Shown here piece after piece: positions 1 to 38,580 of a stretch of DNA of 38,580 bases. Location: positions 1 through 38,580 of the forward strand of contig JANXXU010000004.1 of the NCBI GenBank assembly GCA_025350465.1, in the 5' to 3' direction. A program made the position numbers and the translations under genes. The notes under the pieces were generated by a model. The model was not told the origin of the DNA, did not search any database, and saw nothing but the letters and a program-made list of their open reading frames with translations. The DNA is from Alphaproteobacteria bacterium (GTDB taxonomy: Bacteria > Pseudomonadota > Alphaproteobacteria > Micropepsales > Micropepsaceae). Within the stretch, counting starts at the first letter, position 1, and each line of letters starts with the position of its first letter.

Positions 1-75
1 AATCAAGCCTGCTTGCGCGATTGGGGCATTGCCGGCGAGCGCATCGAAGAATTGCAGAACAAGGGAGTCATTTGA
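1..75 (+). CDS. C-terminal end of a probable CaiB/BaiF CoA-transferase (partial)
   Basis: The first 75 bases read in frame as the last 24 codons of a gene that starts before the window, ending in TGA. The tail reads DWGIAGERIEELQNKGVI, which resembles the usual C-terminus of CaiB/BaiF family CoA-transferases (a conserved Gly, then an 'EEI..L...GVI' helix at the very end). These enzymes move CoA between carboxylic acids. The stop lies 22 bases before the start of the following thioesterase, so the two are probably co-transcribed, which fits acyl-CoA metabolism. No catalytic residue is visible, so the assignment rests on the tail alone. Confidence 0.55.
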   Translation, partial: NQACLRDWGIAGERIEELQNKGVI

Positions 76-97
76 AAATGTCACGTCGGGAGTTCCC

Positions 98-1015
98 ATG
101 GGGGAAATGATCGAAGTCGCACGCTCCAGCGTTCAGACCTGGGAATGCGATCAAATGGGCCACATGAACGTGCAGTTCTATGTGGCCAAGGCCGACGAAG
201 GCATGGCGTCGTTGGCGACGGCGCTCGGCCTCGGCCACCATGCCCAACAGGCAAACGGCACCGTGCTGGTCGCGCGTGAGCATCACATTCGCTTTCATCG
301 CGAGCTCAGGCCGGGCGCGCCCTTCATCGTGCAGGGCGGCGTGCTGCGCGCCCTGACCGAGGGTCTCGAATTCTACGAAGAGATGCGGACGATCGTCCCG
401 AACGAGATCAGCGCAACGTTTTTCACGCGGGCCGAATGGTGCGATCAGGATACCCGCGGCGGCCTGCCACTGCCGACTGTGGCGCTCACCAAAGTCGCGC
501 CACTCGCGATCGATTTGCCGCCGCATGGAGCACCGCGCGGTTTGGACATGACGCCGCCTCGACCCGCTCCCCGATTGAAGGACGCCGAACGTATGGGGCT
601 GATCACCACCTATCGCGGCATGGTGCTGCCGGACTATTGCGACCACGCCGGCTTCATGACGGCCCGCCACTATATGGGCCGCGTCTCGGACGCCATTCCC
701 AATCTGATCGCCCAGACCAGCGGCTCGGATCGCTCCAAGAGCGCCATTGGCGGCGCCGCGCTCGAATATCGCTTTGTCTATCGCGAGCCGGCTCACGAGG
801 GCGATGTTTTGGTTCTGAAGAGCGGCCTCAAATCGGTCGGCGAAAAAACTTATGTCTGGTGCCATTGGTTGTTCGACGCCGAAAGCGGGGATTGCGTCGC
901 CACCGCCGAAGCCGTTGCCGTTGCGATGGATTTGTCTCAGCGCAAAGCCATCGAAATCCCTGAGTCGATGCGGGCGGGCCTGGAAGCCCTCATCATTCCC
1001 GATCTAAGCGTGTGA
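98..1015 (+). CDS. double-hotdog acyl-CoA thioesterase family protein
   Basis: A 305-residue protein with two hotdog-like halves. The first half (about residues 12-115) opens with 'VQTWECDQMGHMNVQFYV', the Asp/His/Asn pattern of 4-hydroxybenzoyl-CoA thioesterase-like proteins. The second half (about 190-300) repeats it as 'YRGMVLPDYCDHAGFMTARHYM'. It probably hydrolyses or binds an acyl-CoA in the cytosol; the substrate cannot be read from sequence. I chose the ATG at 98 because GGGAG sits about 5 bases upstream. The same frame extends to a start at 29, but that would overlap the preceding gene and has no homologous look. The 3' end overlaps the convergent alpha/beta hydrolase by 12 bases. 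Confidence 0.8.
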   Translation: MGEMIEVARSSVQTWECDQMGHMNVQFYVAKADEGMASLATALGLGHHAQQANGTVLVAREHHIRFHRELRPGAPFIVQGGVLRALTEGLEFYEEMRTIVPNEISATFFTRAEWCDQDTRGGLPLPTVALTKVAPLAIDLPPHGAPRGLDMTPPRPAPRLKDAERMGLITTYRGMVLPDYCDHAGFMTARHYMGRVSDAIPNLIAQTSGSDRSKSAIGGAALEYRFVYREPAHEGDVLVLKSGLKSVGEKTYVWCHWLFDAESGDCVATAEAVAVAMDLSQRKAIEIPESMRAGLEALIIPDLSV

Positions 1016-1930
1016 GAGGTTCGCCATCGCGCGGATCTCGGCGAGCACGATCTCTGGATACTCCATCGGCAAGAAGTGGCTTGCCTCCGGCACGCGCACG
1101 ACACGCAGGCCGGGGCGCGCTTGCATCAGCATCCCGATGACCGATTCCGGGCACGTGGAGCGTTTTGCGCCGACGATCAGCGTCACCGGACAACGCAGCT
1201 CGCCGATTTGCTTCCACACATTAGGCGCGCCGGAACGATAGTTCGCCGCTTCCCAGCCGGGCGTACACGCAAGACGCACTTGTTTACCGTCGAGAAAATC
1301 GACGGTGCCGCCGTCGATATAGTCGCGCACGACGGGCTCGGGCCAACACCGGAACGCGCCGCGTCCTCGATAGGCCTCGAACATCGCAGCTCGCGTCGGC
1401 CAAATGGACCGCCGGCGCTGAGCCTGCGTCACCATCGGAAAGACGCGATTGAGCAGCCCCAGTGTTCGCACGATTTTCAGCCAGCGCAGATAATGGGGGG
1501 GCATGATCACCGGTTCGGCGAGCACAAGCCCGGTCACCATTTGAGGTTTGGCGATGGCCGCCATCAAGCTTGCGGTTGCGCCCATCGAATGACCAACGAG
1601 AAGCTTGGGCCGCCCGTCCAACGCCTCGATCCAACGCAAGATATCGTCGCGGTAGATCAGCCAGCTCTGCATGCCCTTGGGGTTTGCCGCGAGTGTGGTG
1701 TAGCCGTGGCCGCGCAAATCGCCGGCGTAAACACGGAATCCGCCGGCGAGTTGGCTGAGCAGCAAGCGATAGGTCAGTGCATTGAAGCCATTGGCGTGGG
1801 CGAAGTGCAGCGCGGGCGCCTTTGGCGACGCTTCTTCCCATGCAAGATACGAAACGTCACCGTCCCACATCTGCATCGATCGGCGTTGCGGCCCGCGCAC
1901 GATAGGCACGGCTTCGGCTGCGCCGGACAT
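1004..1930 (-). CDS. alpha/beta hydrolase
   Basis: A 308-residue alpha/beta hydrolase fold protein. The nucleophile elbow GHSMG is at residues 113-117 (Ser115), an oxyanion-loop HANGFN lies near residue 45, and a C-terminal 'EASHFLPME' supplies the likely catalytic His. The fold is that of hydrolases acting on esters or similar bonds; the substrate is unknown. The start at 1930 is preceded by GGGAGGGGAAG at a good distance. A longer frame to 2050 lacks a ribosome-binding site and reads as low-quality sequence. It runs opposite to the thioesterase and ends inside its last codons. It follows the two secreted paralogs on the same strand after 180 bases. Confidence 0.85.
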   Translation of the reverse strand: MSGAAEAVPIVRGPQRRSMQMWDGDVSYLAWEEASPKAPALHFAHANGFNALTYRLLLSQLAGGFRVYAGDLRGHGYTTLAANPKGMQSWLIYRDDILRWIEALDGRPKLLVGHSMGATASLMAAIAKPQMVTGLVLAEPVIMPPHYLRWLKIVRTLGLLNRVFPMVTQAQRRRSIWPTRAAMFEAYRGRGAFRCWPEPVVRDYIDGGTVDFLDGKQVRLACTPGWEAANYRSGAPNVWKQIGELRCPVTLIVGAKRSTCPESVIGMLMQARPGLRVVRVPEASHFLPMEYPEIVLAEIRAMANLSHA

Positions 1931-2053
1931 TGTCTGGGCTTCCCCTCCCGAATCACCGATAGAATCGCACAGTTCGGTCGACGCGGGACGAGCACATGAA
2001 GAAAAATCTCGCGCGCGGCGCGAATGACGCTGCACGCTGGGTCGATCCAATTA

Positions 2054-2090
2054 AACTAAGTGCGAACGTTCGTCGAAAAAATGAACGACG
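2054..2090. repeat. imperfect inverted repeat with CGAACGTTCG palindrome
   Basis: The gap 1931-2110 holds no gene. Near 2062 there is a perfect palindrome CGAACGTTCG, followed after an A/T-rich stretch by GAACGACGTTC, giving overlapping inverted repeats (CGTTC/GAACG and TCG/CGA arms around an A6 run). Read on the minus strand it could be a weak hairpin downstream of the secreted protein at 2111, or an operator for the alpha/beta hydrolase. No clean U-tract follows, so a terminator role is uncertain. Confidence 0.3.
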
Positions 2091-2110
2091 TTCAAAGATT
2101 GGTGGGGCGC

Positions 2111-2641
2111 CTACTCTTTGGCCCGCGTCATTTTCAACGAGGCCTGGCGACCGATCTTGCCGTCGCTGATCCGCGTGAACGCCAGTTCCATCGTGTCCTT
2201 GTCTTTCAGCGTGCGGTCATAGACCGACACGTCCCACTTCCCGTCGTCGGCCACGACAAGTTGGTTGATCGTGAGCGTGTCGCCCGACAGGCGCGCCCAT
2301 GTCGTCTTCTTGCCGTCGAGTGCGTTGCCGGATTTCAATTCGACGAAGAAGCCGGGCTTTGCACCAGGCTTGAACGTCATCTCTGCGGTCTTTACCTTGG
2401 ATTTGGTCGGTGAGGTCACGTCGGACGACATCGTCGTCCAGGAAATCTTGAAGCCATCGGCGGCCCGCTCGACGATGACTTCCGTGTCGCGGCTTTGCGT
2501 CTTTACCGGCGCAGCAGCGCCTTGGGTCGCTTCACCCGTGCCGAGCCAGCGGCCAAAAAAATCACTGATTTTTCGGTCGGCGGCTTCAGCGGTCGACGAC
2601 AAGCTCAGCGCGACGAGCGCGAGCACGATGGCAGTGCGCAT
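2111..2641 (-). CDS. secreted protein of unknown function, paralog of the next gene
   Basis: A 176-residue protein with a clear signal peptide: MRTAIVLALVALSLSSTAEAA, cleaved about AEA-A at residue 20. The mature part starts 'DRKISDFFGRWLGTGEA' and is rich in alternating polar/hydrophobic strands ('KISWTTM', 'TTWARLSGDTLTINQL', 'WDVSVYDRTLKDK'), which suggests a small beta-barrel of lipocalin-like type in the periplasm. I do not recognise a named family. The neighbour at 2740-3300 is a diverged paralog (shared ADRKI-DF-GR-LG-G, SW-T, WAR, YDRTL, FTRI). The start is supported by GGGGAAGGA upstream. No cysteines or catalytic motif are evident. Confidence 0.75.
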   Translation of the reverse strand: MRTAIVLALVALSLSSTAEAADRKISDFFGRWLGTGEATQGAAAPVKTQSRDTEVIVERAADGFKISWTTMSSDVTSPTKSKVKTAEMTFKPGAKPGFFVELKSGNALDGKKTTWARLSGDTLTINQLVVADDGKWDVSVYDRTLKDKDTMELAFTRISDGKIGRQASLKMTRAKE

Positions 2642-2694
2642 GGATTAGATCCTTCCCCGAGCGGGAGTGTGCCGAGCCCCCAACAGGCCCTCAC

Positions 2695-2712
2695 CCCCAT
2701 CCAAACATGGGG
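2695..2712. repeat. small hairpin between the secreted paralogs
   Basis: CCCCAT (2695-2700) and ATGGGG (2707-2712) form a 6-bp inverted repeat around a 6-base loop in the 98-bp gap between the paralogs. No U-run follows on either strand. It may modulate the intercistronic mRNA. Confidence 0.3.
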
Positions 2713-2739
2713 CTGGTCCCGCCGCAACCGGCGAGGAGG

Positions 2740-3300
2740 TTAATGCCGCAGCGGCATCGATCCCTTGGCCAGGCTCAGCTGCACCGCCCGCACGATTTTG
2801 CTGTTTTCGATGCGGGTAAAGCGAACATCCATGCCCTTGGCCGTCAACGTCCGGTCGTAATGGGTCACGAAATACCCCCCGTCCGGGTCAAGCTGGACCA
2901 TGACGATCGACAGCGTCTTGTCGTGGATACGCGCCCAAGATGTCGCCGCGCCTTTCAGAGGGTCGCCGGAGGTGATGTCGGTGAAGACGCCAGGGTTCGG
3001 TGTGGCGCGAAACGTCTGGTGGTAGGTTTTCACGTCCGCCTCGGCGACATTCTCGTTGCCCTTCTTCGAACGCAGCGTCGACCAGGAGATAATGAAGCCG
3101 TCTTCCCCTTTGGCCGGCTCGATGATCACCTCGCTCATGCGCTTCTGAGCAGGCCTGCCGAGCGGTGCGCCCGGATCGACCCGCAATTCGGTGCCTTGCC
3201 CGAGATAGCGCCCGTAGAAATCCTCAATCTTCCGATCCGCGGCCCAAACTGGAGCCGTCGCGGCGAAAACCAAACCGACTGCAAGCATGATTGCGCGCAT
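2740..3300 (-). CDS. secreted protein of unknown function, paralog of the preceding gene
   Basis: A 186-residue exported protein. The signal peptide is MRAIMLAVGLVFAATAPVWAA with cleavage near residue 20, and the mature start 'DRKIEDFYGRYLGQG' matches the neighbour's 'DRKISDFFGRWLGTG'. Further shared blocks are 'EVI.E....GF.ISW.T', 'SWARIHDKTLSI', 'HYDRTL' and 'FTRI.....R'. The tandem pair most likely arose by local duplication. The start at 3300 puts the signal peptide at the N-terminus; an upstream start at 3396 would add 32 residues with no export logic. Periplasmic or outer-membrane-associated ligand binding is a guess from the strand-rich pattern only. Confidence 0.75.
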   Translation of the reverse strand: MRAIMLAVGLVFAATAPVWAADRKIEDFYGRYLGQGTELRVDPGAPLGRPAQKRMSEVIIEPAKGEDGFIISWSTLRSKKGNENVAEADVKTYHQTFRATPNPGVFTDITSGDPLKGAATSWARIHDKTLSIVMVQLDPDGGYFVTHYDRTLTAKGMDVRFTRIENSKIVRAVQLSLAKGSMPLRH

Positions 3301-3402
3301 GGCGATCCGACACCCTGTTGTTGTGGGCGAGAGGGAAACACACCGCGAGCCCAGACGAAAGGGCAGATATAGAATTGGTTCGCGAGAACAGCACAAATGA
3401 CC

Positions 3403-3426
3403 GGGGCCGGACTTGCGACCGGCCCC
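3403..3426 (-). terminator. GC-rich hairpin after the beta-oxidation operon
   Basis: Arms GGGGCCGG (3403-3410) and CCGGCCCC (3419-3426) enclose an 8-base loop, 23 bases beyond the fadJ-like stop codon. On the minus strand the hairpin is followed by GGTCATTTGTG, only a weak T-run, so termination may be partial. Confidence 0.5.
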
Positions 3427-3448
3427 ATATCAGAACTGCCTCTTTAGG

Positions 3449-5662
3449 CTACGCCGCCTTCTTTGTCTCCGGCTTAAACCGGCCGTAGAAGGTTTCGCCC
3501 TTCTCGGCCATGTCGCGCAACAGGCGGTTCGGCAGGAAGCGCTTGCCGTATTTCTGCGCCAAGCGGTCGCATTCCTCGACGAACTTCTTGGTGCCGACCG
3601 TATCGATGATCGAGAGCGGCCCGCCGGTATAAGGCGCAAAGCCCCAGCCGAGGATCGCGCCGACATCGGCTTCGCGCGGATCGGTGACGACGTTTTCCTC
3701 GAAGCAGCGTGCCGCCTCGACCGCTTGGCGATAGAGGAACCGCTTCTTGAGTTCGTCGACCAGCTCCGGGTTCGAGCGCGTCACCTTGAACGCCACGATG
3801 TCTTTGAGTCCCGGCCACAAGCGTTTCTTGCCGTCCGGCGTCTGCGGATAATCGTAGAAGCCTTTGCCGTTCTTGCGGCCATAACGGCCGAGCTTGACCA
3901 CCATCGTCTCGATCAGCTTGTCGGCGGCACCGGCTTCGTACTTGTCACCCAAATCTTTCTTGGTCTGCTCGCGCACTTTGTAGGCAAGGTCGAGCGCGAC
4001 GTCGTCGGCGAGTTCTAGCGGACCGCGCGGCATGCCGGTCATCCGCCCGACATTGTCGATCAGCGCCGGCACGATTCCTTCGGCCAGCATCTCTTGGCCT
4101 TCGCCGACATAGGTGCCGAAACAGCGCGAGGTGTAGAAGCCACGCGAATCGTTGACCACGATCGGCGTCTTCTTGATCTGCTTGACGAAGTCGATCGCCA
4201 TGGCGAGCGCATAATCGCCCGTCTTCTTGCCCATTATGATCTCGACCAGCTGCATCTTGTCGACCGGCGAGAAGAAGTGGACGCCGATGAAGTTGTCCGG
4301 GCGCACACTCGCCTCGGCGAGGCTTGTGATCGGCAAGGTGGAGGTATTCGAACCGAACACCGATTTCGCGTCGATCTGAGCTTCGGCTTTCTTGGTGACG
4401 TCGGCTTTGACCTCGCGGCTCTCAAACACCGCTTCGATGATGAGGTCGCAGCCTTTCAGATCTTCGTAGTTCGCCGTCGGCTTAATGCGGCCGAGCAGCT
4501 CCGTCTTCTTCGCCTCGGTTGAGCGGCCCTTGGCGATCTGCCCGTCGAGCAGCTTCGTCGAATAGGCCTTGCCCTTGTCGGCCGCCTCTTGCGTCGTGTC
4601 GAGCAGCACCACGTCGATGCCGGCAAGCGCCGAGACATAGCCGATGCCGGCGCCCATCATGCCCGCGCCCAAGATGCCGAGCTTCTTCACTTGCGTCGGT
4701 GGAACTTTCGCCGGACGGCGCGCGCCTTTGCCCAGATCCTGCATGGAGAGGAAGAGCGAGCGGATCATGTTGCGCGACGCCGGATCCATCAGCAGCTTGG
4801 TGAAATAGCGCGCCTCGATGCGCAGACCCGCATCGATCGGCACGCTCAAGCCTTCGTAGACGCACGACAGGATGTAACGCTGCGCCGGATAGTTGTTGTA
4901 CGAGGTCTTGCGATAGAGCGCGTTGCCCATCGTGAAGATCGTCGAAGCGCCCTTCTCGTTGGGCAGGCCGCCTGGCACGACAAAGCCCTTCTTGTCCCAC
5001 GGCTGCACCGGATCGGGTGTCTCTTTGATCCAGCGCTTGGCTTCTGCGATCAGCTGATCGGCCGGCACGACTTTGTGCACGACGTTCTGCGCCGCCGCCT
5101 TTTGCGGATCGAGCGAACCGCCTTGCATGATCAACGGCAAGGCATTGCCCGCGCCCATTAAACGCGGCAGACGCTGCGTACCGCCGCCGCCGGGCAGCAA
5201 TCCGACCTTTGACTCGGGCAGGCCCAACTGAATTTTGGGGTTGTCGGCAACGACGCGGTAGTGACAGGCGAGCGTCACTTCGAGCCCGCCACCGAGCGCC
5301 AAGCCGTTGATTGCGGCGACGATCGGTTTGCCGCAAGTCTCGAGCTTGCGGAACAATTGGTTGAATTGCACGACGCCGTTGTAGCGATCGCGCACCCGCT
5401 CTTCCTCGCTTTTCGCCGCGCCCGATCCGCCCGCATTGCTCTCCATCTCATCGAGCGCCGCACCTGCGCAAAAGCCGTTCGACTTGCCACTCGTGATGAT
5501 CGCGCCTTTGATCGAAGCGTCGCCCGCGATCTTGGCGATCGCCGCGGCGATGTCTTTCATCGCGCCCGACGACAGCACATTCATGGTGCGGTCGGGATCG
5601 TCCCACGTCAGCGTCACGATGCCGTCGGCATCCTGATTCCATTTGAAGGTCTTGAGTTCCAT
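3449..5662 (-). CDS. fadJ: FadJ/FadB-type enoyl-CoA hydratase / 3-hydroxyacyl-CoA dehydrogenase
   Basis: A 737-residue bifunctional beta-oxidation enzyme of usual length. The crotonase domain (about 1-190) has the oxyanion-hole segment 'NGFCAGAALDEM', 'GLALGGGLEVTLACHYR' and 'GLPESKVGLLPGGGGTQRL' with the two catalytic Glu positions. The NAD-binding domain (about 325-505) has 'GILGAGMMGAGIGYV' and the dehydrogenase motif 'GVHFFSPVDKMQLVEII' with its His. Two C-terminal 3-hydroxyacyl-CoA dehydrogenase domains follow ('NDSRGFYTSRCF', 'GWGFAPYTGGPLS'). It hydrates trans-2-enoyl-CoA and oxidises 3-hydroxyacyl-CoA. The start at 5662 has AAAAGGAAA 8 bases upstream. Last gene of the operon, downstream of thiolase. 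Confidence 0.95.
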   Translation of the reverse strand: MELKTFKWNQDADGIVTLTWDDPDRTMNVLSSGAMKDIAAAIAKIAGDASIKGAIITSGKSNGFCAGAALDEMESNAGGSGAAKSEEERVRDRYNGVVQFNQLFRKLETCGKPIVAAINGLALGGGLEVTLACHYRVVADNPKIQLGLPESKVGLLPGGGGTQRLPRLMGAGNALPLIMQGGSLDPQKAAAQNVVHKVVPADQLIAEAKRWIKETPDPVQPWDKKGFVVPGGLPNEKGASTIFTMGNALYRKTSYNNYPAQRYILSCVYEGLSVPIDAGLRIEARYFTKLLMDPASRNMIRSLFLSMQDLGKGARRPAKVPPTQVKKLGILGAGMMGAGIGYVSALAGIDVVLLDTTQEAADKGKAYSTKLLDGQIAKGRSTEAKKTELLGRIKPTANYEDLKGCDLIIEAVFESREVKADVTKKAEAQIDAKSVFGSNTSTLPITSLAEASVRPDNFIGVHFFSPVDKMQLVEIIMGKKTGDYALAMAIDFVKQIKKTPIVVNDSRGFYTSRCFGTYVGEGQEMLAEGIVPALIDNVGRMTGMPRGPLELADDVALDLAYKVREQTKKDLGDKYEAGAADKLIETMVVKLGRYGRKNGKGFYDYPQTPDGKKRLWPGLKDIVAFKVTRSNPELVDELKKRFLYRQAVEAARCFEENVVTDPREADVGAILGWGFAPYTGGPLSIIDTVGTKKFVEECDRLAQKYGKRFLPNRLLRDMAEKGETFYGRFKPETKKAA

Positions 5663-5709
5663 TGGTTCGTTTCCTTTTTTCAATTCGTTGGACTAGCCGA
5701 ACTGCGTGC

Positions 5710-5740
5710 CCCCTCTCTGCCCTTTTAGGGGGGAGAGGGG
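5710..5740. repeat. intercistronic hairpin between thiolase and fadJ-like gene
   Basis: CCCCTCTC (5710-5717) pairs with GAGAGGGG (5733-5740), with a further internal CCC/GGG pairing around TTTTA. It lies in the 87-bp gap between the two genes on the operon mRNA. The C/T-rich, G/A-rich composition resembles short dispersed palindromes common between alphaproteobacterial genes. It could stabilise or attenuate the message. Not a clear terminator. Confidence 0.45.
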
Positions 5741-5749
5741 CTGTTTCTC

Positions 5750-6955
5750 TTAGACGCGTTCGATGATCGTGGCGGTGCCCATGCCCGCGCCGACGCACAG
5801 CGTGATGAGCGCCGTGCTCAGATTGCGCCGCTCGAGTTCGTCGAGCACGGTCCCCAGGATCATCGCGCCCGTTGCGCCGAGCGGATGGCCCATGGCGATC
5901 GCGCCACCATTCACGTTGATCTTGTCGTGCGGAATGTTCATCACCTTCATGAAGCGCAGCACGACCGAGGCAAACGCCTCGTTGAGTTCATAGAGGTCGA
6001 TGTCGGTCGACTTCATGCCGGCGCGCTTCAACAGCTTCTCCGTGACGAGCGCAGGGCCGGTCAGCATGATCGACGGCTCCGACCCGATCGAGGCAAAGGC
6101 CCGGATGCGCGCGCGCGGCTTGAGACCGCCCGCCTTACCCGCTTCCTTGGTGCCCAAGAGCACCGCGGCGGCGCCGTCGACGATGCCCGACGAATTGCCG
6201 GCATGGTGGACGTGATTGATCTGCTCGACCTCGGGATAGCGCTGCAGCGCCACCGCGTCGAAGGCGAATTCGCCGGGCGCCGCGAATGCCGGTTGCAGCG
6301 ACGCCAGCGTCTGCATCGTCGTCTCGGGGCGCATATGCTCGTCTTTGTCCAGGATCGTCAGGCCGTTGATGTCCTTGACCGGCGTCACCGATTTCTTGAA
6401 GTAGCCGTTCTTCCACGCGTTCGCCGCGCGCTTTTGGCTCTCGACCGAAAAGGCGTCGACGTCATCGCGGCTGAAGCCGTCCATTGTCGCGATCAAATCG
6501 GCGCCGATGCCCTGCGGCGAGAAGTAGCTCTTGATTGCAATCGCCGGGTCCGTCGCCCAGGCACCTCCGGAAGCGCCCATGCCGACGCGGCTCATCGATT
6601 CGACGCCGCCGCCGATCGTCATATCGGATTGGCCCGACATGATTTGGCCCGCCGCCATGTTGCAGGCTTCGAGGCCGGAGGCGCAGAAGCGATTGATCTG
6701 AACGCCCGCAACGCTTTCCGCATAGTCGGCATTCAGCACCGCGATGCGCGCGATGTTCGAGCCTTGCTCGCCCACAGGGTCCACGCAGCCGAAGATCACA
6801 TCGTCGACCTTCGATGTGTCGAGATTGTTGCGGTCGCGGATGTTCTTCAGCACCTGCGTGCCGAGCTCCAGCGCCGTCACTTCGTGCAGCGCGCCGTCCT
6901 TGCGCCCTTTGCCGCGCGGGGTGCGCACCGTGTCGTAGACAAAACAGTCAGTCAT
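5750..6955 (-). CDS. fadA: acetyl-CoA C-acyltransferase (thiolase)
   Basis: A 401-residue thiolase of normal length. It has the acyl-accepting cysteine in '[20 protein letters not shown]', the His motif '[18 protein letters not shown]' and the C-terminal proton-transfer cysteine in '[15 protein letters not shown]'. It cleaves 3-ketoacyl-CoA to acetyl-CoA and a shortened acyl-CoA, the last step of the spiral. Its product-forming partner is the hydratase/dehydrogenase immediately downstream. A strong GGAGGAA lies 5 bases before ATG 6955. The preceding PaiB-like gene ends 35 bases upstream. Confidence 0.95.
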
Positions 6956-6990
6956 GGCAGTTCCTCCGTTTTCAAAATTCGAATTGCGAC

Positions 6991-7608
6991 TTAAGCTTTC
7001 TCTAAGTCTTTCTGCATGGCGGCGGCGAGTTTCGCTTCGCCAGCCGCCTTCAATCCGTCGATCACCCGCTCGCGCTCGCCACGCGGCTTGTTTTGGCTGA
7101 GCTTCGCTTTGCCTCCGATGCGCGCAATTTCAATGCGGAATGGAACGATCTGCTGCGGCAGCGTCTCGCGCAAATTGTCTCTTAATTCGGCCATCGACCA
7201 GCCGTTGGTACGCGTGCCTTCATACTTCGCGACCAATCGGCCTAGATGAAATGCGGAATCCGCCGCCGGCAACGCCTCTGGCGTGCCATAGACATGAACC
7301 GCCACATAATTCCACGTCGGCACGTTCATGGTGCGGTCCGAATACCACGTCGGCGACACATAGCCGTGCGGTCCGTTGAAGATCACGAGCACCTCGCCAT
7401 CGCCGAACAATTGTCCATGCGGATTAGCGCGCGCCATATGGCCGTAGAGCGTGCCGAGTTTTTCCTCGCCGCCCCCCAGCATCATTGGAATATGAGTCGC
7501 GACAAGGCCGTTTGCGCCGTTCGACACGACGATCCCGAAGTCGCACGCTTCGATGACCGCGTGCTGCGCGGCGAGATCGTCCAACGCGAAGTGCCTTGGT
7601 GTGTACAT
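6991..7608 (-). CDS. PaiB-like FMN-binding split-barrel protein
   Basis: A 205-residue protein beginning [11 protein letters not shown], the typical opening of the PaiB family of FMN-binding negative regulators. The body carries the split-barrel blocks 'ATHIPMML', '[18 protein letters not shown]', '[17 protein letters not shown]' and '[15 protein letters not shown]', and the C-terminal '[16 protein letters not shown]' that is a family hallmark. PaiB in Bacillus is linked to regulation of sporulation and protease genes, but many homologs may act on flavin or small substrates. Here it sits inside a beta-oxidation operon: its ATG is 2 bases after the stop of the acyl-CoA dehydrogenase, so translation is probably coupled. 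The role in fatty-acid metabolism is not known to me. Confidence 0.85.
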
Positions 7609-7610
7609 CG

Positions 7611-8768
7611 CTACAAGCTCCTCGCAATGAGCAGCTTCATGATCTCGTTGGTGCCGCCATAAATCTTCTGCACGCGGCTGTCGGCATACATGCGCGCGAT
7701 CGGATATTCGTTCATGTAGCCATAGCCGCCGTGCAGCTGCAGGCATTCATCGACAACGCGGCATTGCACTTCGGTGAGCCAGAGCTTCGCCATCGACGCC
7801 ATATAAGGCGTGAGCTTGCCGTCGAGATGCAGCTCCATGCAGTGGTTGCAGAACACCTTGGCGACCGTCGCCTCGGTCTTGCACTCGGCCAGCTTGAACT
7901 GCGTGTTCTGGAAATCGATGATCTGCTTGCCGAAAGCCTTGCGCTCTTTGACGTAGGCGATCGTCACCTCGAGCGCCCGCTCGATGACCGCCATCGCCTG
8001 GAGCGCAATTATCAACCGCTCTTGCGGCAATTGCTGCATCAGCTGAACGAAGCCCATGCCTTCGTCCATGCCGATCAGGTTCGAGGTTGGCACGCGCACG
8101 TCGTCGAAGAACAATTCCGCCGTGTCGTTCGCCTTCTGCCCGATCTTCTCCAGCACCTTGCCGCGCCGGAAACCTTCGACTTCGTCCGTCTCGACACAGA
8201 CGAGACTGATGCCCTTCGAGCCTTTGGTCGGATCGGTTTTCGCCACCACCACGATGAAGTTCGCTGTGCCGCCGTTGGTGATGAACGTCTTCGAGCCGTT
8301 GATCTTGTAGTGATTGCCGTCGCGCTTCGCCGTCGTCTTCACGGCCTGCAGATCGGAGCCGGTGCCAGGCTCGGTCATCGCAATCGCGGCGACGAGTTCG
8401 CCCGACGCCAGTCGCGGCAACCACTTTTTCTTCTGCTCTTCCGAGCCGTAATGGAAGATATACGGCGCGACGATCGCGTTGTGCAGCACGATCCCCCAGC
8501 CATCGGTTCCGGTCTTGCCGAGGAGATCGATCAGCACCGCCTCATGCGCGAATGTGCCACCCGAGCCGCCGTATTGGTCGGGCGCCGAAGCGCACAACAA
8601 ACCCGCCTTACCGGCTTTCGTCCAGGCGTCACGGTCGACAGCATGTTGCTTGATCCATTTATCGACATGCGGAACGCACTCGCGCTCAAGAAATTTACGC
8701 GCTTCGCCTTCGAAGATCTGCAGATCCTCGGTCATGTAGGAAGGTTTTTCGACCTGGAGCACCGACAT
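7611..8768 (-). CDS. acyl-CoA dehydrogenase (short, 385-aa class)
   Basis: A canonical 385-residue flavin-dependent acyl-CoA dehydrogenase. Visible motifs are 'AIAMTEPGTGSDLQAVKTTA' (FAD/substrate binding), 'GSKTFITNG', 'FFDDVRVP', 'LQLHGGYGYMNEYPIAR' and 'KIYGGTNEIMKLLIAR' with the catalytic Glu in GTNEI. It introduces the alpha-beta double bond in acyl-CoA, passing electrons to ETF. Its TGA shares one base pattern (TGATG) with the larger dehydrogenase upstream only at that gene's stop: the ATG at 8768 overlaps the stop of the 598-residue enzyme by one base, showing tight translational coupling. Substrate chain length or branching is not determinable. Confidence 0.93.
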   Translation of the reverse strand: MSVLQVEKPSYMTEDLQIFEGEARKFLERECVPHVDKWIKQHAVDRDAWTKAGKAGLLCASAPDQYGGSGGTFAHEAVLIDLLGKTGTDGWGIVLHNAIVAPYIFHYGSEEQKKKWLPRLASGELVAAIAMTEPGTGSDLQAVKTTAKRDGNHYKINGSKTFITNGGTANFIVVVAKTDPTKGSKGISLVCVETDEVEGFRRGKVLEKIGQKANDTAELFFDDVRVPTSNLIGMDEGMGFVQLMQQLPQERLIIALQAMAVIERALEVTIAYVKERKAFGKQIIDFQNTQFKLAECKTEATVAKVFCNHCMELHLDGKLTPYMASMAKLWLTEVQCRVVDECLQLHGGYGYMNEYPIARMYADSRVQKIYGGTNEIMKLLIARSL

Positions 8769-10564
8769 CAGAAAGCCTCCGCGGCGAGCGCCATCACGGG
8801 CTCGGCACCGCTCGTCAGCCGCGCGAGATGCGCCGCCGCTTCCGGCAGCACGCGATCCATATAGTAGCGCCCGGTTGCAAGTTTCGCCTTGTAGAAATCC
8901 GCCTCACCGTTTGCGCCGTTCTTGAGCTTGGCGTTCGCCACGACGGCGATCCGCGCCCACATATAGGCGATCGACGTCAACCCGAAGAGATGCAGATAAT
9001 CGGTCGAGGCGGCACCCGCATTGTCGGGATTGGCGAGACCGTTCTGCATAAGCCACGACGTCGCCTGTTCGAGCTGCTTGCGCGCCGCGACTGCGGCATC
9101 GATGTAGCGTTTGGCATCGGCGTTGCCGGCATTCTCCGCCGCGAAGTCGTCGACCTCTTTGAAGAACGCAAAGACGGCGCGCCCGCCATTCTGCCCGAGC
9201 TTGCGGCCCACGAGGTCGAGCGCCTGCACGCCGTTCGCGCCTTCGTAGATCATGGCGATGCGTGCATCGCGCACGAATTGCTCCAAGCCCCATTCGCGAA
9301 TATAGCCGTGCCCGCCCAAGACTTGCTGCGCGTTCACGCAATTCGCAAAGCCCATGTCGGTGAGGTAGCCCTTCAGCACCGGCGTGAAGAGGCCCATATA
9401 ATCTTCGCCGTGCTCGCGCATTTTTTCGTCGGGCGATTTGTGAGCGAGATCGCCATGCAGTGCGATCCAATAGAGAAACGCGCGCGCACCTTCGTTGAAT
9501 GATTTCTGGTTCATCAGGACGCGGCGAATATCGGGATGCACGATGATCGGATCGGCGGCCTTGTCGGGCGCTTTCGGGCCGGTCAGCGAACGTCCTTGCA
9601 GTCGGTCCTTGGCGTAGGCAGCAGCATTTTGGTAACTCGCGACCGACTGAGAGAAGCCCTGCATGCCGACACCGAGCCGCGCTTCGTTCATCATCGTGAA
9701 CATGGCGCGCATGCCTTTGTGCTGCTCGCCGATCAGCCAACCGGTGGCGCCGTCATAGTTCAACACGCAGGTAGAGTTGCCGTGAATGCCCATCTTCTCT
9801 TCGATGGAGCCGCACATCACGGCGTTGCGCGGCCCCAGTGAGCCATCTTTGTCGACGAAGAATTTCGGCACGACGAACAGAGAAACGCCTTTGATGCCTT
9901 CGGGCGCCCCGACGATTTTCGCCAGCACCAGATGGATGATGTTCTCGGCGAGATCGTGTTCGCCGGACGAAATGAAAATTTTCGAACCGGTGATCTTGTA
10001 GGAACCGTCTGCTTGCGGCTCTGCGCGCGTGCGCATCAGGCCCAGATCCGTGCCGCATTGCGGTTCGGTCAAATTCATCGTTCCCGTCCATTTGCCGGAG
10101 ACGAGATGGGGCAGATAAGTTTTCTTCAGCTCATCCGAGCCGTGCACCAGCAACGCCGAATACGCGCCGTGCGTCAGTCCCGGATACATCGCAAAGGCCA
10201 TATTCGCGGCCGAAACCATCTCGTTGAAGGCAACACCGATAACGGCCGGCAGCCCTTGGCCGCCGAATTCAGGAACCGACGTCAGACCAACCCAACCGCC
10301 GTCGACGAATTGTTTGTAGGCTTCCTTGAAGCCCTTTGGCGTTGCGACCGAACCGTCTTGGCGGCGCGTACAGCCTTCATGATCGCCGACCGCGTTCAAC
10401 GGCTGCAGAACTTCCTCGGCGATCTTCGCGCCTTCCTCGAGGATTGCGTCCACCACGTCGGGCGAGGCGTCCGAAAAGCCGGGCAAATTCGAATACCGTT
10501 GGATGTCCAATAGTTCGTTCAAGACGAAGCGCATATCGCGCAACGGGGCTTTGTAACTGGGCAT
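8768..10564 (-). CDS. long acyl-CoA dehydrogenase with C-terminal extension (FadE/DmdC-like)
   Basis: A 598-residue acyl-CoA dehydrogenase of the large class. An N-terminal lead-in '[21 protein letters not shown]' (acyl-CoA dehydrogenase N-terminal extension) precedes the core, which shows '[20 protein letters not shown]', '[13 protein letters not shown]', '[18 protein letters not shown]' and '[20 protein letters not shown]' carrying the expected Glu. About 130 further residues form the acetyl-CoA dehydrogenase-like C-terminal domain. It catalyses the first beta-oxidation step on an undetermined acyl-CoA. It follows the MerR regulator by 14 bases and is the first enzyme gene of the operon. 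AGAGG lies about 9 bases before the start. Confidence 0.93.
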
Positions 10565-10578
10565 GGTCCGGGCCTCTT

Positions 10579-11025
10579 CTAGTCGCGGTGGTCAGGGGTG
10601 AGACCGAAGCCGACGAGTCGCGGGCGCTTCGCGTCGCTGGCGTGAGCGTTCGATTGGAGCCCGCCGAGCATGATTTCGATCTTGGCGCGCCCTTCGCGCA
10701 ACTCGGCGAGCGAGTGGTCGATGTCGGCGCGCTGGCGCTCCAGCGCATTGATGCGCTCGTCGAATTTCCTAAGGGCATGCGACAGCTGGCTGGCCCGGCC
10801 GTTGTGCAGATCATAAAGATCAAGCATCTCCTTGATCTCGATAAGCGAAAACCCGACACGCTTTCCCCGCAGAATGAGCACAAGGCGGGCGCGGTCGCGC
10901 GGCGTGTAGATGCGCGCCTGCCCGTGGCGTTGGGGACTGATCAGGTTTTCGGACTCGTAAAAGCGGATGGTACGGGGCGTGACCCCGAACTCTTCGGCGA
11001 GATTGCTGATCGAGTAGGTCCGCAT
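10579..11025 (-). CDS. MerR-family regulator, LiuR-like
   Basis: A 148-residue MerR regulator. The N-terminal winged helix reads '[20 protein letters not shown]' with '[20 protein letters not shown]' following, and a coiled-coil dimer helix occupies about 75-125. There is no C-terminal metal-binding cysteine cluster, which argues against a metal sensor. LiuR-type MerR proteins control branched-chain amino-acid and fatty-acid degradation genes in proteobacteria, sensing acyl-CoA intermediates. It is the promoter-proximal gene of the beta-oxidation operon, and a perfect palindrome of the LiuR type sits about 90 bases upstream (11114-11129). Autoregulation together with the enzymes is the natural reading. 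The exact effector is unknown. Confidence 0.85.
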
Positions 11026-11100
11026 GGTGCTGCTTTCGGGCGGGACGCCAGAGTCGCTGACGCGTTGCCGCCGTCTTTGCCGGCCGCCTGCTTCCTAACG

Positions 11101-11129
11101 AAATTAGATGACGTTGACGTAAACGTCAA
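11101..11129 (-). promoter_or_regulatory. promoter of the beta-oxidation operon with LiuR-type operator
   Basis: Positions 11114-11129 read TTGACGTAAACGTCAA, a perfect 7+2+7 inverted repeat very close to the known LiuR-type operator. On the minus strand the same bases supply a -35 (TTGACG, 11129-11124) and, after 17 bases, a -10-like TAATTT (11106-11101). The operator therefore overlaps the -35 and the upstream part of the spacer, as expected for a repressor. The leader to the MerR ATG is about 70 bases. Confidence 0.75.
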
Positions 11130-11143
11130 GTTGGCGCGACGGG

Positions 11144-11156
11144 CCAAATTATTTGG
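11144..11156. promoter_or_regulatory. second small palindrome upstream of the operon promoter
   Basis: CCAAAT-T-ATTTGG is a perfect 13-bp inverted repeat 14 bases upstream of the LiuR-type operator. The one-base centre rules out a hairpin, so a protein-binding site is possible. No family assignment. Confidence 0.3.
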
Positions 11157-11170
11157 GCTAAGGCCGACGC

Positions 11171-11668
11171 CTACTTCAGCATGCGTGTCAGAGACAGGTC
11201 TTTTGCGTATTCGATATCGGTGATCTTCCAACTGTTGCCGGCTTTGACGAGAGCGATCCGCACCTTCTGCTCGTCGTCGTTGTTGGTGAAATGCACCTCG
11301 TAGGTCGCATGGTCGGCGTTCTCGAACGTTCGTTTGACCATCCCAAGCGTCAGATTGGCGTGATCTTGGGCGTTGATGAAAATATCGAAGGTGATCGGGT
11401 CGGCGCTGCTATGGGTGGCCGCGGCGAATTTCGATGCGAGTTCCGGCTCGAAGTATTTCGCGGCATAATTGTTCATGTCCGCCTTGCCGCCTGCGTTCAG
11501 CGTCGCGAAATAGGACGTGTAGAGCTCTTCGAGCAAACCGTCCGGCCTGGTCGTGTCGGGCTTGGCCGGCTCTTCCGCCTTCGGACCATCCGGTGTGGCC
11601 TCGCCGGTCGCACATGCCGCAAGAAAGCCACTCAGGCAAAAGAAGGCGACCAGCAGGGCAATGCGCAT
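11171..11668 (-). CDS. small lipoprotein of unknown function
   Basis: A 165-residue predicted lipoprotein: signal sequence MRIALLVAFFCLSGFLAAC with lipobox LAAC and lipid-attachment Cys19. A Pro/Glu/Lys-rich linker (about 20-45) precedes a globular part with 'LLEELYTSYFATLNAGGKAD', 'DPITFDIFINAQDHANLTLG', 'ATYEVHFTNNDDEQKVRIAL' and 'NSWKITDIEYAKDLSLTRML'. The last blocks look like the DUF3828 or NTF2-like fold ('SWKI.DI.Y') found in lipoproteins, but I cannot name it firmly. It is on the same strand as the MerR operon and ends 146 bases before the MerR start. Confidence 0.75.
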   Translation of the reverse strand: MRIALLVAFFCLSGFLAACATGEATPDGPKAEEPAKPDTTRPDGLLEELYTSYFATLNAGGKADMNNYAAKYFEPELASKFAAATHSSADPITFDIFINAQDHANLTLGMVKRTFENADHATYEVHFTNNDDEQKVRIALVKAGNSWKITDIEYAKDLSLTRMLK

Positions 11669-11738
11669 TTCGTTGGACCTCGCCGCGAATTCGTCGTGAC
11701 CACCTTATGCCGAGCGGGGGCGTTGCGCTTCAAGAGCC

Positions 11739-12500
11739 TTACTGTCGCTGACGGAAAAGTAAGGCTGAGACCCAGCCCGCGAGCGCTGCCAGCAACACGG
11801 CAAGAAGCCCGTAGACCCATGGCAAATCGTTGGCGAATTTGAAGAGGAATCGCTCGACCCCCGTCTTGCCGATCCGCAGCGGCGTGCCGAATGCCGTCAC
11901 GATCTCATGTTTGCGAAAGAGATAAACATTCACGTCATAGGTGCCCGACGGCAAATTCGAGGGCAGTGCGATCGTCGTTCGAAACAACGATCCTGAGAGA
12001 AACTGAACGCCGCCCGGTTGCTCGTTGTAAAGATCGCCGCGCGACTTCGCCCGCACGATCGCATTTCGATAGTCGACGGGCGCCATCACGGCGCCGGCCG
12101 GCAGCTTGAAGTCGAGATGGGCTAGCCCCAGATGGTAGCGATCGAGCGTTGCTGCGTCCGCGATCTGGGCGAGTGGTTTGGTCGACGCGACGAAATAGAA
12201 TCCTGGCACACCGACGAAGCGGCGCTGATCCCGATTGATCCAGATCGGACCAAGCCTCTCTTTGCGCCGAACGGTCACCGCTGTCCCCGGTCCACGGACG
12301 ACCACGACGACATCGCGATCCTGCACGATGCCGATCGATGCGCCTCCCTCGTTTTCGATAGCACCGAAAAGGACGAGATCGGTCCCGGTAAAGCTGGAGC
12401 TGATTTTGATGTCGTCCTTTGACAGGCCCGCCGCCAATTCTTCCGCCCGGGCGGCCGGCGCGAAGAGCAACGACAATATCAGCAGCACCATCGCCCTCAT
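11739..12500 (-). CDS. TIGR02186-type membrane-anchored protein, partner of TauE
   Basis: A 253-residue exported protein with signal peptide MRAMVLLILSLLFAPAARA, a strand-rich extracytoplasmic domain ('DDIKISSSFTGTDLVLFGAI', 'VVVVVRGPGTAVTVRRKERL', 'GPIWINRDQRRFVGVPGFYF', 'GTYDVNVYLFRKHEIV') and a C-terminal transmembrane helix 'VYGLLAVLLAALAGWVSALL'. This matches the TIGR02186 family of alphaproteobacteria, which is regularly encoded next to TauE/SafE-type exporters; its function is unproved. The ATG at 12500 overlaps the stop of the TauE gene by 4 bases (ATGA), which fixes the start. The frame stays open back to 13433, but that upstream part is an out-of-frame reading of the TauE gene. Confidence 0.88.
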   Translation of the reverse strand: MRAMVLLILSLLFAPAARAEELAAGLSKDDIKISSSFTGTDLVLFGAIENEGGASIGIVQDRDVVVVVRGPGTAVTVRRKERLGPIWINRDQRRFVGVPGFYFVASTKPLAQIADAATLDRYHLGLAHLDFKLPAGAVMAPVDYRNAIVRAKSRGDLYNEQPGGVQFLSGSLFRTTIALPSNLPSGTYDVNVYLFRKHEIVTAFGTPLRIGKTGVERFLFKFANDLPWVYGLLAVLLAALAGWVSALLFRQRQ

Positions 12501-13420
12501 TCCGTATTCTCGCCGACGACGGAATAAGGATCGGCGGGAGGCAACACGAGGTCCATCCCCAACCGCACGCAAATGACGAGCACAAGCACGGCGAGCGCAA
12601 AACGCATCTGTTCGTTGCGCAGCCGCGCGCCGAGCCGCATGCCGAATTGCACGCCAATGACGCCGCCTACGATCAACAACAACGCCAAGACGGCGTCGAC
12701 CGTCTGGTTCGTGATTGCGTGCAGCATGGTGGTGAAGGCGGCCACGAACGTGATCTGAAAAAGTGACGTGCCGATCACCACCGCCGTCGGCATGCGCAGG
12801 AAATAGATCATGGCCGGCACCATGATGAAGCCGCCGCCAACGCCCATGATGACAGACAACAGCCCGATCAGGAATCCGAGGAACACCGGAGGGATCGCGC
12901 TGATATAAAGCTTCGAACGGTGAAACCGCATCTTGAGCGGCAGGCCGTGGATCCAGGTATGCGCGCCTGGCTCGCGCCGCAGAGCACCGACTTTCGAGCC
13001 GCCGTGACGGAGTGCGCCCAAGCTCTCCCAAAACATCAAACCGCCGATCGCGCCCAAGAAGATGACGTAAGAAAGCGCGATGAAAAGGTCGATCTGGCCC
13101 GCGGCCTTGAGTGCGTTGAATACGGCGATACCGGCGATCGAACCGAAAAACCCGCCGACCAGCAGCACTGCCCCCATCTTGAAATCGACCGTGCCATTGC
13201 GGAAATGCGTAAGCACGCCGGACGTGGACGAGGCGACGATCTGCGTCGATTGCGTCGCCACGGCGACCGCGGGCGGCACGCCCAGAAACATCAAGAACGG
13301 CGTCAAGATGAAGCCGCCGCCGACGCCAAACATGCCCGACAGAAACCCGACGGCCGCGCCGAGTCCAACCATGAACCAAATGTTCACCGGCATTTCGGCG
13401 ATGGGTAGATAGAGTTCCAT
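12497..13420 (-). CDS. TauE/SafE-family sulfite/anion exporter
   Basis: A 307-residue polytopic membrane protein with about eight helices in two halves. Each half has the glycine-rich family repeat: 'GLGAAVGFLSGMFGVGGGFI' near the N-terminus and 'GFLIGLLSVIMGVGGGFIMV' around residue 180. TauE/SafE proteins export sulfite, sulfoacetate or related organosulfur anions through the inner membrane. The start 'MELYLPIAEMPVN' is the family's common N-terminus. The following TIGR02186 gene overlaps by 4 bases, so the two are translated together. Which anion is carried cannot be read from the sequence. Confidence 0.9.
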   Translation of the reverse strand: MELYLPIAEMPVNIWFMVGLGAAVGFLSGMFGVGGGFILTPFLMFLGVPPAVAVATQSTQIVASSTSGVLTHFRNGTVDFKMGAVLLVGGFFGSIAGIAVFNALKAAGQIDLFIALSYVIFLGAIGGLMFWESLGALRHGGSKVGALRREPGAHTWIHGLPLKMRFHRSKLYISAIPPVFLGFLIGLLSVIMGVGGGFIMVPAMIYFLRMPTAVVIGTSLFQITFVAAFTTMLHAITNQTVDAVLALLLIVGGVIGVQFGMRLGARLRNEQMRFALAVLVLVICVRLGMDLVLPPADPYSVVGENTE

Positions 13421-13552
13421 GGGCCGCGCGCAACGATGGAAGGGACGCAGAGGCCCGCTATGACGATTATCCGCGTGCCCGCATGAGGCTTACACGCGGT
13501 GACGCCGACTTGCTAGGTGACGTTGTCACCAAGGTGAACACGAAGTGTCGAT

Positions 13553-16500
13553 TTAACCTGGCACCGCAGGGACTTCATTGGCCACTGGATCGGCAGGCTT
13601 GGCTTTGTAGGTCTGCGCCCCTTGCAGTGCGTTTGCCAACTCCACCGGGTTCATCGTCTTCTTCAGCTGTTCAAGCCGCGCCGACGCATCGGCGTCGCCC
13701 TGGGCTGCGGCAATCGCGAACCACTTGGCAGCTTCAGTCGGGTTCTTGTCGAGCCCCATTCCGCGTTCGTAGAGGACCGCGAGATTGTACTGCGAGTCTG
13801 TCACGCCGTATTCGGCACCTTGCTTGAACCAGCGAGCCGCCTCCGCATAATTCTGACCGATGCCGGTGCCGTCCGCGTAAAGCACAGCCAAGTTATGCAT
13901 GGCTTTACGGTTGCCACCCTGCGCCGCGCGCTCATACCATTTGCGGGCGTCGGGGAGACTCTTCGTCACTCCTATCCCGCGCTCGTAAAGCGCACCCAAC
14001 CGATATTGCGCAACGACGAGACCGGAATTAGCCGCTTTGGTCACTAGCGCTGCGGCCTTGGTGTCGTCTTTCTGAACGCCGCGCCCTTCGGCATAGCGCA
14101 GCGCCAGTACGAACTGAGCTTTCGTATCGCCACCGTTCGCGGCCGTCTCAAGGCCTGCGACCTGCTGAGAGGAGTCCGGCGCTGCGCTGGGCGTTAGCGG
14201 TGTGCCGCCCGGAAGCGGCGACGCTCCGGAAGTGAACTCAGGCGGCGCGGTTGCAGCGGCCGGCGCCGGAGTTGAACCTCCTGGAGCCGGCAACGATGCA
14301 GCGTCAGCCGACGGTTGCGTGGCCGGAGAGGGTTGGGTCGTCGGTTGCCCGGCGGGCGGCGTCGTTGTCGTGCTGTTCAGCATCTCGCCGATGCTCGTGC
14401 CTGGTGCCGGTCGATTGGCATCGTCGCTCGATCCACTGGGGTAAGTCATCACGAGCGCAAGAATGCCCGCAACCAACGCAATCGCCGCGAGGCTGATGAT
14501 CATCAGGCGGCCCACATTGAGCGGCTTGATCGCCAGTCGCTCACTGGGACTTGAAAAACCTTGCCGCTTTGAGTTCGTTTTTTCACTTTCCGCATGCGCC
14601 GCGGCTTGCGCCGCGCGCCGGGCCTGCGTAAGGAAATCATCGGCCTTCTTGGGTTGCGGCGCTGGTTCACTCGCGCCAGGCAGGTCTGCGTCCGGCGCGA
14701 ACTGCTCCGGATCGAAACGCTCCGGCGCAAACGACGACGACGGATCCGACGATAGGTGCGATGACAACGTGCCCGACAGGATCGTCTGCAGAGCCGATAC
14801 CGTCATGCCGTCGTCCAATCTCGGCGGCGCGCCTGGCGCCGGTGGCAAAGGCGGTTCGAATTGCACAGGTGGCGCCATCACCGGTGGCGACGGCGGGAAC
14901 ACACTCGCCGCTGGCGGCACGGCGAACGATGGTGGTGGCGCGGACAACGTCGATGATTGGATTGTCGCGCCGAATGGCGACGCGCCGGAAAGCGTAGAAG
15001 CCGCGATCGTTGCTTGCCCGAGCGGCGAATACGGCGGCAAGGCATCGGCCGCAGCCTTTGCGACGAGACCGTCGACGGTCAGACGCAAGCTCGCAACCGC
15101 TTCCTTGTGCTTGCGATCGGAGGTTTCGACGCGCTGCGTTAGCGCCTTCAATGCATCTTCGACGGCGTGCGCCGAATCGCCGTTACGCCTCTCCGCCTCG
15201 TCGAGCCGGCGATTGAGCGTCTGCGCGGTCTGCGCTTGGCGCTTGTCGGCTTCTTCCAACCGACCCGTAATCGTCTTGAGCGCCGAGGAAACCGTGGAGA
15301 CGGACTCCGCCTGTCGCCTCTCGCCGTCCTCGATCTTGCTCGTGATGGCTTCAAGCGTCGTCTGCACGGCGCCGAGAGTGCCCGACATCGGTCCGCGCTT
15401 CGCATCGCTGAAGCCATCGACGCGCGCGGCCAAGTCCGTGACCGTTTGCGCGAGATCGTCGATCGAAGTTTTGAGTACCTTGATTTCGCTCGACGGCGCG
15501 CCGCTGAGCGCCGCTTGCGCAAGGCGCGTGTCCATCGTCGCCAGAGCTTGGCGCGTCTCGTCCATCAGCGCGTTGTGCCGCGCATCCAGAGCATCGAGCC
15601 TCGGACCGACAGTGTTGGTGGTAAGCGCCCGTTCCGCCTTCTCCAGACGCGCACCGACCTCGCGAAGGAAATTCGTCAATCCGCCGAACTCTTCGCGGGC
15701 GCGGTTGTTGGCCTCGATGAAATCGGCTTTGAGTGTCGTGACGGCATTCTCGACACGTGCGACAGCGTCAGGCGAGGCGATGCGCGTCAACGCGTGCTCT
15801 GTCGTGTCTATGCGCTGGCCGAGTTGACGCTGCCAGTGATCGAACGCAGCCATCGCGTCGCCCGATTTATGCTCGGCATCCCTGAATTGCCCTTTGAGCT
15901 GCTCGAAGCTTTGCTCCAGGCGCGAATATGTTTCCTTGCCCGCAAGCCCCGAAGCACCGCGCTCGATGTCGCCGATCCGGTTGGAAAGGTTGCGCATATT
16001 CGCTTCGAGTGAATCGAAAGCACCCGCTTGATCGCGCGCCGCTTGCGCCAGTGCGTCGGCCGCACTGGTGAACGCGACGTCTGCGAGTTGCTTGACGCGT
16101 TCGGCCGCGTCGATGCGATCGCCGAGTGAATTGACCGATTGATTGATCGTCGAAATCGCGTGCTGCGCGCGCCGCTCCGAGTTCTCGAGCCGATCCGCAA
16201 GCTCGCGCAATCCGTGCGCGACCACCGTGAACTCGCTGCCGCGGATCTGGGAATCCAGAGCTTGCGCTGCGTTCGAAAGCGGATCGCGCGATTGCGATGG
16301 CTGGTGCTGTTGGTGCGGCTGATGCTGCGGGTGTTGCGGTTGAGACAGTGCCTGTGGGTAGTTCTGCTGCTGTGGTTGTTGAAAAGCTGTGGGTTGACGG
16401 AAGTTCGACGGCGGCGGCGGATATTGCGTCGTCGGTCCCCAGGTACCGTCGGCGGTCATTCCTGAATTTTGTTGATAGATTTGCTGAGGCAAAGGGATAA

Positions 16501-16633
16501 CGCGCCCTTCGCTCATGATGAGCTGGGTCAGGTACTCGCCTAGACTGACGCCGGCACGCCGCGCGGCAATTTGAGCTGCCTCGCGGGCGTCTGCCTCAAT
16601 ACCTTTCACGTTCCACGGAACACCGGGCCGCAT
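13553..16633 (-). CDS. podJ: PodJ-like polar localization protein with Sel1 repeats
   Basis: A 1026-residue protein. The N-terminus 'PWNVKGIEADAREAAQIAAR' plus 'AGVSLGEYLTQLI' is the signature of alphaproteobacterial PodJ-like polarity factors. A long coiled-coil region (about 120-540) follows, then a Pro-rich stretch (about 560-610), one transmembrane helix (about 706-726, 'LMIISLAAIALVAGILALVM'), a Pro/Thr/Ala periplasmic linker, and four to five Sel1-type repeats (about 824-985, 'A...LG.LYERGIGV', 'A..NLAVLYADGTGI'). PodJ organises the cell pole for division asymmetry and appendage formation, with cytoplasmic coiled coil and periplasmic repeats. ATG at 16633 was chosen because GGGGGA lies 10 bases upstream; a TTG at 16642 is too close to it. 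The promoter region carries CtrA-type sites. Confidence 0.85.
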   Translation of the reverse strand: MRPGVPWNVKGIEADAREAAQIAARRAGVSLGEYLTQLIMSEGRVIPLPQQIYQQNSGMTADGTWGPTTQYPPPPSNFRQPTAFQQPQQQNYPQALSQPQHPQHQPHQQHQPSQSRDPLSNAAQALDSQIRGSEFTVVAHGLRELADRLENSERRAQHAISTINQSVNSLGDRIDAAERVKQLADVAFTSAADALAQAARDQAGAFDSLEANMRNLSNRIGDIERGASGLAGKETYSRLEQSFEQLKGQFRDAEHKSGDAMAAFDHWQRQLGQRIDTTEHALTRIASPDAVARVENAVTTLKADFIEANNRAREEFGGLTNFLREVGARLEKAERALTTNTVGPRLDALDARHNALMDETRQALATMDTRLAQAALSGAPSSEIKVLKTSIDDLAQTVTDLAARVDGFSDAKRGPMSGTLGAVQTTLEAITSKIEDGERRQAESVSTVSSALKTITGRLEEADKRQAQTAQTLNRRLDEAERRNGDSAHAVEDALKALTQRVETSDRKHKEAVASLRLTVDGLVAKAAADALPPYSPLGQATIAASTLSGASPFGATIQSSTLSAPPPSFAVPPAASVFPPSPPVMAPPVQFEPPLPPAPGAPPRLDDGMTVSALQTILSGTLSSHLSSDPSSSFAPERFDPEQFAPDADLPGASEPAPQPKKADDFLTQARRAAQAAAHAESEKTNSKRQGFSSPSERLAIKPLNVGRLMIISLAAIALVAGILALVMTYPSGSSDDANRPAPGTSIGEMLNSTTTTPPAGQPTTQPSPATQPSADAASLPAPGGSTPAPAAATAPPEFTSGASPLPGGTPLTPSAAPDSSQQVAGLETAANGGDTKAQFVLALRYAEGRGVQKDDTKAAALVTKAANSGLVVAQYRLGALYERGIGVTKSLPDARKWYERAAQGGNRKAMHNLAVLYADGTGIGQNYAEAARWFKQGAEYGVTDSQYNLAVLYERGMGLDKNPTEAAKWFAIAAAQGDADASARLEQLKKTMNPVELANALQGAQTYKAKPADPVANEVPAVPG

Positions 16634-16657
16634 ACGAATCAAGTCCCCCGCTTTCCT

Positions 16658-16672
16658 GCACGTTAAGCGTGC
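16658..16672. promoter_or_regulatory. GCACG-TTAAG-CGTGC inverted repeat in the podJ leader
   Basis: A perfect 5-bp inverted repeat around TTAAG, 25 bases upstream of the PodJ-like ATG. It could fold in the leader mRNA or bind a regulator. Confidence 0.3.
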
Positions 16673-16736
16673 GCATATGTTGTGTAAAGAACACGCGCAT
16701 ACCCAACATGTGGATCACAAAACAGAATCCCTCTAG

Positions 16737-16787
16737 TTAAGGAGAGTTAACGGCAGTGTGTTAAGAGATCGTTAAGACCACGATTAA
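16737..16787 (-). promoter_or_regulatory. CtrA-type binding sites in the podJ-like promoter region
   Basis: The 338-bp divergent gap 16634-16971 has no gene. It holds five TTAA tetramers within 51 bases. On the minus strand 16775-16760 reads TTAA-CGATCTC-TTAAC, an exact TTAA-N7-TTAAC CtrA box oriented toward the PodJ-like gene. A second pair, TTAA-N6-TTAAC at 16737-16751, is one base short of consensus spacing. The gap and adjacent leader also contain five GANTC sites (16636, 16725, 16839, 16918, 16942), the CcrM target. Cell-cycle control is therefore likely; podJ in Caulobacter is known to be cell-cycle regulated. Confidence 0.7.
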
Positions 16788-16971
16788 GCATGCAATCACC
16801 ACGAATGTTGCTCAAAAGATACAGTTTCTCGACGCTGCGACTCGAATGGCTTTGGCCACAAACCGACGTCATTTGAGCGTCACGTGGACAACCGCGAGAT
16901 GCTTGCCGACACCGCTAGAATCGCACTAGCACTCGCGCAGTGAATCTTGCCACCCACTATGCGTGGTACCC

Positions 16972-17538
16972 ATGGCCCTCCGGCGACTGCTGCGTCCACT
17001 GATGATTGCTACGGCTGCCAGCTCCTTGGCGGCGTGTACGGTCGTGGACCGGGCAGTACTCGCCACTGAAAACGGAGCGTCTCGTATTCTTGCGGCAGGC
17101 GGCACCACCGCCCCTGTTCCTCCGGCACCGGATGTCGATCTGCAATCGCTTGTTTGGCAAAAACTCTCACCGAGCCGACCCGATGACGACGTCGCGCAGA
17201 TCGCGATCGTCGGCACGGATACAAAGACCGGCGCCACACGCGTCGCACTTAAAGTTCGGCCCGGCGAAACCCTGCCGGTCTATTGGCAGGAGGTCCCGCA
17301 GACCTACACGGTACTGAACGGGACGTTTGTCGCAGAGGGCATCGATAGCACCGGCCAACCGGCGCGCATCGTACAGGGTCCGGGAACGTTCGCGCGCATA
17401 CCGGCGCGGATGATCCAACGTTTGCACACCAAACCCGGCGCGGAAGCCGTCATGCTGCTGACAGTTTATGGCGAGTGGAAGCCTAATTTCGTCGATGACG
17501 AACCGCGCCCAGCGGAAGTACAGCGCGCCGCCAACTAG
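16972..17538 (+). CDS. cupin-like lipoprotein
   Basis: A 188-residue predicted lipoprotein with signal MALRRLLRPLMIATAASSLAAC (lipobox SLAAC, Cys22). The C-terminal half looks like a small cupin barrel: 'ATRVALKVRPGETLPVYWQE', 'TYTVLNGTFVAEG', 'GPGTFARIPARMIQRLHTKP' and 'EAVMLLTVYGEWKPNFV'. The usual cupin metal ligands are only partly visible (a single His in 'RLHTKP'), so binding without classic metal chemistry is possible. The start is uncertain: GTG at 16963 is in frame, and neither has a convincing ribosome-binding site. It is divergent from the PodJ-like gene and shares its regulatory gap. Confidence 0.7.
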   Translation: MALRRLLRPLMIATAASSLAACTVVDRAVLATENGASRILAAGGTTAPVPPAPDVDLQSLVWQKLSPSRPDDDVAQIAIVGTDTKTGATRVALKVRPGETLPVYWQEVPQTYTVLNGTFVAEGIDSTGQPARIVQGPGTFARIPARMIQRLHTKPGAEAVMLLTVYGEWKPNFVDDEPRPAEVQRAAN

Positions 17539-17560
17539 AGCGCGCTTCCACAGCCTCCAA

Positions 17561-17574
17561 TTGCATACATGCAA
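17561..17574. promoter_or_regulatory. TTGCAT-AC-ATGCAA palindrome upstream of the GST gene
   Basis: A perfect 6+2+6 inverted repeat 124 bases before the glutathione S-transferase start, in the 159-bp gap. Candidate operator; the binding protein is unknown. Confidence 0.35.
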
Positions 17575-17697
17575 ACGTAGAATTTGTGCCCCAGGAACAT
17601 TTCGCACGCCCTGGTGACATCGCGCAAACGGCACCTACATCTACAGCTCTGACGCATTTTCCCATCCCATAACCAGCCATCACCGAGGAGCCATCGC

Positions 17698-18309
17698 ATG
17701 CTGAAGCTCTATTATTCGCCCGGCGCTTGCTCGCTGTCCCCGCACATCGCGTTGCTCGAGGCCGGACTGCAATTCGAACTCGAACAAGTCGACACGAAAG
17801 CCAAGAAAACTAAATCGGGTGCGGACTATCTGGCGGTCAATCCGAACGGTTATGTCCCGGCGCTGAAGATCGCAGAGGGCCAAGTTCTGACCGAAGGTCC
17901 CGCCATCGTGCAATGGATCGCCGATCAAAGGCCCGAAACCCATTTGGCACCGCCGAATGGCACGTTCGAGCGCTCGCGTCTGCAGCAATGGTTGAACTTC
18001 ATCTCAACCGAAATTCACAAGAGCTATTCGCCGCTCTTCAGCCCGGACACGCCCGACGCCTACAAGACGATCACGAAGGACAAGCTGTTCAAGCGCTACG
18101 CCTACGTGAACGATCAGCTCAAGGGTAAGCAATTCCTCTTGGGCAATCACTTCACGGTCGCCGACGGCTATCTCTTCACGGTCACGAATTGGGCGAACTT
18201 CTTAAAGCTCGACCTGTCGGAATTCCGCGAAGTCGCACAGTTCTCCGACCGCATTCATTCGCGCCCGAAAGTGCTGCAAGCCCTGAAAGCCGAAGGATTG
18301 GCGAAGTAA
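17698..18309 (+). CDS. gst: glutathione S-transferase, beta class
   Basis: A 203-residue GST. It starts 'MLKLYYSPGACSLSPHIALL', the beta-class signature in which a cysteine (Cys11) contacts glutathione rather than the Tyr/Ser of other classes. The thioredoxin-like half has 'NPNGYVPALKI' (cis-Pro) and 'LTEGPAIVQWIAD' (gamma-glutamyl contact). The all-helical half has 'LLGNHFTVADGYLFTVTNW' with the conserved N-capping Asp. It conjugates or reduces electrophiles with glutathione in the cytosol. GAGGAG lies 7 bases before the ATG. A strong intrinsic terminator follows within 26 bases, so it is probably monocistronic. Confidence 0.93.
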   Translation: MLKLYYSPGACSLSPHIALLEAGLQFELEQVDTKAKKTKSGADYLAVNPNGYVPALKIAEGQVLTEGPAIVQWIADQRPETHLAPPNGTFERSRLQQWLNFISTEIHKSYSPLFSPDTPDAYKTITKDKLFKRYAYVNDQLKGKQFLLGNHFTVADGYLFTVTNWANFLKLDLSEFREVAQFSDRIHSRPKVLQALKAEGLAK

Positions 18310-18334
18310 TCGAAATAGCAGAAATTCTTGTCAG

Positions 18335-18363
18335 ACGGGCGGCCTCAAGCCGCCCGTTTTTTA
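18335..18363 (+). terminator. intrinsic terminator of the GST gene
   Basis: Arms ACGGGCGGC (18335-18343) and GCCGCCCGT (18349-18357) enclose a 5-base loop (CTCAA) and are followed by TTTTTTATT. It overlaps the stop of the convergent pdeM gene. There is no A-run on the other side, so it acts in the plus direction only. Confidence 0.9.
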
Positions 18364-19047
18364 TTCCGCCGCCAACCCTGAGTGGGCGAACGGATAGACG
18401 CGATCGCGTCCGATCAGAAATGCCTGAAAGCTTCGCGGAAAAAGCGGCGCAAAGGCCGCATCGAAAACGTCGAGACCGCCGGTGTAGGCACCGAACGCCG
18501 GCAAGACGCAACGCTCGCCGTCGCTGACGAAGCAACGCCTGCGCAGTCGTCGCGCCCGCGTCACCGCAACGGCGACCGGATGCAGATGCCCCGCAAGCTC
18601 GCCCCGCGCGCGACCCTGGCGCGGCTCGTGGCGAAACACCAGTGGTCCGATTTCGATTTCGGGCGCCGACTCCCCGCCCAGCACCGCGGCCGCGGCGGCA
18701 TCGTGATTGCCTTCGATCCACACGAAGCGCCGCTTGCGCTGTAGCATTGCGACGATCCCCTTTGACTCTGCGTCGAGCCGTTCCGGCCCCAGAGGATCGT
18801 GGAAATTATCGCCGAGGCAAACGATCGTCTTCGGCTCGAAACGCCCGACCGCTGCACTCAGGCGACTGAGCGTCGCGCGGCTGTCGTAAGGCGGCAGCAG
18901 CTGCCCGGTCTTCGCGAACGAGGAGCCTTTTTCGAGATGGAGATCGGCAACTGCCAGCAATCGCTCCGCCGGCCACCACAAGGCACCGGAACGATCCGCG
19001 ACGAGTGTCGCACCGTTGATCTCGATCATCGTGTCCGACACGCGCAT
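18361..19047 (-). CDS. pdeM: ligase-associated DNA-damage-response endonuclease PdeM
   Basis: A 228-residue binuclear metallophosphoesterase. Metal-binding motifs in order are D-L-H (Asp35/His37 in 'LLAVADLHLEKGSSFAK'), 'CLGDNFHD', 'WIEGNHDAAA', 'FRHEP' and 'GELAGHLHP'. The 'HLEKG..FA' sequence after the first motif marks the PdeM/MPE subgroup, a manganese-dependent DNA nuclease encoded with Lhr helicase, an MBL exonuclease and an ATP-dependent ligase. It follows the helicase on the same strand after 63 bases. Met7 is an alternative start. The biochemical role is known from the Pseudomonas homolog; its cellular role is less clear. Confidence 0.92.
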   Translation of the reverse strand: MRVSDTMIEINGATLVADRSGALWWPAERLLAVADLHLEKGSSFAKTGQLLPPYDSRATLSRLSAAVGRFEPKTIVCLGDNFHDPLGPERLDAESKGIVAMLQRKRRFVWIEGNHDAAAAAVLGGESAPEIEIGPLVFRHEPRQGRARGELAGHLHPVAVAVTRARRLRRRCFVSDGERCVLPAFGAYTGGLDVFDAAFAPLFPRSFQAFLIGRDRVYPFAHSGLAAE

Positions 19048-19110
19048 GCCCTCTTTCGATTCGGATGATCGCGGGAAGCATCGCTCGGCGTCAATGGCGA
19101 ATGACGCGTT

Positions 19111-21696
19111 TCAATCCACCTTCATCGCCTCGGCGATCAGGTCGTCAGAAGCCTCGGCGAGCAACGCCTCGTTCGCATCCATTCCGACCGGGACTTTGCC
19201 GATATCGAGTAAGACCGGCACCGCCAACGGTGAAACGCGATCGAGCTTTTTCAACACGATGTTGCCTTTGATGCGTCGGAGCAGATCGCCGAGGCGCGTG
19301 ATGTCGAGCGCAAACGCGGCCGCATCTTCGTAGGCCGCGCGCAGCAGAATGTGATCGGGTTGATGACTGCGCAGCACGTCATAGATGAGGTCCGACGAAA
19401 ACGTAACTTGGCGGCCTGATTTCTCCTCCGCCGGATGGCGCCGCTCGATCAAACCGGCGATCACAGCGCACTGACGGAAGCTGCGCTTCAGCAACGCGGA
19501 TTCGCCGAGCCACGCGTCGAGGTCGTCGCCCAACATGTCTTCATCGAAGAGACGATTCATATCAAGGGTGTGCATCGGCTTGAGCGCCCACAGCGCGAGA
19601 GAATATTCGCTGGCGACGAAACCGAGCGGCTTTGCCCCGATGCGCTCGAGGCGGCGCGTCAACAGCATACCCAGCGATTGATGGCAAAGCCGCCCGTCAA
19701 ACGGATAACACACGAGATAATGGCGCGAGCCGCGCGGAAACGTTTCGACCAGCATCTGATCGGCGCGCGGCAAAAGTGAGCGCAAACGTTGAATGCCGAG
19801 CCACTCTTTCACCTGATCCGGCAAGAATTGCCAGCGCTTCGGGTCGGCAATCATCTCTCGCACACGCGCTGCAAGGAACGTCGACAGCGGAAACTTGCCG
19901 CCCTCGAACGACGGTATCTTCGGATTGCCGGGCGGCCCCGGCGTCACGATCGCCTCGGTTTCTACAATCCCCTCGAATCGCAGGATTTGGCCGGCGAACA
20001 GAAACGTGTCGCCTTGGCTCAGCTGTTGCAGGAACCACTCTTCGATTTGCCCGAGAATACGCCCGGCATAGGTGACACGCGGTCCGCGATAATTTCGCAC
20101 GACGCGCACCTTGAGCATCGGCGCTTCGACGATGGTGCCGCAGTTCAAACGATAGCGCTGCGCCACTTGCGGGCTCGCCACACGCCAGAGTCCTTCCGGC
20201 GTCTTGCGAAGTTTTGCGTAGCGCTCATAAGCGCGTAGCGCATAGCCGCCCGTTGCAACGTAGTCGATGACTCTGTCGAAATCATCGCGCGTCAAATCGC
20301 GATAGGGCGACGCGGACACAACCTCCGCATAGAGTTCGTCGGCGTTGAACGGCGCCGCCACGGCCATGCCGAGCACATGCTGCGCCAACACGTCGAGGGC
20401 GCCATGGCGCGGCTTCTCGCCGTCGAGCTCGCCATGCGCCAGCGCATCTCGGGCCGCTTCGCACTCGAGCACTTCGAAGCGATTGGCGGGCACCAGCAAC
20501 GCGCGCGACGGCTCGTTCATCCGGTGGTTGGAGCGGCCGATACGCTGCGCTAGGCGGCTCGCACCCTTCGGCGCGCCGACATTGATCACGAGATCGACTG
20601 CGCCCCAATCGATGCCGAGGTCGAGCGTCGACGTGCAAACGACAGCGCGCAAAGTGCCTTTGATCATAGCCGCTTCGACCTTGCGCCGCTGCTCCGGCGA
20701 CAGCGAACCGTGATGCAAGGCAATCGGCAGGTTTTCGTCGTTGATCGACCACAATTGCTGAAACACGAACTCTGCCTGCATGCGCGTATTGACGAAGACG
20801 AGCGCCGTCGTTGCTTTTTTGATTTGCGCCAAAATATCGGCAAGCGCGTGGCGCGCCATGTGACCGGCCCACGGCACGTCCTTTTCGCTTGCGAGAATCG
20901 AGACGTCCGGCTTCGCGCCGGGCGCGCCTTTGATGTGCGCCACACGCCGGTCTTCGCCTGCGCGTTGGGGTACGAGGTAGCGTCCGAGAATTTCGGGCTC
21001 GGCCACCGTCGCCGACAGACCGACACGCCGATGACCGGGCGCGAGCACCGAGAGCCGTGCCAGATCGAGTGCTAAGAGGTCGCCGCGCTTCGAGGGCGCG
21101 AGGGCATGAAGCTCGTCGAGGATGACGCAACGCAAATTGCCGAACATCCGCGGTGCATCGCCGGAGGCAAGCAACAGCGCGACTTGCTCGGGTGTTGTCA
21201 GCAGAAAGTCCGGCGGCAAATGACGTTGCCTCTGCCGGCGGTGCGCCGAAGTATCGCCGGTACGCGTTTCGATCTTCACCGGCAATTTCATCTCGCGCGC
21301 CGGCGCCTCGAGATTGCGTGCGATGTCCACGGCAAGCGCCTTCAAAGGCGAAATATAAAGTGTGTGCACACCGCGTGGCCGCACTGCGGCGCGCGCCTTG
21401 AGTTTGGCGATGAGCGGATTGACGTATCGTTCGTCCTCTCCCACAAACGGGGGAAGTGGCGCGCGCTGCACGACGGATGGCGACGACGACAGCTCGATCA
21501 GCGACGGCAGAAACCCCGCGAGCGTCTTGCCCCCGCCGGTCGGCGCCGTAAGCAATACGGATTGCCCATTTGCGCCCGCCTCGACCAGCGCGAGTTGGAA
21601 CGGCCGCGGGCTCCAGCCGCGCGAGGCGAACCAGGCCGCGAAGACCGGCGGCAAGACAGTCGAATTCTCGGTCTTCGGGCGCTCGCGGACGGACAT
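19111..21696 (-). CDS. lhr: ligase-associated Lhr-type DEXH-box DNA helicase
   Basis: An 861-residue superfamily 2 helicase, Lhr-core size. Walker A is APTGGGKT (residues 51-58) and motif II is DELH (194-197). Other helicase blocks are 'GLSATVAEPEILGRYL', 'ALVFVNTRMQAEFVFQQL', 'STLDLGIDWGAVDLVIN' and 'RLAQRIGRSNHR' (motif VI). The C-terminal third has the winged-helix and Lhr-specific domains. It unwinds DNA or RNA:DNA hybrids 3' to 5' using ATP. It is divergent from the exonuclease-ligase pair, with only 43 bases between the starts, and upstream of pdeM. All four genes form a conserved repair module in proteobacteria. Confidence 0.93.
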   Translation of the reverse strand: MSVRERPKTENSTVLPPVFAAWFASRGWSPRPFQLALVEAGANGQSVLLTAPTGGGKTLAGFLPSLIELSSSPSVVQRAPLPPFVGEDERYVNPLIAKLKARAAVRPRGVHTLYISPLKALAVDIARNLEAPAREMKLPVKIETRTGDTSAHRRQRQRHLPPDFLLTTPEQVALLLASGDAPRMFGNLRCVILDELHALAPSKRGDLLALDLARLSVLAPGHRRVGLSATVAEPEILGRYLVPQRAGEDRRVAHIKGAPGAKPDVSILASEKDVPWAGHMARHALADILAQIKKATTALVFVNTRMQAEFVFQQLWSINDENLPIALHHGSLSPEQRRKVEAAMIKGTLRAVVCTSTLDLGIDWGAVDLVINVGAPKGASRLAQRIGRSNHRMNEPSRALLVPANRFEVLECEAARDALAHGELDGEKPRHGALDVLAQHVLGMAVAAPFNADELYAEVVSASPYRDLTRDDFDRVIDYVATGGYALRAYERYAKLRKTPEGLWRVASPQVAQRYRLNCGTIVEAPMLKVRVVRNYRGPRVTYAGRILGQIEEWFLQQLSQGDTFLFAGQILRFEGIVETEAIVTPGPPGNPKIPSFEGGKFPLSTFLAARVREMIADPKRWQFLPDQVKEWLGIQRLRSLLPRADQMLVETFPRGSRHYLVCYPFDGRLCHQSLGMLLTRRLERIGAKPLGFVASEYSLALWALKPMHTLDMNRLFDEDMLGDDLDAWLGESALLKRSFRQCAVIAGLIERRHPAEEKSGRQVTFSSDLIYDVLRSHQPDHILLRAAYEDAAAFALDITRLGDLLRRIKGNIVLKKLDRVSPLAVPVLLDIGKVPVGMDANEALLAEASDDLIAEAMKVD

Positions 21697-21708
21697 GATG
21701 CCAGGTAT

Positions 21709-21734
21709 GGACCTTCGTTGGTCCTACTATAGTG
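21709..21734. promoter_or_regulatory. shared divergent promoter region of the repair cluster
   Basis: The 43-bp gap between the helicase and exonuclease starts contains GGACC-N6-GGTCC (21709-21724) and the palindrome ACTATAGT (21727-21734), which resembles a -10 element on both strands. No GTTC-N7-GTTC LexA box is present here. Both transcripts may be controlled by one regulator at the inverted repeat, or be nearly leaderless. Confidence 0.35.
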
Positions 21735-21739
21735 CACAC

Positions 21740-22816
21740 ATGGCGACTGCGCTTCTTGAACCCAAACCCGGCGGTCTTTACTGCGCCGATGGCGATTTCT
21801 TCGTCGATCCCGTCCGGCCCGTAAAGCGAGCAGTGATCACCCATGGCCACTCCGACCACGCCCGCGCTGGCCATACTGCCGTGCTCGCAACCGCAGAGAC
21901 CTTGGCCATCATGAACGTGCGCTGCGGGCCCAATTTCGCCGGCTCGACGCAGGCCGCACGCTACGGTGAAACCGTTTCTTTCGGCGCCACAAAGGTTACG
22001 CTCAGACCGGCGGGCCACATACTCGGTTCCGCACAAGCGGTCGTCGAACGCGGCGGCGAGCGCATTGTCGTCTCAGGGGACTACAAGCGCCGGCGCGATC
22101 CAACCTGCGCGCGCTTCGAGCCGGTCGAGGCCGACGTCTTCATCACCGAGGCAACCTTCGGCCTCCCCGTCTTCTGCCATCCTCCCGACACGCAGGAGAT
22201 CGCCAAGCTCATGCACTCGGTTGCCGTGTTTCCCGAGCGCGCGCATCTGGTCGGCGCCTATTCGCTCGGCAAGGCGCAGCGTGTGATCGCGCTTCTGCGC
22301 GAAGCGGGTTACGACGCGCCGATCTATTTGCATGGCGCCATGGTCGCCCTCTGCGCCCTTTACGAACGCTTCGGCGTCAAGCTCGGCGCGCTTGTTCCGG
22401 TCGATGAGGTGAAGGACAAGAACTTCGCCGGCCGCATCGTCGTCGCGCCGCCTTCGGCTCTAGGCGATCGCTGGACGCGGCGCCTTGGCGATCACGTCAA
22501 TTCGTTTGCCAGCGGCTGGATGCGCATTCGCGCTCGGGCCCGCCAGCAAGGCGTCGAGTTGCCGCTGATCATTTCTGATCACGCCGATTGGGAAGAACTC
22601 ACCGCGACGGTGAACGAATTGCGGCCACGCGAATTGTGGGTGACGCACGGCCAAGAGGACGCGCTCGTCCATTACGCGAAGAGCATCGGCGTACCGGCGC
22701 GCCCGCTGTCACTCAAGGGCTATGACGACACCGGCGAGGGAGAACCGGAAATGCCAAGCCAAGCCGGTCTATTCCCGGTAAACGGGAACGGGAACGGATC
22801 TACGAACGGTCGTTGA
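21740..22816 (+). CDS. ligase-associated DNA exonuclease (MBL/beta-CASP fold)
   Basis: A 358-residue metallo-beta-lactamase/beta-CASP nuclease. It has HxHxDH at residues 35-40 in 'VITHGHSDHARAGH', 'LRPAGHILGSAQAV' with the next His, 'IVVSGDYKR' with the Asp, and a C-terminal 'ISDHADWEEL' beta-CASP motif. This family member, named for its partner ligase, is related to the SNM1/Artemis and RNase J folds and degrades single-stranded DNA 5' to 3' in the characterised homolog. The start was set at 21740 so that the protein begins 'MATALLEPKPGGLYC', like its relatives; ATG 21707 is an in-frame alternative. Its stop overlaps the ligase ATG by one base (TGATG). Confidence 0.92.
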   Translation: MATALLEPKPGGLYCADGDFFVDPVRPVKRAVITHGHSDHARAGHTAVLATAETLAIMNVRCGPNFAGSTQAARYGETVSFGATKVTLRPAGHILGSAQAVVERGGERIVVSGDYKRRRDPTCARFEPVEADVFITEATFGLPVFCHPPDTQEIAKLMHSVAVFPERAHLVGAYSLGKAQRVIALLREAGYDAPIYLHGAMVALCALYERFGVKLGALVPVDEVKDKNFAGRIVVAPPSALGDRWTRRLGDHVNSFASGWMRIRARARQQGVELPLIISDHADWEELTATVNELRPRELWVTHGQEDALVHYAKSIGVPARPLSLKGYDDTGEGEPEMPSQAGLFPVNGNGNGSTNGR

Positions 22817-24408
22817 TGAATCGATTCGCCGAACTTCTGACCGCCCTCGCCTTTCAGCCGCAGCGCAACGGCAAGCTGCGCCTGCTGACCGACTACTTTC
22901 GCACCGTCCGCGATCCCGATCGCGGCTATGCGCTCGCGGGGATCACGGGCGGATTGAGATTTGTCCATGCCAAGCCTGCGCTCATTCGAGGCCTTGTCGA
23001 AGCGCGCATCGATCCGGTCTTGTTCGATCTGTCTTACGACTATGTCGGCGACCTCGCGGAAACCGTCGCATTGATCTGGCCCAGGCGTCACGGCGCCAAT
23101 ATTCCCCCAAGCCTGGGCGAAATCGTCGAAACGCTAGCGACACTCGGCAAGGCGGAATTGCCGCGCCGTCTCGAAGTGTGGCTCGATGCACTGGATGCCG
23201 ACGGCCGCCTGGCGCTGATCAAGCTCATCACCGGCGGCTTGCGCGTCGGCGTCTCCGCGCGCCTCGCCAAGACCGCTGTAGCGGCAATCAAAGACGTCGA
23301 TCCGAACGAGATCGAAGAATTATGGCCTGCACTCACGCCCCCGTATCTCGACCTCTTCGCCTGGCTCGACGGTCGCGCCGAGAAGCCGACCGCCAAGGCG
23401 CGTGCCGTCTTTCGCCCCGTGATGCTGGCCCATGCGATTGAGGAGGAAGATTGGCCGAGGCTCGATCCCGCCGATTTCATTGCCGAATGGAAATGGGACG
23501 GCATCCGTGTCCAAGCCGTGAGCGAAGGCGGCGTACAGCGCCTTTATTCACGCACCGGCGAAGATGTTGGCAGTGCATTCCCCGATGTCATCGACGCGCT
23601 GACGGACGAGGTCGTCGTCGACGGCGAGCTCTTGGTCATGCGCAACGGCGAAGCGGCGAGTTTCAACGAGTTGCAGCAACGACTGAACCGCAAAGGTGTC
23701 ACCGCGAAGATGCTGGAGGGATATCCCGCAGGCATCCGCGCATATGACCTCTTGATGCTCGACGGCGAAGATTTGCGCGGCCGCCCCTTCATCGAGCGCC
23801 GTGCCCGCCTTGAAAAATTCATCACCGAACGCAAACCGGCGCGCCTCGATCTCTCGCCTGTTGTGCCTTTCGCCACATGGGCCGATTTGGCGGCGCATCG
23901 CGGCCGTCCGCCCTCGCCCGCGGTCGAGGGCATTATGCTAAAGCGCAAGGTGAGTCCCTATCTTCCCGGCCGCGTCAAAGGCGAATGGTGGAAGTGGAAG
24001 CACGATCCGCATCTCGTGGACGCGGTACTCATGTACGCCCAGCGCGGCCATGGCAAACGCTCGTCTTATTATTCCGACTACACCTTCGGCGTTTGGAAAG
24101 GTGAGGAGCTTGTGCCGGTCGGCAAAGCCTATTTCGGTTTCACCGACGAAGAACTCGTCCGCATCGATCGCTTCGTACGCGCGCACACGACGAACAAATT
24201 CGGCCCGGTGCTCGAAGTCACGCACGATCGCAAGACCGGGTTGGTGTTCGAGGTCGCGTTCGAGGGTCTAGCCCGCTCCTCGCGACACAAATCCGGCGTC
24301 GCAATGCGCTTTCCGCGCATCAATCGGTTGCGCTGGGACAAACCGCCTGGGGAAGCCGACACCATCGAGACGCTGGAACGGATGTTGCCAAGTCCGCAAA
24401 TCGGCTAG
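22816..24408 (+). CDS. ATP-dependent DNA ligase of the Lhr/PdeM/exonuclease cluster
   Basis: A 530-residue ATP-dependent DNA ligase. The N-terminal 200 residues are the DNA-binding helical domain. Motif I is 'EWKWDGIRVQ' with nucleophile Lys226; later nucleotidyltransferase motifs are 'RLYSRTGEDV', 'DGELLVM', 'EGIMLKRKVSPYLPGR' and 'GEWWKWK' (motif V). The OB-fold domain ends near 'SRHKSGVAMRFPRINRLRWDK'. Homologs are annotated as cisplatin-damage-response ligase. It seals nicks, presumably after processing by the co-encoded helicase and nucleases. ATG 22816 overlaps the exonuclease stop; a TTG three bases earlier is possible. Confidence 0.93.
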   Translation: MNRFAELLTALAFQPQRNGKLRLLTDYFRTVRDPDRGYALAGITGGLRFVHAKPALIRGLVEARIDPVLFDLSYDYVGDLAETVALIWPRRHGANIPPSLGEIVETLATLGKAELPRRLEVWLDALDADGRLALIKLITGGLRVGVSARLAKTAVAAIKDVDPNEIEELWPALTPPYLDLFAWLDGRAEKPTAKARAVFRPVMLAHAIEEEDWPRLDPADFIAEWKWDGIRVQAVSEGGVQRLYSRTGEDVGSAFPDVIDALTDEVVVDGELLVMRNGEAASFNELQQRLNRKGVTAKMLEGYPAGIRAYDLLMLDGEDLRGRPFIERRARLEKFITERKPARLDLSPVVPFATWADLAAHRGRPPSPAVEGIMLKRKVSPYLPGRVKGEWWKWKHDPHLVDAVLMYAQRGHGKRSSYYSDYTFGVWKGEELVPVGKAYFGFTDEELVRIDRFVRAHTTNKFGPVLEVTHDRKTGLVFEVAFEGLARSSRHKSGVAMRFPRINRLRWDKPPGEADTIETLERMLPSPQIG

Positions 24409-24416
24409 AAGCGCCG

Positions 24417-24935
24417 ATGCCCCACTTTCGAATCTTCATTGCCCAATCGCTCGACGGCTACATCGCAAGACCCGACGGCACTATCGACTGGCTTCGCCCC
24501 TTCGACAGCGTCGATTACGGCTATGAAAGGTTCATGGCCGAAATCGGAACCGTGATCATGGGGCGCAAAAGCTATGAACTCGCCCGTAGCTTTGGTGAGT
24601 GGCCTTACGCGTCGGCGCGCAGCCTCGTCATCACCTCGACCGCACTGGAAGATGCACCTGCCAGCGTCACGCGGATCGGCAGCGACATCGGCCGGCTCGT
24701 CCCGGCGTTGCGCGCCTCGGGTGGCAAGGACGTTTGGGTGATGGGCGGCGCTATGACGATCGGGGCCTTCCTCGAAAATCAGGTGATCGACCGCATCGAT
24801 CTCTTCATCGTGCCGGTGCTGCTTGGCTATGGCGTTCCGCTCTTTTCCGGTGGCAGACCTGACATGCAGCTCAAATTCGTAGGCACGCAAACTTACGAGA
24901 AAGGCCTGGTACGCTTGAGCTATACGCGTGCATAG
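24417..24935 (+). CDS. DHFR/RibD C-terminal-like reductase family protein
   Basis: A 172-residue dihydrofolate reductase-like protein: 'RIFIAQSLDGYIARPDGTID' at the N-terminus, 'VIMGRKSYELARSFGEWPYA' (NADPH-binding region), 'DVWVMGGAMTIGAFLENQVI' (Gly-rich cofactor loop) and 'IVPVLLGYGVPLFSGG'. Family members are NADPH-dependent reductases of pteridine or riboflavin-precursor type, but stand-alone copies such as this usually have no known substrate. It begins 8 bases after the ligase stop and is thus probably the third gene of that transcript. A role in repair is not supported by sequence. Confidence 0.88.
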   Translation: MPHFRIFIAQSLDGYIARPDGTIDWLRPFDSVDYGYERFMAEIGTVIMGRKSYELARSFGEWPYASARSLVITSTALEDAPASVTRIGSDIGRLVPALRASGGKDVWVMGGAMTIGAFLENQVIDRIDLFIVPVLLGYGVPLFSGGRPDMQLKFVGTQTYEKGLVRLSYTRA

Positions 24936-24968
24936 TTGGTGCAGCCAAGCTCTTTGAGGACCCGCGCC

Positions 24969-25871
24969 ATGACGATGTTCAAAGCCGATCTGTTCAAGGG
25001 CAAACGCTTTCTCGTCACCGGCGGCGGCACTGGTTTGGGCCGCGAGATGGCCGACGAATACGCCAAGCTCGGCGCGGAAGTTTACATCTGCGGCCGCCGC
25101 GGCCCGGTCGTCGAAGAAACGGCGAAAGAGCTTGCGAAGGCGAACAACACGCGCGTGACGGCGCTGGAATGCGACATCCGCGTTCCCGATGCCGTCGAAG
25201 ACATGATGACGCGCATCTTCAACGAAGGCCCGATCGACGGCCTCGTCAACAACGCCGCCGGAAACTTCATCAGCCGCACCAAGGACCTGTCGCCCAACGG
25301 CTTCAACGCCATCGCCAACATCGTTTTTCACGGCACGTTCTACGTCACCCTCGCCGCCGGCAAACGCTGGATCGAGGCGAAGAAGAAAGCGAACGTTATC
25401 TCGATTCTGACGACCTGGGTGTGGAACGGCGGGCCGTTCACTGTACCGTCGGCTATGTCCAAGGCGGGCTTGAACATCATGACCAAATCGCTCGCCGTCG
25501 AATGGGCCCAGCACGGCATTCGCCTCAATGCGATCGCGCCCGGCCCCTTTCCGACCAAAGGCGCATGGGAGCGCCTTAATCCCGGCAGCATCCGCGGCGG
25601 CACGATGGGTACGCAGCAGGACTCCTCCGCCTCCAACAATCCCATGGGCCGCGTCGGCCAGATGCAGGAGCTGCGCAATTTGGCGACGTTCCTGATGGCG
25701 GACGGTTGCGATTACTTGACGGGCGAGACGATCGCGATCGACGGCGGCGCCTTCCTCGCCGGCGGCGGCAACTTCTCTCAGCTCTCGAAGCTCGGTGATT
25801 CCGAGTGGGAGGGAATCCGCCAAATGATCAAAGGCGCCAACGAGAAGGACAGAGCCAAGCGCACGGTTTGA
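24969..25871 (+). CDS. SDR oxidoreductase, 2,4-dienoyl-CoA reductase (DECR)-like
   Basis: A 300-residue short-chain dehydrogenase. It has a TGxxxGxG cofactor motif (VTGGGTGLG) near residue 20, 'ECDIR', 'NNAAGNF', and the active-site region 'TVPSAMSKAGLNIMTKSLAV'. The usual YxxxK is SxxxK here; the conserved 'PSA..KAG......SLA.EW' and the downstream 'APGPFPTKGAWERLNP' resemble mitochondrial 2,4-dienoyl-CoA reductases, which also lack the canonical Tyr position. It probably reduces 2,4-dienoyl-CoA with NADPH during unsaturated fatty-acid breakdown, consistent with the beta-oxidation genes in the window. GAGGA lies 8 bases before ATG 24969. Confidence 0.88.
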   Translation: MTMFKADLFKGKRFLVTGGGTGLGREMADEYAKLGAEVYICGRRGPVVEETAKELAKANNTRVTALECDIRVPDAVEDMMTRIFNEGPIDGLVNNAAGNFISRTKDLSPNGFNAIANIVFHGTFYVTLAAGKRWIEAKKKANVISILTTWVWNGGPFTVPSAMSKAGLNIMTKSLAVEWAQHGIRLNAIAPGPFPTKGAWERLNPGSIRGGTMGTQQDSSASNNPMGRVGQMQELRNLATFLMADGCDYLTGETIAIDGGAFLAGGGNFSQLSKLGDSEWEGIRQMIKGANEKDRAKRTV

Positions 25872-26038
25872 CGGGGTCTGACACCCAAGCCCGCTGTTGT
25901 TCGCTGTAAATTACACGAATTAACAGCGAACGCCGCGATCCCTTGGCAACGCGTAGCTTTTCCTCGACGCGGACAAACACTGCGCATGGCTCGGCGATAT
26001 TTCACCGACCGCGGGCAGATCGAGCGAAATTTCCCAAA
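25872..26038 (-). ncRNA. candidate SOS-induced small RNA
   Basis: The promoter at 26045-26073 should start transcription leftward near 26038. The 166 bases to the end of the SDR gene have no credible protein: the longest reading (ATG at 25987) has no ribosome-binding site and runs on antisense into the SDR. They do contain the strong inverted repeat at 25899-25931. An untranslated RNA, possibly extending antisense to the SDR 3' end, is the simplest reading. The 3' end is undefined. This is inference from the promoter only. Confidence 0.35.
25899..25931. repeat. large inverted repeat in a convergent intergenic gap
   Basis: Left arm GTTCGCTGTAAATT (25899-25912) and right arm AATTAACAGCGAAC (25918-25931) pair over 14 positions with one mismatch around a 5-base centre. 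No T-run follows on either strand, so it is not a standard terminator. Next to it GGGT-N5-ACCC (25874-25886) can also fold. The pair resembles a REP-like or regulatory palindrome, and lies downstream of the SOS-type promoter at 26045-26073. Confidence 0.75.
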
Positions 26039-26044
26039 GACAAC

Positions 26045-26073
26045 AGTATAGAACAAAACACGAACAAAGTCAA
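26045..26073 (-). promoter_or_regulatory. near-consensus sigma-70 promoter with embedded LexA box
   Basis: On the minus strand TTGACT (26073-26068) is followed after exactly 17 bases by TATACT (26050-26045). The spacer contains GTTC-GTGTTTT-GTTC (26065-26051), an exact match to the alphaproteobacterial LexA operator GTTC-N7-GTTC. It lies in the 222-bp gap between the SDR and quinone-oxidoreductase genes, which converge, so neither is its target. Confidence 0.75.
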
Positions 26074-26093
26074 CGGCTGGAGCGACGAAATTC

Positions 26094-27068
26094 CTACATC
26101 GTCAGCACGACTTTGCCGATCACGCGCCGCTCTTGCAGCATGCGCATCGCCTCGCGCGCGCGTTCGAGCGGAAAGGTGGCGCAGACATGCGGCCGGATCT
26201 TTCCTTCCGCTGCCCATGCATCGATCATGCGAATATTCTCGACGCCCTTTTCGGGGAATTGGCGTCCGTATTCGCCGGCGCGCACGCCGACGACCGAGAA
26301 CCCTTTGATCAGCGGCATGTTCACGCTGACCGTCGGAATACGTCCGCTGGTGAAACCGATGACGAGCAGCCGGCCGTTGAAGGCGATGCAGCGGACGCTC
26401 TCGTCGAACACATCGCCGCCCACCGGGTCAAATATGACATCGGCACCCTTGCCGCCGGTGAGATCCTTCACCTTCTCCCGAAAACCGATCGGCGCCAGCA
26501 CATGATCGGCGCCATAGGACTTGAGGAACGCGCGCTTCTCTTCGCTCGATGCCGTCCCGATCACGTGCGCGCCCAAGAGCTTGCCGACATCGACTGCGGC
26601 CAACCCCACACCGCCCGCCGCACCGTGCACCAGCAAGGTTTCGCCACGTTGCAATTCGCCGCGTCGTGCCAGCGCAACGTAAGCCGTCAGATAGGCCGCC
26701 GGGCAGGCCGCGCCATGCGCATAGTCCAGGCGCGCCGGCAACGGCCGCACGGCCTGCTCGGGCACGACGATCTCTTCGGCATAACAACCGAAGCGCGCGC
26801 CGAGGACGGCGCGATCGCCGATCCTCACGCGGGTCACGCCGTCGCCAATGGCGATCACGTCGCCGGCGCCTTCCATGCCCGGCGAGAACGGCAAATCGGG
26901 TTTGAGCTGATACTTGCCTTGCACCATTAAGATGTCGGGAAAATTCACGCTCGCCGCACGCAGGCGAATTTTGACCTCGCCCGGCCTCGGTGGCGGTACG
27001 TCGATATCTCTTAACCGCAGCGTTGAGAGATCATCGGACAGGGCGTCGACGATGAGGGCGCGGCTCAT
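26094..27068 (-). CDS. NADPH:quinone oxidoreductase family protein (zinc-independent MDR)
   Basis: A 324-residue medium-chain reductase of the QOR type. The N-terminal GroES-like domain has 'LRAASVNFPDILMVQGKYQL' and 'FSPGMEGAGDVIAIGDGV'; the Rossmann domain has 'LVHGAAGGVGLAAVDVGKLL' and 'GTASSEEKRAFLKSYGADHV'. No structural-zinc cysteines are present, as in quinone reductases. It reduces quinones or other alpha,beta-unsaturated carbonyls with NADPH. Its ATG overlaps the stop of the upstream esterase by 4 bases, so the two form an operon. Confidence 0.9.
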   Translation of the reverse strand: MSRALIVDALSDDLSTLRLRDIDVPPPRPGEVKIRLRAASVNFPDILMVQGKYQLKPDLPFSPGMEGAGDVIAIGDGVTRVRIGDRAVLGARFGCYAEEIVVPEQAVRPLPARLDYAHGAACPAAYLTAYVALARRGELQRGETLLVHGAAGGVGLAAVDVGKLLGAHVIGTASSEEKRAFLKSYGADHVLAPIGFREKVKDLTGGKGADVIFDPVGGDVFDESVRCIAFNGRLLVIGFTSGRIPTVSVNMPLIKGFSVVGVRAGEYGRQFPEKGVENIRMIDAWAAEGKIRPHVCATFPLERAREAMRMLQERRVIGKVVLTM

Positions 27069-28129
27069 CCGATCGCCCGTCGCAAATCTTCTGCGATTTC
27101 ATGAATCGCCGTCTTCGCCGCCGGAATAGCGCCTGACATTGCCGTAAACGCGTGCGTCAGATGATCGTAACAGCGATAGAGCACTTGGGTGCCCGCGACT
27201 TTCAGCGCCTCCGCATAATCGCGACCCTGATCGACCAGCGGATCGTGACCCGCCGTATAGATCAGCGCCGGCGGCAAGCCCGTGAGATCCTCGGCCCTCG
27301 CCGGCGACACGCGCGGGTCAAGACCCTCCTCTGGCGTATTCAGATAGTGGCCTCGAAACCAGTTCATCACTTCGGTTGTCAGCGGATAGGCGTTGCCGAA
27401 CAGCTTCATTGACGGCGCCTCCGACAGCCAATCGACGGCCGGATAGATCAACAGCTGCAGCGCCGGGGGCTTCTCGCCGGTGCGGCGCAATTCCTGCGCG
27501 ATCATCGCCGCAAGTCCACCACCGGCCGAATCGCCGCCGACAGCGATCACCGAGGGATTGCCACCGAGCTGGCGCGCATTTTCCCGCGCCCAGCGAAACG
27601 CCGCCAAAGCGTCTTCGTTCTGCGCCGGAAATTTATCTTCCGGCGCCAGACGATAGTCGATCGAGAGCACCAGACAGCCCGCTCGCGCCGCAAAGGTGGA
27701 GCAGAGGACATGGCAGGTTTCCAGATCGCCGATGACGAAACCGCCCATGTGAAAATAGACCAGCACCGGAACAAAGCGATTGGGCAGACGCGGCTTATAG
27801 CTGCGAACGCGCAGCGACTTCCCCGCAGGACCGGGAATTGTAAACTCACCCGTCTCGATATGCGGATCGGGGTCGGCGTCGAGCAGCGCCAAACCCTGCG
27901 CCGCCGCTTGTCGCGCCGCCGGCGGTGTCAAGCTCGTGAGCGATGGCTGGCGTCGCGCCTGCGCAGCAAGAAACTGGAGCCGCGGATCCAGCGTCCGCCC
28001 ATCGATCACCAGCGGCCGCCCGCCCGAGAGGGCGACCAGCCAGCGCGACGGCATGCTCAACACTGTCCGCACCAAGACCTTCCGCATGCGGCCGAAAATG
28101 CGGGGCGGCGCGGCCAAGCGCAAGGGCAT
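27065..28129 (-). CDS. alpha/beta hydrolase, hormone-sensitive-lipase-like esterase
   Basis: A roughly 354-residue HSL-family esterase. The oxyanion motif is 'VYFHMGGFVIGD' (HMGG variant of HGGG), the nucleophile elbow 'VGGDSAGGGLAA' carries the catalytic Ser, the Asp lies in 'TAGHDPLVDQG' and the His in 'DHLTHAF'. Such enzymes hydrolyse short-chain esters or lactones in the cytosol. The start is uncertain: ATG 28129 is given, with further ATGs in frame at 28087 and 28054 and a TTG at 28156, and none has a good ribosome-binding site. It is divergent from the amidohydrolase at 28211 and overlaps the quinone oxidoreductase start. Confidence 0.85.
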   Translation of the reverse strand: MPLRLAAPPRIFGRMRKVLVRTVLSMPSRWLVALSGGRPLVIDGRTLDPRLQFLAAQARRQPSLTSLTPPAARQAAAQGLALLDADPDPHIETGEFTIPGPAGKSLRVRSYKPRLPNRFVPVLVYFHMGGFVIGDLETCHVLCSTFAARAGCLVLSIDYRLAPEDKFPAQNEDALAAFRWARENARQLGGNPSVIAVGGDSAGGGLAAMIAQELRRTGEKPPALQLLIYPAVDWLSEAPSMKLFGNAYPLTTEVMNWFRGHYLNTPEEGLDPRVSPARAEDLTGLPPALIYTAGHDPLVDQGRDYAEALKVAGTQVLYRCYDHLTHAFTAMSGAIPAAKTAIHEIAEDLRRAIG

Positions 28130-28177
28130 GCGGGTTCGCAAAGCCACGAGGGCCAAGACGCGCGGTATGTGCTAGCG

Positions 28178-28192
28178 TCTCGGTTAACGAGA
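28178..28192. promoter_or_regulatory. TCTCG-GTTAA-CGAGA inverted repeat in a divergent gap
   Basis: A 5-bp inverted repeat with a GTTAA centre between the esterase and amidohydrolase starts. Possible operator for one or both genes. Confidence 0.3.
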
Positions 28193-28210
28193 TATTCAAG
28201 GATCAAACCG

Positions 28211-29929
28211 ATGGCACGCCACGACCTCGTGATTCGCGGAGGCACGATCTACGACGGCACCGGCTCGGCGCCGGTCGCCGGCGACGTTGCGATCGCCGAC
28301 GGCAAGATCGTCGGTGTCGGCAAGATTGCGGATTCTGGCCGCGAGGAGATCGACGCCAAGGGCATGATCGTCACGCCCGGCTTCGTCGACATCCACACCC
28401 ACTACGATGGCCAAGCGACATGGGACACGCGTCTCACGCCTTCCTCCTGGCACGGCGTCACGACGGTGGTGATGGGCAATTGCGGCGTCGGCTTCGCGCC
28501 CTGCCGCCTTGACGATCACGACATGCTGATACGCCTGATGGAAGGCGTTGAAGATATTCCAGGCGTTGTCCTGACCGAAGGCTTGAAGTGGAATTGGGAA
28601 ACCTTCGCCCAGTTTCTCGAGGCGTTGGAAGCGCGGCCACACGACATCGATTTCGCGACACAAGTTCCGCACGGCGCTCTGCGCGTTTACGTGATGGGCG
28701 AGCGCGGTGCCAATCGCGATCCGGCGACCCCGGCCGATATCGCCGACATGGCAGCCATCGCGCGCGACGCGGTAAAGGCCGGCGCACTCGGCTTTTCGAC
28801 CTCGCGCACGCTCAACCATCGCACGAGCGACGGCCAGCCGACGCCGACCTTAACGGCGGCCGAGGACGAGCTTGTCGGCATCGCGATGGGTCTGAAGGCG
28901 GCCGACGCAGGCGTCCTGCAAGTCGTGTCCGACTTTACCGATCCCTTACGCGAACTTGCGATGCTGCGGCGCATGGTAAGCGAATCCGGCCGCCCGCTGT
29001 CGTTCTCCTTGGTCCAAAGCGATCGTGGGCCCCAAGCATGGAAGCGACTGCTCGGCTGGGTCGACGACTGCACGAAAGACGGCCTGACGGTTCGCGCGCA
29101 AGTTTGCGGCCGCCCTGTAGGCCTGCTGCTCGGTTTGTCGCTGACCATCAATCCGTTCTCGGCACATCCCTCCTACAAGCAGATCGAAGGTTTGCCGTTC
29201 GCGGAGCGTCTAAAGCTGCTGCGCACGTCCGAATGGCGTGCGCGATTGCTCGGCGAACAACCGAATTCAGACAATCCCTTCGTCAAGGCGGTGCTGCGGA
29301 ACTTTTCAAAGATGTTTCCGCTCAACGATCCGCCGAACTACGAACCGACAACCGACCAAAGCTTGGGCGCGCAAGCGCAGCGCGCCGGAAAGCGCCCTGA
29401 GGAGCTCGCCTACGATTGGATGCTGGCCGACGACGGCCGCGCTTTGATCCTGTTCCCATTCCTCAATTATGCCGACGACAACCTCGAACCGTCGCTCGCC
29501 ATGATGCGCCACCCGCATACGATTCTGGGATTGGGCGACGGCGGCGCGCATGTCGGCATGATCTGCGACGGCAGTTTCCCGACATCGATGCTGACCCACT
29601 GGACGCGCGACCGTACTCGCGGTGAAAAGCTCCCCCTCGAATGGGTGATCAAGGCGCAATGCCGCGACACTGCGGAGGCCGTGGGCCTTTTTGATCGCGG
29701 GTTGCTCAAGCCTGGATACAAAGCCGACCTCAACGTCATCGACTACGATCGCCTGACGTTGCATCGGCCGGCCGTCGCCTACGACCTGCCTGCCGGCGGG
29801 CGGCGCTTGGTTCAGCGCGCCGACGGTTATGTCGCCAACGTCGTGTCGGGTGAGGTCACCTATCGCAACGGCGAACCCACCAGCGCGTTGCCTGGCAAGC
29901 TCGTCAGAGGGGCACAGCGCGCGCCTTAG
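28211..29929 (+). CDS. amidohydrolase, N-acyl-D-amino-acid deacylase-like
   Basis: A 572-residue metal-dependent hydrolase. The N-terminal 'DLVIRGGTIYDGTGSAPVAG' and 'GMIVTPGFVDIHTHYDGQ' (metal ligands His62 and His64) are typical of D-aminoacylases, as is the C-terminal 'LGLGDGGAHVGMICDGSFPT' with the conserved Asp. The fold is a TIM barrel with a small beta-sandwich formed from both ends. Family members remove N-acyl groups from D-amino acids, though many are uncharacterised. Start 28211 follows AAGGA at about 9 bases; the frame is open far upstream but overlaps the divergent esterase. Its stop overlaps that of the convergent TetR gene by 3 bases. Confidence 0.88.
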   Translation: MARHDLVIRGGTIYDGTGSAPVAGDVAIADGKIVGVGKIADSGREEIDAKGMIVTPGFVDIHTHYDGQATWDTRLTPSSWHGVTTVVMGNCGVGFAPCRLDDHDMLIRLMEGVEDIPGVVLTEGLKWNWETFAQFLEALEARPHDIDFATQVPHGALRVYVMGERGANRDPATPADIADMAAIARDAVKAGALGFSTSRTLNHRTSDGQPTPTLTAAEDELVGIAMGLKAADAGVLQVVSDFTDPLRELAMLRRMVSESGRPLSFSLVQSDRGPQAWKRLLGWVDDCTKDGLTVRAQVCGRPVGLLLGLSLTINPFSAHPSYKQIEGLPFAERLKLLRTSEWRARLLGEQPNSDNPFVKAVLRNFSKMFPLNDPPNYEPTTDQSLGAQAQRAGKRPEELAYDWMLADDGRALILFPFLNYADDNLEPSLAMMRHPHTILGLGDGGAHVGMICDGSFPTSMLTHWTRDRTRGEKLPLEWVIKAQCRDTAEAVGLFDRGLLKPGYKADLNVIDYDRLTLHRPAVAYDLPAGGRRLVQRADGYVANVVSGEVTYRNGEPTSALPGKLVRGAQRAP

Positions 29930-30567
29930 CGTTTCTTCGCCTTCGGCTTCTTCGGCAGCGCCTGAACGCCGCCGAGGAACAAGGCGGTCGCAAATTTCGC
30001 CGCGTCGTCGGCGCTGATATCGTCGCGCACGAGCATCTGGTGGGCGACTTCGAAGGCAACGCCGACCATTGACGCCATGAGCAGATCGGGATCGGCCGGC
30101 GGCAAGACGCCGTTTTCGATCGCCGTTTCGATGTCGGCGCGCAGCTCGTCGAAGCCGGCGATGACCTCGGGCGTATCGATGCGCACGCGCGGTATCTCGC
30201 GATGGCGGCGCACGGCGATGAACGTCGTTTGATCGTTTTTGACGAAATCGAAATAGCTTCTAAACGTTCCGGTGATGAATTCCTCGAAGCCGCGCGCCCG
30301 AATGCGCTCGGCGCGAAGGCGCGGACGAACACGCAGCGCGGTCTCGTCCTGGAGCGCCTGAAACACTTCTTCCTTCGATTTGAAGTAGTTGTAAAAGGTG
30401 CCCGACGCGAGCTCTGTCGCACGGATGATGTCGCGAACCGTCGTCGCGCCATAGCCCAAATCGGCAAAGACATTGCGCGCCGCGTCGATGATCGCTTGGC
30501 GATTGCTGGCCTTCGTTTCCTCGCGCTTGCCTCGCTGGCTCTTGGTCAATTCGAAGACGTCGCTCAT
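29926..30567 (-). CDS. TetR-family transcriptional regulator
   Basis: A 213-residue TetR regulator. The N-terminal helix-turn-helix reads 'AIIDAARNVFADLGYGATTV' followed by 'IIRATELASGTFYNYFKSKE', a classic TetR recognition helix. The C-terminal domain is helical and ligand-binding, effector unknown. ATG 30567 overlaps the stop of the flavin monooxygenase by 4 bases (ATGA), so it is translated after that gene and probably controls the same operon. A short palindrome in the divergent gap at 32052-32064 is a candidate operator. Confidence 0.92.
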   Translation of the reverse strand: MSDVFELTKSQRGKREETKASNRQAIIDAARNVFADLGYGATTVRDIIRATELASGTFYNYFKSKEEVFQALQDETALRVRPRLRAERIRARGFEEFITGTFRSYFDFVKNDQTTFIAVRRHREIPRVRIDTPEVIAGFDELRADIETAIENGVLPPADPDLLMASMVGVAFEVAHQMLVRDDISADDAAKFATALFLGGVQALPKKPKAKKR

Positions 30568-32003
30568 GCCGCCACCGCCGGTTGCGCCGCCGGGCGCACG
30601 ACGCGCGGCGGAACGGGAAGGACGTTGCCTTGCGCTTTTGCTCGCTTGCGCCCGCGCGCCAATTCTTTTCTGAGATCGTAGGTGTATTCGCCGCAATTGA
30701 TCTGGATCGTATGGCGCGGTGTCGCGAGATAGGACGATTTGCTGCGCTCGTGCATTTCGACGCGCTCAGCCTGCATGACCTCGACCGGCGGCAGCGCATA
30801 TTGGCCCGTCAGGTAGTTCGCGATGAGCTTCGATTGTTCTTCGGCGATCGGCATCATCGCGCAAAGCGGCTGAAGCAGCGCGACGAAGAACAGATTGTCG
30901 AACCGCGGATCGATCACGCGGCGCCACAGCGCGATGTCGTTTGCCGGCGCCGCCATCACACCTTCGTCGAAGAACGGGAAGGTGATCTTATAACCGGTGC
31001 ACCAGACAATCACGTCGATGTCCTCCTCGCTCCCATCGACGAAAGCAACTTTCGAGTTTCGCAGCTCTTTGATGTTCGGTTTCGGCAGGACATCGCCCGA
31101 GCCCACACGACCGTAGATCTCTTGGCTGACGGCCGGATGCGTCGCGAGCAACGGATGATCCGGCTTGGCAAGACCGTATTGCTCGGGCCGGCCCGCCGTT
31201 TGGGACAAGCTCCGTTCCGCGATCCGCCGCAGTAGCCAAAGCGGCATGGCACGATGCAACCATTGCGGATCCCGACTGGGGTGCGTAACGGCGGCGTCCA
31301 GCACCATGCCGCCCGTGTATTTCGGAATCACCCAATAGCCGCGCCGTTGCGACAAAAACACGTTCTTCGCGACGCCCTTTCGCCCCAGCTCGCACGCAAT
31401 GTCGAGCGCCGAATTGCCGAAGCCGACAACCAGCACATTCTTGTCCACGCAATCGATGGGATCGCTTGGGTCGATATAAGCATGCGAGTGAATCTGTTTG
31501 CCGACGAACGTTCCGGGGAAACCCGGTTCGGGAAACCGCGGGTCCCAATGATGACCGTTGGCGACGCAGAGCGCGTCGTAGAGCCGGATCTCGCCGGATT
31601 CAAGCGTGACTTTCCATAAACCGTCAGCCGTCTGCTCCACCTTGCTCACACCCGCATTGAAGACGATGCGGTCGCGAAAACCGAAGTGATCGACGTAGTC
31701 GTCGAAATAGCGCGTGATCTGCGTGTGATGAGGGTAGTCCGGAAAATCGCGCGGCATCGGGAAGTCCGAATAGGCCATCTTGTCGCGCGATGTATTGATA
31801 TGAAGCGAGCGATAGGCCGACGACATTCCATTCTTATTCTTGAAGACCCAATTGCCGCCGACGCGATCCGATTTTTCCAAGCAGTCGAATGGAATTCCGT
31901 AGTCGGCGAAAACTTTCGCCGTGGCAATGCCGCTTGAGCCCGCACCGATGATGCAGACTTTCGGAAAGCGCGGATCGGCTGGTCGTGCAGTCACGGCCGG
32001 CAT
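30564..32003 (-). CDS. flavin-containing monooxygenase
   Basis: A 479-residue class B flavin monooxygenase. It has the FAD motif GAGSSG (about residues 21-26, 'CIIGAGSSGIATAKVFADY'), the FMO fingerprint FxGxxxHSxxY ('FPGTFVGKQIHSHAYI') near residue 170, and the NADPH motif in 'LVVGFGNSALDIACELG' near 200. It oxygenates a nucleophilic N, S or carbonyl substrate with NADPH and O2; this variant could be an N-oxidase or Baeyer-Villiger type, which the sequence does not settle. GAGG is 8 bases before ATG 32003. It overlaps the TetR gene downstream. Confidence 0.9.
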   Translation of the reverse strand: MPAVTARPADPRFPKVCIIGAGSSGIATAKVFADYGIPFDCLEKSDRVGGNWVFKNKNGMSSAYRSLHINTSRDKMAYSDFPMPRDFPDYPHHTQITRYFDDYVDHFGFRDRIVFNAGVSKVEQTADGLWKVTLESGEIRLYDALCVANGHHWDPRFPEPGFPGTFVGKQIHSHAYIDPSDPIDCVDKNVLVVGFGNSALDIACELGRKGVAKNVFLSQRRGYWVIPKYTGGMVLDAAVTHPSRDPQWLHRAMPLWLLRRIAERSLSQTAGRPEQYGLAKPDHPLLATHPAVSQEIYGRVGSGDVLPKPNIKELRNSKVAFVDGSEEDIDVIVWCTGYKITFPFFDEGVMAAPANDIALWRRVIDPRFDNLFFVALLQPLCAMMPIAEEQSKLIANYLTGQYALPPVEVMQAERVEMHERSKSSYLATPRHTIQINCGEYTYDLRKELARGRKRAKAQGNVLPVPPRVVRPAAQPAVAA

Positions 32004-32051
32004 GCGGGAACCTCGAACAATTCAATGGCGATGACTCACTCTAACCGATCG

Positions 32052-32064
32052 TGACGGCGCGTCA
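32052..32064. promoter_or_regulatory. TGACG-GCG-CGTCA palindrome between divergent genes
   Basis: A perfect 5+3+5 inverted repeat in the 148-bp gap between the monooxygenase and the PaaI-type thioesterase. It is the best candidate operator for the TetR regulator encoded in the monooxygenase operon. Confidence 0.45.
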
Positions 32065-32151
32065 ACTTTGCCGCCGTGTCAACGGTAAACGGCTGGCGCG
32101 AGGGCGCGCCCTGTGGTCTAGGAAACCCGACCAGAGGATTCGAAAGCTTCC

Positions 32152-32574
32152 ATGCTCGACCACGTTCCCCACGCAAAAGCCGTAGGCCTCGCCATCGTTT
32201 CCGTAGAAAAAGGGGTGGCCGTTGTCAAACTCCCGTACGACGAAAAACTCGTCGGCAATCCCGACACCGGCGTTGTCCACGGCGGCGTCATCACCACACT
32301 TCTGGACAATTGCTGCGGCATTGCTGTCGGCATGGCGTTAGGCGAAATGAGGCCGATCGCGACGCTGGATCTGCGCATCGACTACATGAAGCCGGCAACC
32401 CCCAAACTCGAGATTCTCGCGCGCGCCGAATGTTACAAAGTGACGGCGAACATCGCGTTTGTCCGCGCCTCGGCCTATCACGCGGACGCGTCCGACCCGA
32501 TCGCGACCGCCGTCGGTGCGTTCATGCTGGACGCGGCCGGCCACCCCAAATCGAAATCGAAAGCCACGAGCTAG
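32152..32574 (+). CDS. PaaI-type hotdog thioesterase
   Basis: A 140-residue single hotdog protein. The family core is 'VGNPDTGVVHGGVITTLLDN', with the HGG loop and the Asp at the start of the central helix, followed by 'ATLDLRIDYMKPATPKLEIL'. PaaI-like enzymes hydrolyse aryl- or acyl-CoA and work as tetramers. The next gene encodes a second, diverged member 4 bases after its stop, and the two may form a heteromeric enzyme. It is divergent from the monooxygenase. AGAGGA lies a little far upstream (13 bases) of ATG 32152. Confidence 0.88.
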   Translation: MLDHVPHAKAVGLAIVSVEKGVAVVKLPYDEKLVGNPDTGVVHGGVITTLLDNCCGIAVGMALGEMRPIATLDLRIDYMKPATPKLEILARAECYKVTANIAFVRASAYHADASDPIATAVGAFMLDAAGHPKSKSKATS

Positions 32575-32578
32575 GTCC

Positions 32579-33019
32579 ATGGAGCTGCTTCAACGTGCAC
32601 GAGACCAGGGCAGTAAGGTCGATCTGCAGGCGTTGATCGACGCCATTCCGTATTGCCGGTTTTTGGGAATCGAGGTCGATCGCAAGGGCTCTGAGCTGAC
32701 CATGATCTTGCGTTTCGATCGCAAACTGATCGGCAATCCGATGTTGCCCGCTCTGCACGGCGGTGTGATCGGCGCCTTCTTGGAAACGACCGCGATCGCG
32801 CAACTTGTCTTGGAAACGGAAGCAGCCGAGCTGCCCAAACCCGTCGATATCGGAATCGACTATTTGCGCTCCGGCAAGCCGGTCGACACCTACGCGCGGG
32901 CCGTGATCACCAAGCATGGCCGCAGAGTTTGTAACGTGCGCGCCGAAGCTTGGCAGGACGAGCACTCGCGGCCGATCGCGGCGCTTCACGGGCATTTCCT
33001 GATCAAACCGAAAGATTAA
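32579..33019 (+). CDS. PaaI-type hotdog thioesterase, second copy
   Basis: A 146-residue hotdog protein, homologous to the preceding gene: 'IPYCRFLGIEVDRKGSEL', 'LIGNPMLPALHGGVIGAFLE' (HGG loop with Glu in place of the partner's Asp), and 'VDIGIDYLRSGKPVDTYARA'. The Asp-to-Glu change at the catalytic helix start separates the two copies, so they may differ in activity or one may be structural. The start at 32579 lies 4 bases after the first copy's stop. Confidence 0.87.
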   Translation: MELLQRARDQGSKVDLQALIDAIPYCRFLGIEVDRKGSELTMILRFDRKLIGNPMLPALHGGVIGAFLETTAIAQLVLETEAAELPKPVDIGIDYLRSGKPVDTYARAVITKHGRRVCNVRAEAWQDEHSRPIAALHGHFLIKPKD

Positions 33020-33167
33020 TACAGGCGCCGCTTCGCAGTCGCACAACAATCGTGAACGGCGGCAACCTTTCAATTGATGCTCCGCGAGCGCGATACTGCC
33101 ACCATTGCAGTTTCTTCCCTGGGTTCGCGTTCTTGAATCCCAAGGATCTCATGGGAGAGAAACGCGA

Positions 33168-33311
33168 ATGCGAATACGTCCACTGGAAGTTTGGGTATTC
33201 TCACTGTTCTTGGCGATGGCGGGCGTCGCCCTCTATCATCAATACATCGCGAATCAACGGGCGAACGCGCCGGTCGCGCCATATTCATTGACGATCAAAG
33301 CGCAACGCTAA
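33168..33311 (+). CDS. 47-residue membrane-anchored small protein, member of a local family
   Basis: A tiny protein: MRIRPLEVWV, then a transmembrane segment 'VFSLFLAMAGVALYHQYI' (about 10-27), then a short tail ending 'VAPYSLTIKAQR'. The tail matches the 'PDYVMTITAKR' and 'PHFVMTITAKR' segments of the two larger proteins downstream and stops exactly where their cysteine domain would begin, so this is a short family member. GGGAGAG lies 8 bases before the ATG, like the strong sites of its relatives. The 148-bp gap before it holds nothing else I recognise. Function unknown. Confidence 0.6.
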   Translation: MRIRPLEVWVFSLFLAMAGVALYHQYIANQRANAPVAPYSLTIKAQR

Positions 33312-33464
33312 CCCCGCTAGGGCGCTGCGCGCGACAGACCCGCTACTCGAAGCGTCTCACGAACACGTGTAGCGCATTACGAGGCCTTCATTTGATCGCC
33401 GGGCCTTTGATCATACGCTGAAGCCGTACCTTCGTTCCGGACGGCGGGCTCTCGGAGAACAGTT

Positions 33465-33770
33465 ATGGGCATTCGGTCGATTCAACTTCTTGCGCTCGGC
33501 GTCTTAGCGGCGGCCGCGACGCTCGTTGCCGCTCAAACCACGTCCCTAAGAGCGGCAAATGAATGCCGTCTCACCGTCGCAACCGACGAGGCATCGGCAA
33601 TCGAATTGGCGGCAATGTTCGTGAATGACAACGACGCCGACTCGAATCTGTTCACCGATGCCGCACTGTTCACCTATGCCGCGAACGACATTGCCTTGGA
33701 ATCGCAAGGCGTGACGCTTTTGGATGTGAGTGACGTCACACACTGCGCGCGCCATAAAAATATCATCTGA
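33465..33770 (+). CDS. small secreted protein of unknown function
   Basis: A 101-residue protein with signal peptide MGIRSIQLLALGVLAAAATL, ending about VAA at residue 22. The mature part is acidic ('TDEASAIELAAMFVNDNDAD') with two cysteines, one near the start ('ANECRLTV') and one near the end ('VTHCARHKN'), which could form a disulfide. It is not clearly related to its three neighbours, but shares their size, export and orientation. GGAG precedes the ATG. No family recognised. Confidence 0.6.
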   Translation: MGIRSIQLLALGVLAAAATLVAAQTTSLRAANECRLTVATDEASAIELAAMFVNDNDADSNLFTDAALFTYAANDIALESQGVTLLDVSDVTHCARHKNII

Positions 33771-33790
33771 CTGTCACCCTGCATCGATAC

Positions 33791-33811
33791 GCCATGCCGT
33801 GCGCGCATGGC
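33791..33811. repeat. GCCATGC-N7-GCATGGC hairpin
   Basis: A perfect 7-bp inverted repeat with a 7-base loop, 20 bases after the stop of the secreted protein. No T-run follows. It may be a weak Rho-linked 3' structure or part of the next leader. Confidence 0.45.
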
Positions 33812-33912
33812 AGACATGAGTTGCAGAACCTTCATTTGAATAAGCGCTCTCTCAACCATAACTCTCGCGCACTGCCCGCGACGAGTGATTTGGATTTTGA
33901 GGAGAGACCACG

Positions 33913-34203
33913 ATGCGCATGTCCGATTTGGAAGACGTCGCCTTGCCGCTGACGCTGGTGTTCGCCGTCGCCTTCGCTCTCACGCTTCAGCACGAGATCA
34001 AGCTTCCTTCGCCCGCAACCCAAGCGATCGCGGCAACCGAGGCGGCGCCCGACTACGTGATGACCATCACAGCCAAGCGTTTGCCGCCGGCGTGCAGAAG
34101 GGCTCCGCAGTCGTCGTTTTGCGAGCGATTCTTGGCAGGCGATGCGAGAATCGAGATGCACGAAAGCGCTGCCCGCGTAGCGCAAGGCGATTACGCCTAC
34201 TGA
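33913..34203 (+). CDS. small membrane-anchored protein with two-cysteine domain (family copy)
   Basis: A 96-residue protein. N-terminal 'MRMSDLEDVALPLTLVFAVA' begins one transmembrane helix (about 9-27), followed by an Ala/Pro linker and the family domain: 'YVMTITAKRLPPACRRAP' then 'SFCERFLAGDARIEMHESAA'. Two cysteines nine residues apart suggest a disulfide outside the membrane. It is a paralog of the 107-residue protein at 34514. The ribosome-binding site is GAGGAGAG. An intrinsic terminator follows. No function known to me. Confidence 0.7.
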   Translation: MRMSDLEDVALPLTLVFAVAFALTLQHEIKLPSPATQAIAATEAAPDYVMTITAKRLPPACRRAPQSSFCERFLAGDARIEMHESAARVAQGDYAY

Positions 34204-34227
34204 AAGCCGGTCTCCAGTCAACCAGCG

Positions 34228-34254
34228 GGCTCGTGCGATTCACGAGCCATTTTT
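34228..34254 (+). terminator. intrinsic terminator after the 96-residue small protein
   Basis: GGCTCGTG (34228-34235) pairs with CACGAGCC (34241-34248) over a 5-base loop and is followed by ATTTTTG. It separates the third and fourth small genes into distinct transcripts. Confidence 0.85.
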
Positions 34255-34336
34255 GTCGCGACGGATTGTGACGTTAGCCACTCGTTTCCAGCGAACACAC
34301 GGGCCATCTTCAGCCCAGACGGATGGTGCGACGAAA

Positions 34337-34352
34337 TTTAGGATTTGTTAAC
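34337..34352 (+). promoter_or_regulatory. CtrA-like half-matching site upstream of the 107-residue small protein
   Basis: TTTA-GGATTTG-TTAAC differs by one base from TTAA-N7-TTAAC. It lies about 160 bases before the ATG at 34514, in the 310-bp gap 34204-34513. The gap otherwise holds the terminator at 34228 and a TGCGACG/CGTCGCA repeat (34327-34359) that brackets this site; I see no gene. Confidence 0.3.
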
Positions 34353-34513
34353 CGTCGCAACGTCTAGTCCGCCCGCTGTTGTTTGGGCTTCGCCTCCGGT
34401 TGCGATGCGTTCGCAAAGTTTAGCCTTGCGATTGTCTCTTCCGGTTTCCAGTCACAATCGACGTTCAAGAGCTGACGAGGCGCCCAACGCTTCGCCGAGA
34501 GGGAGAGACTCGT

Positions 34514-34837
34514 ATGCGCATGTCGGGAATTGAAGATTGGGCGTTGGCGCTGACTTTGGTGTTTGCTCTAGCGTTCACGGTCACGATCAATCAGGTTCGC
34601 CATGCTCAGCCGGCGAGCACAGTCAGCGTCACACAATCGGATCCGGCGCCGCATTTCGTCATGACGATCACGGCAAAGCGCCTGCCGGCCGTCTGCAAAG
34701 GTGCCGCCGGCGCCGCCAATGCCATCTACTGCGCGACGTTCTTGGAAGCCGACGCCGTCGTCGAAATGCACGAGACATCGACCGGATTTGCGGCGCGCAG
34801 CGGCGCTGTCGATGCAGACCTCGCATACAACAAGTAA
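34514..34837 (+). CDS. small membrane-anchored protein with two-cysteine domain (family copy)
   Basis: A 107-residue protein. 'MRMSGIEDWALALTLVFALA' matches the 96-residue neighbour's start nearly residue for residue and begins a transmembrane helix (about 9-27). The domain repeats 'HFVMTITAKRLPAVCKGA', 'IYCATFLEADAVVEMHETST', with 12 residues between the cysteines rather than eight. A polar tail follows. GAGGGAGAG lies 8 bases before the ATG. It converges with spoVR, leaving 10 bases between stops. Function unknown; export and a disulfide-bonded envelope domain are inferred. Confidence 0.7.
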   Translation: MRMSGIEDWALALTLVFALAFTVTINQVRHAQPASTVSVTQSDPAPHFVMTITAKRLPAVCKGAAGAANAIYCATFLEADAVVEMHETSTGFAARSGAVDADLAYNK

Positions 34838-34847
34838 CGACCGCGAG

Positions 34848-36365
34848 TCAGGCTTCCGGCTCTTCGAGCGTCACCTCGTAGCCCCACAGCTTGCGCACGT
34901 GCTTGAGCACCGCGTCGCGTGAGTTCGGCGCCAGCGGTATACCGCGATAGCGATTGTGGCGCAGCGTCAACGTTCGGTCGCCCGCGAGGTTGGCGCCGAC
35001 AACCTGAATATCCGGTTGGTGCGTCGCGACGTCATAGAGGCGCGCCAGCGTCGTGCGCAGGCGCCGGTAGCCTGGTTCGTTGTGGATGGCGGCGACCGTG
35101 TAGACAGGATCGTCGGCCTTGTCGCGTACCGCGAATAGCTTCAGATCGCGCATGACCTTCGGACTCAAGAATTGCTGGATGAAGCTCTCGTCGCGGTAAT
35201 TCGCCCAAGCATGCTTCAGCACATCGCGCCAATTGCCTTTGCCGGCGATCTCCGGAAACCACTCACGATCCTCGTCCGTCGGCTCCTCCGAAATGCGCTT
35301 GATGTCGGTCATCATCGCAAAACCGAGCGCATAGGGATTGATGCCTGAGTAACGACTGTCGTCGTAGCCCGGCTGGAAAACGACACTCGAATGGCTGTGC
35401 AGGAACTCGAGGATCGAGCCTTCGGTGATGTGACCGCGGTCGTAAAGCGCATTCATCAGGTAGTGATGCACGAAAGTGGCGCAGCCTTCGTTCATCACCT
35501 TGGTCTGAATCTGCGGATAGAAGTACTGCGCGACGTTGCGAACGATGCGCAAGATCTCGCGTTGCCAGTTCTTGAGCGACGGCGAGTGCTTCTCGAGAAA
35601 GTAGATCAGATTCTCTTCAGGCAGGTTCATCGGCGCTTGCGGCCCGACGTTTTCATCCTCATCGACAAGCGCCGCGTCTGCGCTCATGTCGCGCGCCGTG
35701 CCGGGCAAGGTGCGCCAAATGTCGTTGAAGCTCTCTTCTTCGTATTGCTGGCGCTTGCGCAATCGCTCCTCGCGTTGCGCCCGCGACGGACGCGGTGGCC
35801 GGCGATAGCGAAAGACGCCCTGCTCCATGATCGCATGCGCCGAATCGAGCACAGCCTCAACCTGCTCGGCCCCGTATTTCTCTTCCGCAGCCGACACATA
35901 TCGCTTGGCGAATGCCAGGTAATCGAGAATCGCTTCGGAATTCGTCCATTGCCGGAAGAGATAATTGTTCTTGAAGAAATGATTGTGGCCGAAGCAGGCG
36001 TGCGCCATCACCAGCGCCTGCATCGTCATGGTATTTTCTTCCATGAGATAGGCAATGCACGGATTGGCGTTGATGACGATCTCATAGGCGAGACCCGACC
36101 AGCCTTTTTGATAACTCGTCTCTTCGCGTGCGAAGATCTTGCCGAATGACCAATGGTGGTACATCAGCGGCATGCCGTGCGCCGAATAAGCGTCGAGCAT
36201 TTGCTCGGATGAAATAATCTCGATTTGATTGGGATAGACGTCGAGCTTGAGGTCGTTCAGCGCCATCTCTTCGATTGCGCCATAGACGCGCTTGAGCAGC
36301 GCAAAATCCCACTCCGCGCCGCTGAAGAGCGGCTCGTTCGCGCGGTTGATCGGAGCTGCGCTCAT
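34848..36365 (-). CDS. spoVR: SpoVR family protein
   Basis: A 505-residue SpoVR/YcgB protein of full length. Recognisable blocks are 'EWDFALLKRVYGAIEEMALN', 'GMPLMYHHWSFGKIFAREE', 'ACFGHNHFFKNNYLFRQWT' and 'MNEGCATFVHHYLMNALYD'. The biochemical function is undefined; the Bacillus protein affects spore cortex formation, but in non-sporulating proteobacteria it is co-encoded with PrkA and YeaH and linked to stress and starvation. ATG 36365 overlaps the YeaH stop by 4 bases (ATGA), which fixes the start; the frame remains open further upstream only as a reading inside yeaH. Confidence 0.95.
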   Translation of the reverse strand: MSAAPINRANEPLFSGAEWDFALLKRVYGAIEEMALNDLKLDVYPNQIEIISSEQMLDAYSAHGMPLMYHHWSFGKIFAREETSYQKGWSGLAYEIVINANPCIAYLMEENTMTMQALVMAHACFGHNHFFKNNYLFRQWTNSEAILDYLAFAKRYVSAAEEKYGAEQVEAVLDSAHAIMEQGVFRYRRPPRPSRAQREERLRKRQQYEEESFNDIWRTLPGTARDMSADAALVDEDENVGPQAPMNLPEENLIYFLEKHSPSLKNWQREILRIVRNVAQYFYPQIQTKVMNEGCATFVHHYLMNALYDRGHITEGSILEFLHSHSSVVFQPGYDDSRYSGINPYALGFAMMTDIKRISEEPTDEDREWFPEIAGKGNWRDVLKHAWANYRDESFIQQFLSPKVMRDLKLFAVRDKADDPVYTVAAIHNEPGYRRLRTTLARLYDVATHQPDIQVVGANLAGDRTLTLRHNRYRGIPLAPNSRDAVLKHVRKLWGYEVTLEEPEA

Positions 36366-37684
36366 GTCTTGGCCTCTGCCGCGTCCTTCGAGAAGAGTTC
36401 GCGGAACACCGGGAAAATATCTTGCGGTTTCGCGATGCGCTTGGTTGCGAAGTTCGACCACGCTTTGGCGACCGTACGATAAGCACGCCACAGCTCGGCG
36501 CCCGACTCCTCCGATGAGAACACTTCCATCTCGCGCTCGTCCAGAATCTCGATATAGGCGTAGTACTGGCACACCGGCATGATGTCTTGGTTCAAAAGGT
36601 CGACGCAACGCGACGCATCGCCGGTCTGCGTATAGCCGTCGGACGCCTGCGCTGCGTAGATGTTCCACTCCCCGGTTGCATAACGCTCCGTGACGATCTT
36701 CTTCATCTCTTCGAGGGCAGTGGACACGATCGTGCCGCCCGATTGGCGCGAATAGAAGAACGTATGCTCGTCGACTTCCTGCGCGTCGTGAGTGTGCCGA
36801 ATGAAGACGATGTCGAGCCGTTCGTAACGCCGCTTCAAGAACAGATGCAGCAACATGAAAAAACGCTTGGCCAAATCCTTCTCGCGCTCGCCCATCGAAC
36901 CCGACACGTCCATCAGGCAGAACATCACGGCTTGGCTTGTCGGAATCGGCTGCTGCGCGAACGCGTTGTAACGCACATCGACGGGATCTAGAAACGGCAC
37001 CCAGCGTCGTTTGTGTTCGAGCCGCGCGATTTCCTCTTCCAGTTCCGCGATCACTTCGCGGTTCTCGGCATTCGGCGTAGCTCCGCACTTCAATTGCGCG
37101 AGCTTCTGGCGCGAATGCTCGATCTCCGCCTCCGATGGACGCTTCATCGCTAAGCGGCGGCCGAACGAATTGCGCATCGTGCGCACGAGATTAATTTGGT
37201 TCGGCGAGCCCGAAGTCGTGAAACCCGCGCGCCGCCAGCTGAAGGTTTTGATCTCTTTGAGAGACGTCTTGATCAAATTCGGCAGCTCGAGGTCTTCGAA
37301 AAAGATGTCGAGGATTTCGTCCTGGCTTAGCGTGAATGTAAAGTCGTCCTCGAAATCGCCGCCCGATGCCGCATCCTTGCCGCGGCCCTGGCCGTCGCCC
37401 TGGCGTGGTTTCTTGATCTGATCGCCTTCGACAAAGTCCTTGTTGCCCGGCAACACCCGGTCATGCTCGCCGCCGGCGCCTTGATCATGCCGGAAGTGCG
37501 GCTCCTTCGTGCTCTTCGTCGGAATGGAGATTTTCTGATCTTTGGCGAAGTCCGAGACAGTGCGGTCCTTCAGGGACTTCTGGACGGCTTCTTTGATCTC
37601 GGCGCGCGCGCGACGGATGAAGCGTTGGCGATTGGCCAAGCTTTTACCCTTGGGATTGAGCCGCCTGTCGATGAAGTTTGACAT
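36362..37684 (-). CDS. yeaH: YeaH/YhbH family protein (DUF444, vWA-like)
   Basis: A 440-residue DUF444 protein. It starts 'MSNFIDRRLNPKGKSLANRQ', the family hallmark, and has a von Willebrand A-like domain with a MIDAS motif, DVSGS, in 'VMFCLMDVSGSMGEREKDLA' near residue 255. The region around 75-115 is Gly/Lys/Asp-rich and probably disordered. It is the usual partner of PrkA kinase and SpoVR; in enterobacteria the yeaGH pair takes part in nitrogen-starvation response. It lies 36 bases after prkA and overlaps spoVR. Confidence 0.95.
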   Translation of the reverse strand: MSNFIDRRLNPKGKSLANRQRFIRRARAEIKEAVQKSLKDRTVSDFAKDQKISIPTKSTKEPHFRHDQGAGGEHDRVLPGNKDFVEGDQIKKPRQGDGQGRGKDAASGGDFEDDFTFTLSQDEILDIFFEDLELPNLIKTSLKEIKTFSWRRAGFTTSGSPNQINLVRTMRNSFGRRLAMKRPSEAEIEHSRQKLAQLKCGATPNAENREVIAELEEEIARLEHKRRWVPFLDPVDVRYNAFAQQPIPTSQAVMFCLMDVSGSMGEREKDLAKRFFMLLHLFLKRRYERLDIVFIRHTHDAQEVDEHTFFYSRQSGGTIVSTALEEMKKIVTERYATGEWNIYAAQASDGYTQTGDASRCVDLLNQDIMPVCQYYAYIEILDEREMEVFSSEESGAELWRAYRTVAKAWSNFATKRIAKPQDIFPVFRELFSKDAAEAKT

Positions 37685-37720
37685 CGCACCTATCCAGGCA
37701 GGCGCGATTTCGCCCGCCCC

Positions 37721-38580
37721 TTATCCAGCCTTGTTCACCCGCATGTACCACTCGACGAGGCGGCGCACCTGGCGGGCCGTATAGTGCCGCGCCAGCATGC
37801 GTTTGACGAACTCGTTGTGCTTGGACTGCGTATCGGAATCCTTCTTCGACTCGAACGAGATCACAGGCAGCAAATCCTCGACCTGGCTGAACATCCGCTT
37901 CTCGATGACGTTGCGGATCTTCTCGTAGGACGTCCACGACGGATTGCGGCCGTCATTCGCGGCCCGGTGGCGCAAAGCGAATTTGACAACTTCGTTGCGG
38001 AAATCCTTCGGGTTGGCGATGCCGGCCGGCTTCTCGATCTTCGACAGCTCCTGGTCGAGCAGCTGCCGGTTCATCAGCTGGCCGGTGTCCTGGTCCTTGT
38101 AGTCCTGGTCTTCGATCCAGGCGTCTGCGTAGGCCACGTAGCGATCGAACAGGTTCTGTCCGAAATCACTGTAGGACTCCAGGTACGCCTTCTGGATCTC
38201 GTTACCGATGAACTCCGCATAGCGCGGCGCCAGCTCCTCCTTGATGAACTCGATGTACTTGTCCTCGATCTCTTCGGCCAGCTGCTCCCGCCGGATCGAC
38301 TGCTCGAGCACGAACATCAAGTGCACCGGATCGGCCGCCACCTCCTGATTGTCGAAGTTGAACGTCTCCGACAGCACTTTGTAGGCAAACCGCGTCGAGA
38401 TGCCGTCCATGCCCTCGTTGATGCCGCCCGCATCCCGGTATTCCTGGATGGTCTTGGCGTGCGGATCCGTGTCCTTCAGGCTTTCGCCGTCGTTGACCCG
38501 CATCTTCGAGAACGCGCTCGAATTCTCGTGCTCTTTCAACCGCGTCAGCACCGAGAACTGTGACAGCATCTCGAGCGTCG
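37721..38580 (-). CDS. prkA: PrkA-type serine protein kinase, C-terminal part (partial)
   Basis: The C-terminal roughly 286 residues of PrkA (YeaG); the N-terminal AAA-like part and Walker motifs lie beyond the window. Family blocks are 'LTRLKEHENSSAFSKMRVND', 'GMDGISTRFAYKVLSETFNF', 'ADPVHLMFVLEQSIRREQL' and 'LPVISFESKKDSDTQSKHNE', ending 'RRLVEWYMRVNKAG'. The frame is open to the window edge. PrkA is a stress- and starvation-linked kinase or AAA protease-like protein, first gene of the prkA-yeaH-spoVR operon. Its promoter is outside the window. Confidence 0.95.
   Translation of the reverse strand, partial: TLEMLSQFSVLTRLKEHENSSAFSKMRVNDGESLKDTDPHAKTIQEYRDAGGINEGMDGISTRFAYKVLSETFNFDNQEVAADPVHLMFVLEQSIRREQLAEEIEDKYIEFIKEELAPRYAEFIGNEIQKAYLESYSDFGQNLFDRYVAYADAWIEDQDYKDQDTGQLMNRQLLDQELSKIEKPAGIANPKDFRNEVVKFALRHRAANDGRNPSWTSYEKIRNVIEKRMFSQVEDLLPVISFESKKDSDTQSKHNEFVKRMLARHYTARQVRRLVEWYMRVNKAG

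Follow-up and report, generated by a model that had tools for sequence, protein, structure and literature searches.

A LexA-type promoter facing no gene as one end of a dispersed, mostly non-coding and probably mobile element in a Micropepsaceae genome

What does a LexA-type promoter drive when no gene lies in front of it? The question is raised by a short gap between two convergent genes in an alphaproteobacterium of the family Micropepsaceae (assembly GCA_025350465.1, contig JANXXU010000004.1, positions 1 to 38,580; this stretch of 38,580 nucleotides is referred to as the window). The original prediction for this site was a locus-specific product of the SOS response, namely a small RNA or a transcript antisense to the neighbouring SDR gene, close to a cluster of DNA-repair genes. 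Here we describe the site, its relatives within the genome and the family, and the explanations that have to be weighed.

Promoter, box and flanking genes

On the minus strand of the window, a -35 hexamer TTGACT (26073-26068) and a -10 hexamer TATACT (26050-26045) are separated by a spacer of 17, and a LexA-type box, GTTCGTGTTTTGTTC (26065-26051), of the form GTTC-N7-GTTC lies between them; the whole unit, TTGACT-17-TATACT, spans 26073-26045, and transcription would be expected to start near 26038. On re-reading, this arrangement is present exactly as first described, and GTTC-N7-GTTC is given as the LexA motif of Caulobacter (PMC12700426). The parts taken singly occur at chance level, with one GTTC-N7-GTTC in the window against 1.5 expected and one promoter in 6 kb against 1.3 expected. 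The nested combination, however, appeared in none of 1500 dinucleotide-preserving shuffles when the box had to lie wholly between hexamers matching at 10 or more of 12 positions, and a looser overlap of box and promoter in one of 1500, so the claim that a chance fit of all three elements is unlikely holds. Across the genome GTTC-N7-GTTC is unenriched (143 against 205 for the reversed pattern, whole count); the tighter form GTTC-N5-TTGTTC, to which the window box belongs, is enriched (27 against 8, whole count). As judged from its sequence, the site is a real LexA-type promoter, which is presumably under LexA control in vivo. It lies in a stop-to-stop gap of 222 bp (25872-26093), on which an SDR gene (24969-25871, plus strand) and a zinc-binding-dehydrogenase/quinone-oxidoreductase-type gene (26094-27068, minus strand), both assigned by Pfam, converge as had been stated, and the reading of a LexA-type promoter that faces no gene is likewise supported.

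A dispersed family with a downstream half-site motif

About 120 nt downstream of the promoter, beyond a non-coding body (25929-26038, minus strand), lies a motif of three half-sites, CGCTGT-N15-ACAGCG-N4-ACAGCG (25928-25892, minus strand), in which the inverted pair CGCTGT-N15-ACAGCG (25928-25902) is followed by a third half-site ACAGCG (25897-25892) 10 bp from the second. A pattern search with up to one mismatch found the inverted pair at 21 places in the genome of the window (whole count) and at none in 10 congeners (control pattern, 0). With the orientation of the motif defined by its third half-site, a GTTC-N7-GTTC box lies within 760 bp upstream on the same strand in 19 of the 21 cases, and downstream or on the opposite strand in none of the 21, where arithmetic from the 143 boxes of the genome gives about 0.013 expected per motif. 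Because of this one-way coupling, the promoter is to be seen as one end of a dispersed element family. The two motifs that lack a box are at C24:97046 and C48:105137 (C numbers denote contigs of this genome, G000).

In 17 of the 19 boxed copies, 103-322 nt separate the box from the motif; in the remaining two, which hold a glyoxalase-like gene and a DUF5681 gene, the distances are 470 and 686 nt. These are the two gene-bearing units of the 21: the boxed glyoxalase-like gene at C25:232870-233381, and the DUF5681 gene at C3:65823-65096 with a window-type LexA promoter in front of it and the half-site motif just past its stop. DUF5681 was considered as the mobiliser of the family and rejected; the genome has one boxed copy, the four copies of congener G002 have no box within about 1.5 kb and the other nine genomes of the genus have no DUF5681, so there is no general link. 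A literature search on DUF5681 listed a phage paper.

The half-sites themselves are conserved more strictly than the pairing between them. The second is whole in all 21 motifs and the first in 20; in the third, ACAG is retained in all 21 and the full half-site in 19. The palindrome pair 7-21, by contrast, is unpaired in 10 of 21. Since the half-sites are nearly invariant while the inner palindrome pairs break, we take the motif for a DNA site; an RNA hairpin was considered and set aside, as the inner pairs break with no compensatory change. The half-sites stand at 0/21/31 bp, and the offsets of 21 and 10 bp put them on approximately one helix face. The motif is thus a candidate protein-binding DNA site.

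When the 222-bp gap was used as a query, at least 12 further places were found in the genome (13 of 56 candidates scored). The one long paralogue (C24:13394-13546) is 78% alike to 25883-26032 of the window over about 150 bp and has its own box, GTTCATGATTTGTTC; the other matches share only a short palindromic stretch. Most copies, which form the main subtype, carry TTGC-17-TATnTT, its -10 overlain by the box GTTCTATnTTTGTTC, and a conserved core of about 60 nt, about 40 nt beyond the promoter. Fifteen copies (13 of G000 and one each of G091 and G009 of the family) went into a covariance model, R1, which gave at least 24 matches in the genome with E no higher than 0.01; 21 of these are below 1e-10, and 13 of the 24 are training copies. 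R1 counts are lower bounds, as part of the candidates were scored (36 of 1527 here, for example). Four of the 24 have the core without the promoter. Among the candidates scored in congener G001 there was no match, and at least 9 of 95 other family genomes reached this E threshold, with strong matches in G091 and G009, weaker ones in G010 and G005, and marginal ones in G002 (at least 10), G006 (at least 3), G007, G078 and G083. The window copy matches R1 in its promoter only (5.1 bits, E 3.6) and is therefore placed in another subtype together with C24:13613 and C39:50727, in which the -10 follows the second GTTC of the box and the 3' motif is that of the main subtype. With the 24 R1 matches and the window subtype, the family comes to about twenty-five copies scattered in the genome. 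By exact pattern (whole count), the promoter occurs 15 times in this genome, six times in G010, of which two (C88, C278) look like near-duplicates, five in G002, four in G009 and once each in G091 and G103. The remaining 90 of the 96 family genomes have none, and the control pattern is absent from every one of the 96. A stricter pattern run over 86 genomes of the order, all of the same family, matched in four.

Copies of the family are found preferentially between the ends of convergent genes. Of the 25 copies with both neighbours called, 13 lie in convergent gaps; the set comprised 26 copies, of which one lacks a left neighbour, and did not contain C39:50727, C3:65823 or C25:232870. For comparison, convergent gaps account for 10% of gaps of at least 100 bp (binomial, 2e-7) and for 13% of intergenic bases (3e-6) in 1.19 Mb of G001. 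This background comes from G001 and not from G000, and genes were called with a simple script based on codon usage. The element is short, non-coding, dispersed and multicopy, all of which are MITE-like traits, with a gene in two boxed units. Three copies have no consistent terminal inverted repeats: in those of the window and C7 no inverted repeat links the two approximate element ends, and in the C24 copy, an imperfect 12-nt inverted pair (83%) joins the end of the box and the end of the motif. No direct repeat of 8 nt or more surrounds the window copy, again with approximate ends. A phage origin was rejected, with no exact match to the strict form of the motif in viral contigs and nine to the promoter pattern. 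The nine viral contigs carry the TTGC-type LexA promoter pattern; L361, L362 and L366 are identical there, as are L363 and L369. A shared small peptide after the promoter was also rejected by eye, as an MCAPNC-like start present in several R1 copies is shortened or lost in others.

The gap in congeners and arrays in other species

In ten congeners searched for both flanking genes, the two are directly adjacent in G001, G002, G008 and G010, with stop-to-stop gaps of 41, 24, 10 and -4 bp, and neither the box nor the half-site motif is present in any of these four gaps. The original prediction had named loss of the box and promoter from close relatives that retain the flanking genes as something that would refute it, and both are absent from four of four congeners with adjacent genes. 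Given these short gaps, free of box and motif, the 222 bp of the window look like an insertion, and we take the interval 25872-26093 (minus strand) as the putative inserted element with approximate ends. The closest copy of the oxidoreductase gene is that of G001 (87%), and parsimony, rather than a tree, would on that basis place the entry of the element in the lineage of the window's genome. It was thus very probably inserted at this locus in that lineage. In G004 and G005, 914 and 922 bp separate the pair and hold a frame of about 300 aa, inside which a GTTC-N7-GTTC falls in G004; with another gene between the pair in these two, the gap has been altered more than once within the genus. None of the eight congener loci scanned has the half-site motif. 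The gap count leaves out G007 and G003, where the SDR gene and the oxidoreductase gene, respectively, are cut by a contig end, as well as G006 and G009, which have only copies of 46% identity or less. A comparison of the flanks of 27 other loci with about 1.19 Mb of G001 (about a quarter; 60 stretches, 1,185,779 bases) gave no second clean empty site: both flanks were found at two element loci (C29, C44), each obscured by extra unrelated sequence, and the comparative evidence for insertion is clean at one locus only.

In some other copies and species the promoter is followed by a different array. A search of 43 copies looked for five similar 8-nt words spaced at 0/11/22/53/61-62 downstream of the box. 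With a copy called positive if none of 60 shuffles did as well, there were 18 positives in six genomes: 4/4 in G009, 2/5 in G010, 5/9 in G002, 1/1 in G005, 1/1 in G007 and 5/20 in G000, with 0/3 in G006. Two more G010 copies carry four of the five words, a level that 1 and 2 of 60 shuffles also reach. The test is not independent for G000, G002, G009 and G010 because the offsets were read off copies there; G005 and G007 are outside that set, though viewed by eye earlier. The words differ, being TGTGACGG, TGTTACGG or GTGATGGC, GTTACGG or GAACGGAT, CTAACGGA, CCACGCAT and TGYAACGG. The window copy lacks the five-word array (24 of 40, with 60 of 60 shuffles as high).

Both promoter variants also occur before genes. 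Among the matches listed from other bacteria, the frames preceded by the TTGC-type include recA-, uvrA-, dinB-, photolyase- and dnaE2-like ones (80 loci, names assigned by eye). The window-type variant turned up only ahead of a DUF3631 gene in G010, an unassigned frame on contig C2 of G000 and the DUF5681 gene, none of which is a textbook SOS gene. The frames behind the LexA-type promoters at G000:C2:1793 and G010:C185 are related by eye; that of G010 holds DUF3631, that of C2 had no Pfam match in the part scanned, and together they are possibly a damage-induced gene kept in the genus. At C16:36664 of G000, a LexA-type box precedes a short frame with an IS1595-type transposase zinc ribbon; this region is kept in G001 with a similar box in that stretch, and a pattern search did not find the half-site motif on contig C16. 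At C7:189760, the box GTTCTTGATTTGTTC stands directly before a radical SAM gene, and G001 has a box of the same sequence.

Explanations of the element and what they would mean

We consider it somewhat better than an even proposition that the promoter belongs to a LexA-controlled, non-autonomous, mostly non-coding and probably mobile dispersed element. Such an element would have a LexA-repressed sigma-70 promoter at one end and, inward of it, a fixed site of helically phased half-sites, three at 0/21/31 bp here and five-word arrays in some other copies and species. DNA damage would remove LexA, and the freed promoter would then fire a short transcript through the half-site DNA. A protein supplied in trans, perhaps of the recombinase or replication-initiator type, would read the half-sites and move or copy the element, and copies would survive mainly in the gaps between convergent genes.

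Parts of this scheme are familiar from known systems. LexA-regulated integron integrases are an SOS-controlled recombination system with half-site DNA targets, and they resemble the proposed element in both SOS control and half-site targets, while their half-sites are presumably different from those of the window family, at the loci of which no integrase or cassette array was noticed. Bacterial MITE-type repeats with promoters, such as the Correia elements of Neisseria and others, are likewise small and dispersed, lie largely between genes, vary in presence among related genomes and carry sigma-70-like promoters; however, Correia elements lie mainly just upstream of genes rather than in convergent gaps as do 13 of the 25 copies here, and the main text of the review that describes these repeats does not contain "LexA" or "SOS" (PMC10969869). 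The lack of consistent terminal inverted repeats in three copies with approximate ends may also set the window family apart from MITE repeats. ISCR elements are also described as mobile with a LexA-controlled promoter, but theirs serves an encoded transposase (PMC13393415), whereas most copies of the window family have no gene between promoter and motif. The dinQ unit of E. coli, a LexA-controlled small RNA and small-peptide unit, shares an SOS promoter that drives short transcripts, although it is a single locus with a defined peptide and antisense RNAs (PMC3567139). The window family is dispersed, and no reading frame shared among its copies was apparent by eye.

The main rival to the mobile element is a multicopy family of SOS-induced small RNAs, in which the RNA would be the product, the copies would have spread by duplication and the window copy would be a divergent member. 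This is possible, and we hold it to be the lesser prospect. It is kept alive by two observations: in the R1 core hairpin 3 of 5 pairs are changed on both sides with 94.7% of cells paired, a covariation score reached by none of 500 shuffles, and the predicted transcript of the window folds more stably than all 200 shuffles made of it (z -2.8). The R1 core is moreover common to single copies in G091 and G009 (strong) and in G010 and G005 (weaker). However, compensatory change in the hairpin stands out on two of three covariation measures, since the number of further pair types is matched by 313 of 500 shuffles; related sequences may outscore shuffles in such tests, and conservation of the box in the alignment is partly by choice because the copies were picked by box. 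A small-RNA family also sits poorly with the 3' motif, which is constrained as DNA half-sites and not as pairs, and with the copies in G009, G010 and G002, where most promoters by eye run into other sequence. In Rfam, neither the window nor any of 13 other loci reached a gathering score, and the nine weak matches at five loci fall far below.

We regard a locus-specific RNA of the kind first proposed, acting on the SDR gene, as improbable. The promoter and box on which it was built are real, and no terminator-like site was listed between the promoter and the antisense strand of the SDR gene, so that a damage-induced transcript, even one that runs antisense into this gene, is possible. Nonetheless, both are missing from the four congeners that keep the genes adjacent, and copies of the element adjoin many unrelated genes, which leaves a role tied to this locus unsupported. 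The repair genes are indeed nearby, with an Lhr-type helicase and an ATP-dependent DNA ligase encoded at 19114-24405 of the window, but nearness means little given that copies sit on many contigs. Quite improbable, in our view, are LexA decoy or operator sites that titrate LexA or only regulate, with no meaningful transcript or movement: of the 27 boxes of the tight form in the genome, 18 fall within R1 copies or precede the motif, yet the -35 and -10 hexamers and their spacing, neither of which a pure decoy needs, are kept with the box, and the one-way coupling to the half-site motif would be left unexplained. A chance promoter-like sequence has next to no probability, even though its parts are singly at chance frequency in the window and GTTC-N7-GTTC is unenriched in the genome, as the shuffles and the coupling in 19 of 21 contradict it.

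For the mobile element that we favour, a broader suggestion can be put forward tentatively, namely that it might represent a previously undescribed class of SOS-licensed non-coding mobile elements that combine a LexA promoter with a phased array (0/11/22/53/61-62 or 0/21/31), the words of which turn over between species as if following a fast-changing cognate recombinase or initiator. Among the papers listed in literature searches, none on a LexA-boxed dispersed repeat or small RNA family like the window element was seen. The locus also carries a caution, in that a LexA promoter of good quality with "nothing" in front of it may belong to a repeat and not to a regulatory RNA gene. The arrays, with their fixed geometry and changing words, offer a direct handle on the protein that would read them. 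Should transcription and movement both be borne out, DNA damage would simultaneously activate two dozen scattered, mostly non-coding elements in these bacteria, and the SOS response would be linked to genome rearrangement without an enzyme borne by the element.
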